From Hymenobacter sp. YIM 151858-1 (GTDB lineage Bacteria; Bacteroidota; Bacteroidia; Cytophagales; Hymenobacteraceae), in contig NZ_CP110136.1 of assembly GCF_025979705.1 (NCBI RefSeq), positions 2,418,001 through 2,482,000 on the forward strand: a stretch of DNA of 64,000 nt. The letters run 5' to 3'. The notes under the pieces are model-generated. The model ran no database searches. It was not told the DNA's origin and worked only from the letters and a program-made list of their open reading frames with translations. Of the stretch, positions 1-64,000 are shown piece after piece; position 1 is the stretch's first letter; each line of letters opens with the position of its first letter. The position numbers and the translations under genes were made by a program.

Positions 1-505
1 CGTCGCGGAAATAGCCGATCATCTCGTAGCAAATCATGGCGCGCACGGTTACGCCCGCATCGTGCAGCGATTTGGCGTGCACGGCGCTGCCCATGTACTC
101 CGAGGCGAAGTACGGCGGCTCTTCGTTGGGGTAGGCCACCAGGTCGATGCGGCGGTCGGGGGGCAGCTGGGCACCTAGGGCGTGCAGCAGGCGCGCGGTT
201 TCGAGCAGGCCCGCCACGGCCGAGGCGTTGTCGTCGGCGCCGGGCTGCTCGCCAAACACATCGTAGTGCGCCCCCACGATGATGCGCTCGGCCTCGGGCG
301 GACCAAACGTGGCCACGATGTTGCGGTACTGGCGGCCATCGGCCTTAAAGGCTTGCTCCTCCACGGGGCAGCCCAGCTTCTCGAACTCCCCGCGGATGTA
401 CTCGGCGGCCCGGTTCAGCGAGGTAAGATTGCGGTAGTTGCGGGCCGGCTGCAGCGAGGTCAGAAACTGGACATCGGCGTAGAGCCGCTCTTGGTTGGCG
501 CGCAT
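1..505 (-). CDS. M28 family metallopeptidase, C-terminus cut by window edge
   Basis: The gene runs off the left end, so only the first 168 residues are present, starting at the ATG at 505. The visible part has the zinc-ligand pattern of M28 aminopeptidases: GAHYD near residue 78, ADDNAS near 89, and NEEPPYF near 127. These would bind two zinc ions and cleave N-terminal residues from peptides. There is no signal peptide at the chosen start (MRANQERLYADVQ), which suggests a cytoplasmic protein or a start further upstream. Family assignment rests on motifs I can see; the substrate is unknown. Confidence 0.85.
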   Translation of the reverse strand, partial: MRANQERLYADVQFLTSLQPARNYRNLTSLNRAAEYIRGEFEKLGCPVEEQAFKADGRQYRNIVATFGPPEAERIIVGAHYDVFGEQPGADDNASAVAGLLETARLLHALGAQLPPDRRIDLVAYPNEEPPYFASEYMGSAVHAKSLHDAGVTVRAMICYEMIGYFRD

Positions 506-881
506 AGGTGCGTTGGCTTGGTGGCGTGTGGTTGGCTATACGGCGTTCGGCCGCCGCGAAGCACAAAGCACCCCATAAAATCACAGTTGGGCGCGCTGTT
601 CCCCAGGTCGCGTGGTGCTGACGAGAGGCCTCACCCCCCGGCCCCCTACCTCGCTCCAGGCGCGACATGAGGGAGAGGGGGAGCCTCGCGACCTAGGGCC
701 ATGAAAAAGCACGTCATGTCGAGCATGCCGAGACATCTCGCGTGCTAACGCCGGATAGCATCTGCTCCCCCTCTCTTCTGGAGAGGGGACCGGGGGTGAG
801 GTCCAACGCGAGAAGGTCCTTCGCTTGGCGGACGACAGATGAAGGATGACAGGTGCGGCAGGGAAAGCGAACTGCTGGCTG
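506..881. repeat. Gene-free spacer with composite REP-like repeat
   Basis: No convincing gene is present between the peptidase and threonine synthase. Positions 712-852 carry a composite repeat with a clear second copy at 20222-20384. Shared blocks are a gtcatgtcgagc...gagacatctcgcg hairpin half, an accggatagcat-like block, a ctccccctctc/gagagggg stem, and a terminal aaggtcctt...ggatgacag segment. Positions 628-660 and 768-803 hold opposed ccccggcccc / ggaccgggggtgagg blocks that could pair. It looks like a non-coding, REP-type dispersed repeat. Confidence 0.7.
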
Positions 882-2078
882 CTAGTACCGACCCAGCACG
901 TTGTCGAGGTATTTCTGGCCCGAGCCGGTGTTCAGCAGCAGCACTTGCTCGCCGGCGCGCAGCCAGCCGCTGGTCAGCAGCTTACGGGTGGCCAGCCACA
1001 CGGCGGCACCTTCGGGCGCTACAAACAGGCCTTCGGCGCGGCCCAGCTCGCGCATGCCTTCCAACATTTCGTCGTCGCTGATGCTCAGGGCCGTGCCGTT
1101 CGATTCTTTCAGGACTTGCAGCATGAGGGCTTCGCCCAGGGGGCGCGGCACGGCCAGGCCATTGGCAATGGTGGCGCGCCCTAGGTACTGCTGGCAGTTG
1201 GGCTGATTGCCGGCAAGGGTTTCGATGAGCGGGCAGCAATTGGTGGCTTGCACGGCCACCATGCGCGGCAGCTTGGCATCGGGCGCCAGCCAGCCCAGGG
1301 CTTTCATCTCCCCAAAAGCCTTCCAGATACCGATGAGCCCGGTGCCGCCGCCGGCGGGGTACACTATCACGTCGGGCAGTTGCCATTGCAGCTGCTCGGC
1401 AATTTCGTAGCCCATGGTTTTTTTGCCCTCGAGGCGGTACGGCTCTTTCAGCGTCGATACATCGAGCAAGTGCCCATCGGCGTTGATGTGGCGCACCTGC
1501 GCGGCGCAATCGTTGATGAGGCCATCCACCAGCCGCACCTCGGCGCCGTACCAGTAGCACTCCTCCCGAAACGCCTGGGGCGTGTGGCGCGGCATTACCA
1601 CCGTGGCGGGCAGGCCGGCCTTGGCGCAGTACGCGGCCATGGCTACACCGGCGTTGCCGGCCGTCGGGATGATGCAGCCTTCGGCCCCTAGCTCCTTGGC
1701 TTTGGAAATGGCCATGCTCAGGCCGCGGGCCTTAAACGAGCCGGTGGGGTTTTGGCCCTCATCCTTGAGCAGCAACGAAGCCAGGCCGTAGCGCGCCCCT
1801 AGGTTGCGGAGCGTGAGCAGCGGCGTAAAACCCTCGCCCAGGCTCACCATGTGGGCATCGTCGAGCAGCGGTAGCACCTCGCGGTAGCGCCACATGGTGG
1901 CCGGGCGGGCAGCCAAGGCTTCTTTGCTCAGCGAACCTTTCTCGAGCGTGTAGCGGGCCAGCAGCGGCGCAGCGCAGCACTCAGCCACGGTTTGGGGGGA
2001 AAACGCCGAATGCGGCGCGTGGCAGCGCGAGCACACCAGCTCGCTTACTCGACTAACAGGTTCGGTGATGGTGGCCAT
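882..2078 (-). CDS. thrC: Threonine synthase
   Basis: PLP enzyme converting O-phosphohomoserine to threonine, the last step of threonine synthesis, in the cytoplasm. The 398-residue protein has an N-terminal CSRCHAP segment typical of this subgroup, the PLP-lysine motif NPTGSFKARG near residue 115, the AGNAGVA phosphate-binding loop, and a C-terminal LNTGSGQKY motif. I chose the ATG at 2078 (MATITEPVS) over an in-frame TTG at 2120 because family similarity begins just after it. It lies 87 bases downstream of the LysR gene on the same strand, so co-transcription is possible. Other hom/thrB genes are not in view. Confidence 0.93.
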   Translation of the reverse strand: MATITEPVSRVSELVCSRCHAPHSAFSPQTVAECCAAPLLARYTLEKGSLSKEALAARPATMWRYREVLPLLDDAHMVSLGEGFTPLLTLRNLGARYGLASLLLKDEGQNPTGSFKARGLSMAISKAKELGAEGCIIPTAGNAGVAMAAYCAKAGLPATVVMPRHTPQAFREECYWYGAEVRLVDGLINDCAAQVRHINADGHLLDVSTLKEPYRLEGKKTMGYEIAEQLQWQLPDVIVYPAGGGTGLIGIWKAFGEMKALGWLAPDAKLPRMVAVQATNCCPLIETLAGNQPNCQQYLGRATIANGLAVPRPLGEALMLQVLKESNGTALSISDDEMLEGMRELGRAEGLFVAPEGAAVWLATRKLLTSGWLRAGEQVLLLNTGSGQKYLDNVLGRY

Positions 2079-2165
2079 GGCTTGCGTGTGGGGTAAAAAC
2101 TGCCCAAAGAACGCGGCCAACCCCTGCCCTGGTTATGCCTGGCAGGCATGGTATTTTCGCATGGG

Positions 2166-3074
2166 TTATTCCGGTTTCGAATAATACCGCAAGGCAAACT
2201 GCATGAAATCCTTGAACGGAGCGTTGTTTTCGGTGCCCCGGCGCTGCACAAACTCGAAGTGCCGGCGCAGCTGCAAATCATCAATCTTCACCTCGGCCAG
2301 CTCGCCGGCGGCCAGCTCCTTCACTACGGCCTGCCGCGGCAAAAAGGCCAGCACGCTCGGGTCGACGCGCACAAAGTTTTTGAGGGCCTCGGTGCCGCCC
2401 AGGCGCACTTTCACGCGCAAATCGGCCAGCCGAATGCGCTGGGCCAGCAAGGCCTGCTCCACTACGGCCAAGGTGCCCGAGCCCGGCTCGCGCAGGGCCA
2501 GCGGCACGTGGTAGAGGTCGGTAAGCTCCAGCGTGCGGCCCTGCAGCGGATTTTTGGCCGAGCACACGGCCACCACGTCGTCGGAGAGCAGGGGCGTGTA
2601 CGTAACGTTGCTCACGCGGTGGATGCCCTCGATTACGCCCAGGTCGATTTCGTGCTCGAGCAGGGCCTTGAGGATGTTTTCGCTGTTGCGGTTTTTGAGC
2701 GTGAGCTGCACGTGCGGGTGGTGCCCCAGGTACGCCGACAGCACCGGCGGCAGCACATACAGCGAAATGGTGGTGCTAGCCCCGATTACCATCCGGATGT
2801 CGGGCGTAAAGCGCGGGCTCAGGGCGGCCATTTCCTGGTGCAGCTCGGTTTGCAGCTGCTGCACCTGCAGTAGTTTTTGGTAGAGCAGCTGGCCGGCGGC
2901 CGTAAGCGCCACGGCATTGCCCAGCCGCTCAAACAAGCCCGTTTTGTAGTGCTCTTCCAGGGCCTTCACCTGCTTGCTCACGGCCGACTGGCTGATGAAC
3001 AGGCTTTGGCTTGCTTTGGTGAAGCTAAGGCGGCGGGCTACTTCCAGAAATACTTCGTGTTGGTGCGAAAGCAT
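2166..3074 (-). CDS. LysR-family transcriptional regulator
   Basis: A 302-residue LysR-type regulator. The N-terminus has the winged helix-turn-helix (LSFTKASQSLFISQSAVSKQ, about residues 16-35), followed by a linker helix and a periplasmic-binding-like effector domain from about residue 90. The ATG at 3074 (MLSHQHEVFLE) is chosen because LysR proteins usually start just before the HTH; a longer reading adds 14 residues without homology. It is divergent from the small DUF2892 gene at 3256, a common LysR arrangement, so that gene is a possible target. The effector is unknown. Confidence 0.9.
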   Translation of the reverse strand: MLSHQHEVFLEVARRLSFTKASQSLFISQSAVSKQVKALEEHYKTGLFERLGNAVALTAAGQLLYQKLLQVQQLQTELHQEMAALSPRFTPDIRMVIGASTTISLYVLPPVLSAYLGHHPHVQLTLKNRNSENILKALLEHEIDLGVIEGIHRVSNVTYTPLLSDDVVAVCSAKNPLQGRTLELTDLYHVPLALREPGSGTLAVVEQALLAQRIRLADLRVKVRLGGTEALKNFVRVDPSVLAFLPRQAVVKELAAGELAEVKIDDLQLRRHFEFVQRRGTENNAPFKDFMQFALRYYSKPE

Positions 3075-3255
3075 GGCCGGAAGGTACAACCAGCCCGCTA
3101 AGCACCCGGCTGGCACCGGGCCGCGCAGCCCCCGCAGCCATAAACTGAACTATACCAACGGACTTGCACGCTGGCAAATTTTATGATGAAAGTCATTGCA
3201 AATTGGCCTTTATCGGGTGTTACTTATTAGCACCTTCCTCCTAACTGCCTCAGCC

Positions 3256-3495
3256 ATGCGTCGCAACCTAGGCCTCCCCGATCGTCTGATTCGTTTGCTG
3301 TTTGCTCTGATGCTGGGCACCGAGCTGTTTCTGGAAGGGCAAAGCGCCGATATGCTCGCCTTGCTGGCCACGCTCTCGGTGGGTTTGTTATTCACGGGCC
3401 TCAGCGGTTTTAGCCCCCTGTACGCTTTGCTGGGCCTTTCTACCCGCGATTTGCTGCGTCCCAAATCGCCCAAAACCCGGCGCCTCAGCGCCTAG
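3256..3495 (+). CDS. DUF2892 (YgaP-like) small inner-membrane protein
   Basis: A 79-residue membrane protein. It starts MRRNLGLPDRLIRLL, the usual opening of DUF2892 proteins, and has two hydrophobic helices (about residues 12-28 and 33-50). The ATG at 3256 fits the family start better than a TTG 60 bases upstream. In other bacteria such domains sit next to or are fused to rhodanese domains; here there is no rhodanese neighbour. It lies divergent to the LysR gene, and its 3' end is convergent with the next gene. The function is not known. Confidence 0.8.
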   Translation: MRRNLGLPDRLIRLLFALMLGTELFLEGQSADMLALLATLSVGLLFTGLSGFSPLYALLGLSTRDLLRPKSPKTRRLSA

Positions 3496-3544
3496 CCCTA
3501 GGTGGCAGGCGGGCTACTACGCTCAGGCACCCAGGGCCAGCACG

Positions 3545-4366
3545 CTAGGGCTGGGTTTGCGTGGCGGGCGCAGGTGCGGCCGTTTGCCTGCGGGCCACCG
3601 GGGGCGAGGCCGGCCAGTTGGGCCGCAGCGAGTTGGCGTAATCCACGAGGAGGGCCAGCTGGCGGGCATCGGTAAAGCGCAGGTGGTGCCGGCGGGCGTA
3701 CGCGGCTATGGCACTGGCCTCGCGGGCAAAATACGCCAGTACATCGCGCTTGGGATGGTGCAGCCGCATTATCTGCCCATCGGGCGTGCCCAGGAAATAT
3801 TTTTCGGCTGGGGCGTAGTAATGATCCGTCAGCGGCTGCCGGCCGGAAAAACCTGCCGCGTTCTGGAATGTGGCCCCGGCCCAGGGCGCCCGCCGCAGCA
3901 CCAGGCTGCAGCGCCGGTAAAGTGTAATGGGCCCGCCGCTCATCAGCTCGAAAAACGCCGGGCAGGCAAGCGTAGCCTTGGGCTGCTCGCGGTTCCAGCG
4001 GTGCACCAAAAACAGGCGGGCCCGGTTGTAACCAAACCATGGCTGCCCGCCCCGGCCGTTGCGCAGGGGCCGGGTTTGCATGCCCGGCGTGGCGGCTTCG
4101 GCAGGCTGCCCGTCGCCACGCACGGCAAAGGCGCGCACCTCGCCGGCGGGTATGGTGCGCACCCGCCCATCGGGCAGGTCGAGCAGCAGCAGGTCGCGGT
4201 CGAAGTGCAGCGTGAGCGGGCCGCGGAGGGTGTCGCCAGAGGTCAGCACTACGGTGCTGCTGGCAAACTGCTGTGCCTTGGGCGTCGGCTGAGCAGCCCC
4301 CCGAAGCGGCGCCGCCCCCACCAACGCCCCGGCATTAATTACGAGTATCAGGCGGTGCGTTTTCAT
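3545..4366 (-). CDS. Secreted or periplasmic protein of unknown function
   Basis: A 273-residue protein starting at the ATG at 4366. An N-terminal hydrophobic stretch (MKTHRLILVINAGALVGA) looks like a signal peptide. The first half contains a VLTSGDTLRGPLTL segment followed by LLLLDLPDGRVRTIPAGEV, a two-strand pattern often seen in Bacteroidota envelope proteins that respond to or store a surface value. The tail is rich in Ala, Pro and Thr. I do not recognise a named family. The stop codon TAG lies at 3545, convergent with the DUF2892 gene. Confidence 0.7.
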   Translation of the reverse strand: MKTHRLILVINAGALVGAAPLRGAAQPTPKAQQFASSTVVLTSGDTLRGPLTLHFDRDLLLLDLPDGRVRTIPAGEVRAFAVRGDGQPAEAATPGMQTRPLRNGRGGQPWFGYNRARLFLVHRWNREQPKATLACPAFFELMSGGPITLYRRCSLVLRRAPWAGATFQNAAGFSGRQPLTDHYYAPAEKYFLGTPDGQIMRLHHPKRDVLAYFAREASAIAAYARRHHLRFTDARQLALLVDYANSLRPNWPASPPVARRQTAAPAPATQTQP

Positions 4367-4488
4367 GCCGGAATGACGCTGCACCACTCCTACCGCTGCA
4401 CCAAATAACTGGTTACAAGCAATTTATTTTACGAATCTTTTCGTATTTATATCACCTCCGGATTTTCCATCGGAGCATTCCGGGCTGG

Positions 4489-5010
4489 TTATAATTTGGC
4501 GGGCAGGCTGGCTTTCACGCTATCAAGCTTGTTGGCCCAACGCTGCTTTTCCTCGTTGTTGAGGATGGTAAAGGCTTTCTGGGTTTTGGCGTCGTTCGGG
4601 GCCAGCGTTTGGGCCGCGCGCAGGTAGTGCTTGGCCGAGTCGAGGCGCTGCGTCCAGATGTAATTGATGCCGATGTTGCGCATCACGGCCACTTTGTCGT
4701 AGCCGTGGCGCAGGGCCCTCCGGAAGCTGGCGCTCGAGTTGGCGTACTCCTTCTGGTTGGCCTCCGCCACGCCGATTTTGTAGTGCAGCTCGGCATCGGC
4801 GGGGTTTTCCTGCGCCAGCTTGTACAGCTTGGGCAAGGCCTCGGCGTAGGCGTGCTTCTCGAACAACGCGTTGGCTTCCTGATAGGCCGGCGAAGAAGTA
4901 ACGGTTGAGGTTTCGGCCGCGGCGGTTTTGGGTGCCTGGTTGCAGGCAGATAGCAGCATAGCAGCGGCACCAGCCAGCTGCAGGCTGCGCCGGAAGTAGA
5001 AAGCGGACAT
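4489..5010 (-). CDS. TPR-repeat lipoprotein
   Basis: A 173-residue protein starting at the ATG at 5010. The signal peptide ends in a lipobox (AAMLLSACNQ, Cys about residue 21), so it is probably a lipoprotein. Residues about 40-150 form tetratricopeptide-like helical hairpins (for example YAEALPKLYKLAQENPADAE and SASFRRALRHGYDK), which usually mediate protein contacts. The frame is open upstream into the decayed hydrolase at 5064-5424, but the lipoprotein signal makes 5010 the natural start. No partner is obvious. Confidence 0.82.
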   Translation of the reverse strand: MSAFYFRRSLQLAGAAAMLLSACNQAPKTAAAETSTVTSSPAYQEANALFEKHAYAEALPKLYKLAQENPADAELHYKIGVAEANQKEYANSSASFRRALRHGYDKVAVMRNIGINYIWTQRLDSAKHYLRAAQTLAPNDAKTQKAFTILNNEEKQRWANKLDSVKASLPAKL

Positions 5011-5063
5011 ATGGGTTTGGTTGTGGTGGAGAGACAGTAGAGCAAGCCCGCCGCACTGCCGCT

Positions 5064-5424
5064 TTAAGTTGGGGGCGGTTCGGGTTTGGCAAAATAGCGC
5101 AACTCCCGCACGTAGCCGCTGCAGCGGCACGGGTGCAAAGCCTTGCGGCTCGGGCGGGAAGTCGGGGCGCTCGGCATCGGCAGGAGCTACCAGCAAGGCG
5201 CCGACCAGCGGAAGGCGGGTTTGCCGGGCCCAGTGCGCCACCAGCACTACCCTGGGGCCGGTGGCAGCTACGGCGGCTTCCAGTGTTTGGACCCAATCGT
5301 CGCACACGGGCCGGTCCCACTCCTGCTGCTCTACGCGTTGGTAGTGGTAGTGCTCCTCCCACTGGTTCTGCCAGTGTTGCGGGCCGGGGCTGCCCAGGCC
5401 GGGGATGGTGAGGATGGTGGTCAT
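5064..5424 (-). pseudogene. Remnant of an RBBP9/YdeN-type serine hydrolase
   Basis: From the ATG at 5424 the reading frame gives a normal RBBP9-like opening: MTTILTIPGLGSPGPQHWQ, then EWDRPVCDDWVQTLE. Intact members then have a LVAHSLG-type nucleophile elbow followed by a second VAHWA. Here LVAH runs straight into WARQ, as if about nine residues between two short GTGGCNCA direct repeats had been lost, taking the catalytic serine. Similarity ends near residue 104, so the catalytic Asp and His half is missing too. The frame continues without a stop into the TPR gene. In another frame a short tail ending YFAKPEPPPT and a stop at 5064 is readable, possibly the end of a second lost gene. The family is clear; the deletion mechanism is inferred. 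Confidence 0.72.
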
Positions 5425-5511
5425 CGGCAGCAAAGATGCAGGGCAGATGTGTACCTTCACTATTCTAGTTGTTCTTCCCGCAGCGGCATACGAAAGTTCT
5501 TTTAAAAACGC

Positions 5512-6111
5512 ATGGATACCTCTTCGTTAATCGGTACAAATTTGGTCACCCTACTATCTCGTTTAGTCCTTCCCCTACACCTGATATCAGTGTTTATATT
5601 CATGCTGCTCTCACCTTCCATCATTCCCCAGATGGACACTCTTAGCACAGCGCTGCTTAATATAGCTGGCTTAAGACATGGATGGTTTATAGCAACCGCA
5701 AATTATTTACTTATTGGTCTTTCATTGTTTTTCTTTTTACGGATGCTAAAAGACCGGACGGCAGCAGGAAGGCTTGCCTTCTTTTTACTCGAAGCAAGTT
5801 GCTTGCTATATGCTTCATTAGGGCTGATACCTTACAGCACAGAAACAAACCAAGGACTAGCATTAACTGCGGCAAGATCGATCATCTCAATTCTGCTTGG
5901 CGCTATTGGCATGCTTTTGCTAGCACGATCAGTGAACGATAGCAGCAATGCAAAATACTTACTCTACATTATTTCGATCATTATTATAATAGAGACATGC
6001 TGCGGCTTTCTATTTTTCGATAAAATAGGTTTTATCTCATCAATATCTTGGGTTTTATATTTCACTTGTTATTCAATACTGCCTAATAGCACAGGCACAC
6101 AGCCCCAATAA
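5512..6111 (+). CDS. AT-rich multi-pass membrane protein (DUF998-like topology)
   Basis: A 199-residue protein with about six hydrophobic segments (roughly residues 18-38, 60-76, 87-103, 117-136, 147-164 and 172-187). Its ATG follows a short AT-rich leader. Codon use and base composition differ strongly from neighbours: many A- and T-ending codons and ATT/ATA isoleucines against the GC-ending norm, and the skew continues into the next 250 bases. This suggests recent acquisition. The layout resembles DUF998-type membrane proteins, but I cannot confirm this. Function unknown. Confidence 0.65.
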   Translation: MDTSSLIGTNLVTLLSRLVLPLHLISVFIFMLLSPSIIPQMDTLSTALLNIAGLRHGWFIATANYLLIGLSLFFFLRMLKDRTAAGRLAFFLLEASCLLYASLGLIPYSTETNQGLALTAARSIISILLGAIGMLLLARSVNDSSNAKYLLYIISIIIIIETCCGFLFFDKIGFISSISWVLYFTCYSILPNSTGTQPQ

Positions 6112-6394
6112 CAAACCACATTGCAAAACAGGCAATATATTTCTACTGCAATAGCCATTAAACCAGGGGTTCCAGTTCAGGCACACCTAACCTCAGTTAA
6201 AATTGCCTAAGCATATTCACCACTACAAGCCGGTTTGGCCTAGTGTTGAACACATGCTCTATCTCTCGCGCTTTGGTAACGACAAGAGCAAACCTGTTAA
6301 CCCTTGCTTAGAGGGCCTGCATCCACACTAACTCCTATCCATTAGCGTTTTTCTATACCTTTCGCGCTGCCGCCACCCCTCCTCCCTACCCTTC
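6112..6394. other. AT-rich leader region upstream of the alpha-2-macroglobulin gene
   Basis: No gene is seen. The first half keeps the AT-rich composition of the preceding membrane protein gene. A TATACCTTTCG stretch at about 6354-6364 resembles the Bacteroidota -7 box (TAnnTTTG) with one mismatch and is a weak promoter candidate for the gene starting at 6395. No convincing -33 element was found. Confidence 0.35.
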
Positions 6395-9300
6395 ATGACT
6401 ACCTCCCGACTGCTCCGCCTGCCGCTGCTGGTGCTGCTGGCTTTGCTGTGTGCGTGCTCCAAACCCGGCACCGACGAGCAAACCGCCAATGCCTCCGCCG
6501 ACGGTGAGGAAATCGACCCATACGAAAACTTGGTTTTCAATTTCGAAGAGCCGGTTGCAAAGGAAACCCAGCTGAACCGCTGGGACACCGCGCAGGTAGT
6601 GCGTTTCGAGCCGGCGGTGCGGGGCAAGTTTAAGTGGACCTCGGAGCGGGAGCTGGTGTTTTCGCCGGCCGAGCCGTTCCGGCCGAGCACTGCGTTCCGT
6701 GCCGAGCTGCGGCCGCAGGCCCTGCCCAGCGACAAGCAGCAGAAACCGCCGAAGCTGAGCCGCACGCAGTTCCATACGCCTTACCTGCAGATGAGCGAGC
6801 CGCAGGTGTTCTGGACAGCCTCGCCCAACAGCAGCGAGCCGGCCGTGCGCCTGAATGCGGTATTCAACTACGCCGTGCGCCCCGCCGACCTGCGCCAGCA
6901 CCTGCGCCTGACAGTAGGCGGCCAGCAGGTACCCTTCGAGGTGGTATCGGCCGAGCCCGACCGCGTAGTGGGCATCCGGCCCACGCAAACGGTAGCGCCG
7001 GGCAGTACTGTTCAGCTCCACGTGGAACCTGGCCTGAAGCCCGTGGGCGGCGGCAAAGGCACCAGTCGCGCCCTCGATGCCTCGGGCACCGTGCCCGATC
7101 CGCAGCAGCTGCAGGTGCGCGAACTGACGGGCTCCTTGCTCAACGGCGAACCGGTGGTGACGGTGCTCACCGACCAACCCATATCGGCTGAGCAGGCGCA
7201 GGCGGTGGTGCGCGTGCAGCCCGCCGTGCCCTTTGGGGTAGAAGCGCTGGAAAGCGGCTTTGTGCTGCGCGGTGGCTTCGAGGTAGGCAAAACCTACACC
7301 GTGAGCGTAGGCCCCGGCGCCTACGGCACCCTAGGTGGGCATTTGGCCGAGCCGTTCAGCCAGGCCGTGTCGTTTGGCGACGAGCGCCCAAGCATCAGCT
7401 TTGCCAACGGCGAAAAGGCCATGTACCTGGGCGCACAGGGTTTGCGCAACCTAGGGCTGCGCCTCAACGAGGTGGAGCGCGTGAAGGTGAGCATCTACAA
7501 GGTGTACGCCAACAACATCCGGGAGCTGCTGCGCTCGGGCGAGCAGTACGGCTACGACGCCGGCGAGGAAGGCGAAGAAAGTCAGGACGAAAACGGCGAG
7601 TGGATAGACCGCAGCTACCGCTACTACAACACCGAGGACTTCGGCAACCTGCTCACCGAGCGCACCTACACCACCAAGGCCCTGCCCAAAGCCGGCTCGC
7701 TGCGCCTGCTGCACCTCTCGCTCGACGAGCTGGAGTTCGGCAATCAGCTGAAGGGACTATACGTGGTGCGCGTGCAGGATACCGAACGGCAGTGGCTGCA
7801 GGTTTCGAAGCTGGTGGCCGTGTCGGACCTAGGCGTGGTGGTGAAGCGCAACGGCAGCGGCGGCGCCGTGGTGTTCGTGAATTCGCTGCGCACGGCCAAG
7901 CCGGTGGGCGGTGCCTCGGTGCGCTTCATCAGCCAGAACAACCAAACCATGTTCACGGGCCAAACCAACGCCAACGGCGTGGCCATGCTGGGGCAGAGCG
8001 ACAGCACCGCGGGCAGCCGCTTCCGGCTGGATATGGTGATGGTGCAGAGCGGCCAGGATTTCACCTTTCTGCAGCTCGAGCGCGCCCGCGTCGAAACCTC
8101 GCGCTACGACGTAGGCGGCCTGCAAAGCAACGCGGCCCGCTTTCAGGCTTTCCTGTACGGCGACCGTGACCTGTACCGCCCCGGCGACACCATCCGCACC
8201 AACACCGTGGTGCGTACCGACGACTGGCGCGTGCCCGGCGCCGTGCCCATGAAAATCAGGCTGCTGCTGCCCACCGGCAAGGAGTACGCCAGCTACCGCC
8301 GCACCCTGAGCAAGGAAGATGGCTCGTTTGAGGCGCAATTCATCGTGCCGCCTTCCGTAATGACGGGCCTCTACACCTTGGAGGTGCTCACCGGCAACGA
8401 CGTGCTGCTCACCTCGCGCAAAATCAGCGTGGAGGAGTTTATCCCCGACCGCCTGAAAGTAACCGTAACGGCGGCGCCCAAGGTGGTGCAGCCCGGCCAA
8501 ACGGTCCGCGCCGCGGTGCTGGCCCAGAACCTATTCGGCCCGCCCGCTACCGACCGCAAGTTTGAGGTAGAGTTTTCGCTCAAGCAAAAGGCCTTCGAGC
8601 CCAAAGAATACGCCGATTACAACTTCAGCATTCGGAGCGGCGTGGAGCGGCGCAACCAGTACGGCGGCGAGGAGCCTGAGTCGGAATCGGCGCTGAACGA
8701 GCGGTTTGAGAAAGCCGTGCGCGAAGGCCGCACCAACGAGCAGGGCCGCGGCACGGCCGAATACCAGGTGCCTGAGTACCGCGACCTAGGCACGCTCGAA
8801 GGCACCGCCTTTGCCACCGTATTCGACGAAACCGGCCGGCCCGTAAACCGCCTCGCCACCTTTGAGGTGCGCACCCAGGCCGTGATGTTCGGGGTGCAGC
8901 AGCTACCTGAGCTGCTGAGCACCCGCCAAGCGGTGCCCATTCGGGTGGTGGCGCTTACGCCGCAGGGCGCACCTGCTACCCAAACGGCGCAGGTGCGCGT
9001 AGTGCGCATGCTCTGGGAAACCGTGCTGGAGCGCCAGGGCGGCCGCTATACCTACAACTCGCAGCGCCGCGAGCAAACCGTGCTGACCACCACCGTGCAG
9101 GCCCAGCCCACGGCAGCCGTATCGTTTACGCCTACCTACTCGGGCGAGTACGAAGTGCGCGTGTCGCGGCCCGGCGCTGCCACCTACGTAGCCAGTCGCT
9201 TCTACGCGTACGGCTACGGCGACACGCAGAGCAACGCCTTCGAGGTAAGCAACGAGGGGCAGGTGCAGATTGAGGCCGACAAGCCCAAGTACCAGCCCGG

Positions 9301-11980
9301 CGACAAAGCCACGTTGCTGCTCAAAACGCCCTTTGCGGGCCGCGTGCTCGTAACGGTGGAGCGCAACCGCGTGCTGGAGCATTTTTACGTGGATACCGAC
9401 GAGAAATCGGCGCGCGTAACGGTGCCCATCCGCGCCGGCCACGTGCCCAACGTGTACGTTACGGCCACGGCCATTCGGCCTATTTCTGCTGACTCCAAGA
9501 TTCCGCTGACCGTGGCTCGCGGCTTTGTGCCGCTGACGGTGGAGAAGCCCGACTCGCGCCTGCCCGTGGCCATTAAGGCCGTGGCGCAAAGCCGCTCCCA
9601 AACCTGGCAGACGGTGGAGGTGCAAACCAAGCCCAACGCGGCCGTAACGCTGGCCGTGGTGGACGAGGGCATTTTGCAGATGAAGAACTACCGCACGCCC
9701 GACCCCTTCGGCTACTTCTACCAGAAGCGCGCCCTCGAAGTATCGGCCCACGATGTGTACCCCTTCCTGCTGCCCGAGCTAGGCACCAGCAGCACCGGCG
9801 GCGACGGTTACGACCTCGCCCGCCGCACCACGCCCGTACCCTCGCGGCGCGTGCAGCTGGTGGCCCGCTGGAGCGGCGTAAAGCGCGCCGATGCCAACGG
9901 CCGCGTGCAGGTGCGGGTGCGCGTGCCGCAGTTTAGCGGGGCGCTGCGCCTGATGGCCGTGGCCTACAAAGGCGACGCGTTCGGCTCGGCCGAGCACACC
10001 ATGCGCGTAGCCGACCCGGTGGTTATCAGCACCGCCCTACCCCGCTTCCTCAGCCCTGGCGACACGATTGACGTGCCGGTGACGCTGACGAATACGACGG
10101 GGAAGCCACTTACAGGTGTTGTTAAGATTTCGGCTTCTAATCACCTAGCTAAAATACCTAGTGCTGATGAGTCAGACCCTAGGTATGCAATTAGAGGAAG
10201 ACTAGCATCAGACACAAGTGCTGCTTCGTTGCTCCAGTTCAAGCTTGAACCGAGTAAAGAATCACGGATTACATATCGATTAGTAGGAAAGAGCATCGGT
10301 AGCAGCACGGTGAAGGTGCAGGTGGAAACCTTCGATAAGATGCCGGTTACTGGTGGCCCGGCTGTTTACCCATCAAGGCTCTCTGAAACCATAGAGCTAC
10401 CCATCCGCCCCGCCTCGCCGCTGCAGATGCGTACCGGTTCGGGCGTTGTGCAGGGTGGCAAAACGCAGCCGCTGGATTTGCGCACCGATTTCCTGCCGAC
10501 TGCCCAGCGCAGCCAATTGGTGCTGAGCCGCTCGCCCATGACGGAGTTCAGCAAAGACCTGCGCTACCTGCTGCAGTACCCCTACGGCTGCCTGGAGCAA
10601 ACGGTATCGGCTGCTTTCCCGCAGCTGTACTACCCCGATTTGGCCGCGGCCCTAGGTCAGGCGGGCAAGGCGCAGCGCTACAACCCCAACTACCACGTGC
10701 AGGAGGCCATCCGCAAGATTGAGGCGCAGCAGCTCTACAACGGTTCGTTGAGCTACTGGCCCGGCGGCGACTACGACAACTGGTGGACCACAGCCTACGC
10801 CGCCCACTTCCTGCTCGAAGCCAAGCGCGCCGGTTTCGCCGTGAACCAGGGCATTCTGGACAAGACGCTGCGCTACCTGCAGTACCGCACCAAAAAGCGC
10901 GAAACCGAACCCTACCAGTACCTCGACGCCAACAACGTAGCCCGCGAGAAGACTATTGCCAAAAAGGAAATTGCCTACTCGCTCTACGTTCTGGCCCTGG
11001 CCGGCAAGCCCGACCCGGTGGCGCTGAACTACTACCGCGCCAACCAGCGCCTGCTCGCGCAGGATTCGCGCTTTGTGCTGGCCAGCACCAGCGCGCTGTC
11101 GGGCCAAACTCAAGGCTTCCGCGACCTGCTACCCCGCTCCTTCTCAGAGCCCGCCGCCCGCCGCGCCCTCGATGGCTCGTTCTACTCGCCCGTGCGCGAC
11201 CTAGGGCTGGCGCTGAACACCCTCATCGAAGCCGACCCCGAAAACCCGCTCGTCACGAGCATGTCGCGGCAGCTTTCGCGCTTGGTAAAAGGGGCAGGTT
11301 GGCTGAGCACCCAGGAGCGCGCCTTTGCGCTGCTGGCCCTAGGTAAGGTGGCGCATCAGAACAAGAACAGCACCGTAACGGCCACGCTCGCAGAAGCTGG
11401 CGGCAAGGTGCTGGGACAGTACAAAGGCCCGCAGAACCTCACCGTGAATAACGTAGCCAACCGCCGCCTCAGCCTGCAAACGGCCGGCACGGGGCCGCTG
11501 TACTACTTCTGGACGCTGGAAGGCATTTCGCTCACCGGCCAAGTGCGCGAAGAAGACCAGTACCTGCAAGTACGCCGCCAGTTCCTCGACCGCACCGGCC
11601 AGCCCCTAGGTCGGGCTGAGTTCCGGCAGAACGACCTGGTGGTGGTGAAAATCACCCTGCAAGCCGCCAACTACGCCGGCGCGGTGCCCAACGTAGCCAT
11701 TACCGACCTGCTGCCCGCCGGCCTCGAAATCGAGAACCCGCGCATCGGTGCCGTGCGCGAGCTTACCTGGGCCACCGACGCCGCCACGCCCGACTACCTC
11801 GACGTGCGCGACGACCGCATCAACCTGTTCACCACGGCTACCCCACAGCCCAAGTCGTTCTACTACCTGGCGCGGGCCGTATCAAAAGGCACGTTCAAGC
11901 TAGGCCCCGTAAGCGCTGATGCCATGTACAATGCCGAATACCACTCGTATGCCGGCGCTGGCGTGGTGCGGGTACGGTAG
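6395..11980 (+). CDS. Bacterial alpha-2-macroglobulin lipoprotein (YfhM type)
   Basis: A 1861-residue protease-trapping protein. The signal peptide ends in lipobox LLCACSKP (Cys about residue 24), predicting a membrane-anchored periplasmic protein. After a series of macroglobulin-like beta-sandwich domains, the thioester motif YGCLEQT has its Cys at residue 1399; in this family the strained thioester captures attacking proteases. The helical thioester domain follows (about 1390-1690), then a C-terminal receptor-like domain. It is longer than the roughly 1,650 residues usual for E. coli YfhM. As in E. coli, a pbpC gene lies close by (14482), which fits the idea that the pair protects and repairs the envelope. 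Eight of the nine CCTAGG sites in the gene encode Leu-Gly. Residues about 1240-1310 are encoded by an unusually AT-rich stretch. Confidence 0.93.
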   Translation: MTTSRLLRLPLLVLLALLCACSKPGTDEQTANASADGEEIDPYENLVFNFEEPVAKETQLNRWDTAQVVRFEPAVRGKFKWTSERELVFSPAEPFRPSTAFRAELRPQALPSDKQQKPPKLSRTQFHTPYLQMSEPQVFWTASPNSSEPAVRLNAVFNYAVRPADLRQHLRLTVGGQQVPFEVVSAEPDRVVGIRPTQTVAPGSTVQLHVEPGLKPVGGGKGTSRALDASGTVPDPQQLQVRELTGSLLNGEPVVTVLTDQPISAEQAQAVVRVQPAVPFGVEALESGFVLRGGFEVGKTYTVSVGPGAYGTLGGHLAEPFSQAVSFGDERPSISFANGEKAMYLGAQGLRNLGLRLNEVERVKVSIYKVYANNIRELLRSGEQYGYDAGEEGEESQDENGEWIDRSYRYYNTEDFGNLLTERTYTTKALPKAGSLRLLHLSLDELEFGNQLKGLYVVRVQDTERQWLQVSKLVAVSDLGVVVKRNGSGGAVVFVNSLRTAKPVGGASVRFISQNNQTMFTGQTNANGVAMLGQSDSTAGSRFRLDMVMVQSGQDFTFLQLERARVETSRYDVGGLQSNAARFQAFLYGDRDLYRPGDTIRTNTVVRTDDWRVPGAVPMKIRLLLPTGKEYASYRRTLSKEDGSFEAQFIVPPSVMTGLYTLEVLTGNDVLLTSRKISVEEFIPDRLKVTVTAAPKVVQPGQTVRAAVLAQNLFGPPATDRKFEVEFSLKQKAFEPKEYADYNFSIRSGVERRNQYGGEEPESESALNERFEKAVREGRTNEQGRGTAEYQVPEYRDLGTLEGTAFATVFDETGRPVNRLATFEVRTQAVMFGVQQLPELLSTRQAVPIRVVALTPQGAPATQTAQVRVVRMLWETVLERQGGRYTYNSQRREQTVLTTTVQAQPTAAVSFTPTYSGEYEVRVSRPGAATYVASRFYAYGYGDTQSNAFEVSNEGQVQIEADKPKYQPGDKATLLLKTPFAGRVLVTVERNRVLEHFYVDTDEKSARVTVPIRAGHVPNVYVTATAIRPISADSKIPLTVARGFVPLTVEKPDSRLPVAIKAVAQSRSQTWQTVEVQTKPNAAVTLAVVDEGILQMKNYRTPDPFGYFYQKRALEVSAHDVYPFLLPELGTSSTGGDGYDLARRTTPVPSRRVQLVARWSGVKRADANGRVQVRVRVPQFSGALRLMAVAYKGDAFGSAEHTMRVADPVVISTALPRFLSPGDTIDVPVTLTNTTGKPLTGVVKISASNHLAKIPSADESDPRYAIRGRLASDTSAASLLQFKLEPSKESRITYRLVGKSIGSSTVKVQVETFDKMPVTGGPAVYPSRLSETIELPIRPASPLQMRTGSGVVQGGKTQPLDLRTDFLPTAQRSQLVLSRSPMTEFSKDLRYLLQYPYGCLEQTVSAAFPQLYYPDLAAALGQAGKAQRYNPNYHVQEAIRKIEAQQLYNGSLSYWPGGDYDNWWTTAYAAHFLLEAKRAGFAVNQGILDKTLRYLQYRTKKRETEPYQYLDANNVAREKTIAKKEIAYSLYVLALAGKPDPVALNYYRANQRLLAQDSRFVLASTSALSGQTQGFRDLLPRSFSEPAARRALDGSFYSPVRDLGLALNTLIEADPENPLVTSMSRQLSRLVKGAGWLSTQERAFALLALGKVAHQNKNSTVTATLAEAGGKVLGQYKGPQNLTVNNVANRRLSLQTAGTGPLYYFWTLEGISLTGQVREEDQYLQVRRQFLDRTGQPLGRAEFRQNDLVVVKITLQAANYAGAVPNVAITDLLPAGLEIENPRIGAVRELTWATDAATPDYLDVRDDRINLFTTATPQPKSFYYLARAVSKGTFKLGPVSADAMYNAEYHSYAGAGVVRVR

Positions 11981-12285
11981 CGGGCCGAACTTATAGCTAG
12001 CGCTAAGAGCTAAGGGCTAAGGGCTAGTTCCCCTCCTCAGATGAGGAGGGGCTAGGGGTGGTTGAAGGGCTAGAATTAGAACTAGTTCTAGAGGCTGTTC
12101 AGGCGTAATGGTCAACCACCCCTAGCCCCTCCTCATCTGAGGAGGGGAACTAGCTTTTAACCCTAGCACCGACTTAAACTCCAGGTGCTTTTTGCGCAAC
12201 ACAACAGGAAAGCATCTAGCCTTACCTCAACAATAGCGAACAAGGCGGCTGGCGCGTACAATCCGCGCATTCCAACCCCTTAGCT
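11981..12285. repeat. Spacer with perfect 43-bp inverted repeat
   Basis: Arms at 12023-12065 and 12112-12154 are perfect reverse complements over 43 bases, separated by a 46-base loop. Each arm contains its own smaller palindrome (cccctcctcagatgaggagg and the reverse). The loop holds the 14-base palindrome tagaactagttcta. Just upstream, 12000-12022 has short gctaagg repeats. It could act as a terminator after the alpha-2-macroglobulin gene, but there is no T-run, and the size suggests a mobile palindromic repeat. No gene is seen. Confidence 0.85.
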
Positions 12286-13038
12286 ATGCAGCGTCGCTCC
12301 ACCGTTTTCGCCCGACTAAACCTTGTATTTGCCCTTTTCCTCATAGCCCTAGGTGCGCAGGCGCAAAGTGCCATTACCACCATCACGGCCGCCGACAACG
12401 GCAAGGAAGTGCAGCTTACCGTGGGCGACCGACTGATTGTGCGGCTGCCCACGGCGGCGCCACGCTACGGTTGGCGCCTGGCCCAAAACTACCCCGGCCA
12501 GCTTACGCCGGTTAGCAACCAAATTCTGCCGGGCGTGAGCAGCGGCGTACCGGGCGCGCCGGCCACGCACGAAATGCACTTTCAGGCCATCGGCTCGGGC
12601 GGGCTCGATCTGATACTGGTGGCGGCGCTGCCCGGCACCGGGTACTCGCCGGTGGGCAGCTACTTCCATGTATACCTTACCATCAACCAGCCGGGCGTCG
12701 CCAAAAACGTGAACATCACGGAGTACGGCAACCACAGCCGCGTGACGGTGAACAAGGGCGACCAGCTCAGCATAAAGCTGGGCACCACCGCCGGTTCGAG
12801 CTACCGTTGGGAGGTGATGCCCGCCGCCAACGAGGTAGTGAAGCTCATCAGCACCCAAACCGAACAGGAGCAGAAGAAAACGAAGAAAAAGCCCAAGCCC
12901 GGTACGCCGCAGGATGTCACCTTCAACTTTCAGGCGCTCAGCCCCGGCCAAACCACCATTCGCTTCCTGTACCGCGACGGTACCAACAACGAAGCCCCGC
13001 CCAAACGCGACTTTGTGCTCGATGTAACGGTGCCGTAG
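12286..13038 (+). CDS. Chagasin-like (I42) cysteine protease inhibitor, two domains
   Basis: A 250-residue exported protein with a signal peptide ending near AQAQS (residue 27). Two chagasin-type domains follow, about residues 35-130 and 140-250. The second is clearer: VTVNKGDQLSIKLGTTAGSSYRWEVM carries the N-terminal loop region, and the end has FNFQALSPGQTTIRFLYR and a closing VLDVTV strand. The canonical loop motifs are degenerate (TAGSSYRW instead of NPTTGYxW), so activity is uncertain. Known chagasins block papain-like proteases. Its place between an alpha-2-macroglobulin and PbpC suggests a periplasmic protease-defence role, which is inference. Confidence 0.72.
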   Translation: MQRRSTVFARLNLVFALFLIALGAQAQSAITTITAADNGKEVQLTVGDRLIVRLPTAAPRYGWRLAQNYPGQLTPVSNQILPGVSSGVPGAPATHEMHFQAIGSGGLDLILVAALPGTGYSPVGSYFHVYLTINQPGVAKNVNITEYGNHSRVTVNKGDQLSIKLGTTAGSSYRWEVMPAANEVVKLISTQTEQEQKKTKKKPKPGTPQDVTFNFQALSPGQTTIRFLYRDGTNNEAPPKRDFVLDVTVP

Positions 13039-13086
13039 CGCTGAGCCGTGTCCGCGGCGCAAGGACATACTGACGTGAGCAAGCAT

Positions 13087-13314
13087 ACTGGCGCGAGTCT
13101 TAGCGCGCAGCGCGCGACTCGTGCCGCAGCATGGAGGGGAGTCTCCAGACTCCCGGGCGTTGCACGGCACCTAGGGCACGGCTTGCCCGCGTGAGGTGCC
13201 TGCCCTTTCAAAAGCCACCGGCACCTAGGCGGCATCGTTCACGGCACGGGAGTCAGAGACTCCCCTCCATGATTAGGCACGAGTCGCGCGCTGCGCGCTA
13301 AGACGCGCGCCAGT
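13087..13314. mobile_element. MITE-like palindromic element, copy 1
   Basis: A 228-base non-coding element with long imperfect inverted arms. The left arm begins actggcgcgagtcttagcgc, contains gactcgtgcc, and ends in a ggggagtctccagactcccg hairpin at about 13137-13156. The right arm mirrors this, ending at 13314. The core between the arms has two CCTAGG sites (13170 and 13225). A second copy with the same order lies at 27438-27657. It has no reading frame and no recognisable target duplication. The rest of the 13039-13443 spacer has no gene; a promoter box lies at 13430. Confidence 0.85.
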
Positions 13315-13429
13315 TTGCCTCGCGCCAGTTTGCCGCCAGTAAGCCGTTTTTGCGCCAGGAGCTGCCCGGTACCGCATTGGCGCGTGCCGCGCCAGCACCG
13401 AGCACCGCTCAGCGCTACAGCCGGGCGTA

Positions 13430-13437
13430 TATCTTTG
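13430..13437 (+). promoter_or_regulatory. Bacteroidota -7 box directly before the glycosyltransferase start
   Basis: TATCTTTG matches the TAnnTTTG consensus exactly. Only six bases separate it from the ATG at 13444, so a transcript starting at the usual distance would have almost no leader. No TTG -33 element is visible at the usual spacing. The match is seen; promoter activity is inferred. Confidence 0.45.
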
Positions 13438-13443
13438 CTTTTG

Positions 13444-14322
13444 ATGAACTACCTGATTTACCTGGCCCAAGGCCCGGCCGCGTTGCGCTGCGAGGCATTG
13501 TACAGCGTGCTTTCCTACTTCCGCGTAGCACCGCAGCCGCCCGCGCAGGTACTCATCTACACCGACGATGCCGCGGCGTTCCGGCAAGTGCTGGGCCCGC
13601 GGCCCGATGTTCACTATCCCGCCGTATCGGCCGAGGAGTGGCAAGCGTGGCGCGGCAAGGCCGATATGGTGTACATGGTAAAAATTGGGGTGCTCGAGCA
13701 TGCCGCCGTGCACTACCCCGGCAACTTGCTGCTCATCGATACCGACACCATTTGGCAGCAGGACCCCACCCCGCTGTTCAGCCAGATTGGCCAGGGGCAG
13801 CGGTTTTTGCACGCTACCGAAGGCCGCCTGGGCTACGGCGATGCGCTCAACCGCAAGGTGTACCGCAACCTGACGGGGCACCCCTACCGCTTCGGCAATA
13901 CGCCCGTGCAGATTACGCCCGAAACCGTGATGCTCAATTCCGGCGCCGTGGGCCTGAGCAGCCACGATTTGCCGCTCCTGCACGACGTGCGCGAGCTGGC
14001 CGAGCAATTTTACGCCGTGTACCGCAAGCACCTGATGGAGCAACTGGCCTTTAGCGTGCGGCTGCCCCTGGCCGGCCCCGTGCAGGAAGCCGCGCCCTAC
14101 GTGCTCCACTACTGGAACCTGAAAGGCGTGCGCCCGACCCTGGTGGCCTTGTTCGAGAAATACGCAGGCGCAAGCCACGAGGAGCTGCTGCGCCGCCTCG
14201 ATGCCCTGAACCTGCCCGAAGTACACCGCTCCGAGCTAGCCTACCGCAACCTTGCCGGCTGGCAACGCACCTTGCGTAAGCTGATGGGCAAGCGGTGGCG
14301 CATGCCTGCCTTTGAGGTGTAG
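13444..14322 (+). CDS. Glycosyltransferase with DxD motif (GT-A type)
   Basis: A 292-residue protein starting at the ATG at 13444; the frame is open further back but only through the palindromic element. LLLIDTDTIWQQDP near residue 100 carries a DxD motif for metal and nucleotide-sugar binding. The N-terminus (MNYLIYLAQG, then AQVLIYTDD) fits a Rossmann-like GT-A fold, as in family 8-like transferases. No signal peptide or membrane helix is seen, so it probably acts in the cytoplasm. It lies between the chagasin-like gene and pbpC on the same strand. The sugar and acceptor are unknown. Confidence 0.75.
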   Translation: MNYLIYLAQGPAALRCEALYSVLSYFRVAPQPPAQVLIYTDDAAAFRQVLGPRPDVHYPAVSAEEWQAWRGKADMVYMVKIGVLEHAAVHYPGNLLLIDTDTIWQQDPTPLFSQIGQGQRFLHATEGRLGYGDALNRKVYRNLTGHPYRFGNTPVQITPETVMLNSGAVGLSSHDLPLLHDVRELAEQFYAVYRKHLMEQLAFSVRLPLAGPVQEAAPYVLHYWNLKGVRPTLVALFEKYAGASHEELLRRLDALNLPEVHRSELAYRNLAGWQRTLRKLMGKRWRMPAFEV

Positions 14323-14481
14323 CCTAGGTCGGTTACCTTGATGGCCGTGCTGCAGCCCACGTTTACCTGAACGAAATCGACAGGTATTGGTCGGGCACGC
14401 AAACGCGGGCTAAACCGAAGGTCGGCGTAGCCAAGCCCGCGCTACAGTTCGCTAGCCAGCAACTTCTTCGCTCCCTCTCCC

Positions 14482-16833
14482 ATGCCTCGCCCATTTGCCA
14501 CCGTGTTGCGCCGCTTGCGCCGGCCGCTGCTGGCGCTACTGGGTGTTTTCGTGGTAGCATTGGGGCTGAACTGGCTATTTCCGCTGCCCCCGCCCCCGCC
14601 CTACTCGCCCGTGGTAATGGCTGCCGATGGCTCGGTACTGCACGCCTACTTATCGCCCGACCAAAAGTGGCGCATGGCGGCCGAGTTGCACGACATCACG
14701 CCCACCCTGCGCAAGGCCATTGTTGCCAAAGAGGACCGGTGGTTTTACTACCACCCGGGCATCAACCCAGTAGCCCTGCTGCAAGCGGCCGGGCGCAATG
14801 CCCTAGGTGCCGGGCGCCGCACCGGCGCCAGCACCATTACCATGCAGGTGGCGCGCATGCTCGAGCCCAAGGAGCGCACCGTGGGCAACAAGCTGCTCGA
14901 AATGCTGCGCGCTGTGCAGCTGGAAGCGCATTTTTCCAAAGACGAAATCCTGCAACTGTACCTCAACCTGGTGCCCTACGGCTCCAACGTGGAGGGCGTG
15001 AAATCGGCGGCGCTGCTGTACTACGGGCAGCCCCCGCACTACCTCTCGCTGGCCCAAACCGTCACGCTCACCATCGTACCCAACAACCCCACCGGGTTGG
15101 CGCCGGGCCGGTACAACGCCCGGCTGCTGCAGGCCCGCAACCGCTGGCTGCGCCGCCTAGGTGCCGCGGGCGTTTTCCCGGCCAAGGATGTGGAGAATGC
15201 CTTGCAGGAGCCCCTGCTGGCGCAGCGCCAACCAGCACCGCGGCTGGCTCCGCACCTCGCGCGGCGGTTGGTGCAGGCCGGGCTACAGAAGGCGGGCACT
15301 TTTGCCGGCTCCAAAGCCGGTTTGCAAGCCACGTTGGTGCGAGCCAAGCAAGCCAAAGCCGAAGAGCTGACGCGCCACTACGTGCGCCGCCTTGCCCCAC
15401 TTGGCATTACACAAGCGGCGGTGCTGGTGGTAAACAACCGCACCCGCGCCGTGGAGGCCTACGTGGGCTCGGCCGATTTCGGCGATGTGCTCGGCCAAGG
15501 GCAGGTTGATGGCATCCGGGCGGTACGCTCGCCGGGCAGTACGCTTAAGCCTTTTCTCTACGCCGTGGCTGCTGACTTAGGGCACGTTACGCCCAAGCGC
15601 GTGCTGCCCGATGTGCCCACCAACTTTGCCGGCTTTCGGCCCGAAAACTTCGATAAACGCTGCAACGGGGAGGTTACGCTGGAGCGCGCCCTAGGTCATT
15701 CGCTCAACATCCCGGCCGTGCACGTGCTGCAGCAAGTGGGCGTGGGCACCTTTACGCAGCAGCTGCGCCGGGCAGGGTTCCGAACAGTGGCGCGGCAGGC
15801 GCCGCAACTGGGGCTGAGCACCATTTTGGGCGGCTGCGGCGCTTCGCTCGAAGAACTGGTGGGCTTGTACGCCGCCTTGGCCAACCAGGGCCGCTACGCC
15901 CCGCTGCGCTTTACGGCCGATGCACCGGTAGCCCGGCCTACGCAACTCGTATCGGAGGCTTCGGCCTATTTGGTTACTGATATCCTGTCGCAGTTGGTGC
16001 GGCCCGATTTGCCGGTGGGCTACCAAAACTCATTGCGTTTGCCGCGCATCGCCTGGAAAACCGGCACCAGCTACGGCCGCCGCGACGCCTGGAGCATCGG
16101 CTACAACCGGCACTACACCATTGGCGTGTGGGTGGGCAACTTTACGGGGCAAGGCGCCCCGGCCCTTACCGGCACCGATGTGGCCACGCCGCTGCTTTTC
16201 GATTTGTTCAACGCCATCAGCTACAACGACGGCGGCGAGTGGTTTGTACCGCCCGCCGGCCTCGATTTTCGGTTGGTGTGCGCGGTTACGGGCCAGGTGC
16301 CGGGCGCGCACTGCCCCGATCAGGTAATGGATTACTACCTGCCCGGCATCTCCGATACGCGCCGCTGCGAGCATCAGCAAGAGGTGTTTGTATCGCCGAC
16401 GGCTGATGTGAGCTACTGCCGCGCCTGCTTGCCCGCCGTGGGTTACCGCCGCGAGCTGTACCCCAACTTCACGCCCGAAGTGCTGGCCTTTAAAGCCGCC
16501 AACGGGTTGCCGCACGCCATTCGGCCGCCGCATAACCCGGCCTGCACCCTCGTGCGCTCCGACGACGGCCCGCAACTGGCACCGCGCATCCTTTCGCCTA
16601 CGCCCAACGCCGAGTACGTGCTCGATGGCCGCGATTCGCAGCAGCTGCAGTTGCGCTGCGCCGCCGCCAACGATGTGCGCCAGGTGTACTGGTACGCCAA
16701 CGACCAGTTTGTGCGGGCCGCTGCGCCCACCGAGGCCGTGTTCATTAGGCCCGGCAGCGGAGTGCTTAAGATTTCGTGCGCCGACGACCACGGCCGCAAC
16801 ACCGATGTGCAGGTGCTGGTGGAGCGGTTGTAG
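14482..16833 (+). CDS. pbpC: Penicillin-binding protein 1C (bifunctional)
   Basis: A 783-residue membrane-anchored enzyme with an N-terminal helix (about residues 13-32). The glycosyltransferase-51 domain shows AKEDRWFYYHPG (catalytic Glu84) and TGASTITMQVAR. The transpeptidase domain has the SxxK motif in SPGSTLKPF (about residue 352), SLN in GHSLNIPA, and KTG in WKTGTSYG. A PbpC C-terminal domain ends the protein. In enterobacteria pbpC is paired with the alpha-2-macroglobulin yfhM; here the two are separated by two genes on the same strand. Length is normal for the family. Confidence 0.95.
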   Translation: MPRPFATVLRRLRRPLLALLGVFVVALGLNWLFPLPPPPPYSPVVMAADGSVLHAYLSPDQKWRMAAELHDITPTLRKAIVAKEDRWFYYHPGINPVALLQAAGRNALGAGRRTGASTITMQVARMLEPKERTVGNKLLEMLRAVQLEAHFSKDEILQLYLNLVPYGSNVEGVKSAALLYYGQPPHYLSLAQTVTLTIVPNNPTGLAPGRYNARLLQARNRWLRRLGAAGVFPAKDVENALQEPLLAQRQPAPRLAPHLARRLVQAGLQKAGTFAGSKAGLQATLVRAKQAKAEELTRHYVRRLAPLGITQAAVLVVNNRTRAVEAYVGSADFGDVLGQGQVDGIRAVRSPGSTLKPFLYAVAADLGHVTPKRVLPDVPTNFAGFRPENFDKRCNGEVTLERALGHSLNIPAVHVLQQVGVGTFTQQLRRAGFRTVARQAPQLGLSTILGGCGASLEELVGLYAALANQGRYAPLRFTADAPVARPTQLVSEASAYLVTDILSQLVRPDLPVGYQNSLRLPRIAWKTGTSYGRRDAWSIGYNRHYTIGVWVGNFTGQGAPALTGTDVATPLLFDLFNAISYNDGGEWFVPPAGLDFRLVCAVTGQVPGAHCPDQVMDYYLPGISDTRRCEHQQEVFVSPTADVSYCRACLPAVGYRRELYPNFTPEVLAFKAANGLPHAIRPPHNPACTLVRSDDGPQLAPRILSPTPNAEYVLDGRDSQQLQLRCAAANDVRQVYWYANDQFVRAAAPTEAVFIRPGSGVLKISCADDHGRNTDVQVLVERL

Positions 16834-16847
16834 CCCGGCACCTAGGG

Positions 16848-17315
16848 CTAGCTGATGGCCGGCACCGGATCGGAAATGGATTGGGCGGCGCCAGCGGCTT
16901 CGGTTTGCTGGGCCTGCAGCAGCCAGTCGGTAGCGTCGCCCTCTTGGCTGGCATAGTTGAGGCGGTACGGCAACCGCGAACCTAGGGTAGCGCCGCTTTC
17001 TTGCTGAAAGCTTTCGGCCGCCGCCAAATGGCTGGGCGAAATAAGGTAGCTCAGGTAAACGGGCCCGCCCAGGCGCTGCGCCAGTTGCGGGGCCAGCACA
17101 TCAAAAATCCAGCTGGTAACCAACGGGCTGGAGCTGGGCCTCCGGCGCGCATCGAGCAGCCAAAACCGGCATTGCGGTTCGGGCAGCTGGCCCAGCGAGC
17201 GGTACACCTGCCGGGTTTCTTCGTCGGTGGTTACGCCCAGCCAGCGCACCACCACAATGTGCAGATCGGGCCGGTAAGAAATGTCGACAAGAGGGGTAGG
17301 CGAAGCGAGCAGCAT
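16848..17315 (-). CDS. Conserved-looking protein, possible STAS/SpoIIAA-like fold
   Basis: A 155-residue soluble protein from the ATG at 17315. It has alternating strands and helices (VDISYRPDLHIVVVRWLG, then FWLLDARRR, then PVYLSYLISPSHL) reminiscent of SpoIIAA-like or STAS domains common in Hymenobacteraceae. I do not recognise it with certainty, and no catalytic motif is visible. It is convergent with pbpC, 14 bases apart, and is followed upstream by a strong terminator for the Mn-catalase gene, so it is probably transcribed alone. Confidence 0.6.
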   Translation of the reverse strand: MLLASPTPLVDISYRPDLHIVVVRWLGVTTDEETRQVYRSLGQLPEPQCRFWLLDARRRPSSSPLVTSWIFDVLAPQLAQRLGGPVYLSYLISPSHLAAAESFQQESGATLGSRLPYRLNYASQEGDATDWLLQAQQTEAAGAAQSISDPVPAIS

Positions 17316-17387
17316 GCACGGGCGGAATTCGGGCCCTTTGTTCTACGCAACGGTTCAGCTTGGGTTACGCGCCCCTAGGTCACTGAG

Positions 17388-17439
17388 CACAAAACGCCCT
17401 GCCGCAGCACCCGTTGGTGCTGCGGCAGGGCGTTTTGTG
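17388..17439 (-). terminator. Strong hairpin downstream of Mn-catalase gene
   Basis: A perfect 24-bp stem (cacaaaacgccctgccgcag half, with its exact complement) around a four-base loop. The T-run for minus-strand transcripts is formed by the base of the stem. It lies 33 bases past the stop of the Mn-catalase gene. Confidence 0.85.
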
Positions 17440-17471
17440 AGCCCGGAGTTTGCTACCCGCGGCAACTGCTA

Positions 17472-18371
17472 TCAGCCGCCTTTGCCGCTGCCGCTCAGCT
17501 TGCCTTTTACTTTATCGGCTACGGTGCCCATTACGGCATCCAGGGCGGTCATCTGCTCGGTTTGGGCGTGGCCGCGCGGGTCGGGCGGGGCCAGTTGCGG
17601 AATACCGCCCAGGGGCTGCGCTTTCTCGACGCGGAATTCGCCTTTGCCATCGATGGAGGGGCCTTCCGTCCAGCGGCCGCCCTCCGTAGTATCGTTGCCG
17701 ATGTAGGTGCTGACGAAGGAGTAGTTGAAGTTCTGGTTTTCCTCGCTTTGCGGGAAGCTGTTCGGGATGGGGTGCGCCCCAGTCAGCCCGCCAATTTCCT
17801 CGAGCACGGCCATCCACTGGTTTTGGTGCATGGTGTCGCGGGCAATCAGAAAGGCCAGCATGTCTTTCATGCCGGGGTCGTCGGTGGCTTCCCACAGGCG
17901 CGTGGCCAGCACGCGGCCGGTGGCCTCGGCCATTACGTTGGCGTGCATATCGGCCGCGAGGTTGCCGCTGCCCACCACCCACGAGCCGTTAAAGGGCACC
18001 CCATTGGCATCGACAGCCATAGCCGACAGGCCCGAGGAGAGGATGTGGCGGGGGTCCATACCGCCCAGCACGGCGCCTACCACTTTGTCCTTGGCAAATT
18101 CATCCTGCACGCTCATCGGGGCACCTTCGAGGTTGAGGGCTACGGCCGTAGCCAGCATCTCGATGTGCGCAATTTCCTCGGTGCCGGTTTCGAGCAGCAT
18201 GTTGCGGTACTTCTGCGGTCCGCGCGAGCCCCAGCCCTGAAACAGGTACTGCAAGCACACCCGAATTTCGCCTTCGATGCCGCCAATGGCCTGCTGCAGC
18301 ATGCGGGCAAATACGGGGTTGGGCTTATCAACGCGCACTTTGTACTGCAGTTCTCTATCGTGGTAGAACAT
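17472..18371 (-). CDS. Manganese catalase
   Basis: A 299-residue di-manganese catalase that breaks hydrogen peroxide into water and oxygen. Ligand positions agree with the known family: Glu35 in GIEGEIRV, Glu66 and His69 in GTEEIAHIEM, Glu in NVMAEATGR, and His in RDTMHQNQW. The ATG at 18371 (MFYHDRELQYKV) is the normal family start; a longer reading adds an unlikely Pro-rich extension. The C-terminal region from about 215 is polar and variable, as usual. It is followed by a strong terminator at 17388-17439 and is probably a single-gene unit. Confidence 0.95.
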   Translation of the reverse strand: MFYHDRELQYKVRVDKPNPVFARMLQQAIGGIEGEIRVCLQYLFQGWGSRGPQKYRNMLLETGTEEIAHIEMLATAVALNLEGAPMSVQDEFAKDKVVGAVLGGMDPRHILSSGLSAMAVDANGVPFNGSWVVGSGNLAADMHANVMAEATGRVLATRLWEATDDPGMKDMLAFLIARDTMHQNQWMAVLEEIGGLTGAHPIPNSFPQSEENQNFNYSFVSTYIGNDTTEGGRWTEGPSIDGKGEFRVEKAQPLGGIPQLAPPDPRGHAQTEQMTALDAVMGTVADKVKGKLSGSGKGG

Positions 18372-18919
18372 AAGGTTGTAGGGTTTTGGTAGTGGTAACG
18401 GCGGCCCCTTGCGGTGGGGCGTAGCAAAACCATACCCCCGCATTGGCCCCGGCGTTAAGGCCGAGTTTCCGGTTCTGCTGTTCAGCTGCTACGTAACCGC
18501 AACCCACGCCACTCCTGATTCCCAAATAGTTACCCGCTAAAACCTACGTATTACTACGGTTACCCCATCGTAACTACTGAATAACGCCGCGGAGGGTGCA
18601 AGCGCCTGCTGCCCTGTTCCCAAACAGCGCAGTACAACCTAGGGCACGGCGCCTGGCCGCGCCTGCATCAGGCCGGAATTTGGTAGCGGTGCCTGGGCGG
18701 GCCAACCCGAATTGGCACGGTTTTCGGAAATACCCTTGCAACAACGACGGGCTACCTGGAAACGCCACTTAGCCTTGCCGCTCGTTGGGTTGGACGCCAG
18801 CAGCTGAGGCACCAACCGCCAAGCCCGAGCTTAACCCGCCAAGCCATTTTCGCGTTATGGCACGGTGCTTGCAAACGACGGATGTAGTTGTAAAGCAATC
18901 CACTAAACTTTACGAAGCC
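18372..18919. other. Gene-free 548-base spacer between divergent genes
   Basis: This stretch separates the Mn-catalase and Gly-zipper genes, which are transcribed away from each other. I see no open frame with protein-like composition and no strong hairpin. It contains one CCTAGG (18640). Positions 18505-18580 are relatively AT-rich (acctacgtattactacgg and similar) and could hold a promoter, but no clean TAnnTTTG box was found. Nothing else is identified. Confidence 0.5.
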
Positions 18920-19513
18920 ATGAAAACCCTGAGCTATATCATGACCCTGGTGCTGTTGGTAACCGCGCTTTTCGCAGGCCAAGCCCAGGCACAAGACCGC
19001 AAGCCCGTTAGCCCCCAGGCTAAAGGTGCCATCATTGGTGGCCTAGGTGGCGCAGCTGCCGGTGCCATCATCCATAAGCGCAACCGCGTGGTAGGTGGTG
19101 CAGTAGGTGCCGCCGCCGGTGCCGGCACGGGCTACATGATCGGCCGCAACGTGCAAAACAAGCGCAAAGCCCAGGCCGCCGAGGCTGCCCGCGTAGCTGC
19201 CGCTAACCGTGCCGCCCGCGCCGAGCGCCAGGCCGCTGCCGCCCGTGCCGAGCGCAACGCCCTGGCCCGCCGCGCCGAAGCTGCCGAGAAAAAAGCCGCA
19301 CTAGCCCAACAGCAGGTGCCGCAAATGCCCCAGGCCCAGCAATACCCTGCTATGGCTAACGGCTTTGCCGCTGCCGGTGCTCCGGCCATGCTTTACACCG
19401 GTGCCGCCGCTGGTGCCCCGATGGCCATGAGCGCAGCCTATTTGCCCAACGAGTCGTATGGTGACCGTTCTACGGAGTACCCGACTTCGGAATACCGTAG
19501 AAAGAGCTGGTAA
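18920..19513 (+). CDS. Glycine-zipper envelope protein
   Basis: A 197-residue exported protein. The signal peptide (MKTLSYIMTLVLLVTALFAG) is cleaved near AQAQD. Residues about 40-75 form a glycine zipper (AIIGGLGGAAAGAIIHKR, then VVGGAVGAAAGAGTGYMIG), a motif that packs helices in membranes. Residues 75-135 are an Ala/Arg-rich helix of heptad character, followed by a Met/Gln/Ala-rich low-complexity tail. The ATG at 18920 is preferred because the signal peptide starts there. It has its own terminator at 19533-19569. Function unknown, probably envelope structure. Confidence 0.82.
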   Translation: MKTLSYIMTLVLLVTALFAGQAQAQDRKPVSPQAKGAIIGGLGGAAAGAIIHKRNRVVGGAVGAAAGAGTGYMIGRNVQNKRKAQAAEAARVAAANRAARAERQAAAARAERNALARRAEAAEKKAALAQQQVPQMPQAQQYPAMANGFAAAGAPAMLYTGAAAGAPMAMSAAYLPNESYGDRSTEYPTSEYRRKSW

Positions 19514-19532
19514 GTCCGCGCTTTCTGATAAG

Positions 19533-19569
19533 TTTCGCCGACTTCAGCCCCGTGCCGAAGTCGGCGAAA
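19533..19569 (+). terminator. Terminator after Gly-zipper gene
   Basis: A 13-bp perfect stem (tttcgccgacttc with gaagtcggcgaaa) around an 11-base loop, 19 bases after the stop codon and followed by ttgttt. Typical of an intrinsic terminator. Confidence 0.8.
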
Positions 19570-19600
19570 TTGTTTCACACCTCCCCAAAACCCTAGGTTT

Positions 19601-20074
19601 ATGAAGCCCCTCCTTTGCATGGTGCTCGTTGGCGCAGCCCTTGCCTCCGCCTCTTGCACCAAAACCGAGAAAAAAGAAGAAGCCGTAAACGTGCAGACGC
19701 TTAACCAACAGTTTGTTGGTGCCTGGAACAGCAAGAATGCCATTCAGCTGGATACCCTGTTTGCCGAAGACGTGCACTACATCCAGGGCGAAGCCCACTA
19801 CCAGGGCCGCTCCGAGGTATCGAACCGCTGGGTGCGCGAAACCATGGGCACCATTGCCAACCTGCGCCTCTCGCCCGTTAGCACCGGCGCCGACACGCAG
19901 CTTGCCTACGAGGCCGGCACCTTTTCGGTAGATGTGCTGCCCGCCAACCCGGCCCTGCCCATGGGCGAAGGCTCCGGCAACTTCACGCTCATCTGGAAAA
20001 AGAACCCCAAAGGCGCCTGGAAGCTGAGCTACGCGCAGCTGGAAGGCCTGCCCGTACGAGCCCGCACGCGCTAA
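19601..20074 (+). CDS. Lipoprotein with NTF2/SnoaL-like (DUF4440) domain
   Basis: A 157-residue lipoprotein: signal peptide MKPLLCMVLVGAALASASC with the lipobox Cys at residue 19. The mature part resembles NTF2-like proteins: LNQQFVGAWNSKNAIQLDTL, then HYIQGEAHYQGRSEV, and a C-terminal FTLIWKKNPKGAWKL strand pair. Such domains bind small ligands or act as accessory folds. No catalytic residues are certain. A terminator follows at 20094-20130, so the gene is probably transcribed singly. Confidence 0.78.
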   Translation: MKPLLCMVLVGAALASASCTKTEKKEEAVNVQTLNQQFVGAWNSKNAIQLDTLFAEDVHYIQGEAHYQGRSEVSNRWVRETMGTIANLRLSPVSTGADTQLAYEAGTFSVDVLPANPALPMGEGSGNFTLIWKKNPKGAWKLSYAQLEGLPVRARTR

Positions 20075-20093
20075 ACGTTTACTCCCCCAACAC

Positions 20094-20130
20094 ACCGCAG
20101 CCCCGGCAGAAGCTCTGCCGGGGCTGCGGT
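20094..20130 (+). terminator. Terminator after the NTF2-like lipoprotein
   Basis: A 16-bp perfect stem (accgcagccccggcag with ctgccggggctgcggt) around a five-base loop, followed by tgtttt. It lies about 20 bases after the stop codon. Confidence 0.88.
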
Positions 20131-20505
20131 TGTTTTAGCACCTAGGGCCTACTCGTTGTTTTGTCTGTCATCCTGAGCCAAGTGAAGAACCTTATCACGC
20201 GCGGACGACCTAGGAAACATCCGTCATGTCGAGCTTGTCGAGACATCTCGCGTGCTGACACCGGATAGCATTTGCTTCCCCTTCGCTTTTGGAGAGGAGT
20301 TTGCCTCCTGGGGGTCCCGTGAGGTCCAATGACCTAGGCGCATTGTGCATGCGTGGTAAGGTCCTTCCTTCGTCAGGATGACAGCACTATCCGGCGAGAT
20401 GTCTCGGCAAGCTCGACATGACATTCACGCGCAGCGGTATAGATGCTTGCGGCTGCACTTCGGCGTGACGCCCTAGGTAACCGAAGCAGAAATAAAGATT
20501 AGGAG
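20131..20505. repeat. Gene-free spacer with composite REP-like repeat, second copy
   Basis: Positions 20222-20384 repeat the composite element seen at 712-852. In addition 20223-20250 is the near-perfect reverse complement of 20395-20422 (the gtcatgtcgagc...gacatctcg block), and tcatcctgagc at 20168 faces tcaggatgaca at 20374. The spacer is therefore nested hairpins with no gene. Four CCTAGG sites occur between 20140 and 20480. Confidence 0.75.
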
Positions 20506-20916
20506 CTACTGCACCACGCTCGGCCGGGTCAAATACTCCTCGCCGTCATAAATCGGCGTAAGGTTTTCCTCCTCCTCTTTCGTGAACATGCGCGACCTGA
20601 TAAGAAAGCGCACACCTAGGGGAATTTCGAGCGAGAAGCTGGCGCCGCGACCTTTGGTTACATCCACCGTCAGCTGGGTGTGTTTCCAGTACTCAAACTG
20701 GCTGGTGCTCATGAAAAAGTCGCAGCCGTGGATGTTGCCCAGCCACACATCGTTGGTACTGACGCGGAACTCGCCCGCCGGAAAGCACATCGGCGACGAT
20801 CCATCGCAGCAACCGCCGCTTTGGTGAAACATCAGCGGCCCGTGTTCGTCGCGAAGTACATCGATAGTGGCTTCGGCCGCGGCTGTTACCAGCACGCGGG
20901 GCGTTGGATTGCTCAT
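20506..20916 (-). CDS. DUF779 family protein
   Basis: A 136-residue protein of the DUF779 family, with the characteristic GPLMFHQSGGCCDGSSPMCF segment and WLGNIHGCDFFMSTSQFEYW. The clustered Cys residues suggest metal binding. DUF779 genes are nearly always next to an aldehyde dehydrogenase, as here (21213-22739 upstream, same strand, about 300 bases away). The role is unknown; a helper or detoxification function for the dehydrogenase is a reasonable guess. Confidence 0.9.
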   Translation of the reverse strand: MSNPTPRVLVTAAAEATIDVLRDEHGPLMFHQSGGCCDGSSPMCFPAGEFRVSTNDVWLGNIHGCDFFMSTSQFEYWKHTQLTVDVTKGRGASFSLEIPLGVRFLIRSRMFTKEEEENLTPIYDGEEYLTRPSVVQ

Positions 20917-21212
20917 GGTTTGGTGGGTGTTGAAGGCTGTTGACTAAATCCTGCGGAAGCGGCACCTAGGGCTGCGCGCCCTTATTGCCACCAACGCAAC
21001 AGGCCGCGCTGCCGCTTACAATGGCGACATACGCGGCCTGCGGCGGCAACACAATGGGCGGCGGGGCTTGCAGCATTACAGCTGTTGCCAAGCCTGGGCG
21101 CCAAGCGCCGGCGGCACTGGCGCACTCAGGCTGAGCAGTGCAGCGCCCCACACGCTGCGTTGGTGGGCCGCCGCTGGCCCTGTTCAGCGGCGGCGCCAAT
21201 AACAATTAGCTA
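20917..21212. other. Spacer between aldehyde dehydrogenase and DUF779 genes
   Basis: This spacer is unusually long for two genes expected in one operon. It contains a weak GC-rich open frame on the minus strand (20966-21205) without protein-like features, plus several short inverted gccggcggc blocks near 21060-21195. I see no clear terminator or promoter. Confidence 0.4.
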
Positions 21213-22739
21213 CTAGAAGAAGCCCAACTTTTGCTGGCTGTAGCTGATGAGCATGTTCTTGTTTTGGCGGTAGTGGTTGAGCATCATCTTGTGATTCTCG
21301 CGGCCAAAACCCGACTTATGGTAACCGCCAAACGGTGCGTGGGCTGGGTAGTGATGGTAGCAGTTTACCCACACGCGGCCGGCCTCAATAGCGCGCGGCA
21401 CCTGGTACAGCTCGTGGGCGTCGCGCGTCCAGACACCGGCGCCCAGGCCGTAGAGCGTGTCGTTGGCAATGGCAATGGCCTCCTCGGTGGTCCGGAAAGT
21501 GGTTACCGACACCACCGGTCCGAAGATTTCTTCCTGGAAGATGCGCATCTTGTTGTGGCCGCGGAACAGCGTGGGCTGGATGTAGTAGCCCTCGGCCAGG
21601 GCAGGGTCTTCCTGCGAGTACGCGTCGCCGCCCACCAGCACCTCGGCGCCTTCCGACTTGCCGATTTCCAGGTAGCTCAGGATTTTCTCGAACTGGTCGT
21701 TGGAGGCCTGCGCGCCCATCATGGTGTCTTTGTCGAGCGGGTTGCCCAGCTTAATGGCCTTCACGCGGGCAATTACGCGCTCGATGAACTCGTCGTAAAT
21801 ATCCTCGTGCACCAGCATGCGCGAGGGGCAGGTGCACACCTCGCCCTGGTTCAGGGCAAACATCACGGCGCCCTCGATGCACTTGTCGAGGAAGTCGTCG
21901 TCGGCATCCATCACCGATTTGAAGAAGATGTTCGGCGACTTGCCGCCCAGCTCCAGCGTTACGGGAATGATGTTTTCGGCGGCGTACTGCATAATCAGGC
22001 GGCCCGTAGTGGTTTCGCCCGTAAAGGCCACCTTGGCAATGCGCGGCGAGGTAGCCAACGGCTTGCCGGCCTCCAGCCCAAAGCCATTCACCACGTTGAT
22101 TACGCCGGCCGGTACAATGTCCTGAATCAGCTCCATCAGCACCATAATGCTGGCGGGGGTTTGCTCGGCGGGCTTGATGACCACGCAGCAGCCGGCAGCC
22201 AGGGCCGGAGCCAGCTTCCAGGTGGCCATCAGCAGCGGGAAGTTCCAGGGGATAATCTGGCCCACCACACCAATGGGCTCGTGCACGTTCAGCGAAATGG
22301 TGGTGGCATCGAGCTCGGCCACGGAGCCTTCTTCGGCCCGAATTACCCCGGCAAAGTAGCGGAAGTGGTCGATGGCCAGGGGCAGGTCGGCATTGAGCGT
22401 TTCGCGGATGGGCTTGCCGTTTTCCACGGTTTCCACGGCGGCCAAATGCGCCAGGTGCTGCTCCATGGCGTCGGCAATCTTCAGCAGAATGTTGCTGCGC
22501 GTGGTAGCCGAGGCGCTCTTCCAGGTTTTAAACGCTTCGTGGGCGGCATCCAGCGCCAGCTCGATGTCCTCTTTGGTGGAGCGGGCCACTTTACAGAACG
22601 CCTTGCCATCGATGGGCGACAGGTTGTCGAAGTACTGGCCTTTTACCGGGGCCACCCACTTGCCGCCAATAAAGTTGTCGTAGTGGTCCTTGAACTTGGG
22701 GCGGTCGACGAGGGTGGTGGTTTGCTCAAGCGTTTCCAT
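21213..22739 (-). CDS. NAD-dependent aldehyde dehydrogenase (ExaC/AldB-like)
   Basis: A 508-residue aldehyde dehydrogenase that oxidises aldehydes, probably acetaldehyde-type, to acids. Visible motifs: [20 protein letters not shown] (cofactor fold), [10 protein letters not shown] (catalytic Glu), and [15 protein letters not shown] (catalytic Cys). The ATG at 22739 (METLEQTT) is chosen because the upstream reading is Arg/Leu-rich without homology. With DUF779 downstream and a divergent AraC regulator upstream, it forms the ALDH/DUF779/AraC arrangement seen in ExaC-type alcohol and aldehyde use. Induction by the AraC protein is likely but not shown. Confidence 0.93.
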
Positions 22740-22996
22740 GCGGATGGGAATTAGGGTTTGGGTTAGTGGTAGCCCAAGGTCATTCCTTTCTTCCCCAAAA
22801 AGCTGTAATATTCTCTCATGTAAGCGTGCTATCGTCGCATGTTGCCAAGGGCCTCGGGTGGGCATTCAGCACCTAGGGCAGCTCGGCAACTTTGCGGGCG
22901 TAAGGTGGTTGTTTCTCAGCCGCTTCATGCCAGGCCGCGCTGCGCATTCGTTTCTTCCTAGGTGCTACTCGCTCCGCCGCCCGATGTAGTTTTCCC

Positions 22997-23929
22997 ATGA
23001 GCCGAACCCTGCTGCCCTCGCCCGTTGCGCTGCACCGCCCCTCCGACCTCACCACCCTGGTGGAGAACCGCACGGTGTACTCGCTCAATGCCTTCGAACT
23101 GAACATCTTCGAGACGCACCAGCAGGCCCACCGCGTGCCGCTCAACCTAGGCTCGTTGGTGCTCACCACCATGCTGCGCGGCAAAAAAGTAATGCACCTG
23201 CCCGGCCGCGAAGCCTTCGATTACCTGCCCGGCGAATCGGTGATTGTGGGCGAGCAGCAAACCATGGAAATCGACTTTCCGGAGGCCGACGAAACCAACC
23301 CCACCCAGTGCCTGGCCGTGGCCATTCCGGCCGAAACCATCCGCGGCACCGTGGATTTGCTGAACGAGCGGTACCCGCGCGTGGAGGAGCACACGCCTTG
23401 GCAGCTGCAGCACGAAAAAGACTACGCGCACCTGCAGAACACGCCCGAACTCACCGGCACGCTGGAGCGCATCATTCGGGTGTCGCAAGAAAACACCGCC
23501 GCCAAGGATGTGCTGGCTAGCTTTACCCTGCAGGAGCTGTTGGTACGCCTGATGCAAACGCAGGCCCGCCGCCTCATCTTCGATAACTACGCCCAGCACC
23601 TTACCACGCACCGCTTTGCGCACGTGGTGCAATACATCAAACGCAACCTGGCCGAGCCCCTGCCGGTGGAGAAGCTGAGCGAGCTGGCTTGCATGAGCAA
23701 GGCCACGTTCTTCCGGTTGTTCAAGCGCGAGTTTGGTCTTACGCCCGTCGAGTACATTATTCAGGAGCGGTTGAAAGAGGCCAAGCGCCTGCTGCGCCAC
23801 CCGCTGAGCACCGTGGCCGAGGTGTGCTACCGCACCGGCTTCAACAACCCGGCGTATTTCCAGAAGTTGTTTCGCAAGTACGAGGGCCTTACGCCGGGCC
23901 TGTACAAGAAGCAATGCCTGGTGGGCTGA
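22997..23929 (+). CDS. AraC-family transcriptional regulator
   Basis: A 310-residue regulator. The N-terminal part (about 10-190) is the AraC_N-type effector domain (NLGSLVLTTMLRGKKVMHLP, PGESVIVG). The C-terminal 100 residues have two HTH motifs: KLSELACMSKATFFRLFKRE and the second in VAEVCYRTGFNNPAYFQKLF. It is divergent from the aldehyde dehydrogenase gene, with a 257-base shared promoter region, so it probably controls that gene in response to an aldehyde or alcohol. TAGTTTTC a few bases before the ATG is a one-mismatch -7 box. Confidence 0.92.
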   Translation: MSRTLLPSPVALHRPSDLTTLVENRTVYSLNAFELNIFETHQQAHRVPLNLGSLVLTTMLRGKKVMHLPGREAFDYLPGESVIVGEQQTMEIDFPEADETNPTQCLAVAIPAETIRGTVDLLNERYPRVEEHTPWQLQHEKDYAHLQNTPELTGTLERIIRVSQENTAAKDVLASFTLQELLVRLMQTQARRLIFDNYAQHLTTHRFAHVVQYIKRNLAEPLPVEKLSELACMSKATFFRLFKREFGLTPVEYIIQERLKEAKRLLRHPLSTVAEVCYRTGFNNPAYFQKLFRKYEGLTPGLYKKQCLVG

Positions 23930-23937
23930 ACACCCCT

Positions 23938-24023
23938 TGTCATGTCGAGCGGCAGCGAGACATCTGGGTTAGGACTGTGGCTAACGGCCGGACCCAGATG
24001 TCTCGCTCACGCTCGACATGACA
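23938..24023. repeat. Inverted repeat hairpin (REP-like)
   Basis: Arms at 23938-23969 and 23992-24023 pair almost perfectly (tgtcatgtcgagcggcagcg with its reverse complement, few mismatches), around a 22-base loop. The arm start tgtcatgtcgag is the same as in the REP-like repeats at 712 and 20222. It may end transcription of the AraC gene. Confidence 0.8.
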
Positions 24024-24045
24024 GCTGTGCTTATTCGAAGCCACC

Positions 24046-24053
24046 TAGCTTTG
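24046..24053 (+). promoter_or_regulatory. Bacteroidota -7 box directly before the DUF416 start
   Basis: TAGCTTTG matches TAnnTTTG and is separated from the ATG at 24058 by only four bases (cggc). A transcript starting at the usual point would begin at or next to the ATG, that is, it would be leaderless. The sequence ctttgcggcATG is repeated before the HelD-like gene (minus strand, 38732-38743). Confidence 0.5.
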
Positions 24054-24057
24054 CGGC

Positions 24058-24645
24058 ATGGCCGAGCACATCCACGCGCAAATCATCAGTTTATCCGATA
24101 ACCAAAAAGTCGTTTTTGCGGGCTTGCTCTGCGAACGGCTGTACCCGCAGTACGAGGCGTTTTGCCGCGCCGCCAACTGGGGCAGCCCGGCCGTGTACGA
24201 GCGCGGCATCGAGCTGCTCTACAACTCGGGCCTAGGTGCTTTTCATAGCCAGGAAGCCGCCTCCTTGCTCGAAAAGCTCGCCTTTGTTACGCCCGCGCTG
24301 TCGGATTTCAGAATTGATCTGGCCCCCTTCGCGCTGGATGCCTGCATAGCCCTGGACGAGGCCCTGCGCTTTCTTACCGACAAACAGGAAAGCCACATGC
24401 TGCACTGCGCCACCGCCGCCACCGACAGCGTGGAGGCGTTTGCGCAGGAACACCAAGGCCTCGACCCCAACCGCCGCGACTTTGAGGCCGCCGTGGCCGC
24501 CAACCCCTACCTGCAAGCCGAAGTAGCCCGGCAGCTCCGCCTTACCGAGGCCCTGCTCAGCATCCACGAGTTCGACGCGACGAGCATTCATCAGTTGCGC
24601 CGGCTGAATGGCAGCGGCAGCATTATCGATCTGTCGCGGCTGTAG
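24058..24645 (+). CDS. DUF416 family protein (YjaG-like)
   Basis: A 195-residue soluble, mostly helical protein of the DUF416 family, the same size as E. coli YjaG. Recognisable stretches are VVFAGLLCERLYPQYEAFCR near the start and LAPFALDACIALDEAL in the middle. It has no signal peptide and no catalytic motif I can identify. It stands alone between two REP-like repeats, with a -7 box immediately before the start codon. Its molecular role is not known in any organism to my knowledge. Confidence 0.85.
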   Translation: MAEHIHAQIISLSDNQKVVFAGLLCERLYPQYEAFCRAANWGSPAVYERGIELLYNSGLGAFHSQEAASLLEKLAFVTPALSDFRIDLAPFALDACIALDEALRFLTDKQESHMLHCATAATDSVEAFAQEHQGLDPNRRDFEAAVAANPYLQAEVARQLRLTEALLSIHEFDATSIHQLRRLNGSGSIIDLSRL

Positions 24646-24672
24646 CAGCGATTACCTTTAGCTGTCATGCTT

Positions 24673-24785
24673 CATCTGTCATCCTGAGGCGCAGCCGAAG
24701 GACCTTATCACCGCAGAACGAGCCGTTGGTAGGAAAACTATTCATGCATGGTAAGGTCCTTCGCTCTGCTCAGGATGACAGATGG
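24673..24785. repeat. REP-like inverted repeat
   Basis: Arms at 24673-24711 (catctgtcatcctgag...aaggacctta) and 24750-24785 (taaggtcctt...caggatgacagatg) are complementary over most of their length. The same gtcatcctgag and aaggtcctt words occur at 20168-20384 and 826-852. No gene is present in this spacer. Confidence 0.75.
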
Positions 24786-24811
24786 TGTGTTGTCTTGCGC
24801 TGGCCTTCGAG

Positions 24812-25336
24812 CTAGGTGCCCTCGTAGCTGATACTCGTTACCTCCACCACCTCGGGTTTGGGCCCTAGGTGCAGGGTTACCTGATGGCCTAGGCGGGCAC
24901 CTTGCACGGCGCGGGCAATAGGAGCTACGAAGGCAATTTTGCCTTCGGCGATGGAGGCCTCGTCAACGCCCACAATGGTAAAGCGCCGCTCGGTGCCGGG
25001 CTTGCCGCCGCTGCGCGTAAGCAGCGTTACGGTGGCGCCAAAGCGTACTTCTTCGGCTGGTTGCTGGCGCGGGTCAATCACTTTGGCCGAGGCGATGCGC
25101 GCAGCTAGCAGGCTCAGCCGGCCGTTGATGAGGCTTAGCTGACGGGTGCGGTCGGTGTCGTTGTCGCGGTTGGCTTCGGCTTGGGTGCGCTCGGCCTCTA
25201 GCTCGGCCAGCTCCTGGCGCAGCAGCTCGAGGCCACGTGGGGTAACGTAGTTGGGCGTATTGGGCGGCAGCGCGGCGCGGGGCGGCACAATGGGCGGCTG
25301 CTGCGAGTCGTCTTCTTTTACAAAACCTCGGCTCAT
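24812..25336 (-). CDS. GreA/GreB-family transcription factor
   Basis: A 174-residue protein starting MSRGFVKEDDSQQ, the typical opening of Bacteroidota GreB-like proteins. The N-terminal coiled coil is VTPRGLELLRQELAELEAER onward (about 40-110). The C-terminal FKBP-like domain follows (about 115-174: VRFGATVTLLTR, then LGHQVTLHLGPKPEVVEV). GreA/GreB factors rescue backtracked RNA polymerase. It lies 40 bases downstream of the TIGR03915 gene and probably shares its transcript. Confidence 0.9.
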   Translation of the reverse strand: MSRGFVKEDDSQQPPIVPPRAALPPNTPNYVTPRGLELLRQELAELEAERTQAEANRDNDTDRTRQLSLINGRLSLLAARIASAKVIDPRQQPAEEVRFGATVTLLTRSGGKPGTERRFTIVGVDEASIAEGKIAFVAPIARAVQGARLGHQVTLHLGPKPEVVEVTSISYEGT

Positions 25337-25376
25337 GGCTGGCTGAACGCAACCCAGCCGGGCAAGTTGCACCGGG

Positions 25377-26291
25377 CTATTGGGGTGGCCGCTGCTTGTT
25401 GTCGATGGGCCGGAAGTGCCGTTCGCGCGGCTGCTTTTCGGTGAGGTATTTCCAGTAGCGCTTGGGCATGTGGCGGCGGTGCAGCTTGATGTTGCGGCGC
25501 TCAGGTATGTTCACGTGGTCGAAGTAGGTTTGCCACAGCGACTGAAACAGCGGCTCCCGCTCGTCGAGCACGGCCGCCGATACGGCCGAGTTACTGCCCT
25601 GCTGCCCGGCTTCGGCATCGAAACTCACGATGTCGGTGCGCTCGAGGTCGTAGTACAAGCCGTAGCGCCGGCGCCGATCGAAAATCAGCCAGCGCTGGTC
25701 GGCGTAGCGCTTGGTGAAGTGCTCGGCAATGAGCGGCAGCACGTCATAGTCGGGCTCGATGGTAGCGTGAAAAAGTCCGTCGTGCGTTTTCTCGAAGCGC
25801 ACGAACGCCTCCATGCGGTGCTTTTCGCGAAACATCTGTTTGGTAATGTCGGCAATGGCGCGCACCGTGTCGTTGCCGAAATTCTCGCTGATGTCTTGCC
25901 CGCCGGCCTCGATGGCCAGTTGCGTGTAGCGGAAAATCAGCAGCTCCCGCTCCGGGCTTTCCGACAGAAACGTTTTGTACAAGTTAGTGCGCGCCTCGCC
26001 GGGCATGTACTTCAGCAGGCCTTCCCACACGCGCCGGGCGCGGGCCTCGTCGGTGGGCACAAACTGGGTTTCACTGAACAGGCCGCCTTGCGCTACGTCT
26101 TCCGGCTGAATAGCTTCGGGCCACCGCCGACTTTCCCAACACGCCAGCAACACGCACAGCAAACCATCAAAGGAGCCGTCGTAGGTGAAGCGGGCGGTAC
26201 CATCGAAGCTGGGCGGCAGGGCCGTGGCACGGCGCAGGCCCGCAGCAGCGTTGTCTTTGGCAGGTAAGTTGGTGCGGCGGGGCGGTTTCAT
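25377..26291 (-). CDS. TIGR03915/DUF4130 DNA-metabolism protein
   Basis: A 304-residue protein. The early motif FTYDGSFDGLLCVLLACWE is characteristic of TIGR03915 (DUF4130), a family with a possible nucleic-acid glycosylase-type fold. The C-terminal half (RWLIFDRRRRYGLYYDLER, then RHMPKRYWKYLTEK) fits as well. In most genomes it is immediately next to the radical SAM protein TIGR03916, thought to act with it in DNA modification or repair. Here that partner is at 27966-29291, separated by a hydrolase gene, a palindromic element and a small gene, all on the same strand. Confidence 0.88.
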   Translation of the reverse strand: MKPPRRTNLPAKDNAAAGLRRATALPPSFDGTARFTYDGSFDGLLCVLLACWESRRWPEAIQPEDVAQGGLFSETQFVPTDEARARRVWEGLLKYMPGEARTNLYKTFLSESPERELLIFRYTQLAIEAGGQDISENFGNDTVRAIADITKQMFREKHRMEAFVRFEKTHDGLFHATIEPDYDVLPLIAEHFTKRYADQRWLIFDRRRRYGLYYDLERTDIVSFDAEAGQQGSNSAVSAAVLDEREPLFQSLWQTYFDHVNIPERRNIKLHRRHMPKRYWKYLTEKQPRERHFRPIDNKQRPPQ

Positions 26292-26513
26292 TGAGTGCAG
26301 AGCAATAAACTCCCCTGCTCAGACGAGGAGGGGCGCCGCAACAGCGTTGCGGCTGGGGTGGTTGGTAATCGTTGCTGACGTTGGAGCCTCACCCCCGGCC
26401 TCCTCTTCGAGGGAGAGGAGGAGTGACTAGTAACGGGCGTCAGCATGCGAGATGCCTCGGCATGACACGACCTAGGTAAAATCGTTATAGCGGGATAAGG
26501 CCACTCGCGTTGC
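26292..26513. repeat. Spacer with REP-like hairpins
   Basis: Short opposed GC-rich blocks are present: ctcccctgctcagacgagg-type palindrome (26311-26333), a cgccgcaac/gttgcggc stem (26335-26352), and a ctcacccccggcctcctctt...gagggagaggagg stem (26389-26425) resembling the spacers at 628 and 768. No gene is seen. Confidence 0.6.
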
Positions 26514-27398
26514 TCAGCATGACGGATGATTAGCATGCTCGCGGAAAAACGTCAGCAACAGCTCCGTTACGCGCTGGGCCTCCTCGTGCTGCAGCCAGTG
26601 TGTGGCTTTTTCGAAGTACGTGAGGCGGCCGTTGTCGCAATAAGCAAGGCTTTGTTGCGCCATGTCGGCTTGCAGAAAGGCGTCGCGCTTGCCCCACAAC
26701 ATATGCAGCGGCACCGCTATCCGGCCCGGCTGCATACCGCGTCGGCCCGAGCGCACGGCGGCGCGGTACCAGTTGATCATGCTGCGCATGGCACCAGGCT
26801 TGGCCCATGCGGCGCGGTACTCGCGCAAATCATCGGGCGAGAAGGTGCCGCGCCGGCTGCTGCTCAGCAGGGTTTTCCGGCCTGCCCAGTAATTGCCTAG
26901 GCTGGTAAGCGCTTCGGGCAGCCACGGCAGCTGGAAGAAGAACACGTACCAGCTTTTGCGCAACTGCCGGGTGCTGCTCCGCAGCGTGCGCCCAAACACG
27001 GCCGGGTGCGGCACATTCAGGATGGCTACGCAGTGCAGCCGCTCGGGGTGGTTCATGGCTAGGTGCCAGGCTACAATGCCGCCCCAATCGTGCCCTACCA
27101 AATAGGCTTTGCGTTGCCCGGCGGCATCAAACAAACCCAGCACGTCGGCCATGAGCTTCGGCAAAGTATAGTCGCCAACGCGCGGCGGTTTATCCGACAG
27201 ATTATAGCCGCGCTGATCGGGCGCCCACACGCGGTAACCGGCTTCGGCCAGGGCTTGTATCTGGCGGTGCCAGCCGTACCAAAACTCCGGGAAGCCGTGC
27301 AGCAGCACTACCAACTGCCCGTTTTGGGGGCCGCACTGCACCACGTGCAGCCGGATGCCGTTGGTCTCAACGTAATGGTGCTCGAGTTCGTAGGCCAT
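26514..27398 (-). CDS. Alpha/beta hydrolase, epoxide hydrolase-like
   Basis: A 294-residue hydrolase. HGFPEFWYGWHRQI carries the oxyanion HGFP motif; GHDWGGIVAW has an Asp nucleophile, as in epoxide hydrolases and haloalkane dehalogenases rather than a Ser; EKATHWLQHE carries the catalytic His. The cap domain lies about residues 135-210. The ATG at 27398 (MAYELEHHYV) fits the family start; the longer open frame upstream only crosses a palindromic repeat. It sits between the two partners of the TIGR03915/TIGR03916 module. The substrate is unknown. Confidence 0.88.
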   Translation of the reverse strand: MAYELEHHYVETNGIRLHVVQCGPQNGQLVVLLHGFPEFWYGWHRQIQALAEAGYRVWAPDQRGYNLSDKPPRVGDYTLPKLMADVLGLFDAAGQRKAYLVGHDWGGIVAWHLAMNHPERLHCVAILNVPHPAVFGRTLRSSTRQLRKSWYVFFFQLPWLPEALTSLGNYWAGRKTLLSSSRRGTFSPDDLREYRAAWAKPGAMRSMINWYRAAVRSGRRGMQPGRIAVPLHMLWGKRDAFLQADMAQQSLAYCDNGRLTYFEKATHWLQHEEAQRVTELLLTFFREHANHPSC

Positions 27399-27437
27399 GC
27401 CCCGTATACACTGCCGGCAGCAAGAAGTTGTGGCCCC

Positions 27438-27657
27438 ACCGGCGCGAGTCTTAGCGCCTTCGGCGCGCGACTCGTGCCGCAGCATGGGTGGGAGTCTCCA
27501 GACTCCCGACGCGAGAACAGCACCTAGTGAACGGCTTGCCTCACGTTTGAGAAACCACCAGCACCTAGGCCGCGCCGTGCAACGCCCGGGAGTCTGGAGA
27601 CTCCCTTCCATGTTTAGGCACGAGTCGCGCGCCGAAGGCGCTAAGACGCGCGCCAGT
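27438..27657. mobile_element. MITE-like palindromic element, copy 2
   Basis: A 220-base element with the same order as 13087-13314: left arm ggcgcgagtcttagcgcc...gactcgtgcc, a gggagtctccagactcccg hairpin at about 27490-27508, a core with CCTAGG at 27565, and the mirrored right arm ending gcgcgccagt. Base changes in one arm are matched in the other (cgccttcggcg left, cgccgaaggcg right), so the hairpin is conserved. It lies 39 bases upstream of the hydrolase start. The rest of 27399-27757 holds no gene; four CCTAGG occur between 27565 and 27757. Confidence 0.85.
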
Positions 27658-27757
27658 GTACCAGGGGTCTTGCAACAGCAAGCAGTTGTGGCCCGCCCTA
27701 GGTGCCGGCCGCTGCCCTTAGCACGGGCAACCACCGGCACCTAGGGCGCTGTACCAC

Positions 27758-27931
27758 CTAGGCGGCTTCGGCCTCGGGGCGTACGCCTTGGGCGGCGTCG
27801 CGCTTGGCAAGCAGCTGCTGCCGCACAATCGGCAGCAAATCCGACAGCTTGCAGCAGCAAGCCATGCGGGTAACTTTTTGGGCTTGATCCGCAGCTTGCT
27901 CGGCGGCGGAATCGCGGTGCGAAATGGTCAT
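27758..27931 (-). CDS. Small Cys-containing protein next to radical SAM gene
   Basis: A 57-residue open frame from the ATG at 27931 to a TAG inside CCTAGG at 27758. It reads MTISHRDSAAEQAADQAQK, then RMACCCKLSDLLPIVRQQ and an acidic end. Codon use matches the genome, and the start is 34 bases beyond the stop of the radical SAM gene, on the same strand, so it may be translated from the same transcript. The CCC run could bind a metal. I do not recognise it; it could be spurious. Confidence 0.45.
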   Translation of the reverse strand: MTISHRDSAAEQAADQAQKVTRMACCCKLSDLLPIVRQQLLAKRDAAQGVRPEAEAA

Positions 27932-27965
27932 GGCGGTGTGGAGGAAGAAGTCGGACGCTTAAGCC

Positions 27966-29291
27966 TTAGCCGGCCTGGCGAAACAAATCGAGTTGGGGCG
28001 ACACCAAATCGGGCGACGCGATGATGGTGGGCTCGGGCGCGAACAGATCGAGCTGGCGCTTTACCAGCGCCGAGCGCGTCAGGCCGTCGCCGTACAAAAT
28101 CTTGCGGCGCACGGTCTGCTCGTCGTAGTCGCGCTTTTCGAGGGCCATGCCGCGGCACGTGAGGAAATAGCGCGCCCGGCGCAGCACCACGCCAAACTTG
28201 TGCAGGTGGTCGAGGGTGAGCGGGGCAAAGCGGCGGGCGGCCACAATGCGCTTCGCCGACTTCATGCCCACGCCCGGCACGCGCAGGATAAGCTCGTAAT
28301 CGGCGGTGTTCACGTCCACCGGAAACACGTGGCGGTTGCGCAGCGCCCAGGCCAGCTTCGGGTCGATTTCCAGGTCGAGGTGCGGGTGCTGCGGGTCGAG
28401 GATTTCATCGGCCTCAAAGCCGTAGAAGCGCATCAGCCAGTCGCTCTGGTACAGGCGGTGCTCGCGCATCAGCGGGGGCTGCACTACCTGCGGCAGGCGG
28501 TCGTCGCCGCTCACGGGCACGTAGCCCGAGTAGTACACGCGCTTCAGCCCGTAGCCTTTGTAGAGGCCATCGGCCAGCTTGATAATCTGATGGTCGGTTT
28601 CGGGGGAGGCGCCCACTACCAGCTGCGTGGTTTGGCCGGCGGGGGCAAATTGCGGCACTTTCCGGAACAGCTCGCGCTCCTCGCGGTTTTCGGCCACCTT
28701 GGTCTGAATCTGACTCATCGGGGTCAGAATTTCCTCGTAGTTTTTTTCGGGGGCGAGGGTTTTCAGGCTCAGCTCCGAGGGCAGCTCAATGTTCACGCTG
28801 AGGCGGTCGGCGTACAAGCCGGCTTCCTGAATCAGCTCTTCCGAAGCGCCCGGAATGGTTTTCAGGTGAATGTAGCCGTTGAACTTCTCCTCGAGGCGCA
28901 GCTTTTTGCAGATGCGCACGAGGCGCTCCATGGTGTAGTCGGGCGACGAGAAAATGCCCGAGCTCAGGAACAAACCCTCGATGTAGTTGCGGCGGTAGAA
29001 ATTCATGGTCAGGTCCACGACCTCTTCTACCGTAAAGGCGGCGCGCTTCACATCGTTGCTCTTGCGCGACACGCAGTAGGCGCAATCGAAGATGCAGTGG
29101 TTGGTGAGCAGAATCTTCAGCAGCGATACGCAGCGGCCGTCTTCGGTGTACGAGTGGCAAATGCCCATGCCCTCGGCGTTGCCCAAGCCACGGTTCTCGT
29201 TTTTGCGCTTGCCACCGCTGCTCGAGCACGAGGCATCGTACTTCGCGGCATCTGCCAAAATACTTAGCTTTTCCTGAATCCGCTCGTTCAT
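27966..29291 (-). CDS. Radical SAM protein TIGR03916 (putative DNA modification/repair)
   Basis: A 441-residue radical SAM enzyme. Its FeS cluster motif is CIFDCAYC (Cys66, Cys70, Cys73; CxxxCxxC). The radical SAM barrel occupies about residues 45-300, and a helix-hairpin-helix DNA-binding motif follows (LILRVPGVGMKSAKRIVAAR, about 340-360). These features define TIGR03916, the usual partner of TIGR03915 (here 25377-26291). The ATG at 29291 (MNERIQEKLS) is used rather than the TTG codon before it. The reaction is unknown; a DNA role is inferred from the family and the HhH motif. Confidence 0.92.
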   Translation of the reverse strand: MNERIQEKLSILADAAKYDASCSSSGGKRKNENRGLGNAEGMGICHSYTEDGRCVSLLKILLTNHCIFDCAYCVSRKSNDVKRAAFTVEEVVDLTMNFYRRNYIEGLFLSSGIFSSPDYTMERLVRICKKLRLEEKFNGYIHLKTIPGASEELIQEAGLYADRLSVNIELPSELSLKTLAPEKNYEEILTPMSQIQTKVAENREERELFRKVPQFAPAGQTTQLVVGASPETDHQIIKLADGLYKGYGLKRVYYSGYVPVSGDDRLPQVVQPPLMREHRLYQSDWLMRFYGFEADEILDPQHPHLDLEIDPKLAWALRNRHVFPVDVNTADYELILRVPGVGMKSAKRIVAARRFAPLTLDHLHKFGVVLRRARYFLTCRGMALEKRDYDEQTVRRKILYGDGLTRSALVKRQLDLFAPEPTIIASPDLVSPQLDLFRQAG

Positions 29292-29443
29292 CAAAAAGGT
29301 AGCTTTCGGGGTGTAAACAAATAGAAAAACCGCTGATTACGCAACAATGTTCCGCTGAAAAGCCCGACTAATTTTTTTAGAATTAGTTCCCGGGTTCAAC
29401 GCCGCGCTTATGCTTTCGTATCTTCGGCAGCAACCCCGCACCG

Positions 29444-31369
29444 GTGGCGCGGGCCTGCTCGCCTGTGTTCAGCCTATTGCCGCGCTTTAGCCTACTCGCC
29501 CTCCTGTTGCTGCTGCACTGCTGCATGCCAGCCGGCCCGGCTATTGCCCAGCAGGTGCCCCCCGCCGATACCACCCGCCAAACCCCGGCAGCCCAGCCCA
29601 CCGACACGGTGCGCAAGGGCCTCGACGAGCAACGCATTCTGAGCGGGCTGCGCAACTACGTGCGGCGCAAAACCCTGATTAGCCGGGCGGCTTCGGCGCT
29701 GTTCAACTTCACGGAGCGCAGCGAGGAGCAAGCCGGCCTCGATGCCACCCTGCTCGACCGCCAGTACGACCGCCACAACTACAAAGTGGTGCGGCGCGTG
29801 GAGGTGCAAACCCTCGATGCGTTCGGCTACAACATCAACGACACCACCCGCGTGCCGCGCAACTTTCTGGAGAAGGGCGGCAACGCGCTGCACATCGTAA
29901 CGGCGCGGCGCAAGGTGCGCAAGCTGCTGCTGTTTCGGCCGGGCGAGGAGCTGCAGCCGCAGGCCCTGGCCGAAACCGAACGCCTGCTGCGCCAAACCAA
30001 CTTTATTCTGGATGCGCGGGTGCTGGTGAACGAGCGCACCTCCACCCGCGACAGCGTCGATATCAAGGTCATCACCAAAGACGTGTTCAGCACCAGCGCG
30101 GGCCTGCAAATCCGCGACGTGGGCGCGGGCGTGCTTACCCTGCGCGACAAAAATTTTCTGGCGCGCGGCCACGACTTCCGCAACCGCTTCAGCTACGGCC
30201 GCCCCGATCCGCAGGGCTGGTCGTACGAGGGCAGCTACACCGTGCCGCTGCGCAATTACCTGCTGGCGCAGGCCCGCTACCGCAACCAGTACCAGATCGA
30301 GGAAAAAATGGCTTCGCTCTCGCGCGGATTTGTGGCCGTAAACACGCGCTACGCCTACTCCCTAGGTGCCGCGCAGTACCACTACGGCATTGAGCAGGGC
30401 AGCCCCGAGCCCGGCCAGGAGCCCAGCTTCAGCCCGCTCGATTTTACGGTGGCCGATGCCTGGCTGGGCCGCGCCTACCAACCCCGCTCCTACGACCTGG
30501 GCTACGACAACCCGGCCCGCATTATCGTGGCGGGCCGCGTGGTGCGCACCGACTACGCCCGCCGCCCCAACGCCACTTTCGCCAACAGCACCCTGGGGCT
30601 GCTAAGCGTGGGCTACAGCGTACGCCGCTACTACAAAGACCGCTACCTGTTCGGCTTTGGCCGCACCGAGGACGTGCCCACCGGCAGCCTGCTTACCGCC
30701 ACGGCCGGCTACGACCTGAACGAAAACGGCAACCGCCCCTACGTGGGCACGCGCCTAGGTCTGGCGGGCTTTAGTCCGCTGCGGGGCTACCTCTACATGA
30801 GCGGCGAATACGGGCGTTTTTTGCGCAACGGCCGCTGGAGCCAGGGCGCCTTTACGGGCGAGGTGCTGGCCTTTACGCGCCTCTACCACACGGGCAACTG
30901 GCAGTGGCGGCATTTCTTCTGGAACCGCACGCTCGTGGGCATCAACCGCCTGCCCGACGAGCTGCCCCTGAACATTGAGGAGCAACGCGGGCTGCGCGGC
31001 TTCAGGCCCGAGCAGCAGCTGCGCGGCCGTTCGCGCTTCGTGCTCAACTACGAGGCCAACGTGTTCACGCCGGTGTCGTTTTTGGGTTTCCGGCTTGCGG
31101 GTATTGCCTTTGTGGATGCGGCCTGGCTGAGCACCAACGGCCGTACCTCGCCCTTCCGCGACAAGCCGTACACCGGTTTCGGCTTTGGCCTGCGCTTCCG
31201 CAACGAATACCTGGCCGTGAACACCATTCAACTGTACTTCGGCTTTTACCCGCGCGGTTTCGGCGACGGCACCGGTTCGCGCATCTTCCAGACCACCCGC
31301 AACTACTACACCTTCAGCGACTTCAGCTTCGGCCAGCCCAGCATCGTGCGCTACGACCAGTTTCAGTAA
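29444..31369 (+). CDS. BamA/TamA-like outer-membrane surface antigen
   Basis: A 641-residue outer-membrane protein with a signal peptide (LLALLLLLHCC, cleaved near AIAQQ). Residues about 95-215 form POTRA-like folds, including NALHIVTARRKVRKLLLFRPG and DSVDIKVITKDVFS. The C-terminal half is a beta barrel with many aromatic strands. There is no ATG; the candidates are GTG at 29444 or GTG at 29465, and the latter gives a cleaner signal peptide. TATCTTCG at 29418 is a one-mismatch -7 box. BamA/TamA relatives insert or export outer-membrane proteins; the client here is unknown. Confidence 0.85.
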   Translation: MARACSPVFSLLPRFSLLALLLLLHCCMPAGPAIAQQVPPADTTRQTPAAQPTDTVRKGLDEQRILSGLRNYVRRKTLISRAASALFNFTERSEEQAGLDATLLDRQYDRHNYKVVRRVEVQTLDAFGYNINDTTRVPRNFLEKGGNALHIVTARRKVRKLLLFRPGEELQPQALAETERLLRQTNFILDARVLVNERTSTRDSVDIKVITKDVFSTSAGLQIRDVGAGVLTLRDKNFLARGHDFRNRFSYGRPDPQGWSYEGSYTVPLRNYLLAQARYRNQYQIEEKMASLSRGFVAVNTRYAYSLGAAQYHYGIEQGSPEPGQEPSFSPLDFTVADAWLGRAYQPRSYDLGYDNPARIIVAGRVVRTDYARRPNATFANSTLGLLSVGYSVRRYYKDRYLFGFGRTEDVPTGSLLTATAGYDLNENGNRPYVGTRLGLAGFSPLRGYLYMSGEYGRFLRNGRWSQGAFTGEVLAFTRLYHTGNWQWRHFFWNRTLVGINRLPDELPLNIEEQRGLRGFRPEQQLRGRSRFVLNYEANVFTPVSFLGFRLAGIAFVDAAWLSTNGRTSPFRDKPYTGFGFGLRFRNEYLAVNTIQLYFGFYPRGFGDGTGSRIFQTTRNYYTFSDFSFGQPSIVRYDQFQ

Positions 31370-31741
31370 TGGCAGTTTAGGAGTTGAGGAGTTTGTGAGT
31401 TAATGAGTTGGCAAGGTGTCGAGTTTGTGAGGTATGGACTTTGAGTTATGAGTTGATAAGCGGGCAAAGCGCAACATGCACACACCTCAGCCGCACGTTC
31501 GGGCACCACGCATATTTCCAAGTGGCTCCTAAACTCAAGACTCATCAACTCCTAAACTGCCACAACTCCTAAACTCAAAACTCATCAACTCATCAACTGA
31601 ATTGTCTCCACCTTTGCAGCCGCGCGCAAGCCCATCGGCGTGCCGATTGCGTAACGCGTAGAAGCCACGCGGCTCAATGATCATTGCTTATTGATCATTG
31701 TTCATTGCTAATTGATCATTGCCCCCTGCCCTCCTCTGCCC
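31370..31741. repeat. Spacer with simple-repeat inverted arms
   Basis: Left part (31372-31455) is built of gagttg/gagttt words on the plus strand; right part (31525-31600) has the complementary actcctaaactc/catcaactc words. ggcagtttaggagttg at 31372 pairs exactly with caactcctaaactgcc at 31546. A further block at 31675-31725 is made of tgatcattg repeats. The two sets of arms could form a long imperfect hairpin. No gene is seen, and no clean promoter box for the gene at 31742 was found (cacctttg at 31609 is one base off). Confidence 0.75.
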
Positions 31742-32572
31742 ATGAACCTAGGTGATTACAACGAACTGGAAGTAGCCCGCTTTGTCGAATTTGGGGTGTA
31801 CCTGACTTCCGACGACGGCGACATTTTGCTGCCCGACCGCTACGTGCCGGCCGGCGTGCAGGTGGGCGACGTGCTGCGCGTGTTCGTGTACCGCGACTCC
31901 GAAGACCGCCTCGTGGCCACCACCGAGCAGCCCCTGGCGCGCGTGGGTGACTTTGCGGCCCTTACCGTGAAGGACGTAACCGGCATGGGTGCTTTTCTGG
32001 ATTGGGGCCTGATGAAAGACCTGCTGCTGCCCATGCGCAACCAGCCCAAGCGCGTGCGCACCGGCGACCGGGTGGTGGTGTACGTGTACGTCGATGATGC
32101 CTCTGACCGCCTAGTGGCTACCGCCAAGTGGGAGAAATTTACCGACCACGAGCCGCAGCTGCAGCCCGGCCAGGAGGTGCAGCTGCTGATTGCCGGCGAA
32201 AGCGACCTAGGCTACGCCGCCGTGGTAGATAGCCGCTACCAGGGCATGCTGTTCCGCAACGAGGTGTTTCGGCCCATGCGCATCGGCGATGTGCTGCGCG
32301 GCTACGTGCGCCAGGTGCGCCCCGATGGCAAGGTGGATGTAAGCCTGCAGCGCCAGGGCTACGACGAAGCCCTGGCCGCGGCCGATACCCTGGCGCAGGC
32401 CCTGCGCCAGGCCGGTGGCACCTTGCCCCTCACCGACCGCACCGACCCGGAGGAAATTTACCGCCGCCTCGGCATGAGCAAAAAAGTGTTCAAGAAAGCC
32501 CTAGGTGCCCTGTACCGCCGCGGCGCCGTGCACCTCGCCGACGACCACACCCGCCTCATCGACGAAGAGTAA
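31742..32572 (+). CDS. CvfB-like S1 RNA-binding protein
   Basis: A 276-residue cytoplasmic protein starting at the ATG at 31742 (MNLGDYNELEVARF). It has successive S1-like OB folds (about residues 1-65, 68-135 and 140-210), with GVYLTSDDGDILLP, GAFLDWGLMKDLLLP and GYVRQVRPDGKVDVSL at equivalent places, then a winged-helix end (KVFKKALGALYRRGAV). This is the CvfB/YitL architecture. CvfB affects virulence-factor expression in staphylococci; here a general RNA-binding role is likely. Confidence 0.9.
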   Translation: MNLGDYNELEVARFVEFGVYLTSDDGDILLPDRYVPAGVQVGDVLRVFVYRDSEDRLVATTEQPLARVGDFAALTVKDVTGMGAFLDWGLMKDLLLPMRNQPKRVRTGDRVVVYVYVDDASDRLVATAKWEKFTDHEPQLQPGQEVQLLIAGESDLGYAAVVDSRYQGMLFRNEVFRPMRIGDVLRGYVRQVRPDGKVDVSLQRQGYDEALAAADTLAQALRQAGGTLPLTDRTDPEEIYRRLGMSKKVFKKALGALYRRGAVHLADDHTRLIDEE

Positions 32573-32659
32573 GCCCAGGCACCCAGGCAACCTTCAACCG
32601 TAGGCTTCGTTGGGAAAACCGCCGAACTCTACTCCCTACTGCTCCTTCCTGCCCACGCC

Positions 32660-33349
32660 ATGGCCCCAACTTCGTCGGCCCCCCACAAAGTAGCCCTCAT
32701 TGCCGGTGCCAGCGGTTTGGTGGGCAGTTGCCTGCTGCCGTTGCTGCTGAACAGCGGCCGCTACGCCAAGGTAATTTCGCTGAGTCGCCGCCCGCTGCAG
32801 CTCGTACATCCCAAGCTCGATCAGCGCGTCGTGGATTTCGACCGCCTCGAAGACCACCGCCTCTCGCTTATCGCCGACGACGTGTTTTGCTGCCTGGGCA
32901 CCACCATGCGGCAGGCCGGCTCCAAGGAGGCGTTTTACAAAGTCGATTACCTGTACGTGGTGAAGCTAGCGGCCCTCACGTCGGCCAACTTCGCGGCGCA
33001 GTTCATGGTGGTTTCGGCCATGGGGGCCGATGTGGCCTCCACTTTTTACTACAACCGCGTGAAGGGCGACATGGAAGCCGCCGTGCGCCAAACGCCGTTT
33101 CGGGCCATTCACATTTTCCGGCCTTCGCTCTTGCTGGGCGAGCGGGCCGAAAAGCGCCTGGGCGAGCAAATAGGCGCCGTGCTGCTGCGCCTCGTCAATC
33201 CGCTGCTGGTGGGCCCGCTTAAGCGCTACCGCGGCATACCGGCGCAAGCCGTGGCGCAAGGCATGCTGAACGCGGCCTACCAGGAGGGCGGCGGCGTGCG
33301 CGTGTACCTCTCCGACGAAATAGCCGCCGGCATCTCGCCCACGGCCTAG
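32660..33349 (+). CDS. Atypical SDR / NAD(P)-binding oxidoreductase
   Basis: A 229-residue protein of the HTATIP2-like group of atypical short-chain dehydrogenases. The Rossmann nucleotide loop is ALIAGASGLVGSCLL near residue 12. DVFCCLGTTMRQAGSKEAF and MVVSAMGADVASTFYYNRVK follow; the latter contains the YxxxK-like end expected of the active site. It has no signal or membrane segment. The downstream outer-membrane protein gene has its own promoter box, so this gene may stand alone. The substrate is unknown. Confidence 0.85.
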   Translation: MAPTSSAPHKVALIAGASGLVGSCLLPLLLNSGRYAKVISLSRRPLQLVHPKLDQRVVDFDRLEDHRLSLIADDVFCCLGTTMRQAGSKEAFYKVDYLYVVKLAALTSANFAAQFMVVSAMGADVASTFYYNRVKGDMEAAVRQTPFRAIHIFRPSLLLGERAEKRLGEQIGAVLLRLVNPLLVGPLKRYRGIPAQAVAQGMLNAAYQEGGGVRVYLSDEIAAGISPTA

Positions 33350-33366
33350 AATTGCACCGCAAGCCG

Positions 33367-33374
33367 TATGTTTG
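33367..33374 (+). promoter_or_regulatory. Bacteroidota -7 box before the outer-membrane protein gene
   Basis: TATGTTTG matches TAnnTTTG and lies 52 bases before the ATG at 33427, just after the previous gene's stop. A TTG occurs upstream but not at the usual 19-base spacing. Confidence 0.45.
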
Positions 33375-33426
33375 CCTGATAAAGCACAACTAAACGGCTT
33401 ACGCTTAGCATTTCTTGTACCTTTTC

Positions 33427-34008
33427 ATGAACAAACCTGCTATCATCCTGCTCCTGCTGGCGCTGTGCCTGCCGGTAAGCTGGGCTTCGGCCCAATCCAA
33501 AAAAAGCTCCTCCAAGTCGTCGGGCGGGCATGGCGGCGCCGGCTACCAAACGGCCATCGGCCTGCGCGGCGGCAACTACGCTTCGGGCCTCACCATTAAG
33601 CACTTTACGGGCGGCAACAACGTAGCCATCGAGGGGCTGATTACCACCGAGTACTACGCCAAGGGCGTGCGCGGCACGCTGCTGTTCGAGAAGCACTTTC
33701 CGCTAAAAGACCTACGCGGCTTCCAGTTCTACGTGGGCGCCGGCCTGCACGCCGGGGCTTACCGCGGCCGCTACTACTACGATGTGGCTTACCGCCAAAA
33801 GGGCAAGAAGTACGAGGTGTACCGCTACTATTACTACGACGACAAGGTGTACCCCGTATTCGGCGGCGACTTCCTGGCCGGGGCCGAGTACAAGTTCGAC
33901 GACCTGCCCATCGTAGTCGGCGTCGATATCAAGCCGTACTTCGACATTTTCGACGGCCGCACCGCCGCGTACACCGATGGCGCCGTGAGCATCCGCTTCA
34001 CGTTCTAG
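33427..34008 (+). CDS. Small beta-barrel outer-membrane protein
   Basis: A 193-residue exported protein, signal peptide MNKPAIILLLLALCLPVSWA. A Ser/Lys/Gly-rich linker (KKSSSKSSGGHGG) follows, then strand-rich sequence with alternating hydrophobic residues and many Tyr (AIGLRGGNYASGLTIKHF, then GFQFYVGAGLHAGAYRG) ending in the C-terminal SIRFTF, a typical barrel closure with terminal Phe. It looks like a small outer-membrane beta barrel with about eight strands. The ATG at 33427 follows a promoter box at 33367, and a terminator lies after it. Confidence 0.83.
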   Translation: MNKPAIILLLLALCLPVSWASAQSKKSSSKSSGGHGGAGYQTAIGLRGGNYASGLTIKHFTGGNNVAIEGLITTEYYAKGVRGTLLFEKHFPLKDLRGFQFYVGAGLHAGAYRGRYYYDVAYRQKGKKYEVYRYYYYDDKVYPVFGGDFLAGAEYKFDDLPIVVGVDIKPYFDIFDGRTAAYTDGAVSIRFTF

Positions 34009-34044
34009 CCTCTGCAAACGCACAAGCTTTTTACCCCCTCAGCG

Positions 34045-34076
34045 CAACGGCCGCCGGAGCAATCCGGCGGCCGTTG
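34045..34076. terminator. Bidirectional hairpin between convergent genes
   Basis: A perfect 14-bp stem (caacggccgccgga with tccggcggccgttg) around gcaa. It lies between the plus-strand barrel gene and the minus-strand lipoprotein gene and could serve both. Confidence 0.82.
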
Positions 34077-34101
34077 TCGTGGTTGCAGGTGCCCTAGGTG
34101 C

Positions 34102-34347
34102 CTAGCGCACAATAATTACGCGGCCGGGCCGGGGGGCTGGTGGGTAGTAGCCGCGGCGGTATGGGGCCGGGCGGTAGTAGCGCGGCGGGCGCGGCGCGTA
34201 GTACGGCCGCGGGGCCGGGTAGTACCGCACCACCGGGGGCGGCGCGGGGGCCACTACCACCGTGCGGGCCGGCGTAACGCAGCTGCTCAGCAGGCCGCCC
34301 GCCACGGCGCATAAGGCAGCCAAGGAGGTTTTCAGGGTTGAGTTCAT
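34102..34347 (-). CDS. Pro/Tyr/Arg-rich small lipoprotein
   Basis: An 81-residue protein with a lipoprotein signal (AVAGGLLSSCVTP; Cys at about residue 23). The mature part is low complexity: repeats of PAP, YYAPRPP and RYYRPAPYRRG, ending PGRVIIVR. Similar short Pro/Tyr/Arg-rich lipoproteins are common in Bacteroidota, but no function is known. It may interact with acidic polymers because of its positive charge; this is speculation. Confidence 0.75.
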   Translation of the reverse strand: MNSTLKTSLAALCAVAGGLLSSCVTPARTVVVAPAPPPVVRYYPAPRPYYAPRPPRYYRPAPYRRGYYPPAPRPGRVIIVR

Positions 34348-34438
34348 AGCAAGTGGGTGCGCCGGTGCGGGCGCTGGCTTTGTACTTACTAGACCACCAA
34401 CCAGCCCCGGGGTTTAATGGGCAAGTGCACAACTGTTG

Positions 34439-34588
34439 GACTGTGTCTGTAAACTCCAGAACGCTCATGCTGAGCCTGTCGAAGCATCTCTACCGCTTCG
34501 TGGAACGAGCCCAGACGAAGCGGCAGAGATGCTTCGGCAGGCTCAGCATGACGACCAGGAGGCTTGAAGCAACTTTTCAGACACAGCC
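34439..34588. repeat. Palindromic element with terminal inverted repeats
   Basis: A 150-base element. Outer short inverted repeats (tgtgtctg at 34442 and cagacaca at 34579) flank a large hairpin whose arms 34466-34501 and 34515-34550 are near-perfect reverse complements (catgctgagcctgtcgaagc and its complement; one small mismatch). The loop is 13 bases. It lies in the gene-free spacer 34348-34658. It may be a small non-autonomous mobile element. Confidence 0.8.
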
Positions 34589-34606
34589 TAGCTCCATAAG
34601 CACAAC

Positions 34607-34637
34607 GCCCCGCCAGGACCTAGTTACTGGCGGGGCG
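34607..34637 (-). terminator. Terminator downstream of the OmpH gene
   Basis: An 11-bp stem (cgccccgccag with ctggcggggcg) around a nine-base loop, 22 bases beyond the OmpH stop codon on the minus strand. Confidence 0.75.
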
Positions 34638-34658
34638 GGGCGATGGCAGCGGGGCTGC

Positions 34659-35318
34659 TTACTTCTTCTTGCTGCGGTTGGCGTACTCGGCGTTCAGGCG
34701 GTCGAGGATTTCCTTCGTGATGTCGAGGCCGGGGCGGGCGTAGGCAATGGTGCCCCCGCCGGCTACCAGAATCAGGTCGTAGTCATTTTCCTTGCCGTAG
34801 CTCTCGAGCAGCTTGTTCACGCGCGTGAGTACTTGCTCGGTCATCTTGGCTTCCTCCTGCTGGGCCTGCTGCTGCAATTGCTGCTGCTTGGCGGCTACTT
34901 GCTGCTCCTGGGCTTGCAGGCGCTGCACGGTGGCGGCGCGCTGCTCGTCGGTGAGGCCGGCGGCGGTTTTCTCGTAGGCCTGGGCGGCGGCTTGCAGGCC
35001 GCGCACGTTTTGCTCGTGCTGCCGCTCCCAGCCGGCTACCTTCCGCTCAAACGCCTTGCGCGCATCCTGCAGGCCTTTGTACTGATCGAGCAGCTTGCTC
35101 GACTCCACGTAGGCCACTTTGCGCAGGTTGTCTTCGGGCAGGGCCGGCGCGGCTTTGGCCGAATCGAGGGTAACCACTTTGGTTTCCTTGGCTGGCGCGG
35201 CGGCCGCAGCAGCCGGGGCGGGCGCAGCGGCGGGCTTTTGGGCGAAGTGGAGGTAAAACAACACGCCCACGGCTATCAGCAGGATAGCGTTCAGCGCCAG
35301 TTGAAGCGAATTCTTCAT
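34659..35318 (-). CDS. OmpH/Skp family periplasmic chaperone
   Basis: A 219-residue protein from the ATG at 35318. A membrane-spanning N-terminus (LALNAILLIAVGVLFYLHF) is followed by an Ala/Pro linker (about 30-55). The OmpH/Skp signature region then begins KVAYVESSKLLDQYKGLQDA, followed by a long coiled coil rich in Gln and Ala (about 95-175), and a C-terminal strand pair (DYDLILVAGGGTIAYARPG). Skp holds unfolded outer-membrane proteins in the periplasm. Here it appears anchored rather than soluble. It has its own terminator. Confidence 0.9.
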   Translation of the reverse strand: MKNSLQLALNAILLIAVGVLFYLHFAQKPAAAPAPAAAAAAPAKETKVVTLDSAKAAPALPEDNLRKVAYVESSKLLDQYKGLQDARKAFERKVAGWERQHEQNVRGLQAAAQAYEKTAAGLTDEQRAATVQRLQAQEQQVAAKQQQLQQQAQQEEAKMTEQVLTRVNKLLESYGKENDYDLILVAGGGTIAYARPGLDITKEILDRLNAEYANRSKKK

Positions 35319-35474
35319 GCGTTGGAAAATCGAAAAAACCCACCGGCTACGGCCACCGGCTTCCGGCAAAGAAACGCAGAAACCCGCAGGTTTTGGTATG
35401 GGCCGCGAAATCAGCCGGCGGCCGGCGCAGCGCCGGCCGCGGGCCCTAGGTGCTACCGGGCACAAGGCGGGCAA

Positions 35475-36512
35475 CTACCCCCGCTCGGGCACGCCAATGT
35501 GCAGCAGCGCATCGCCTTGGTTTACCACGGGCATGTGGTTGAGGCCGATAATATAGCCGCTTACCGGCGAAACCAGCCGCACGGCCATTTCGCCGTAGGG
35601 GTCGGCCACGATGCCGTACTCCTGCCCTTTCTCGATGTACTGGCCCGTTTGCATGTGCGTCCGGAACAGGCCCGCAAACTTAGCCCGCAGCCAGGTATGC
35701 TTGCGGCACACCACCGGCGCCTGCGTGGGCTCGGGCGCTTCGGCCAGCATGCCTAGGTGCCGGAGAAAGCGAAAGGTGCCGGCAGTAGCTATTTCGATGC
35801 CGTACTCATCGAGGCGCAGCGACTCGCCGGTTTCGTACACGATGATGCGGCGGTTTTGGCGCATGGCAGCCTCGCGCAACGAGCCGGGGCGCAAATCGGC
35901 GTGCAGGGTAAAGGGCGCGGCAAAAGCGGCCGCCAGGGCATCGGTTTCGGGGTCTTCGCCGAGCAGGCAGCGCACCTGCGGGTGGTTGGAGCGCGCCGCG
36001 CCGCCCGTATGAAAATCGATGCCGTAATCAACCAGCGGCATGATTTCGCGCATGAAGCGGTGCGCCACCCGGCTGGCCACCGAGCCCCTGGGTGAGCCCG
36101 GGAACGAGCGGTTGACATCCTTGCCATCGGGCACCTCGCGCGAGAAGTTGAGGAAACCGTAGATGTTGAAAATGGGAATGGCAATGATGGTGCCGCGCAA
36201 CGGGTGCTGCAACTGCCCCCGCCGAATCATGCGCCGGATGGTTTCGATGCCGTTTACTTCGTCGCCGTGCATGCCGGCCATCAGCAGCACGGTGGGCCCG
36301 GGCTCCACGGCCCGAAACACGTGCACCGGCACATCGATAACCGTGCCCGAGGGCAACCGGGAAATCACCAGCCGCGTGAGCACCTGCTCGCCCGGGGCGA
36401 TGACGTGGTTGTTGAGCAGGATATCGGGGTTGCGGGCGGCGGGTACGGCAGGTGTCGTCAAGAGCGCAGAGAAAAAAGACCTAGGCGAAGCGCAGCAGCT
36501 ACCAGCAACCAC
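35475..36512 (-). CDS. Succinylglutamate desuccinylase/aspartoacylase-family protein
   Basis: A roughly 330-345-residue metal-dependent hydrolase of the AstE/AspA group. The zinc site is visible as AGMHGDEVNG (His and Glu) and DFHTGGAA (second His). The C-terminal 90 residues form a beta-rich extra domain (VRLVSPVSGYIIGLNHMPVV). No ATG precedes the conserved part; GTG at 36512 or TTG at 36461 are candidates, so the N-terminus is uncertain. In many bacteria this family lies next to RimK and RimB; here those genes are 7 kb away (43484-44961) on the same strand. Confidence 0.85.
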   Translation of the reverse strand: MVAGSCCASPRSFFSALLTTPAVPAARNPDILLNNHVIAPGEQVLTRLVISRLPSGTVIDVPVHVFRAVEPGPTVLLMAGMHGDEVNGIETIRRMIRRGQLQHPLRGTIIAIPIFNIYGFLNFSREVPDGKDVNRSFPGSPRGSVASRVAHRFMREIMPLVDYGIDFHTGGAARSNHPQVRCLLGEDPETDALAAAFAAPFTLHADLRPGSLREAAMRQNRRIIVYETGESLRLDEYGIEIATAGTFRFLRHLGMLAEAPEPTQAPVVCRKHTWLRAKFAGLFRTHMQTGQYIEKGQEYGIVADPYGEMAVRLVSPVSGYIIGLNHMPVVNQGDALLHIGVPERG

Positions 36513-36664
36513 CGGGCCACACTGCCCTAATTACCCATTATTTCCCGATTTTCCGGCCCGGGCCTGCCCGGCGGCAGCACGCTTTTGCTCGGCCCGCTGC
36601 CTGCCGGCGCCGGGCCTGGGCCCAAGGCACCTAGGGCCCAGGCCCGGCAACCGGCAGCGCGGGC

Positions 36665-38734
36665 TTAGCCGGCCGATAAAAACGCCGTCAGCTGGCCGGT
36701 GTACGTGAGCGTGAGGCGGTGCATGGCGCGGGTGCAGGCCACGTACAGCATGCTCTTATCCACCTCGGTGCGGTAGTTTTGGGCCGACACGAACGGCACC
36801 ACCACCTCGTCGAACTCCAGGCCCTTGGCCAGGTGCGCCGTGGTGATGACGACGCCCTCCTTGAACGCGGTCGACTCGTCCGTCAGCAAGTACACGCCCG
36901 GGCCTTGCAGCGCCTCGTGCACCTGCGTGGCCTGCCGCAGGGTTTTGCAAATGACCCCCAGGGAGTGGTTGCCGGAGCCGCGGAAGGCGGCCACCAGCGC
37001 CTGCACGGCCTGCAGCTCCTTGGCCGGGGAGGCGTAGCGCACCGCGGCAGGCTCGGGGCCGTGGCGCTCCAGGGGCATGATGTGCGGGTTGGGGCTGATG
37101 CGCTGCGCAAAGGCCGTGATTTCCACGGTAGAGCGGTAGCTGCGGTAGAGCTTCACCACATCGGCCTGCGGAAACACCCGCTCGATGGTTTCGGCCGACG
37201 ACGCGCTGTAGGGGTTCACCGTCTGGCTTACGTCGCCCAGAATGGTTTTGCGGCAGTGGAACAGGCGCGAGAGCACCGCGTACTGCACCGGGGTGTAATC
37301 CTGCATTTCGTCCACCAGCAGGTGCTTCACGTGGTCGTAGCCCGCGAGGCCCTCCATGCGAATGCGCAGGTAAAGCAGCGGAAACACATCGGCGTACTCC
37401 AGGGGCCGCTGCGCATCGAGGCGGAGCAGCTCGGGCCGGCCCACCCAGCGGTAGAAGTCGCGGTAAAAATCGAGCACGTTCGCGTACCGGAACATGCGCG
37501 GAATGCCCTCCCCGATGGTGGCCTTTTCGCCGCCCGTCAGCTTGCGGTCCACTTTGTCGCGCACGTAGGCGCGCACGTCGTTGGCCACCTGCCCGAAGCG
37601 CCGGAGCAGCGGCACGCGGTGGTAGGCCTTAAACTTCTGCTGAATAAACGCGCCGGGCACCACGGTGCGGCCCACGCGCAGATCGGCCACGCTGAAGTAG
37701 TTGTTCTCGACGTGCAGCAGGTACTGGTTTAGCTGCGTCAGGAACTCGGCCGACGACTTAAACCGAATCCGCTCGATGAAGGCCGCGTCGTGCCGCTCGA
37801 GCAAGGCCGATACCTGCTCGAAAAACGTTTGAAACCGAAACTGCCCCTGGAGCAAATCGGCAGCCAGCTCCTCCATGCCCAGCTCCGGAATGTGCTCTTC
37901 GCCCAGCTCGGGCAGCACGTTCGAGATGTAGTCGGCAAACACCTTGTTGGGCGAAATAATCAGGATATCCTGCGCCCGAATGGTGTCGCGGAAGCGGTAG
38001 AGCAAGAAGGCAATGCGGTGCAGGGCAATGGAGGTTTTGCCCGAGCCGGCCACGCCCTGAATCACCATCACCGAGGCGTCTTCGTTGCGGATAACCGCGT
38101 TCTGGTCGCGCTGAATCGTGGCGACGATGTTCTTCATCTTGTCGTCCGACGACTTGGCCAGCTCGCGCTGCAGCACGTCGTCGTGGATGTTCACGTCGCT
38201 GTCGAGCATGAACTCCATGCGCCCGTCGCGGATGCGGTACTGCCGCTTCAGGTCGATGCGGCCCTGCACCGTCCCGTTCGGGGAGGCGTACGAGGCTTCG
38301 CCCAGCTCAAAGTCGTAGAACAGCGAGGAAATCGGCGCCCGCCAATCGTAAATCAGATTCTGGCGCTGCCCTTCGCCCGCAAACGCGTGCACCCCAATGT
38401 ACACCGGCGTGGCGGGGCCGTTGGGCGTCGTAAAATCGATGCGGCCGAAGTACGGCGACTGCACCAGCTTGAGCAGGCGGCGCTTGCGGGCCACGGCGCC
38501 CTCGCCGGTGTAGGCCATGCGGTTGATGGATTGCTCGGCGGCCACCAGGTCGGCCTCGTCGAGGCCCGACTGGTGCTCGTGCAGGTACTGCTTCTGCTGG
38601 CGCAGCTCGCCCGAAAATTGCCGCACGGCGTCGTCGACGCGTTTTACGGCCAGCACCAGCTGCTCCTTTATTTCTTCGAGGTACTCCCGTTCTTCCTGTT
38701 CCGTGGCGTTAACTACCGGCGACTTCTCCATCAT
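36665..38734 (-). CDS. HelD-like UvrD-type helicase
   Basis: A 689-residue superfamily 1 ATPase. The N-terminal 120 residues are coiled coil (TEQEEREYLEEIKEQLVLAV), as in HelD proteins that bind RNA polymerase. Walker A is VAGSGKTSIALHR (about 225-237), Walker B LLVDEMQDYTPVQY (about 510), and the last motif is DKSMLYVACTRAMHRL. HelD detaches RNA polymerase from stalled complexes. The start is MM at 38734/38731; just before it, tgacctttgcggcATG matches the leaderless-type context at 24046. Confidence 0.9.
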   Translation of the reverse strand: MMEKSPVVNATEQEEREYLEEIKEQLVLAVKRVDDAVRQFSGELRQQKQYLHEHQSGLDEADLVAAEQSINRMAYTGEGAVARKRRLLKLVQSPYFGRIDFTTPNGPATPVYIGVHAFAGEGQRQNLIYDWRAPISSLFYDFELGEASYASPNGTVQGRIDLKRQYRIRDGRMEFMLDSDVNIHDDVLQRELAKSSDDKMKNIVATIQRDQNAVIRNEDASVMVIQGVAGSGKTSIALHRIAFLLYRFRDTIRAQDILIISPNKVFADYISNVLPELGEEHIPELGMEELAADLLQGQFRFQTFFEQVSALLERHDAAFIERIRFKSSAEFLTQLNQYLLHVENNYFSVADLRVGRTVVPGAFIQQKFKAYHRVPLLRRFGQVANDVRAYVRDKVDRKLTGGEKATIGEGIPRMFRYANVLDFYRDFYRWVGRPELLRLDAQRPLEYADVFPLLYLRIRMEGLAGYDHVKHLLVDEMQDYTPVQYAVLSRLFHCRKTILGDVSQTVNPYSASSAETIERVFPQADVVKLYRSYRSTVEITAFAQRISPNPHIMPLERHGPEPAAVRYASPAKELQAVQALVAAFRGSGNHSLGVICKTLRQATQVHEALQGPGVYLLTDESTAFKEGVVITTAHLAKGLEFDEVVVPFVSAQNYRTEVDKSMLYVACTRAMHRLTLTYTGQLTAFLSAG

Positions 38735-38909
38735 GCCGCAAAGGTCACCGCAAATTCCGGCTGGCCGAAACCCTAGGTCCATTTTCTTGCCGGCATCGGC
38801 GGGCAGCAGGGCAGCCAGGCGCTTTGCCGGCGGCGCGGGCACGCGCTTACGCGCCTAGGTCATCGGGCCCGAGGCGCCCGGTGGCACCTAGGGCCACGGG
38901 GCAGTCGGG

Positions 38910-39470
38910 CTACTGCGCGGCCTTGGCGGCCAGGTGCCGGTCGACGATGTCGGCCACGGCGGCAAAGGGCTCGTCGGGGCGCAAGGCTTCCAGGTCGGCG
39001 GCTATTTCCTGAAACGTGGTGCGCACGCTTTGGTCCGTCAGGCCGGGCTGGGTACGCCCCCGCGCCAGCAACGGCCGCGCAATGCGGCCCGACCACAGCC
39101 GGATATCGGGCGCCCAGGCCCCGATGCGCACGCCCGCGTACAGCAACTCGGCCTGCAAGCGGCTGCAACCCCCGGCCTGGCAGGCGAAGTAAAACATCCG
39201 GTCGGCCTCGCGCCGGTTCACGCGCGCGTCGGCGCAGGCCACATCGTGCACGATGGAGGCGCGCCGGTACTCCCCGGTGTACGGCGAGCCAATGGTAGAC
39301 CAAAGCGGCGCCGGAATGCTGGCACCGTCGATAACGGAGCCGGCCGGCGCCACCCACGTGCGCCCGTCGGGGTCGGTGTACCAAAAGTCTTCCAGCAGAA
39401 GCATGCGGCGGTCGGCCCCGGCTTCGGGGAGCCACTCGGTGCGCGGGTTTCCGGAAAAGCGTCCGTACAT
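38910..39470 (-). CDS. DUF1353 family protein
   Basis: A 186-residue protein. DUF1353 motifs are clear: VAPAGSVIDGASIPAPLWST, GEYRRASIVHDVACADA and READRMFYFACQAGG, containing conserved His and Asp residues. These may form a metal-dependent active site. DUF1353 domains occur in phage and bacterial genomes, sometimes near structural genes; no phage genes are near. It lies downstream of the I9-like and subtilase genes on the same strand (118 bases), so a shared transcript is plausible. Confidence 0.83.
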   Translation of the reverse strand: MYGRFSGNPRTEWLPEAGADRRMLLLEDFWYTDPDGRTWVAPAGSVIDGASIPAPLWSTIGSPYTGEYRRASIVHDVACADARVNRREADRMFYFACQAGGCSRLQAELLYAGVRIGAWAPDIRLWSGRIARPLLARGRTQPGLTDQSVRTTFQEIAADLEALRPDEPFAAVADIVDRHLAAKAAQ

Positions 39471-39587
39471 AGCGGTGGTGGATGGGTGTAGTGTCAGGAC
39501 TGAAACGCTTGCCGGATGGCGCGGCGGCACCTCACAGGGCGGCTGCCGGGCTTGGCGCAGCGCCTGCCCCGCCCCGGTCCCCAGGCG

Positions 39588-39827
39588 CTACCACGTCAGG
39601 GGGCTTTCGGGCGGGGGCAGCTGCATGTCGGCGTCGGGCGATACATCGGCCACGCCCGGCAGCCGCCGCACCTGCTGGGCCACGTCGTCGGTGCCGGTGC
39701 CGATGATGCAGTTTATCTGATCGAGAATTTGCCGAATGGCAAAGCCGTGGCTTTTCAGCTGCTCGGCCAGGGCCGGCAAGGGCGTGCGCCCGTCCACGGT
39801 TACAATCCACTGTCGGTTTGCTGGCAT
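39588..39827 (-). CDS. Stand-alone I9-like (subtilisin propeptide) protein
   Basis: A 79-residue protein from the ATG at 39827. The fold pattern is that of subtilisin propeptides: NRQWIVTVDGRTPLPALAEQ strand-helix, then QILDQINCIIGTGTDDV and VRRLPGVADVSPD, matching the LPGVxxVexD end of I9 domains. It has no signal peptide. The subtilase gene lies upstream at 39998-41359, on the same strand, 170 bases away. Free I9 proteins act as chaperones or inhibitors of subtilases, so it may control this protease; that role is inference. Confidence 0.65.
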   Translation of the reverse strand: MPANRQWIVTVDGRTPLPALAEQLKSHGFAIRQILDQINCIIGTGTDDVAQQVRRLPGVADVSPDADMQLPPPESPLTW

Positions 39828-39997
39828 AGCGAGGTTGGCATTTGGCTGAACCCATGCGTAAGCTACCACCCGTTGGGGCCCGAAAAAAGCAGTACAGGAT
39901 CAGGCACCCGAGGTACCTGATCCTGCCCGGAGCCCGGGGGCAGCGCACCCGGCAGAGTACGGCGCCCGCCCCCGGGCTCCTACCCGGTGAACTTCAC

Positions 39998-41359
39998 CTA
40001 GGGTGCCTGCACCAGCCCGGCCCCCACCCGCGTTACCGGGAACGGAAGGCGCCGCGCGGCGGCCTGCAGCCGCCGCCACAGCGTAAGGCCACGCATGTTG
40101 GGCGAGGTTTCGGCCCATAGCGCCGCGCAGCCGGCCACGTGGGGCGTGGCCATGCTGGTGCCGCTGATGGTGCGGTAGCGCACAGGCCGGGGCCACGACG
40201 AAAACACATCCCTACCCGGCGCGGCAATCTCAATCTTGCCGGAGTTGGAGAACGAGGAAGGGCTCAGGCTCGGATCGAGCGACGCCACCGACATGATGGT
40301 GGGCGAGTTGGCGGGAGCACCGGTGGGGCCGGCCTCGTTGCCGGCGGCGGCAATTATTAGGCAGCCGTTGTTGAGGGCGGCCTGGCCGGCGGCCGTGTAG
40401 GCCGGCTGCACGCCAATGGGCGCCCCCAACGACATCGAAATGACGGCGCACCGGTTGGCAATGGCCCAGTTCATGCCGGCCAGCACGCTGGCCATGGTAC
40501 CCGAGCCGGAGTTGGTGAGCACCTTGCCGGAGTAAATGGAGGAGCGGAAGCCAATGCCGTAGCGGGGCGTGGTGCCCACGGGCGCTTTGGGCCCGCAAGC
40601 CGTACCGGTGCAGTGCGTGCCGTGGCCGTGCAAATCCTGCACGGGCTGGCCCACAAAGGTTTGCCCGATAACGGGCCGCCCCGCAAAATCGGGGTGCCCC
40701 AGGTCGAAACCCGTATCGAGCACCGCCACCCGAATGCCCAGGCCGCTGCGCATGCTTGGGGGTACGCGGCAGGCGTTCAGGCCCCAGGTGGCGCCCAACA
40801 CCTGCACGTCCTGGTCAATCTCGAGGTGGGCGTGGCCGTGGTGGCCGTTGCGCAGCTCTTTGGCCAGAATTTCGGTAGCCTGCAGAAAGCCCCGCAAAAA
40901 GTCGCTGTTGCCGTTGCCCGATTCGGCGGTTTCCAGGGCCGGGTCCATAAACTGCACGGGGTACTGCACCGCAAACTGGAAGAACTCCGGGTTTACCGAC
41001 TCCACCGGGTCGTCGGCGCGGGCCTCAAACTGCGCGTTCATGCTGCGCTCCTGCGCCGCCTCGCCGCCCACCAAGGCCACGTTGATTTCCGGAAACACTA
41101 TCGCATCGGCATCGCCCACGCTTTCGAGGGTAGCGGCCTGCCCCTCAAAGTCGCGCGCATCGGCCACGCGCATGCCTTGCGTGGTGCCCAAGGAGCGCAG
41201 GCCCTCTTCGCCGGCTCCCTCCTTAAATGTCACCAGAAAACGCCCGGTTTCCAGGCTGTCGTCGCCGCGCTCCATAGCCGCCAGCAGCAGCTCTTCGATG
41301 GAAGAAGACGCACGATTAGCAGAGGATCCTTCGGCGGATCCGTTTCGATTTTTAGCCAT
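39998..41359 (-). CDS. S8 family serine peptidase (subtilase) without signal peptide
   Basis: A 453-residue subtilase. The triad is Asp215 (VAVLDTGFD), His246 (LHGHGTHC) and Ser402 (SGTSMATPHVAG), with Asn341 as the oxyanion residue (AAAGNEAG). The N-terminal 100 residues contain a propeptide-like segment (GRFLVTFKEGAGEEGLRSLG). The start MAKNRNGSAEGSS has no export signal, so it may act in the cytoplasm or use another route. The stop TAG is inside CCTAGG. A small I9-like gene and a DUF1353 gene follow on the same strand. Confidence 0.93.
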   Translation of the reverse strand: MAKNRNGSAEGSSANRASSSIEELLLAAMERGDDSLETGRFLVTFKEGAGEEGLRSLGTTQGMRVADARDFEGQAATLESVGDADAIVFPEINVALVGGEAAQERSMNAQFEARADDPVESVNPEFFQFAVQYPVQFMDPALETAESGNGNSDFLRGFLQATEILAKELRNGHHGHAHLEIDQDVQVLGATWGLNACRVPPSMRSGLGIRVAVLDTGFDLGHPDFAGRPVIGQTFVGQPVQDLHGHGTHCTGTACGPKAPVGTTPRYGIGFRSSIYSGKVLTNSGSGTMASVLAGMNWAIANRCAVISMSLGAPIGVQPAYTAAGQAALNNGCLIIAAAGNEAGPTGAPANSPTIMSVASLDPSLSPSSFSNSGKIEIAAPGRDVFSSWPRPVRYRTISGTSMATPHVAGCAALWAETSPNMRGLTLWRRLQAAARRLPFPVTRVGAGLVQAP

Positions 41360-41657
41360 ACCACAACAGAAAAGAACCCTTTCGAACCACTCGCTACTGC
41401 CCGCCCCGAGCGCGGTAAGCCGTGTACCGCCCCCCTTACCCGGCCTGCACCCGTTGCGCGGCCGTTCCTAGGCGTAAACCTCTGCTCTGTAATGGGTTGA
41501 ACCTGCAGCGCCCCGCATACGGAGGCACTGGCAGCCGCTGTTTCCGCAGCAATCTGCAGCTAGCACGCGAAAAACCGGGTCGGCTGCCTGCTGCCAAATT
41601 GCAGCCAAGCCCTGGGCCTATGCATCCGTGTTATCACTGAATTGCGAAGGGCGGCCC
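41360..41657. other. Gene-free spacer upstream of the subtilase
   Basis: About 300 bases with no protein-like frame. It contains two CCTAGG sites (41468, 41658) and no strong hairpin. It holds the promoter region of the subtilase, but no clean TAnnTTTG box is seen. Confidence 0.4.
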
Positions 41658-42293
41658 CTAGGTGGCGTTGGCGGTTTCTACCGATTGTACCCAGCCCTCC
41701 ATCACGGCCTGCACCGCCAGGCCCACAATGGTTTTGGTGCCGGCCTTTTGCAGCAGGGCCCGCCGGTGGCTTTCCACGGTGCGCACGCTCAGGCACAGGC
41801 GGTCGGCAATTTCCTGGTTGCTGCGGTCGGCCACTACCAAGCGCAGCACCTCCAGCTCGCGCCGGCTGAACGGGCTCAGCGGCGCGGGCGCGGGCAGGGC
41901 CGCGTGTTTCGGGAGCGAAGTGGCCAGCCAGCTGCTTAGCGCAGCAATAACGACTTCGGCCACGGCCTGCCCCGATACTTGGTAATAGTCGGCGCCCGGC
42001 GGCGCCTGCGTACCGGTTTTGGCGCCCTCGTGGGCCGTAAGCAGGATTAGCCGCGTACGGCGGCACTGGTAGCGCAGCGAGGCCAGCAGCCGGGCGGGGC
42101 TGGTGTCGAGGTACGATTCCTCGGCCAGAATGGCGGCGTAGTATTGCCGGGCCAGCAGCTCGCGCAGCGAGCCGGCGCTGGCGGCCAGGGTAATGGCCGT
42201 GTTGGGCCAGGCCCGGTGAATGGTGTCGATTAGCTGCTGGCGGTACGCGCCCGGGTGCACGGCCACGAGCACATCGTAACTGGGCGAAGACAT
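41658..42293 (-). CDS. LuxR-type regulator with degenerate receiver
   Basis: A 211-residue protein. The N-terminal 120 residues have a response-regulator-like alternation of strands and helices, but the phosphoacceptor Asp is replaced: YYAAILAEESYLDTS has Glu at about 58-59, and the acidic pair near the start is LVAVHPGA. The C-terminal LuxR HTH is intact: FSRRELEVLRLVVADRSNQE and LCLSVRTVESHRRALL. It is probably controlled by something other than phosphorylation. Its TAG stop is inside CCTAGG. A 21-bp-spaced direct repeat lies upstream. Confidence 0.87.
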   Translation of the reverse strand: MSSPSYDVLVAVHPGAYRQQLIDTIHRAWPNTAITLAASAGSLRELLARQYYAAILAEESYLDTSPARLLASLRYQCRRTRLILLTAHEGAKTGTQAPPGADYYQVSGQAVAEVVIAALSSWLATSLPKHAALPAPAPLSPFSRRELEVLRLVVADRSNQEIADRLCLSVRTVESHRRALLQKAGTKTIVGLAVQAVMEGWVQSVETANAT

Positions 42294-42409
42294 AATAAGT
42301 GCTGGGGGAAATAGCGGACAATGGGCATAGGCATCGGCAGATAGGTTGTGCAATAGGGATAGGTATGCAGTGCTTGGCTTGGCTACTGCGGCGCGATAGG
42401 GTTAATTTA

Positions 42410-42438
42410 TAGACATTATTATATATAAACTAGACATT
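42410..42438. promoter_or_regulatory. Direct repeat tagacatt with 21-bp spacing
   Basis: tagacatt occurs at 42410-42417 and 42431-42438, 21 bases apart (about two helix turns), inside a very AT-rich stretch (42400-42450) about 120-145 bases upstream of the LuxR-type gene. The layout fits a binding site for a dimeric regulator. Whether the gene's own product binds is unknown. Confidence 0.4.
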
Positions 42439-42561
42439 GTTCCATTATTTCCGCCTACTGCGTTGGGGTTGCCTGGGATTTTCAGCAGCCCGGCCAATAG
42501 CTGGCCTCAGCGCTGAGCCCTGCCGCAATTGGCCTGCCCGTGGCCTAAACCGCCCGCCCAC

Positions 42562-43386
42562 CTAGGGCCGCTGCCCCACCAGCAGTTTGGTGGCCGTGCG
42601 GCCGCGCTTGGCGTGGTGGGCCCGCACCCAGTACGTGCCGGCAGGCAAACTGCCCAACTCCAGCGTGGCCGCCCCGCGGGCGGCCGGCAGCGCCAAGCGG
42701 GTGCGGCCCTGCGCATCCACCACTTCGAGGTGGTACGTGCCGGTATCGGCAAGCACTATGGTGGTTTGCCCGGCGGCCGGGTTGGGGTACACGCTGGCTA
42801 TGAGGCTTTCGGTGGCCGGTGCCTGCGGGCCCGGCCCCGGCCTGCCACCTAGGCGGTAGGTAGTGCAGCTATCGAGCACGGCCTCGTAAAAGGGCCGCAG
42901 CGTTTTTGCCTCGAAGCGCAGCCGCGTGGGTTCGCCTTTCGGGTTTCGGGCACTTACCAACTGGCCAAATGCCCCGCTCCTTACTGCCCGCGCCAACGGC
43001 GCCAGCTGTTCGTAGTCGCTGATGAGGCCGGTTACCTTGTTGGCTTTTATGCGCGCGGCGTGCACCCAGTACGCGCCGCCGGGCCGGGCTTGCACCAGGT
43101 AGAACAGGCGCTTGTAACGGTAGGCCCAGCCGTGCAGCAGGGTATCGCCGCTGGCGGCGCTGGTAATCAGGTTGAGTTGGGTGGCGGGCTCGTAGCGCAC
43201 GCGCAGGCGCAGCGTATCGCGGGGGCCCACGAGCACCACGGCGGGCCCGCCTAGCAGCTGCTCCAGGCTCAGGCGTTGGCGGGGCGGCACGTGGCCAAAC
43301 GGCACCGGCTCAAAGGCAATACCTGGGTCGCAGGCCGTGGCGGCGGCCAGCACGGCAGCGGCAGCAAAAGCAAGCGTCGTTTTCAT
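42562..43386 (-). CDS. T9SS-exported protein with C-terminal sorting domain
   Basis: A 274-residue exported protein. The signal peptide is MKTTLAFAAAAVLAAATAC (a lipoprotein-type Cys is possible at about residue 19). The last 80 residues form a type IX secretion sorting domain: ASVYPNPAAGQTTIVLAD, YHLEVVDAQGRTRLAL, LPAGTYWVRA and a KLLVGQ end. The middle part (about 25-190) is beta-rich without a known catalytic motif. T9SS cargo is carried across the outer membrane and often attached to the surface. Its TAG stop is inside CCTAGG. Confidence 0.85.
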   Translation of the reverse strand: MKTTLAFAAAAVLAAATACDPGIAFEPVPFGHVPPRQRLSLEQLLGGPAVVLVGPRDTLRLRVRYEPATQLNLITSAASGDTLLHGWAYRYKRLFYLVQARPGGAYWVHAARIKANKVTGLISDYEQLAPLARAVRSGAFGQLVSARNPKGEPTRLRFEAKTLRPFYEAVLDSCTTYRLGGRPGPGPQAPATESLIASVYPNPAAGQTTIVLADTGTYHLEVVDAQGRTRLALPAARGAATLELGSLPAGTYWVRAHHAKRGRTATKLLVGQRP

Positions 43387-43483
43387 GGGCGGGTGTAGCA
43401 GCAACGGTGGCTGTCTGTTTATCAGCCACTTTGCCCCTAGGTAACCCTTGCTGCTTTTGGTATTCGGAGGGCCGCGCCAGCCC

Positions 43484-44431
43484 TTAATCCGATTGCGTAT
43501 CGGGCAGTGATTTGGCCGTCGATTTCGTGCCGTCTTTTTTCTTGCCGCCTTTTTTGTGCTTGCTCAGCTCGGCGGTGTATTCGATGATTTTGCCGGCAAT
43601 ATCGAGGCCGGTGGCTTTCTCGATGCCCTCGAGCCCCGGCGACGAGTTTACCTCCAGCACCAGCGGGCCGCGCTTGCTCTGCAGCATATCCACGCCGGCA
43701 ATGCCCAGGCCCAGGGCTTTGGTGGCCAGCAGGGCAGCGGCTTTTTCGGCGCGCGTCAGCTTCACGAGCTTGCCCGTGCCGCCGCGGTGCAGGTTCGAGC
43801 GAAACTCGCCCTCTTTGCCCTGCCGCTTCATGGCGCCGACCACCTCGCCGTTCACCACAAAGGCGCGCAGGTCGGCGCCTTTGCTTTCGGCAATAAACTC
43901 CTGCACGATAATGCGGGCCTTGAGGTTGTGGAAGGCCTCGATTACCGACTGCGCGGCCTTTTCGGTTTCGGCCAGCACCACGCCCAGGCCCTGCGTGCCC
44001 TCCAGCAGCTTGATGATAACGGGCGCGCCGCCCACCTGCTGAATCATTTCCAGCACCTCGTCGGAGTAGTTGGTGAAGGCGGTTTTGGGCATGCCCACGC
44101 CGGCGCGGGCCAAAATCTGCATGGAGCGCAGCTTGTCGCGCGAGCGTACAATGGCCTGGCTTTCGACGGCGGTGCGCACTTTCATCATCTCGAACTGCCG
44201 CACCACGGCCGTGCCGTAGAAGGTAACCGAGGCGCCGATGCGCGGAATCACGGCATCGAAGCCTTCGAGCTTGCGGCCCTCGTACACAATGCTGGGGGCA
44301 CCTTTTTCCAGCACCAGGTTGCACTGCAAATGGTCGATGACTTCGACTTCGTGGCCGCGCAGCTCGGCCGCTTCCACCAGGCGCTTCGTGGAGTACAGTT
44401 TGGGCTCACGCGAGAGAATCGCCAGTTTCAT
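43484..44431 (-). CDS. rimK: RimK-like ATP-grasp glutamate ligase
   Basis: A 315-residue ATP-grasp ligase. The start is [18 protein letters not shown] (ATG at 44431). Conserved parts: [18 protein letters not shown] (ATP grasp), [18 protein letters not shown], and [20 protein letters not shown] at the metal site. RimK adds glutamates to ribosomal protein S6. A lysine-rich tail follows the catalytic core. The gene is 50 bases downstream of a RimB-type protease gene on the same strand; together they match the known RimK/RimB pair. S6 as substrate is the family assumption. Confidence 0.93.
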
Positions 44432-44481
44432 ATGGTAAACGAGGGTATAGCTGAGGAAGAAAACAAGTGGGCCGCTACCCA

Positions 44482-44961
44482 CTAATTGGGCATGCGCAGG
44501 TGCTGGCTTTTGTACGACAAGTTGCGCCTCGACACATCCACCATCAACCGGGCCCGGCGCAACAACAACCGCCCGATAAGTACGGGGTACTTCATATCGG
44601 AGCGGTCGGAAAGCGAAAATTCCGTCTCGAAATCTTCGCCGAACAAGCGAATTACGGCCCTAATTACGTAACGCTCCTGCACTTCGCCGTTGGAGGAGCG
44701 AATATCGCGCAGCGAAAACTCCTCGAACTGCAGCGGCATGCCGTGGAAAGCGGGGTGGGCGTCGTCGAGCAGCAGCACGCGCAGCAGCGGCCGCCCATCG
44801 GGCAGCGTATCCACGTGGATGTTGGAGCAATGGATGGCGCCCGTAAACGCGCCGGTGTCCACCTTGGCCTCTACCCCGCGCAGCTGAAACTGCGGAAAGT
44901 CGACAAGCTCGCGGCGGCCTACGATGCGTTTCGGGGGTCGTCGGGGGTGGGCCTTTTTCAC
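44482..44961 (-). CDS. rimB: RimB-like retropepsin-type protease
   Basis: A 159-residue protein of the family annotated as ATP-dependent zinc protease (DUF785, RimB). [18 protein letters not shown] carries the aspartic-protease-like DTG (Asp35-Thr36-Gly37), and a second motif is [20 protein letters not shown]. The start is a GTG at 44961; no ATG is available nearby. In pseudomonads RimB trims glutamate tails added by RimK. Its position just upstream of RimK supports this role. TATTTTG at 44964 is close to a -7 box. Confidence 0.88.
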
Positions 44962-45040
44962 GGGGGCAAAATACGGGCGCGGCTGCTAGTAGGTAGGCAG
45001 GTAAGGCGTTTTTTATTTGAGGGGCGCGCCCTAGGTGCGC

Positions 45041-46147
<1,107 letters not shown>

Positions 46148-46195
46148 ACCCTTACCAACTGCTGCCCCCGCCCAAAGGTTGCGCCCACCCAGGGC

Positions 46196-46489
46196 CTATA
46201 GGCGACCCGCCTGCCGCTCGCGCAGCAGCCGTTCGTACTCGCGCTCCGACCAGCTCTCCTGCCCGAAGCGGCCGTAAGTAGCCAGTCCCTGAATGCCGAG
46301 GCCAATACCCCAGAACACGGTGGGCCAGATGGGCCACGGAACGCCGTAGTCGCCGGTTTGGCGGCTGGTAACGGCCCAAACCGTCCAGAGCAAGGCATTC
46401 ACGAGTAGGTAGGTAAGTGCGTGCGATTTGAACTTGGCACGCGCCTGGGCCATACGCCAGATTTGGGGGTCGCGGTCGGGGGTAGCCAT
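46196..46489 (-). CDS. 2TM domain protein
   Basis: A 97-residue protein of the 2TM family common in Bacteroidota. Two membrane helices (ALTYLLVNALLWTVWAV, about 24-40, and WPTVFWGIGLGIQGLATYG, about 55-73) follow a basic start and end with a charged SEREYERLLRERQ helix. The layout matches the domain. It is divergent from the macrodomain gene at 46674. Function unknown; related domains sit on histidine kinases. Confidence 0.86.
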   Translation of the reverse strand: MATPDRDPQIWRMAQARAKFKSHALTYLLVNALLWTVWAVTSRQTGDYGVPWPIWPTVFWGIGLGIQGLATYGRFGQESWSEREYERLLRERQAGRL

Positions 46490-46673
46490 AGCAGTGTTTG
46501 GTGTCGGTCAGAAGAATTAGAATACCCGAATGTACTGTGGGCAAGGGCCCTAGGTCAATTTTTTCTGTGCCGAACGGCAACCATTTGGGGCCGAACCGTC
46601 TAAAAAGACCGACGAACTGTAGCCGGGCCGCCGCTGCTTCTCGTTTTCTCACCATCCCCTATTTCGTTGCAGC

Positions 46674-47234
46674 ATGTCTCTCCCCCACTCTGCTTCCCGC
46701 GAATTCGGCCGCATCCTGCTCGCGCACGGCGACATTACCAAGCTCGACACCGATGCCATCGTCAACGCCGCCAACTCCTCGCTCCTGGGGGGCGGCGGAG
46801 TCGATGGGGCCATCCACCGGGCCGGCGGCGCCCAAATCCTCGACGAGTGCCGCTCCATCCGGGCGCGCAGCGGCAACCTGGCCACCGGCAAAGCCGTGAT
46901 TACCAGCGGCGGCAAGCTGCACGCGCGCCACGTTATTCATACGGTGGGCCCGGTGTGGCAGGGCGGCGGGCAAGAGGAGCCCCAGCTGCTGGCCAACTGC
47001 TACAACAGCTCGTTGCAGCTGGCCGCCGAGCACCGGCTGCGCAGCATCGCGTTTCCGGGCATCAGCACGGGCATCTACGGCTACCCCAAAGCCGAGGCCG
47101 CGCGCATAGCCGTGCAAACCGTGCGCGACTACCTGCTGCACCACGAGCTACCCGAAATAGTGGTGTTCGTGCTGTTCGATGAAGAAAACCTGCACCTCTA
47201 CGAACGCGAGCTGACGGCCTTATCGGAAGTCTAG
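46674..47234 (+). CDS. Macrodomain protein (O-acetyl-ADP-ribose deacetylase-like)
   Basis: A 186-residue stand-alone macrodomain. The ADP-ribose loops are clear: DAIVNAANSSLLGGGGVDGA (residues about 27-46) and FPGISTGIYGYP (about 125-136), with VIHTVGPVW in between. It probably hydrolyses O-acetyl-ADP-ribose or reverses ADP-ribosylation, like YmdB. It stops two bases from the end of the convergent hydrolase gene, and both ends share a gtctagccctagg segment. No ADP-ribosyltransferase is visible nearby. Confidence 0.93.
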   Translation: MSLPHSASREFGRILLAHGDITKLDTDAIVNAANSSLLGGGGVDGAIHRAGGAQILDECRSIRARSGNLATGKAVITSGGKLHARHVIHTVGPVWQGGGQEEPQLLANCYNSSLQLAAEHRLRSIAFPGISTGIYGYPKAEAARIAVQTVRDYLLHHELPEIVVFVLFDEENLHLYERELTALSEV

Positions 47235-47236
47235 CC

Positions 47237-48049
47237 CTAGGTCCAGCGCAGCTCCTCGGGGTGGCGGCGCAGGTAAGCGGCCACGTCGTAGATGAGGCCG
47301 GCGTGGCCGGTTTCCAGTATCACGGTATGGGCGTTGCGGAGCGAGCTGATAAACTCGCGCAGCCCGGCGTGGGGTATCACGCGGTCGTAGCGGCCCAGGA
47401 AAAACGTAACCGGCGTGGGCCGGCGGTTGAGCACCTGCGCCAGCCGCGGCGTATCGAACACCAGGTGCCGGAAACCCGTCCAGCTGCGGTACACGCGCAG
47501 GCGCTTTTCGCGGCTGTCGAGCTGCCACTGGGCAAAGCGCACGAGCCCGTTGTCCACGATGCGCCGCTGACCTAGGGTTTCAATCAGGTTGAGCAGGCGT
47601 TGCGGGCGCAGCACGGCCCGGCCCAGCACGCCGCGCATCCAGGGCGGGTACGTGGCCAGCGAGTACCAGAACTGCGTTTTAATGCCGTCGGGCGCAATCA
47701 GCCACAGGTGCGCTACGCGGTCGGCAAAGTGCTCTACCATCGTCAGGGCAAACTTGGCCCCCATGCTAAAGGCCAGCAGCCCAAACTGCTCTATGCCTTG
47801 CTCCTGCAAAAACTGACCTAGGAGCTCGGCCAGGCGCTGCTTCCGGATAGGCGAATCGGCCTTGGCCAGGCGGCTGCGGCCGTGGTAAAACAAGTCGAAG
47901 GAGTAGATGGTAACCCGCTCGCCCAGCAGCGCGGCCACGCTGCGCCAGTGGCTTTCGTTTTGCCCGTACCCATGAAAAGCCAGCACCGCCAACGGCCCGC
48001 GGCCATATACCTGGTAATGCAGCTTGGTTTGGCCCGATTCGACGAACAT
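47237..48049 (-). CDS. Alpha/beta hydrolase
   Basis: A 270-residue hydrolase. FHGYGQNESHWRSV is the oxyanion loop; LLAFSMGAKFAL carries the Ser nucleophile (A-F-S-M-G); FFLGRYDRVIP holds the acid, and LETGHAGLIYDVA the catalytic His. The cap region is about 125-195. The stop TAG is inside CCTAGG. The start codon (48049) has a nine-copy GGTGACA array beginning seven bases upstream, which could change the leader length. Substrate unknown. Confidence 0.87.
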   Translation of the reverse strand: MFVESGQTKLHYQVYGRGPLAVLAFHGYGQNESHWRSVAALLGERVTIYSFDLFYHGRSRLAKADSPIRKQRLAELLGQFLQEQGIEQFGLLAFSMGAKFALTMVEHFADRVAHLWLIAPDGIKTQFWYSLATYPPWMRGVLGRAVLRPQRLLNLIETLGQRRIVDNGLVRFAQWQLDSREKRLRVYRSWTGFRHLVFDTPRLAQVLNRRPTPVTFFLGRYDRVIPHAGLREFISSLRNAHTVILETGHAGLIYDVAAYLRRHPEELRWT

Positions 48050-48056
48050 TTTTTAA

Positions 48057-48119
48057 GGTGACAGGTGACAGGTGACAGGTGACAGGTGACAGGTGACAGG
48101 TGACAGGTGACAGGTGACA
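48057..48119. repeat. Heptamer tandem repeat GGTGACA x9
   Basis: Nine perfect copies of ggtgaca (63 bases), followed about 55 bases later by gttacctgtcacctgtcact at 48173, with copies in the opposite orientation. The perfect copies point to recent slippage. It begins seven bases upstream of the ATG of the hydrolase (minus strand), so copy number could influence its expression. Confidence 0.92.
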
Positions 48120-48207
48120 GAGTGTACTCCTATTGCCGACTACCGGTTTTTGTTTGCTGCCTCCCTCAACGTGTTACCTGTCACCTGTCACTTGTCACCC
48201 AAAAACC

Positions 48208-48750
48208 TTACAGCTTCGCCACGCCGCCCGATACCACGAACTTCATTACCTGGGCGCTGGGCAAATCGAGGTGCACCACGTTTTCGCGGGGCACCAGCAG
48301 CAACTCGCCCGAAAAATTATAGGAGTCGGGGAAGTACACAGCTATCAGGTCTTCGCGGTGAATGGCCACCATCGACTCCTGCGTAACGAAGCCCAGCTTA
48401 AAGCACTCGGTGCCGGCAAACACCTTTACCAGCACCGGCTGGCTGAACTTCTGCTCCTCGCCCAGCAAGGCATCAAACACATCCTTGATGCTGGAATACA
48501 GAATGTTGATAACAGGGAGCCGGTTCAGGATACGCTCGCCCAGCACGATAAACGGCCGCACCTGCGTGCCCACGTAGCCCACCAGCGTCAGCAGCACGGC
48601 AATCAGCAGCAGGCCCAGGCCCGGCGGGTACCCCTCGATGGTGAACAGGTTGTTCAGCCACTGCAAAAAGGCCAGCAGGATGTAAACCGTGAGGGTAACG
48701 GGCGCCAGAATGAGCAGCCCGCGCAAAAAGTAGCCTATGATTTTTTTCAT
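48208..48750 (-). CDS. DUF502 membrane protein
   Basis: A 180-residue membrane protein. It begins MKKIIGYFLRGLLILAPVTL, with two hydrophobic helices (about 8-32 and 50-70), then a soluble part containing NRLPVINILYSSIKDVFDAL and GFVTQESMVAIHR, characteristic of DUF502. The ATG at 48750 is used; the longer frame starts within a terminator. It lies downstream of ispH, with a terminator between the two. Members are widespread, but the function is unknown. Confidence 0.88.
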   Translation of the reverse strand: MKKIIGYFLRGLLILAPVTLTVYILLAFLQWLNNLFTIEGYPPGLGLLLIAVLLTLVGYVGTQVRPFIVLGERILNRLPVINILYSSIKDVFDALLGEEQKFSQPVLVKVFAGTECFKLGFVTQESMVAIHREDLIAVYFPDSYNFSGELLLVPRENVVHLDLPSAQVMKFVVSGGVAKL

Positions 48751-48766
48751 CGGGGCGAAAAACAAA

Positions 48767-48789
48767 GCGCCTGGCAAAAAGCCAGGCGC
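48767..48789 (-). terminator. Terminator after ispH
   Basis: A perfect 9-bp stem (gcgcctggc with gccaggcgc) around aaaaa, 35 bases downstream of the ispH stop; a ttgttttt run follows in the direction of transcription. Confidence 0.82.
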
Positions 48790-48824
48790 AAACTACTAAA
48801 AGCCGCAGGTTTAAGAATAAGCTA

Positions 48825-49709
48825 TTAGGCCACCGCCTCGCCCACCTCGGCAATGCGGTCGGCTACGCGCTGCATCAGCCACATGGGCGTGCTGGTGGCG
48901 CCGCAAATGCCCACCGAGGCGGCACCCTCAAACCATTCGTCTTGCAGCTCCTGCTCGTTTTCCACGAAGTAGCTGCGCGGGTTTTCCTGGTTTACCACCC
49001 CAAACAAGGCTTTGCCGTTCGAGCTTTTGCGGCCGCTCACAAACACCACTACGTCGTGCTCGTGGGCAAACTTGCGCAGCTGCGGCTCGCGGTTCGATAC
49101 CTGCCGGCAAATGGAGTCGTTGGCGTCGAAGGTGGTCAGGTCGCCACCAGCAGCGGCAATGCGCTCCTCGATAATCTGCTTCATGCGGTAGAAGCCCGCC
49201 GTGCTTTTGGTGGTTTGGCTGAACAAGGTAACCGGGCGGCGGAAGTCGATCTGCTCCAGGTCCTGCTCGGTCATCACCACAATGGCGCGGTTGCCGGTTT
49301 GGCCGTTCAGGCCGGTTACCTCGGCGTGGCCGGGCTGGCCGTACAGCACAATCTGGCCATCGTGGCGGCGCGTGGCATCGAAGGCGTGCTTTACGCGGTT
49401 TTGCAGCTTCAGCACCACCGGGCACGAAGCGTCGATCAGCTCGATGTTGTTGCGCAAGGCCAGCTGGTAGGTTTCGGGCGGCTCGCCGTGGGCCCGAATC
49501 AGCACCTTGCAGTCGTGGAGCTGGCCCAGCTGCTCGCGGTCAATCACGCGCAGGCCCTGCTGGTGCAGGCGCTCTACCTCCATGCGGTTGTGCACGATGT
49601 CGCCCAGGCAGTACAGCTCCGCAGAGTCCTGCAGCTCGTCTTCGGCCATCTGAATGGCGTACTCCACGCCGAAGCAGTACCCGGAATTCTTATCGATGAT
49701 GACGTTCAT
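48825..49709 (-). CDS. ispH: 4-hydroxy-3-methylbut-2-enyl diphosphate reductase
   Basis: A 294-residue enzyme making IPP and DMAPP in the last MEP-pathway step, using a [4Fe-4S] cluster. The cluster Cys are Cys12 (GYCFGV), Cys96 (DASCPVV) and Cys200 (DSICRQVSNRE), matching the family. Other conserved parts are IVHNRMEVERL, IRAHGEPPE, LYGQPGHAEVTG and GICGATSTPMWLM. Cmk is upstream on the same strand, 105 bases away. Confidence 0.96.
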   Translation of the reverse strand: MNVIIDKNSGYCFGVEYAIQMAEDELQDSAELYCLGDIVHNRMEVERLHQQGLRVIDREQLGQLHDCKVLIRAHGEPPETYQLALRNNIELIDASCPVVLKLQNRVKHAFDATRRHDGQIVLYGQPGHAEVTGLNGQTGNRAIVVMTEQDLEQIDFRRPVTLFSQTTKSTAGFYRMKQIIEERIAAAGGDLTTFDANDSICRQVSNREPQLRKFAHEHDVVVFVSGRKSSNGKALFGVVNQENPRSYFVENEQELQDEWFEGAASVGICGATSTPMWLMQRVADRIAEVGEAVA

Positions 49710-49814
49710 GTCAGTCGGTTCTTGTAGCCCAGCCGGCTTGCCCGCCTTCAGGCCTGCCGACTAACGCACCCTAGGGCACGAATCATTCCAAACTCCTCGG
49801 GGGCAGGCGTTTTG

Positions 49815-50519
49815 TCAGCCGATTTCAGCAGCGCGCAGCCCATCCACCAATACGGACGAAACGCGCTCGAGTACGAAATCCACCTGCTCATCAATCGTAA
49901 TGTGCGAGGTATCGAGCAGCACGGCATCGGCGGCGCGGCGCAGCGGGCTTTCGGCGCGCGTCGAGTCGAGGTAGTCGCGCTTCTGCAGGTTCTGTACAAT
50001 GTCGTCGAGCGACACTTGCTCGCCCTTGGTGGCCAGCTCTACTTGCCGGCGCATGGCGCGGGTGTGTACGTCGGCCGTCATGAAAATCTTCACCTCGGCG
50101 TCGGGGAATACGGTGGTGCCGATGTCGCGGCCGTCCATCACCACCCCGCGCTTGCGGGCCATGCGCTGCTGCTGGCGCACCATGGCGTGGCGCACGGCCG
50201 GAATAACCGACACCTCGCTTACGGCGTTGGAAATGCGCATCTGCCGGATTTCGTCCTCCCGGATGATGCCGTCGAGGCACAGTTCGTTGCGCCCCGTGCG
50301 GCGGTTCCGCTTGAAGGTAATCTGCATGTGGTGGAGGGCTTCCTCCACCCGCGGCAAATCCTCGAACGAGATGTTGTGCTCGAGGAGGTAAAGCGTGACA
50401 CCACGGTACATGGCCCCGGTGTCGATGTAAGCATAGCCAAGTTCGGCGGCAACGGCTTTGGCCGTAGTGCTTTTGCCGCAGGAAGAGTAGCCGTCGATGG
50501 CTATGACGATGTTTTTCAT
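49815..50519 (-). CDS. cmk: Cytidylate kinase
   Basis: A 234-residue kinase phosphorylating CMP and dCMP. The P-loop is IDGYSSCGKSTTA (about 7-19); AYIDTGAMYRGVTL and MDGRDIGTTVFPDAEVKI are typical of Cmk. The ATG at 50519 overlaps the stop of the preceding gene by four bases (ATGA), so translation is likely coupled. The longer frame adds only the C-terminal codons of that gene. It is followed downstream by ispH. Confidence 0.96.
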   Translation of the reverse strand: MKNIVIAIDGYSSCGKSTTAKAVAAELGYAYIDTGAMYRGVTLYLLEHNISFEDLPRVEEALHHMQITFKRNRRTGRNELCLDGIIREDEIRQMRISNAVSEVSVIPAVRHAMVRQQQRMARKRGVVMDGRDIGTTVFPDAEVKIFMTADVHTRAMRRQVELATKGEQVSLDDIVQNLQKRDYLDSTRAESPLRRAADAVLLDTSHITIDEQVDFVLERVSSVLVDGLRAAEIG

Positions 50520-50935
50520 CTGGTGAGCGGTCGGCGGGCCGTCGTCGGGAGCGGAAGCGGAATCCACGTCAACCGACGAGCGGGCTGCACCGATAACCGG
50601 CTGGGTACCGATTGGTAAAACCCAGACACCGATTCGGCGAGTCCATGCGTCAGTTGGCGGTCCACATGCTCGAACGGCCGCACAAAGGTATGCGCTCCAA
50701 GTTGGATGCCCACCACCCCGGCTTCATTGTGTATCCACTGGCCGCCGAACGCACGAATGATGCACTCGCCCAAAAAGCAGCCTAAGGCATTGACAACGTT
50801 GGGCTTGTCGGCATCACCGATGTCGCGGCGCTGCTGTTCAATAAATTCGGCAAGTATCTGCACGGCGGCTTCGTCGAAGGCAGATACATTGAGTTGTTGC
50901 CGCACAGCTTCGGCGGCAGCACGCAACTCTTCCAT
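50516..50935 (-). CDS. Unknown protein, paralogue of the next gene, coupled to cmk
   Basis: A 139-residue soluble protein. It shares AAEAVRQQL, AAVQ..LA.FIE.QR, ALG.FLG.C and SV..FY.S.PSRL with the protein at 51106-51501, so the two are tandem duplicates. The pattern (helix, GGQWI, strand) resembles DUF3806-type proteins that could bind proteins or act in immunity, but I cannot confirm this. Its TGA overlaps the cmk start by four bases (ATGA), so it is the upstream gene of a coupled pair. Confidence 0.72.
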   Translation of the reverse strand: MEELRAAAEAVRQQLNVSAFDEAAVQILAEFIEQQRRDIGDADKPNVVNALGCFLGECIIRAFGGQWIHNEAGVVGIQLGAHTFVRPFEHVDRQLTHGLAESVSGFYQSVPSRLSVQPARRLTWIPLPLPTTARRPLTR

Positions 50936-51037
50936 GGCAATAGGTGAAATAGAAGGAAGGAAAGAAGGACTAACCCGCAAGCGGGTGATTACGTAGTTAC
51001 AAAAGTTTTGCTGGATACCAGAATTTCAAGCAAAAAA

Positions 51038-51059
51038 AATCGCCTCCGGGGAGGCGATT
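51038..51059 (-). terminator. Intrinsic terminator after gene 51106-51501
   Basis: A 10-base stem (aatcgcctcc with ggaggcgatt) around a tiny loop, with a run of eight T in the minus-strand direction. A textbook rho-independent terminator. It separates the two paralogous genes. Confidence 0.9.
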
Positions 51060-51105
51060 ATAGAAAAACAATAAGATTTTTTAAGGAAAGTACTAGTAGG
51101 CATGC

Positions 51106-51501
51106 CTACTGAATCCAGCCCTTGCGCTTCACCGGCTCGGCCAATCTCGACGGTATGGAAGCGTAGAAATCGGCCACTGATTCCTTGGGTCCGTTGTCGA
51201 ACTGCAGCGCCACCCGGAAGAAGGGGTTGAAGAACCGCTCGCCCCGGAAGCCTACGCCCGTGGTGCCATCGGGCCCGGTGGCCCACTCGCCCTGGTACCC
51301 CTGCACCATGCACTGGCCCAAGAAGGCACCTAGGGCTACCACCACGCCCTGAATGTTGTCGCGGTTCAGCAAAGGCCGCTGCTCCTCGATGAACGCGGCG
51401 AGGCGCTGCACGGCGGCTTCGCCGAAGTCGTTTACCTGCAGCTGCTGGCGCACGGCCTCGGCCGCCTGCTGGATGTGGGCAAGGGGATTTTCGGATGACA
51501 T
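51106..51501 (-). CDS. Unknown protein, paralogue of 50516-50935
   Basis: A 131-residue protein. The start is MSSENPLAHIQQAAEAVRQQ (ATG at 51501). Motifs shared with the next gene include AAVQRLAAFIEEQRPLLN, VVVALGAFLGQCM and SIPSRLAEPVKRKGWIQ. The middle GEWATGPDGTTGVGFRGERF replaces the GGQWI region. No function is known. A strong terminator follows, so it is expressed apart from its paralogue. Confidence 0.72.
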   Translation of the reverse strand: MSSENPLAHIQQAAEAVRQQLQVNDFGEAAVQRLAAFIEEQRPLLNRDNIQGVVVALGAFLGQCMVQGYQGEWATGPDGTTGVGFRGERFFNPFFRVALQFDNGPKESVADFYASIPSRLAEPVKRKGWIQ

Positions 51502-51565
51502 AGGCACAGAAAGTAAAAGCTGAAGACAACTACCTCTTACGGCAACCAGCGGGCAGCGGCAGTGG

Positions 51566-52222
51566 TTAGGGCGCGGGCGGCAGCGCCGCAGCACCCGGCT
51601 GAGTGGCCATAGCCTTCCAACTCAGGTATATATCCAGGATTTTGCCGATGTGCTCGGGGCCTACGTCAACCTTGGCCAGCTCCTGCGGTAGCGTGGGGTG
51701 GTCGTGCAATACCTCGGCCATAGCCTGCCGAAACTCGGTCCGCTTTTTTGGCAATACCCGCACCGAAGCCCCGCCCGGCGTGGCCAGCAGCAGGGTTTCG
51801 GGAGCGTCGTAGCGCATTACTACGTAGCCGGCTTTGCGGTAGAGCTGCCGCACAAACGCCTGTTCCACCGTTGCTTTTCGCGCCACAAAATTGCGGGCTA
51901 CCACAAAGGTATCCTGCCGCACCACGTAGCGCTGCACCTCGCGGGGGTCGTACCAGGTGGGCGTGCGGTTGCGGCGGTCGTCGTTGGCTACGGCAATACT
52001 GTCGATGCCCGGCACCAGTTGGGCGTCGTTCCAGCGGCCATCGGCCAACTGAAACCGGCCGCGCACGAACGCCGTGCCCTGGCCATAATACATCGGCATG
52101 CCGGGCTGGCCGGGTATGGGCATGCGCGGCGGCGCGTAGCTGGGGAATGCCTGCCCAATGGCGCAGGCCGGCGCGGCACCTAGGGCCAGCGTAAGCCACC
52201 AGAAGCGAGCTGCTAATGTCAT
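51566..52222 (-). CDS. Exported protein of unknown function, paralogue of 52240-52947
   Basis: A 218-residue exported protein; signal peptide about residues 1-22 (MTLAARFWWLTLALGAAPAC). After a Pro/Gly/Met-rich linker (PPRMPIPGQPGMPMYYGQG), the rest carries a DTFVVARNFVARKATVEQAF segment and a C-terminal helical part (RTEFRQAMAEVLHDHPTLPQ, IGKILDIYLSWK). The C-terminal part matches that of the next gene (EFQQAMQAVVADHPVLSQ). The genes are 17 bases apart and probably form an operon. Function unknown. Confidence 0.75.
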   Translation of the reverse strand: MTLAARFWWLTLALGAAPACAIGQAFPSYAPPRMPIPGQPGMPMYYGQGTAFVRGRFQLADGRWNDAQLVPGIDSIAVANDDRRNRTPTWYDPREVQRYVVRQDTFVVARNFVARKATVEQAFVRQLYRKAGYVVMRYDAPETLLLATPGGASVRVLPKKRTEFRQAMAEVLHDHPTLPQELAKVDVGPEHIGKILDIYLSWKAMATQPGAAALPPAP

Positions 52223-52239
52223 AACGATATTGCTAATAA

Positions 52240-52947
52240 CTACTTGGCCGCGCCTTCGGGCTGCTGCGCAAAAATGGCGGCCGTGTTGAAGCCTTCGGGC
52301 TTGTTGCGGAGGTAGGCCTCCAGAATGGCGCGGGTGTGTGTCGCGTCGAGCTGGCCGCTCTGCAGCTGCTGGCTGAGCACGGGGTGGTCGGCCACCACGG
52401 CTTGCATGGCCTGCTGAAACTCTTTGCGCTGGGTGGGCAGGGCCAGGGCTTTCTGGTTGGGGAAGCGCAGCACCGGCACCATGCCCGCGCTGCTGGCAAA
52501 CTCGAACAGCTCGACCTGCGGGCGGCGCCACGTGCGGCGGCCCAGCACGGTGGTAGGCGGCACCGGCTCTTTGGCTTTGCCGCTCGGCGGAAACTGCACG
52601 CTGTGTACCACCGCAAAGGTATCGGTGCCGATAACGGCCTGGCGCAGCTCGCCCAGGCTGTAGCGCTGCTCGCTCTTGCCGGCCTCAGCCTGCAGCACGT
52701 TGTTGGTTAGCAGCAGCTTGGCGGGCTGCCAGGTAGCGGCATCGGCCTCGAGCTGGTAGCTGCCTTTGCCTTTGCGCGCAAACTGGGTATCGGCGGTGGC
52801 CAGCATGGTTACGTTGACGGCCGTGCGCACCAGGCCCACAATCAGGGCTGCCTGCGCCGAGACGGCTGTTTGAACACCTAGGAAAAGCGCTGCGGCGCAC
52901 AGGCTGCGCAGGGCCGCGCGGCGGCCGCGCGGGTAAACGTGGGGCAT
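52240..52947 (-). CDS. Exported protein of unknown function, paralogue of 51566-52222
   Basis: A 235-residue exported protein (signal near residues 10-31, SLCAAALFLGVQTAVSAQA). Body segments include VIGTDTFAVVHSVQFPP and FEFASSAGMVPVLRFP, then the C-terminal region shared with the gene at 51566. The repeat of strand-rich body and helical tail suggests ligand or peptide binding. It starts the two-gene unit, 17 bases before the next start. No catalytic motif is recognised. Confidence 0.75.
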   Translation of the reverse strand: MPHVYPRGRRAALRSLCAAALFLGVQTAVSAQAALIVGLVRTAVNVTMLATADTQFARKGKGSYQLEADAATWQPAKLLLTNNVLQAEAGKSEQRYSLGELRQAVIGTDTFAVVHSVQFPPSGKAKEPVPPTTVLGRRTWRRPQVELFEFASSAGMVPVLRFPNQKALALPTQRKEFQQAMQAVVADHPVLSQQLQSGQLDATHTRAILEAYLRNKPEGFNTAAIFAQQPEGAAK

Positions 52948-53005
52948 AGAACGAGGAAAAGAAGAAGTGGAGCGAGTTGCGGGCGGCCCTGGGTGCCGGG
53001 CGCGG

Positions 53006-53167
53006 CTAGTGGCTTTCGCAGGGGCAGGGCGTTTTGCCGCCGCGGGCTTTGCGCTTAAACGAAGCGGTTTTTTTCTGCTGCGGCGTCATGCGGGCGCAGC
53101 TCGTAAGCAACGGCGTAGCCGTGGCCAGGGTAAGCGCCGAGAGCAGCAGGGTTAAGGTCTTTCTCAC
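53006..53167 (-). CDS. Small lipoprotein with GTG start
   Basis: A 53-residue open frame. It starts with GTG at 53167: MRKTLTLLLSALTLATAT (GTG read as Met), then LLTSCARMTPQQKKTASFKR, and ends in GGKTPCPCESH. LLTSC is a clear lipobox, predicting a lipoprotein with a short mature part of 29 residues that contains a CPC metal-ligand-like motif. A TATCTTTG -7 box lies 20 bases upstream (minus strand). The function is unknown. Confidence 0.72.
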   Translation of the reverse strand: MRKTLTLLLSALTLATATPLLTSCARMTPQQKKTASFKRKARGGKTPCPCESH

Positions 53168-53186
53168 CAGTCAATCGGTTTTTAAA

Positions 53187-53194
53187 CAAAGATA
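53187..53194 (-). promoter_or_regulatory. -7 box for the small lipoprotein gene, within a palindrome
   Basis: caaagata on the plus strand is TATCTTTG on the minus strand, an exact TAnnTTTG match 20 bases before the GTG at 53167. It is part of an inverted repeat aacaaag...ctttgtt (53185-53206) between the lipoprotein gene and the divergent adenine deaminase gene, so a regulator could bind there. Confidence 0.55.
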
Positions 53195-53255
53195 ACCTTC
53201 TTTGTTGGGTGGCTCGGCCACTCTTTGTCCTGCAAGTTGTTTCTGCTTTTTGCCT

Positions 53256-54929
53256 ATGTCCGCTGATTTTGCGCTGCGCGCCAACGTTGTCGATATCCAT
53301 AACAAAACCACCCGCCCAGGCACCATTCGGGTGGCCGGCGGCCGCATCGAGCGGATTGAGCACGATACCCCCGGCACCGCGCCCGACCCGGCCCTGCCCT
53401 ATGCCCTGCCCGGCTTCGTGGATGCGCACGTGCACGTAGAAAGCTCCTTGCTGGTGCCCGCCGAGTTTGCCCGCCTGGCGGTGGTGCACGGCACGGTGGC
53501 CACCGTGTCCGATCCGCACGAAATTGGCAACGTGCTGGGCGTGGCCGGCGTGGAGTTTATGCTCGATAACGCCCGCCAGTCGCCGTTTCACTTCTGCTTC
53601 GGGGCGCCCTCGTGCGTGCCGGCTACCGCGTTCGAAACGGCCGGGGCTGTCATCACCGCCGACGACATCGAAGCGCTGTTTCAGCGGCCCGAAATCGGCT
53701 ACCTGGCCGAAATGATGAACTGGCCCGGCGTGCTGCACCACGATGCCGACGTGATGCGCAAAATTGCCCTGGCCCAGCAGTACGGCCGCCCCGTAGATGG
53801 CCACGCCCCCGGCCTGCGCGGCGACGACGCCCGCCGCTACGCCGCCGCCGGCATGAGCACCGACCACGAGTGCTTTACGGCCGAAGAGGCCTTGGATAAG
53901 CTGGCGTGCGGCATGCACATTCTGATTCGGGAAGGTTCGGCGGCCCGCAACTTCGATGCGCTGGTGGATTTGCTGCACGAGCATTCGGCCCGCATCATGT
54001 TCTGCTCCGACGACAAGCACCCCGACTCCCTGGTGCTCAACCACATCGACGAGCTGGTGCGCCGCGCCGTGGCCCGCGGCATCGAGGTATGGAAGGTGCT
54101 GCAGGCCGCTTGCCTGAACCCCGTGCAGCACTACCGCCTCACCGACCTAGGTCAGCTGCGCGAAGGCGACGCGGCCGACTTTATCGTGGTGGATAACCTG
54201 CAGGATTTCCGCGTTCAGCAAACTTACCTGCGCGGCGCGCTGGTGGCCGAACAGGGCCGCGCGCTTTTGCCGCCCGGCCGCAACGGCGCGCCCAACAACT
54301 TTGTGGCCCGCCCCGTGCAGCCCGCCGATTTTGCCCTAGGTGCCCCCGATGCCACGGCCGCCGGGGCAGCCCGGGTGCGGGCCATCCGGTGCTACGACGG
54401 GCAGCTGATTACCGCCGCCGACCCCGCCAGCGTGCCCGTGCTAGCCGGCCTGCTCGTGCCCGATGTTGCCAACGATGTGCTGAAGCTGACGGTAGTAAAC
54501 CGCTACCAGCCCGATGCCCGGCCCGCCGTGGCGTTCATCCGCGGGTTTGGCTTGCAGCGCGGCGCCCTGGCCAGCAGCGTCGGCCACGATTCGCACAACA
54601 TCACGGCCGTGGGCTGCTCCGACGAGGCCCTGGCCCGCGCCGTGAACCTGGTAATCGAGGCCAAAGGCGGCCTGGCTGCCGTGGGCGACAACGGCGAGGA
54701 GTTGCTGCTGCCGCTGCCCGTGGCCGGGCTGATGTCGGATGGCGAAGGGTACGCCGTGGCCGAGGCCTATACCGCCGTCGACCAATTGGCCAAGCACCTT
54801 GGCAGCCCGCTGCGCGCCCCGTTCATGACGTTGTCGTTCATGGCCCTGCTGGTAATTCCGGCTCTGAAGTTGAGCGACAAAGGTTTGTTCGACGGCGAGA
54901 AGTTCGAATTTGTACCCGTGCTGATGTAG
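53256..54929 (+). CDS. ade: Adenine deaminase
   Basis: A 557-residue amidohydrolase converting adenine to hypoxanthine. Metal-ligand motifs: PGFVDAHVHVESS (about 57-69), VSDPHEIGNVLG, VDGHAPGLRG, STDHECFT and FCSDDKHPDSLV. The C-terminal domain has SVGHDSHNITAVG and MSDGEGYAVAEAY, typical of the family. The ATG at 53256 (MSADFALRANVV) is chosen; an upstream reading crosses the promoter region. It is followed by a long palindromic terminator. Confidence 0.95.
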   Translation: MSADFALRANVVDIHNKTTRPGTIRVAGGRIERIEHDTPGTAPDPALPYALPGFVDAHVHVESSLLVPAEFARLAVVHGTVATVSDPHEIGNVLGVAGVEFMLDNARQSPFHFCFGAPSCVPATAFETAGAVITADDIEALFQRPEIGYLAEMMNWPGVLHHDADVMRKIALAQQYGRPVDGHAPGLRGDDARRYAAAGMSTDHECFTAEEALDKLACGMHILIREGSAARNFDALVDLLHEHSARIMFCSDDKHPDSLVLNHIDELVRRAVARGIEVWKVLQAACLNPVQHYRLTDLGQLREGDAADFIVVDNLQDFRVQQTYLRGALVAEQGRALLPPGRNGAPNNFVARPVQPADFALGAPDATAAGAARVRAIRCYDGQLITAADPASVPVLAGLLVPDVANDVLKLTVVNRYQPDARPAVAFIRGFGLQRGALASSVGHDSHNITAVGCSDEALARAVNLVIEAKGGLAAVGDNGEELLLPLPVAGLMSDGEGYAVAEAYTAVDQLAKHLGSPLRAPFMTLSFMALLVIPALKLSDKGLFDGEKFEFVPVLM

Positions 54930-54950
54930 CGCTTTGCTGCGCCGCCGCAA

Positions 54951-54996
54951 CAACAGAAAGGCCGCCGGAACAGCTGTTCCGGCGGCCTTTCTGTTG
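54951..54996. terminator. Perfect 46-base palindromic terminator between convergent genes
   Basis: caacagaaaggccgccggaa and its exact reverse complement form a perfect 23 + 23 base palindrome without loop, about 20 bases after the adenine deaminase stop and about 25 before the response regulator stop, with T and A runs on each side. It can end transcription in both directions. Confidence 0.9.
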
Positions 54997-55019
54997 AAAA
55001 AACAAAAGCTCGATAAAGC

Positions 55020-55436
55020 TTAGTTCACCATCTCGAAGCGCTTCTCCAGCAGCATGCGCATCTTCTCTTCGGTGAGCGGCTTGGCCAGGTACTCTACGCC
55101 TTCGTACTGCGCCACCCGCGAGGTATCGGCCGAGTGCATGGAGGTGGTTAGCACCGCCATTACGGTTTTTTCGCGCACTTCGGCGGGCAACTGGCTGTAC
55201 TGGTTCAGGAACTCGAAGCCGTCCATGCCGGGCATTTTCAGGTCCACGAAAACCAGCTCCGGCTTTGCCTCGCCGGCTGCCGCGCCTTTGCCCCAGAGTT
55301 GGCTGAAAGCTTGCTCGGCGTTGGTAAACAACAAAATGTTCTCGGCCAGATCGAGCCGCTGCAACAGCCGGTTGTTCAGAAAACTGGTGGTTTCGTTATC
55401 ATCGATAAGCACCACCTGATTGAGCTTGCGTGACAT
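55020..55436 (-). CDS. Single-domain response regulator
   Basis: A 138-residue receiver-only protein. Conserved residues: Asp12-Asp13 in VVLIDDNETTS, phosphoacceptor Asp65 in LVFVDLKMPGMDG, Thr in AVLTTSM, and Lys in YLAKPLTEEK. It has no output domain, so it probably passes phosphate or binds partners. The frame is open upstream into the next gene's antisense, but the start is clear at the ATG at 55436. No histidine kinase is nearby. Confidence 0.92.
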   Translation of the reverse strand: MSRKLNQVVLIDDNETTSFLNNRLLQRLDLAENILLFTNAEQAFSQLWGKGAAAGEAKPELVFVDLKMPGMDGFEFLNQYSQLPAEVREKTVMAVLTTSMHSADTSRVAQYEGVEYLAKPLTEEKMRMLLEKRFEMVN

Positions 55437-55507
55437 TGCGTAGGCCTGAAATAGTTGGAACAATAACCGGCCACGCCTTGCAGTCGGGTATGCTAAAGAT
55501 ACTGAAA

Positions 55508-56488
55508 TTAATCGAGCCAGCCTTGCTCGCGCATCCAGTCGTCGTTGTAAATCTTGCCTAGGTAACGCGTGCCGTGGTCGGGCAGCACAATCACCATCGT
55601 GTCTTCGGGCTTCAGGTTTTCCTTGGCGTACTCGAGGGCACCGTGCACGGCCGAGCCGCACGACCAACCCACGAACAGGCCTTCTTCCTTGGCCAGGCGG
55701 CGCGTCATCACGGCGGCTTCTTTATCGCCTACCTTGATGAACAGGTCGATCAGGTCGAAGTCCACGTTTTTGGGCAGAATGTCTTCGCCGATGCCTTCCG
55801 TTTTGTAGGCGTAAATCTCGTTTTCGTCGAAAATGCCCGTTTCCTTGTACTTCTTGAACACCGAGCCGTAGGTATCGAGGCCGATGCTCACGAGGTTGGG
55901 GTTCTGCTCTTTCAGGTACTTGGTAGTACCGCACATGGTGCCGCCCGTGCCCACGCCGCAGGCGTAGTGCGTGATTTTGCCCTCGGTTTGGGCCCACAGC
56001 TCGGGCCCGGTGGTTTCGTAGTGCGCGGCCGAGTTCGAGAGGTTGTCGTACTGGTTCGGGTAGAACGAGTTCGGGATTTCGGCGTTCAGCTTGCGGGCTA
56101 CCGAGTAGTACGAGCGGGGGTCGTCGGGGGCCACGTTGGTGGGGCACACGATTACCTCGGCGCCTACGGCCTTCAGGATGTCCTGCTTTTCCTTGCTTTG
56201 CTTGTCCGACATCGTGAAGATGCACTTGTAGCCCTTGGCAATGGCGGCCAGCGCCAGGCCCATGCCGGTATTGCCCGAAGTGCCCTCGATGATGGTGCCG
56301 CCGGGTTTCAGCAGGCCCGCTTTCTCGGCATCCTCGATCATGCGCAGGGCCATGCGGTCCTTCACCGAGTTGCCCGGGTTGAAGTACTCAACCTTAGCCA
56401 GGATGGTACCGGGAATGCCTTCGGTTACTTTATTTAGCTTCACCAAGGGCGTGTTGCCGATGGCTTCAACGATGTTATTTAGGTACAT
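55508..56488 (-). CDS. Cysteine synthase / cystathionine beta-synthase-type PLP enzyme
   Basis: A 326-residue enzyme of the cysteine synthase family. PLP Lys in NPGNSVKDRMALRM (about residue 43), phosphate loop EGTSGNTGMGLAL, GVGTGGTMCGTTKYLK, and the end VIVLPDHGTRYLGK. It lacks the CBS regulatory domain but resembles the catalytic core of cystathionine beta-synthase as much as CysK, so either beta-replacement activity is possible. The ATG at 56488 follows a TACCTTTG promoter box. Confidence 0.92.
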   Translation of the reverse strand: MYLNNIVEAIGNTPLVKLNKVTEGIPGTILAKVEYFNPGNSVKDRMALRMIEDAEKAGLLKPGGTIIEGTSGNTGMGLALAAIAKGYKCIFTMSDKQSKEKQDILKAVGAEVIVCPTNVAPDDPRSYYSVARKLNAEIPNSFYPNQYDNLSNSAAHYETTGPELWAQTEGKITHYACGVGTGGTMCGTTKYLKEQNPNLVSIGLDTYGSVFKKYKETGIFDENEIYAYKTEGIGEDILPKNVDFDLIDLFIKVGDKEAAVMTRRLAKEEGLFVGWSCGSAVHGALEYAKENLKPEDTMVIVLPDHGTRYLGKIYNDDWMREQGWLD

Positions 56489-56509
56489 GCGTGGGAGATT
56501 GGGAAAGCG

Positions 56510-56517
56510 CAAAGGTA
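56510..56517 (-). promoter_or_regulatory. -7 promoter box for the cysteine-synthase gene
   Basis: caaaggta on the plus strand is TACCTTTG on the minus strand, an exact TAnnTTTG match 21 bases upstream of the ATG at 56488. It shares the extended TACCTTTGCG form with sucD. Confidence 0.6.
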
Positions 56518-56763
56518 CGGTTTTGCCCTTGCAGCCGAACTATTGACAAGCAGCCCCGGCCATCGGGTTATCGCCTGCCAATCGGTTGCTAACAACGCCG
56601 CGCCGCCGTTCGTGCCCGCAGGCTGCAATTAGCGCCTCGCGGCTTTGCCTGGGGCATGCGTTGGGCCAGGGTTGCTCCCCGCCCAACCCACTCCCCTGCC
56701 CGTGCCTGCCGCAGCCCGCGCTACCTAGGGGCCGCCGCGCGCCCCGGCGGTCGGTTGCCAGCC

Positions 56764-56793
56764 TTGCCTCAGCCGCCGAAAAGGCTACCTTTG
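56764..56793 (+). promoter_or_regulatory. Bacteroidota promoter for sucD
   Basis: TTG at 56764-56766 and TACCTTTG at 56786-56793 are separated by 19 bases, the spacing expected for the Bacteroidota sigma-70 type promoter (-33 TTG and -7 TAnnTTTG). It lies 56 bases before the sucD ATG. This is the cleanest promoter in the window. Confidence 0.75.
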
Positions 56794-56849
56794 CGCACGG
56801 CTCGCCGTAGGCGGGTTTTTCCACTGATTTATCTTCACTCCATTCCCAC

Positions 56850-57743
56850 ATGAGCGTACTGGTCAATAAGGACTCGAAAGTGATTGTGCAGGGTTTCACG
56901 GGCTCCGAAGGCTCGTTCCATGCCCAGCAGATGATGGACTACGGCACCAACGTCGTGGGTGGCGTAACGCCCGGCAAAGGCGGCCAAACCCACCTCGGCA
57001 AGCCCGTATTCAACACCGTAGCCGACGCCGTACAAGCAACCGGCGCCGACACGACCATCATTTTCGTGCCCCCGGCATTTGCCGCCGACGCCATCATGGA
57101 GGCTGCCGACGCTGGCATTAAAGTTATCGTAACCATCACCGAAGGCATCCCGACCAAGGACATGATTGCGGTGAAGGAGTACCTGAAAAACCGCGAGGGC
57201 CTGCGCATGATCGGCCCGAACTGCCCCGGCGTAATGACCGCCGGCGAGTGCAAAGTGGGCATCATGCCCGGCTTTATCTTCTCGAAAGGCCGCGTAGGTA
57301 TCGTGTCGAAATCGGGCACCCTGACCTACGAAGCCGTTGACCAGCTGACCAAAGCCGGCCTGGGCCAAACCACGGCCATCGGCATCGGCGGCGACCCCAT
57401 CATCGGCACCACCACCAAGGAAGCCGTTGAGCTGCTCATGAACGACCCCGAAACCGAGGGCATCGTAATGATCGGCGAAATCGGCGGCGGCATGGAAGCC
57501 GAAGCGGCTCGCTGGATTAAAGAAACCGGCAACAAAAAGCCCGTGGTAGGCTTTATAGCCGGCCAAACCGCACCTCCCGGCCGCCGCATGGGCCACGCTG
57601 GTGCCATCGTCGGCGGCGCCGACGACACGGCTGCTGCTAAAATGGCCATCATGCGCGAGTGCGGCATCCACGTAGTAGACTCGCCCGCCGAAATCGGCGA
57701 AACGATGCTGCGCGTGCTGCAAGGCGACAAGGTAACGGCGTAA
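56850..57743 (+). CDS. sucD: Succinyl-CoA ligase, alpha subunit
   Basis: A 297-residue subunit of succinyl-CoA synthetase (TCA cycle). The N-terminal CoA-binding domain has [20 protein letters not shown] and [10 protein letters not shown]; the C-terminal ligase domain has GIGGDPIIG and the phosphohistidine loop [12 protein letters not shown]. The beta subunit sucC is not in the window. A good promoter at 56764 and a strong terminator at 57759 make this a single-gene unit. Confidence 0.96.
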
Positions 57744-57758
57744 TTGCCCTAGGTTCTG

Positions 57759-57802
57759 AAAACAAAAAGCCCCGGCCTATACAGGTCGGGGCTTTTTGTT
57801 TT
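57759..57802. terminator. Terminator between sucD and the CdiI-like gene
   Basis: A 16-base stem (aaaacaaaaagccccg with cggggctttttgtttt) around a short loop, with T/A runs on both sides. It lies 15 bases after the sucD stop and six bases before the end of the convergent gene, and serves both. Confidence 0.88.
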
Positions 57803-57807
57803 TGGTC

Positions 57808-58218
57808 TCAGCCTAGTTGTTTACCTACTCGCAAAAACTTAGTTGTGTCAATAGCTAGCTCCACTAGTAAATCAGAATTCTGGCTGACTAGCTTGCATAG
57901 TACCGACCATTGACTCTGATTCCTAAACCAATACTGCTCATCTATCTTCAGAACGGTTTCCAGCAGATTGCCAGGGCCATAGTCTGTTTCAACAGCGACG
58001 TCCTGCTCTAGTAGTTCTAAAACCAGCGGCACCAGATAAGGGAGGCTTATTCCTTGCCTGATAAGGAGGCGGAGGTCTTCGGCACGTAGTTGCTCTAAGG
58101 GCATTTTGCGTAGCGCAACAACCCTATTAGTTAGATTACTTCCGCAAGACGAAGCGCCCCAAACCTCCTTTTCTAAGTTATCAAGAGACTTATTGCGCCA
58201 ATTGCGCTCCAGCTTCAT
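57808..58218 (-). CDS. CdiI-like contact-dependent inhibition immunity protein, orphan
   Basis: A 136-residue protein resembling CDI immunity proteins: MKLERNWRNKSLDNLEKEVW at the start, then ALRKMPLEQLRAEDLRLLIR and SLPYLVPLVLELLEQD, PGNLLETVLKIDEQYW. These proteins block a toxin delivered by neighbouring bacteria. No CdiA, CdiB or polymorphic toxin gene is near. Base composition is clearly more AT-rich than neighbours (many A- and T-ending codons), suggesting acquisition. As an orphan it may protect against foreign toxins. Confidence 0.82.
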   Translation of the reverse strand: MKLERNWRNKSLDNLEKEVWGASSCGSNLTNRVVALRKMPLEQLRAEDLRLLIRQGISLPYLVPLVLELLEQDVAVETDYGPGNLLETVLKIDEQYWFRNQSQWSVLCKLVSQNSDLLVELAIDTTKFLRVGKQLG

Positions 58219-58245
58219 AAAAGTGCGTCTGCGAGCTTTAAGAAC

Positions 58246-58989
58246 TTAATCCCCTCGTCCGTCTCCGCCCACGTTGATAATCAGCCCGAGGCTGAACACC
58301 GAATTACCAGCCGTGAGGTACTTGCGGTTTTTCAGGCCGAAGTTCCAGCCGCTCATGGTCTGAAACTTGAGCGGGCCGACGAGGCCGATGCGGGTGTAGG
58401 TAACAGGCTCGAAGAAAATGTTGTCCTCGCCGGGAATGAGCTGCCCGTTCAGGCGCAGCTCGGGGGTGTTCATGTAGCTCAGGCGCAGGGCGGCCCCGTA
58501 CCGGAACGGCCACGTGCGACCTAGGAACTCGAACTCCTCGCGGTCTTTCTTGGTGTAGTTCACCTGCGCGAAGTACTTCTCAAGCCGGGCTTCCACGGTT
58601 TCTGTTACTTCGCCGGCGCGGGTACGCTCGGTGCGCTTGCCTTTGCCGTAGCCGGCGCCTGCGTACACCTCCAGAATGCGGCTTTTATCAGCCCCGAAGC
58701 GGGTGTAGTAGCCCGCGCCCACTTCGCCAAAATCCTGGTCGTAAACTTTGCGCTTGCCGTTGGTGTGCAGAAACGAGCCCGAGGCGATGATGCCCACGTG
58801 CTCACCGGCCGCATAGGCGCCTTGGGCCGTAACGTTGGCTTTCCAGTTGGTATGCAAGCCCCCGCTGAACTCGCCCTTTTGCGTGAGCATAGGCGCGGCG
58901 GCGGGCGGCGGAAAATAAACAGAGGCACAGCTACTCAGCAGCGGCAGGCCCAACAGCAACAGTCGACGTACGGCCACAGCAAAAGGCAT
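58246..58989 (-). CDS. Lipoprotein with outer-membrane-barrel-like body
   Basis: A 247-residue lipoprotein (LLLLGLPLLSSCASV; Cys about residue 21). The body is strand-rich with glycine turns: NVTAQGAYAAGEHVGIIASG, GAGYYTRFGADKSRILEVYA, FRYGAALRLSYMN and the ending VFSLGLIINVGG. This looks like a small beta barrel or beta-sandwich in the outer membrane. The gene at 60382-61242 has a similar plan. The genes' shared role is unknown. Confidence 0.72.
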   Translation of the reverse strand: MPFAVAVRRLLLLGLPLLSSCASVYFPPPAAAPMLTQKGEFSGGLHTNWKANVTAQGAYAAGEHVGIIASGSFLHTNGKRKVYDQDFGEVGAGYYTRFGADKSRILEVYAGAGYGKGKRTERTRAGEVTETVEARLEKYFAQVNYTKKDREEFEFLGRTWPFRYGAALRLSYMNTPELRLNGQLIPGEDNIFFEPVTYTRIGLVGPLKFQTMSGWNFGLKNRKYLTAGNSVFSLGLIINVGGDGRGD

Positions 58990-59183
58990 TGGTTTGGGCT
59001 AGCACAACGTAGCAAAGGCGGTTTCGTTGTGCAGCAGCGCACAAATTTGGCCAGGGCAAGCGCTGGCCCGGCCTCCGCAAAAGTAAAAGTAAGCCCGGCA
59101 CTGCCGCCCGGCCCCGGCTTGGCGCTAACTTACGGCCGAGCTGCCACGCAGCTGTGCATTGCTACACCGCCGCTATCCTTCGT

Positions 59184-60260
59184 ATGAACTCGTCGTTTAC
59201 GCCTGCTTCCGCGGGGCGCTGCCTGCTGGGCGCGCTCGTGTTGCTGCTGGGCTGCCAAAAAGACCCCGTTATTGAAATAAAAGAGGTGCCCGAGCGCCGG
59301 AGCTGGACGGAAGTACGCAACCTGCGCGGGCTCGAACGCACCATCCTGAACATGGCCGGCGACGGGCGCCAGCTGTTGCTGCAGCAGCCGTTTTACTTTA
59401 CCAAGCTGCGCAGCCAGGGGCCCGGCGGCGCCACGGTACACGCCGCGGGCCTGCCCTCCGATGTGGGCGTGCGCCTGGCGCTGGCGCCGGCGTTTTTTGC
59501 CTACCCCGCCCACGACTCGCTGCTGGTGGTGGCCACCACGGCGGCCCCGCTCAACCCGGCCGGTTTTGTGCGCCTGCGCCGGCTCGATGCCACGGCCGTG
59601 CGCTTTGCCACGCGCTACATCACCCCGTTCAAAACCACGGCCATCAGCAGCGCCAACCAAGTGCTCATTGCCTACGACAACAACGACCCGGCGCGGCCCA
59701 TTACCTTCGTGCTGGCCACCGTCAGTCCGGCCACCAGCGTGGTGCAGCGGGCGCAGGTGGTGCGCATCCCCGTCGATCGGAGCGCGGGCCTGCCTTACGT
59801 GCGCCATTTGGCTGCCCTCGACGATTATTTCGTGGCCGACCTAGGCGACGGCGGCCTCTACCGCATCGGGGCCGACGGGCAGTTCCGGCGGGTGTGGGGC
59901 CCCTCGCCGCTTACCGACGCGTTTTACACCTACGGCGGCACGGCCTATGCCCACGCCGAATGGGGGCGCCTGCTTACCTCCGCCGATAAAGGCCTTACCT
60001 GGCGGGAATACACCGGCGTGCCGGCCATTTTCGATCAGTCGCGCTTTTACTTTGTGGGCGACAGTCTGGTGGGCAGCCAATTCGACCAGCTGTACACGCT
60101 GCACTGGCAAGGGCCGAACTACCGCATCCGCCCCCTGAAGGCCGATGGGCTTGAGCGCGCCAGCGTTACGGGCATGGCCGTGCTGCGCGATTCGGTGTAC
60201 GTGGCCACCACCACCGGCTTGTTTGCCCGGCCCTTGGCCCAATTCTTCGAGAAGAAGTAA
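59184..60260 (+). CDS. Lipoprotein with repeated beta-strand (propeller-like) body
   Basis: A 358-residue lipoprotein starting at the ATG at 59184. Signal with lipobox LVLLLGCQKDP (Cys about residue 24). The rest has repeated units with aromatic/hydrophobic strands and GxxG turns: YVRHLAALDDYFVADLGDGG, then AHAEWGRLLTSADKGLTWRE, which is BNR-repeat-like, and YVATTTGLFARPL. A beta-propeller is plausible. The frame is open 30 bases further upstream but lacks a signal peptide there. No enzyme motif is recognised. Confidence 0.7.
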   Translation: MNSSFTPASAGRCLLGALVLLLGCQKDPVIEIKEVPERRSWTEVRNLRGLERTILNMAGDGRQLLLQQPFYFTKLRSQGPGGATVHAAGLPSDVGVRLALAPAFFAYPAHDSLLVVATTAAPLNPAGFVRLRRLDATAVRFATRYITPFKTTAISSANQVLIAYDNNDPARPITFVLATVSPATSVVQRAQVVRIPVDRSAGLPYVRHLAALDDYFVADLGDGGLYRIGADGQFRRVWGPSPLTDAFYTYGGTAYAHAEWGRLLTSADKGLTWREYTGVPAIFDQSRFYFVGDSLVGSQFDQLYTLHWQGPNYRIRPLKADGLERASVTGMAVLRDSVYVATTTGLFARPLAQFFEKK

Positions 60261-60381
60261 CCCCAGCCCTAGGTGCTGGCTCCCTCGTGGCATCGGGGCA
60301 CCCTAGGTAGCGTGGCCCGGGTTGGCAAGCGGAGCCTGGGTCGCCTGCTCCAACACATGCCCAGCGCGTATTCCTACAATG

Positions 60382-61242
60382 CTACGGCTTCCGAAAAAAG
60401 TAATGCGGCTGCAGCACCAAGCCAACATGGGCCTGCGCCCATTGCCCGTGGCGGCTGCGCTCGGTCTGGTACGGAATGCGGTAGCCCCCGTCGGCAGATT
60501 CGGCCTTGCCGGATTGGGGCTGCGCACCACCCAGGCCAACCTGCAGCCGCATAGCCGGCCAGCGCGTACACTGCGCACTGGCCTGCACCGAAAAGCTGTG
60601 CCAGTACGTGCGCGGCACGGCATACCCCGTAGGCCCTTGCCCGCTGGCAGCGCCCGAGGGCTGATAGTAAAAAGTGGTTGCCTCGAACTGCGCATAGCGC
60701 ACCCAGCTCAGGCGGTATGCGGCGCCTAGGTTAAACTGCACGGCTCCTTCGGAAACAGGCACCACAACGGCATAGGCCTGCGCGTAGTAGCGGCTGAAGC
60801 GCGCATCCACGCGCCGGTACTCATCGGCCTGCCCACCCGCCATCGAAAAGGATAAGTCGGGCACGAACTCCTGGTAGGCGCTTTCGCCTTGCCCGTAGCC
60901 GGCCAGCAGGCCCACGGTGTAAGCCTGCTTTAGCGTGATGTAGCTGCCGAGGCCGGCCTCCCATTGCTGCTGCCGGCGCTCGTTGTTGCGCCTAGGCCTG
61001 ATTTCGGCGGGCCCAAACAGGCTTTTGCTGGCAGTAGCCGTGAGCAGCAGGTGCGGCACGGGTATGCCGGTGGCCGAGGCGTAAGCCGATTGGTTCTGAT
61101 CGATGCCCGCTGTTATTTCTGCTTGCCGCGCCTGGGTTACCATCGGCACGGTTGGCTGCAGCGGGTAGTAAACCGATTGGTTGCAGGCGCTTAGCAGAGT
61201 CGTAACACCTAGGAAGACTAAAACTGCAGGTAGCGCACGCAT
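60382..61242 (-). CDS. Lipoprotein with outer-membrane-barrel-like body
   Basis: A 286-residue lipoprotein: MRALPAVLVFLGVTTLLSAC (lipobox LLSAC, Cys20). The body has strand-rich segments typical of outer-membrane proteins (GLGSYITLKQAYTVGLLAGY, QFNLGAAYRLSWVRYAQF, WAQAHVGLVLQPHYFF). It shares the short YYPLQPTVPMVTQ-type start with the gene at 58246 (YFPPPAAAPMLTQ), so the two may be distant relatives. Function unknown. Confidence 0.72.
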   Translation of the reverse strand: MRALPAVLVFLGVTTLLSACNQSVYYPLQPTVPMVTQARQAEITAGIDQNQSAYASATGIPVPHLLLTATASKSLFGPAEIRPRRNNERRQQQWEAGLGSYITLKQAYTVGLLAGYGQGESAYQEFVPDLSFSMAGGQADEYRRVDARFSRYYAQAYAVVVPVSEGAVQFNLGAAYRLSWVRYAQFEATTFYYQPSGAASGQGPTGYAVPRTYWHSFSVQASAQCTRWPAMRLQVGLGGAQPQSGKAESADGGYRIPYQTERSRHGQWAQAHVGLVLQPHYFFRKP

Positions 61243-61332
61243 CTGTTTCGGGATAGATAACTCGGGGTAATACCGCTCAATATAGGTAGGCCTGACTGGT
61301 ATAGGTGCCTAATTGGCCCACGGTAGAAAAAG

Positions 61333-61368
61333 AAACCGCCGCCCGATCTTTCGATCCGGCGGCGGTTT
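61333..61368 (-). terminator. Terminator after rny
   Basis: An 11-base stem (aaaccgccgcc with ggcggcggttt) around a 14-base loop, about 25 bases beyond the rny stop, with a T-run on the minus strand (from aaaaaga). Confidence 0.8.
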
Positions 61369-61391
61369 GGTTTAGCAGCGTTTCAGCTCGG

Positions 61392-63056
61392 CTACTTCGC
61401 GTAGGCCACGGCGCGCATCTCGCGGATAACCGTCACCTTAATCTGGCCGGGGTACTGCATTTCCTTCTCGATTTTCTGTGAAATCTCGCTGGAAAGCTCC
61501 TGGGCGCGGTCGTCGGTTACGTTGTCGGCATCCACGATTACGCGCAGCTCGCGGCCCGCCTGAATGGCGTAGCACTGGTTCACGCCTTTGAAAGCGTGGG
61601 CCGTTTCTTCGAGCTGCTTGAGGCGTTTGATGTAGCTCTCCATCATTTCGCGGCGGGCGCCGGGGCGCGAGCCGCTGATGGCGTCGCAGGCCTGCACGAT
61701 GGGCGAAATGAGCGCGGTCATCTCGATTTCGTCGTGGTGGGCGCCGATGGCGTTTACCACGTCGGGGTGCTCCTTGTACTTCTTGGCCAGCTCCATGCCC
61801 AGGATGGCGTGGGGCAGCTCGGGCTCCTCGGTGCTTACCTTGCCAATGTCGTGCAGCAGGCCGGCGCGCTTAGCGTGCTTCACGTTCAGGCCCAGCTCGG
61901 CGGCCATGGTGGCGCACAGGTTGGCTACTTCGCGCGAGTGCTGCAGCAGGTTTTGGCCGTACGACGAGCGGAAGCGCATGCGACCCACCATCTTAATCAG
62001 CTCGGGGTGCAAGCCGTGGATGCCGAGGTCGACGATGGTACGCTCGCCGATTTCGACGATTTCCTCCTCGATGTTCTTGCGCGTTTTGGCCACAATCTCC
62101 TCGATGCGGGCCGGGTGAATGCGGCCGTCTTTCACGAGCAAGTGCAGCGAGAGGCGGGCAATTTCGCGGCGTACCGGGTCGAAGCCCGAGATGATGATGG
62201 CCTCGGGCGTATCGTCAACGATGATTTCGACGCCGGTAGCGGCTTCCAGGGCGCGGATGTTACGGCCTTCGCGGCCGATAATCTTGCCCTTCACGTCGTC
62301 CGACTCGATGTTGAAAACCGACACGCAGTTCTCGATGGCGTGCTCGGCAGCGGTGCGCTGAATAGTTTCCAGCACCACCTTTTTGGCATCTTTGGTAGCC
62401 GTGAGGCGGGCTTGCGCCACGGTGTCTTTGATGTACGACGAAGCCTGAATCTGGGCCTCGTTCTTCAGCGACTCCACGAGCTGCTCGCGGGCTTCGGCAG
62501 CCGTGAGGCCGGCAATGGCCTCCAGCTGGCGCTGCAACTGGTGGCGCTGCTCGTCTACCTCGTCCTGGTCTTGGCGCAGCTGATCCACGAGCTGCTCGTG
62601 GGCAGCGCGGCGCTTTTCTTCCTGAGCTTCAAGGCGCTCCTGCTGGCGCTGGGCGTCGTTCTGTACTTTCTCGCGCAGCGTATCGAGCTCTTTTTCCTTG
62701 CGCTGCACTTGCTCCAGCTGGCGCTGGGTAGCCTGGGTAAGCTGCTTGATGCTGGCTTCCTGCTGCACCACTACTTCGCGGCGCTGCGAAAGGTCTTGTT
62801 CGGCCTCTTGGCGGAGGCGACGCAGCTCCTGCTCAGACTCGTTCCGAATCTGGCGGGCTTTGTCTTTGGCCTGCTGAATGCGCTCTTCGCGCACACGGTT
62901 GGCTTTGGCTTCGGCCTCTTGCAAGAGCTCCTGCGCGCGGGCTTGCGCCTGCGCTTCGGCATCTTGCCTAGCCTTGCCAGCCATCTGCCGGCCGATGAAG
63001 AAGCCCACAACCAGGGCTACTACGGCTGCCAGCACGATGTATATTATTTCGGGCAT
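61392..63056 (-). CDS. rny: Ribonuclease Y
   Basis: A 554-residue membrane-anchored endoribonuclease that initiates mRNA decay. An N-terminal helix ([19 protein letters not shown]), a long coiled coil (about 30-240), a KH domain ([20 protein letters not shown]) and an HD domain ([15 protein letters not shown], then [10 protein letters not shown]) are present in the expected order. The ATG at 63056 (MPEIIYIV) is the family start. It lies downstream of the zapA gene on the same strand, a common order in Bacteroidota. Confidence 0.96.
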
Positions 63057-63276
63057 GGTATGGTGATGTTGGGGAGGGTGATACAAACACCATAGCCTGC
63101 GCAAAGCGTTCTGCCGCAACGGCAGCGAGCGGCCGGGCCGTCTGCCCCAGGCCGTGAGCGGTATTACGTAATCAGTAGTTGGTAGCAAGTAATCGGACGC
63201 CCACCAGCGGGGCTAACAGTTATGTCCGATTTCCTAATACCCAATACCTGGTACAGCATACCAAGTACCAGTGCCA
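63057..63276 (-). other. Spacer between zapA and rny with possible RNA structure
   Basis: No gene is seen. The sequence contains tac/tacc-rich words and short inverted arms: aatcggac at 63191 with gtccgatt at 63224, and ggtatt at 63160 with aatacc at 63237, plus a ggtacagcataccaagtacc palindrome at 63252-63271. These could fold into an extended hairpin in a transcript running from zapA to rny. Whether this is a regulatory RNA is unproven. Confidence 0.3.
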
Positions 63277-63567
63277 TCAGGCAAGTACCACCGAGGCCAG
63301 CAGCTGATCGAGGCGGGAGAGGCGCTCGGTCAGGGCTGCATCGGTACCGTCCTTTTCCTTCACGGCCTTCATGCGGTCGGCCAGTGTGGTAAGCGCAATC
63401 ATGGCCAGCAGGTCCTGCTTGTCCTGAATGCCGTATTGCTCCCGAAATTCCTTAATCCGTTCGTTGAGCATGCGCCCGGCTAAGCGTAGGCGCTCCTCTT
63501 CCTGCGGCGTTACCCGAAGGGGGTAGTCGCGGTCGGCAATGCGGATTTTGATGGATAGTTCGGTCAC
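63277..63567 (-). CDS. zapA: Cell division protein ZapA
   Basis: A 96-residue protein. The N-terminal beta part is TELSIKIRIADRDYPLRVTP; the helix AGRMLNERIKEFREQYG follows, and the C-terminal half is coiled coil. ZapA bundles FtsZ filaments. The start is a GTG at 63567 because no ATG is available. It lies between the small coiled-coil gene and rny on the same strand, the usual Bacteroidota order. Confidence 0.9.
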   Translation of the reverse strand: MTELSIKIRIADRDYPLRVTPQEEERLRLAGRMLNERIKEFREQYGIQDKQDLLAMIALTTLADRMKAVKEKDGTDAALTERLSRLDQLLASVVLA

Positions 63568-63601
63568 AGTCGCGGGTGCTTGGGGTGGGTCGGCTAGGTG
63601 G

Positions 63602-63898
63602 TTACTCCCTCAAATAGGCAAGGCACTTATCTAGTTCGCGGATGTATTCGTTGAGACGTTGTTTTAGCTCGGTTGCGGTAGCCGGTTCGCCAGCTATGGT
63701 GTTAGCAAGTTTAACAATATTTTCCTGGTTCTGGTGCTCGCGCAGCTGCTTGTCCCGGTCGCGCAGCTCGGCCTGGAGCTGCTGAATGGTGGTATGGGCA
63801 TCGGCCAGTTCTTCGCGCACTTGCTGATAGGCAGCCACTAAAGTGGTTACCTGCCGTTCCAATCGGTCGAGTTGGGCAAGCTGCTGCGAGGAGGCCAT
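63602..63898 (-). CDS. Coiled-coil protein next to zapA (ZapB-like)
   Basis: A 98-residue, almost entirely coiled-coil protein (LDRLERQVTTLVAAYQQVRE, then TTIQQLQAELRDRDKQLREH), ending in RLNEYIRELDKCLAYLRE. It lies 34 bases upstream of zapA on the same strand. In Bacteroidota this position often holds a short coiled-coil division protein; a ZapB-like role is inferred from position and form. taaatctttg in the minus-strand upstream region (63946-63955) is close to a -7 box. Confidence 0.8.
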   Translation of the reverse strand: MASSQQLAQLDRLERQVTTLVAAYQQVREELADAHTTIQQLQAELRDRDKQLREHQNQENIVKLANTIAGEPATATELKQRLNEYIRELDKCLAYLRE

Positions 63899-64000
63899 CG
63901 GGTTTGATTTTCGTTATTGGTTTTTCGTTTTTCGGGTGGGTTTTTCAAAGATTTAAATCCAACCTACCCATGCGGGCTTTCGCATCGGGCGAATAACGAG

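What the first reader, a model, noticed from the sequence alone, without database searches (positions are those of the whole stretch)
38910..41359. Cytoplasmic-type subtilase with separate I9-like protein and DUF1353
The subtilase has a complete triad but no signal peptide. Next to it is a 79-residue stand-alone protein with an I9 propeptide pattern, then a DUF1353 protein with conserved His/Asp. A protease with a separate control protein and a third putative enzyme resembles a small regulated-proteolysis or toxin-like module.
Basis: partly seen in the sequence, partly recalled or inferred. Interest (0 to 1): 0.55.

Follow-up and report, generated by a model that had tools for sequence, protein, structure and literature searches.

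The report
Bacterial protease with separate inhibitor-like protein
Many distantly related bacteria carry a gene pair in which a protein-cutting enzyme that probably stays inside the cell sits beside a small protein shaped like the plug that normally keeps such enzymes off, which suggests a widespread and apparently undescribed way to hold a dangerous enzyme in check.

Summary
In detail: a subtilase (39998-41359, -) with complete triad and no apparent signal peptide, a 79-residue protein (39588-39827, -) predicted to have the subtilisin-propeptide (I9) fold, and a DUF1353 gene (38910-39470, -). Two corrections. The subtilase keeps its own I9-type prodomain (residues 39-131), so the small protein is an extra, trans copy. 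And DUF1353, a family that includes a phospholipase A2, is only a neighbour: no homologue was found in any other pair locus held. The subtilase-small gene pair is conserved: 5 of 5 family relatives, 9 of 9 plasmid regions read (one being a family relative), and 64 of 79 genome loci from eight phyla directly adjacent; ten loci lack it nearby. Proposed mechanism: the cis prodomain is a cleavable folding aid; the small protein is a reversible inhibitor that resists cleavage, since 38 of 59 members have proline just after the residue that would lie in the active site (3 of 54 cis prodomains do) and 8 end before it. The lock is weaker outside that set (6 of 13). Binding and inhibition are untested. 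Precedents: yeast IB2, POIA1, Plasmodium SUB1-ProM. New variant of a known kind.

The parts
39998..41359 (-). Cytoplasmic-type S8 subtilase, 453 aa
   Evidence: ORF; Pfam Peptidase_S8 E 2.3e-41; model mean pLDDT 89.2; best match unautoprocessed pro-subtilisin E, Z 42.2
40967..41248 (-). I9-type prodomain in cis (residues 38-131); Glu125, taken as the equivalent of Asp71 of the BPN' propeptide, is Glu in 54 of 54 rows
   Evidence: (model residues 39-453 aligned to pro-subtilisin E 8-361)
40001..40801 (-). Catalytic domain (residues 187-453), D215/H246/N341/S402
39588..39827 (-). Stand-alone I9-fold protein, 79 aa, proposed trans inhibitor
   Evidence: conserved next to the subtilase
39609..39617 (-). 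Residues P71-P72-P73 of the small protein: proposed P1, P1' and P2' positions (cleavage-resistant lock)
   Evidence: one search aligns model residues 4-71 with propeptide residues up to Tyr77; composition
39894..39926 (-). Terminator-like hairpin (15-bp stem, T-run) between subtilase and small gene
   Evidence: (region 39830-40000: z -5.37, 0 of 200 shuffles as stable)
38910..39470 (-). DUF1353 protein, possible phospholipase A2 (H75, D76, D90); neighbour only, not a conserved part of the pair (a GTG start at 39530 is also possible)
41658..42353 (-). LuxR-type (GerE) regulator upstream of the subtilase; no DNA match at the corresponding site of relative G025

Best explanation
A subtilisin-type protease that stays in the cytoplasm is made as a pro-enzyme. 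Its own I9-type prodomain folds the catalytic domain and can be cut off, after which the protease would be active inside the cell. The neighbouring gene makes a second, free-standing I9-fold protein that docks on the mature protease as a propeptide would and puts its C-terminal strand into the substrate cleft. In a majority of members the bond that would lie at the catalytic serine is followed by proline, or the chain stops before it, so the plug is not cut. The protease is thus held off reversibly and would be released when it outnumbers the inhibitor or when the inhibitor is removed. Shown here: fold, family relationships, conserved adjacency, residue patterns. Inferred: binding, inhibition, cytoplasmic location, the non-cleavable lock and the releasing signal.
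For: Fold: the small protein's model matches subtilisin propeptides best and also the stand-alone inhibitor POIA1 (1v5i_B, Z 8.4). Sequence: a profile of the family, run on 446 ORFs of 24 loci of generic subtilases, hits 21 proteins at E up to 0.1, all of them the subtilases, at the end of the stretch before the catalytic domain; 9 of the 24 PDB hits at E up to 1 are subtilisin-type proteases or propeptides, each weak and seven of them forms of one protein, Tk-subtilisin; the only plasmid hit of P0001 is an S8 peptidase, E 9e-3. Adjacency: 5 of 5 family relatives, 9 of 9 plasmid regions read (one is the family relative G031), 64 of 79 genome loci within 200 bases downstream on the same strand; conversely the three phylum genomes other than our own with a clear small-gene hit all have the subtilase beside it. 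Control: no stand-alone copy in the 24 generic loci (about 1.5 kb a side). Cis/trans contrast: Pro at P1' in 38 of 48 ungapped trans rows versus 3 of 50 ungapped cis rows (Fisher p 2.5e-14, not corrected for kinship); P4-equivalent V/I/F/Y/M/L in 56 of 59. Five members end exactly at the P1 position when read without gaps (L108, L128, L149, Vibrio, Deinococcus). Cis prodomain sits as in pro-subtilisin E. Distances of small protein and catalytic domain correlate over 44 pairs, Mantel r 0.59, 0 of 2000 (expected of any linked pair).
Against: No binding or inhibition was measured and no complex was modelled. Pfam I9 does not recognise the family (below cut-off; 1 of 59 members at E up to 0.01). 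NapD (Z 9.1, but rmsd 6.1), MORF proteins (Foldseek ranks 8-9) and other ferredoxin-like proteins (Z 7-8) also match; NapD is hit by 2 of 59 members in Pfam. Ten of 79 loci lack the small gene nearby and six of 40 genomes lack it altogether, so it is not strictly needed. The Pro lock is absent in 21 of 59: 11 have no residue at that column in the alignment, but read without gaps only 8 of them end before it. Two full-length rows left out of the 59 (L081, L086) lack it too, and in the 13 family and plasmid members outside the set I read Pro in 6, an end at P1 in 2, another residue in 5. The tail is the least certain part of the model (block pLDDT 74 and 60). In this genome and in G064 a terminator-like hairpin separates the genes, so they may not be co-transcribed there.
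Confidence: 0.7

Rival explanations
1. The small protein is a trans-acting folding chaperone (a foldase copy of the propeptide) rather than a lasting inhibitor.
For: Same fold as propeptides, which chaperone folding.
Against: The subtilase already has its own prodomain in the canonical place; Pro after the P1 position suits a lasting inhibitor better; six Saccharopolyspora genomes keep the subtilase without any small gene.
Confidence: 0.13
2. Toxin-antitoxin or addiction unit: the free protease is toxic and the small protein is its antitoxin.
For: Patchy spread across phyla and presence on plasmids; tight spacing, overlapping by 4 bases in L075 and nine Pedobacter loci.
Against: In G025 no subtilase of this type was found and the small gene is a decaying remnant, so there is no sign of obligatory retention; some lineages keep the protease alone; toxicity untested.
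Confidence: 0.1
3. Part of a larger intracellular hydrolase cascade or self-destruction unit in which the released subtilase activates neighbouring trypsin-nuclease proteins.
For: Six of 23 Endonuclease_NS matches in 40 genomes lie within 8 kb of the pair, about 0.06 expected (my arithmetic); four of the six are fused to Trypsin_2; trypsin-like neighbours in four further loci and on one plasmid.
Against: Post hoc: the 40 genomes were chosen to include the six loci where it had been seen; two of the six are Aldersonia; not seen in most loci, nor in this window.
Confidence: 0.1
4. The small protein is a ferredoxin-fold binding protein of another kind (NapD-like or ACT-like), adjacent for other reasons.
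For: NapD hits.
Against: Propeptides outrank it in both structure searches, and NapD aligns only at rmsd 6.1; the subtilase is the recurrent neighbour.
Confidence: 0.06

Closest known systems
Stand-alone I9 inhibitors: yeast proteinase B inhibitor (IB2), POIA1, Arabidopsis SPI-1, TgMIC5
   Same: Small separate gene product with the propeptide fold; POIA1 matches the model at Z 8.4.
   Different: Eukaryotic; named as the characterised examples in PMC6993865 (passages seen). Here bacterial, in a gene pair with the presumed target, with Pro after the P1 position in a majority of the aligned members.
Plasmodium SUB1-ProM (PMC6993865, passages seen)
   Same: Propeptide mimic encoded next to subtilase genes, the target having its own prodomain; reported as a potent inhibitor of SUB1.
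   Different: Eukaryotic, with a secretory signal; here no signal peptide is apparent on either protein and the pair is spread over bacterial phyla.
Bacillus intracellular subtilisin Isp1 and its inhibitor IPI (PMC3901451, passages seen)
   Same: Cytoplasmic subtilisin with an intracellular protein inhibitor.
   Different: Isp1 has an 18-residue propeptide; IPI has an Ig-like fold and, by that paper, lies close to a subtilisin gene in none of the completely sequenced species.
TtaP, a DUF1353 phospholipase A2 (PMC11525133, passages seen)
   Same: The third gene is a DUF1353 protein with the catalytic residues at the same spacing.
   Different: Concerns the neighbour gene only; no link to the subtilase pair is conserved.

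Membership tests
Peptidase family S8 (subtilisin type) | S8 catalytic domain with Asp/His/Ser triad and oxyanion Asn | tested here: met
Peptidase family S8 (subtilisin type) | I9-type prodomain in cis | tested here: met
   residues 39-453 align with pro-subtilisin E, Z 42.2; by sequence Pfam does not report I9 for it
Inhibitor family I9 (Pfam PF05922) | Score above the curated Pfam cut-off | tested here: not met
   14.8 against 21.2 bits; 1 of 59 members at E up to 0.01; no match in our own genome
[quoted passage not shown]
Stand-alone I9 inhibitors | Own gene, not a fragment of an enzyme precursor | tested here: met
   separate ORFs in the pair loci
Stand-alone I9 inhibitors | Inhibits a subtilase | not testable with these tools
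   needs an enzyme assay
Bacillus-type intracellular subtilisin (ISP) | Short propeptide instead of an I9 prodomain | tested here: not met
   the 18-residue propeptide is from PMC3901451
Toxin-antitoxin system | One product toxic, the other neutralising | not testable with these tools
   needs expression tests
Known phage-defence systems (PADLOC) | Match to the proteins of a complete known system | tested here: inconclusive
   the subtilase hits the subtilase and IetS models only; no hit for the other two proteins
DUF1353 phospholipase A2 | DUF1353 domain with His, Asp+1, Asp+15 | tested here: met
   (neighbour gene; activity not testable here)

The most novel reading that the evidence does not exclude
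A transferable intracellular proteolysis switch of bacteria: a cytoplasmic pro-subtilisin whose fully active form is held by a separate, proline-locked propeptide mimic; in some lineages a tandem catalytically dead copy of the protease serves as a decoy that soaks up the inhibitor, and in others the freed subtilase triggers neighbouring cytosolic trypsin-nuclease proteins, so that the unit acts as the trigger of a protease cascade that damages or kills the cell.
Probability: 0.12. Interest if true: 0.85.

Novelty: new variant of a known kind. Interest (0 to 1): 0.6.

Why it matters
The characterised stand-alone propeptide mimics named in the paper seen (PMC6993865) are a handful of eukaryotic inhibitors. 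A bacterial family, neighbour to its presumed target in eight phyla and not recognised by Pfam, gives many natural protease-inhibitor pairs on which specificity, resistance of an inhibitor to cleavage and the origin of such inhibitors can be tested directly. It also offers a likely function for genes annotated as hypothetical protein next to S8 family peptidases, and the catalytically dead tandem copies offer a test of decoy regulation.

Tried and rejected
DUF1353 as a third part: rejected for lack of co-occurrence. The small protein as a split-off propeptide: rejected, since the subtilase keeps its own. Viral origin: a scan of viral contigs gave 3 pattern matches, none encoding a relative; 31 phage records have S8 matches, none covering 80% of the query. 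Against this stands one strong PHROG hit of the subtilase (phrog_3677, protease, E 2.1e-56, residues 182-421), not followed up; the tail-chaperone PHROG hit of DUF1353 (phrog_1158, 1e-25) was not followed up either. Known defence system: the subtilase hits only the subtilase and IetS models. Among 127 neighbour ORFs one is a strong GajA match (2.4e-207), three match mad3, two AriA and two nacht; nothing recurs widely, and which loci these are was not looked up. Constant partners besides the small gene: none in the listed clusters or family counts, but only 25 of 122 Pfam and 25 of 105 PADLOC families were listed, ORFs were called by a rough rule, and 127 of 175 selected ORFs were used. A cluster first read as an amidase proved to be trypsin-like; its L082 member has no Pfam hit and looks secreted; of the Amidase_2 matches I found only the L145 one near the pair. 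Sigma-70 promoter scan uninformative. A published description of the pair: none seen in nine paper searches (a tenth, 104, was on DUF1353); I saw listings and, for three papers, passages; the library lacks most subscription journals. The name 'ketohydroxyglutarate aldolase' for such small proteins is recalled; one search found no paper joining it with serine protease.

Rows dropped before counts: a 19-residue motif hit in L095; from A5 nine of 67 small genes (six near-duplicates, plus L081, L086 and the truncated L120); from A6 24 of 77 subtilase ORFs (near-duplicates and some with unsure starts). L107 cannot be judged, as its contig ends 393 bases after the stop. L120 and L135 count as adjacent although their subtilase frame is short (80 and 51 residues).
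Full report
What is there. Three genes run on the minus strand: subtilase 39998-41359, a 79-residue protein 39588-39827 and a DUF1353 protein 38910-39470. The subtilase is Peptidase_S8 (E 2.3e-41) with D215, H246, N341 and S402. By eye neither it nor the small protein has a signal peptide; no predictor was available. The window lies in a 4.6-Mb genome. One member of its family, G031, has the contig length and subtilase position of the Hymenobacter sp. BRD128 plasmid, so the family is probably Hymenobacteraceae.

The small protein is I9-like. Pfam alone would not say so: 14.8 bits against a cut-off of 21.2, and 1 of 59 family members at E up to 0.01. [quoted passage not shown] 3cnq_P 10.4; 1spb_P 10.2; Tk-subtilisin propeptides about 9; POIA1 8.4. 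Foldseek agrees, with 3whi_B at E 5.3e-4 and 1spb_P at 1.8e-3; MORF proteins follow at ranks 8-9. NapD scores Z 9.1 but at rmsd 6.1. A family profile run over 446 ORFs of 24 loci of generic subtilases hit 21 proteins at E up to 0.1, all of them the subtilases, mostly at residues of about 90-147, before the catalytic domain. Against PDB sequences the profile gives weak hits only (best 0.0062, a designed protein); 9 of the 24 are subtilisin-type, seven of these forms of Tk-subtilisin.

The subtilase has its own prodomain. Its model (54 sequences, mean pLDDT 89.2) aligns over residues 39-453 with unautoprocessed pro-subtilisin E (3whi_A, Z 42.2, rmsd 2.9, 327 residues) and over 187-453 with mature subtilisins. 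Glu125, which I take as the equivalent of Asp71 of the BPN' propeptide, is Glu in 54 of 54; Glu69 and Asp71 of that propeptide are described as capping helices of the catalytic domain in PMC6993865 (passages seen). The small protein is thus a second, trans copy.

The pair is conserved. In 150 family genomes this subtilase type stands apart by score (E 8.7e-66 or better, next 1.7e-26) in our own and five others, and all five have the small gene next. A search with the small protein alone found 4 of 150: our own, G064, a broken copy in G025 and a weak hit inside a 338-residue frame; so a single-sequence search misses most true partners. In a phylum sample of 395 genomes the clear hits other than our own (G396, G182, G228; E 1.1e-6 or better) all sit beside the subtilase; the 15 weaker ones (1.9e-4 to 0.0086) were not examined. 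Plasmid records gave 219 matches; I read nine regions from the top of the list (H1-H7, H9, H17; H8 and H10-H16 were not read), from Rhizobium, Methylobacterium, Streptomyces, Hymenobacter (the G031 plasmid again), Palleronia, Vibrio and Deinococcus. All nine have a small ORF next on the same strand, in the unannotated R. sullae record by my own reading; the annotated S. avidinii subtilase (295 aa) lacks the prodomain part. One scan of 84,980 genomes with a C-terminal pattern gave 308 stretches, 233 confirmed and 79 loci kept, in Acidobacteriota, Pseudomonadota, Actinomycetota, Bacteroidota, Cyanobacteriota, Chloroflexota, Planctomycetota and Nitrospirota. They include close kin: nine Pedobacter, seven Saccharopolyspora, one Mycobacterium species twice. 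Of the 79, the small gene is within 200 bases downstream on the same strand in 64 (59 by script, plus L088, L098, L104, L117, L123 read from the same output), 1.0-2.0 kb downstream in 3 (L097, L099, L100), next to it but divergent in 1 (L131), not found in the DNA held in 10, not assessable in 1.

The exceptions. The ten are seven Saccharopolyspora loci, L079, L080 and L095. Four of them were in a tree of catalytic domains (L079, L090, L095, L141) and form one branch (SH-aLRT 87, below the 95 that marks a firm branch), so the partner may have been lost once. Of 40 genomes searched whole, 34 hold a small gene; the six without are all Saccharopolyspora. S. aridisoli has one next to another S8 gene; that of the L095 genome has no S8 motif within 1.5 kb. 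The genomes of L079 and L080 were not searched whole. Phylum labels need 15 changes on the tree where 7 is the least possible; with the plasmid copies this suggests transfer but does not prove it.

Proposed mechanism. The structural alignment ends with residue 71 of the small protein opposite the last propeptide residue, Tyr77, the P1 residue (ranges only). In the 59 aligned members the P4-equivalent is V/I/F/Y/M/L in 56; the P1' column is Pro in 38, empty in 11 and other in 10. Read without gaps, 8 of the 11 end at or before P1 (five Pedobacter, L108, L128, L149), while L115, L116 and L142 reach P1' with another residue (from the tails, counted by eye: the anchor rule of the script misplaced several). 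In the cis prodomains P1' is Pro in 3 of 54, other in 47, gap in 4. In 13 members outside the set I read Pro in 6 (G064, G050, G042, Methylobacterium, S. jietaisiensis, Palleronia), an end exactly at P1 in 2 (Vibrio, Deinococcus) and another residue in 5. Bonds before proline resist serine proteases (established knowledge). So I propose that the cis copy is cleavable and the trans copy a lock, in a majority rather than in all. Members are related, so the Fisher value of 2.5e-14 overstates the case, and the register of the cis prodomain rests on Glu125.

Expression. In L075 and nine Pedobacter loci the small gene starts 4 bases before the subtilase ends. The median gap is 62 bases over 69 pairs, with starts chosen by rule. 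In our genome and in G064 a strong terminator-like hairpin lies between the genes; 6 of 46 gaps of at least 40 bases have one. There the two genes may be controlled separately.

History at this site. Relative G025 has the same flanks (91.9% over 1469 bases and 92.2% over 631) with only 103 bases (80.6%) of the small gene and, in the 3.25 kb held, no DNA match for DUF1353, the subtilase or the LuxR-type gene; the frame is broken and its best S8 match anywhere is far weaker (1.6e-16). The pair has been lost there.

DUF1353. The gene may encode a phospholipase A2: PMC11525133 (passages seen) shows that activity for the DUF1353 protein TtaP, and the catalytic residues keep their spacing here. It is a neighbour, not a partner: 7 related loci show no S8 motif in the DNA held, and no pair locus but our own holds a homologue.

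A wider theme, weaker. Six loci (L085, L091, L104, L116, L125, L127) have an Endonuclease_NS gene within 8 kb; four of the six proteins also carry Trypsin_2, while L085 and L091 show only the nuclease. In 40 genomes, about 234 Mb by the listed sizes, there are 23 such matches, so about 0.06 would be expected near the pair (my arithmetic). But the 40 genomes were chosen to include these six loci and two are Aldersonia. Trypsin-like neighbours without an apparent signal peptide occur in L086, L110, L130, L145 and on a Streptomyces plasmid.

Dead copies. In Spirosoma fluviale (L118) and in G396 (L044) the order is subtilase, small gene, second subtilase, and the second has lost both the catalytic Asp and Ser while keeping a full frame; L084 lacks the Ser.

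Verdict. The pair is real and widespread, and I saw no description of it in the papers searched. It has the fold of the stand-alone I9 inhibitors and probably works like them, but it fails the Pfam I9 cut-off and no inhibition has been shown. I file it as a new variant of a known kind.

Noticed in passing
L118:4828-8129 (+), L044:5-3204 (+), L084:8417-9760 (+): Subtilase - small gene - second subtilase arrangement in Spirosoma and in genome G396; the second copy has lost the catalytic Asp and Ser but keeps an intact frame (pseudoprotease). In L084 a subtilase with Ser replaced by Ala still has a small gene.
   Followed up: partly
L085, L091, L104, L116, L125, L127: Endonuclease_NS proteins, four of six also with a Trypsin_2 domain, near the pair in six loci of four phyla; about a hundred times the chance rate, but noticed post hoc.
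   Followed up: partly
L003:1660-1762 (G025): Decayed remnant of the small gene at the same chromosomal site in a genus relative that shows no subtilase, DUF1353 or LuxR-type gene there.
   Followed up: yes
window 39830-40000 (-): Two strong hairpins between subtilase and small gene, the second terminator-like; folding z-score -5.37.
   Followed up: partly
L069 (Vibrio alfacsensis pSEA2): The pair lies between a DndB-annotated gene and a DNA cytosine methyltransferase; two other Vibrio plasmids (H10, H11) have the same subtilase hit but were not read.
   Followed up: no
window 39998-41359 (-): The subtilase's catalytic domain hits phrog_3677 (protease, profile of 1125 positions) at E 2.1e-56, stronger than its Pfam match.
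   Followed up: no
neighbours of the pair, alignment A7: One neighbour ORF is a very strong GajA (Gabija) match, 2.4e-207.
   Followed up: no
G000:C1:1165197-1165499 (-): A second DUF1353 homologue (41%) elsewhere in the window's genome.
   Followed up: no
window 42562-43404 (-): Protein with a type IX secretion C-terminal sorting domain (Por_Secre_tail), next to the variable segment.
   Followed up: no
window 43484-44961 (-): RimK-like ATP-grasp gene beside a small retropepsin-like gene; names by eye, from no call.
   Followed up: no
window 46674-47234 (+): Macro-domain-like protein; name by eye, from no call.
   Followed up: no
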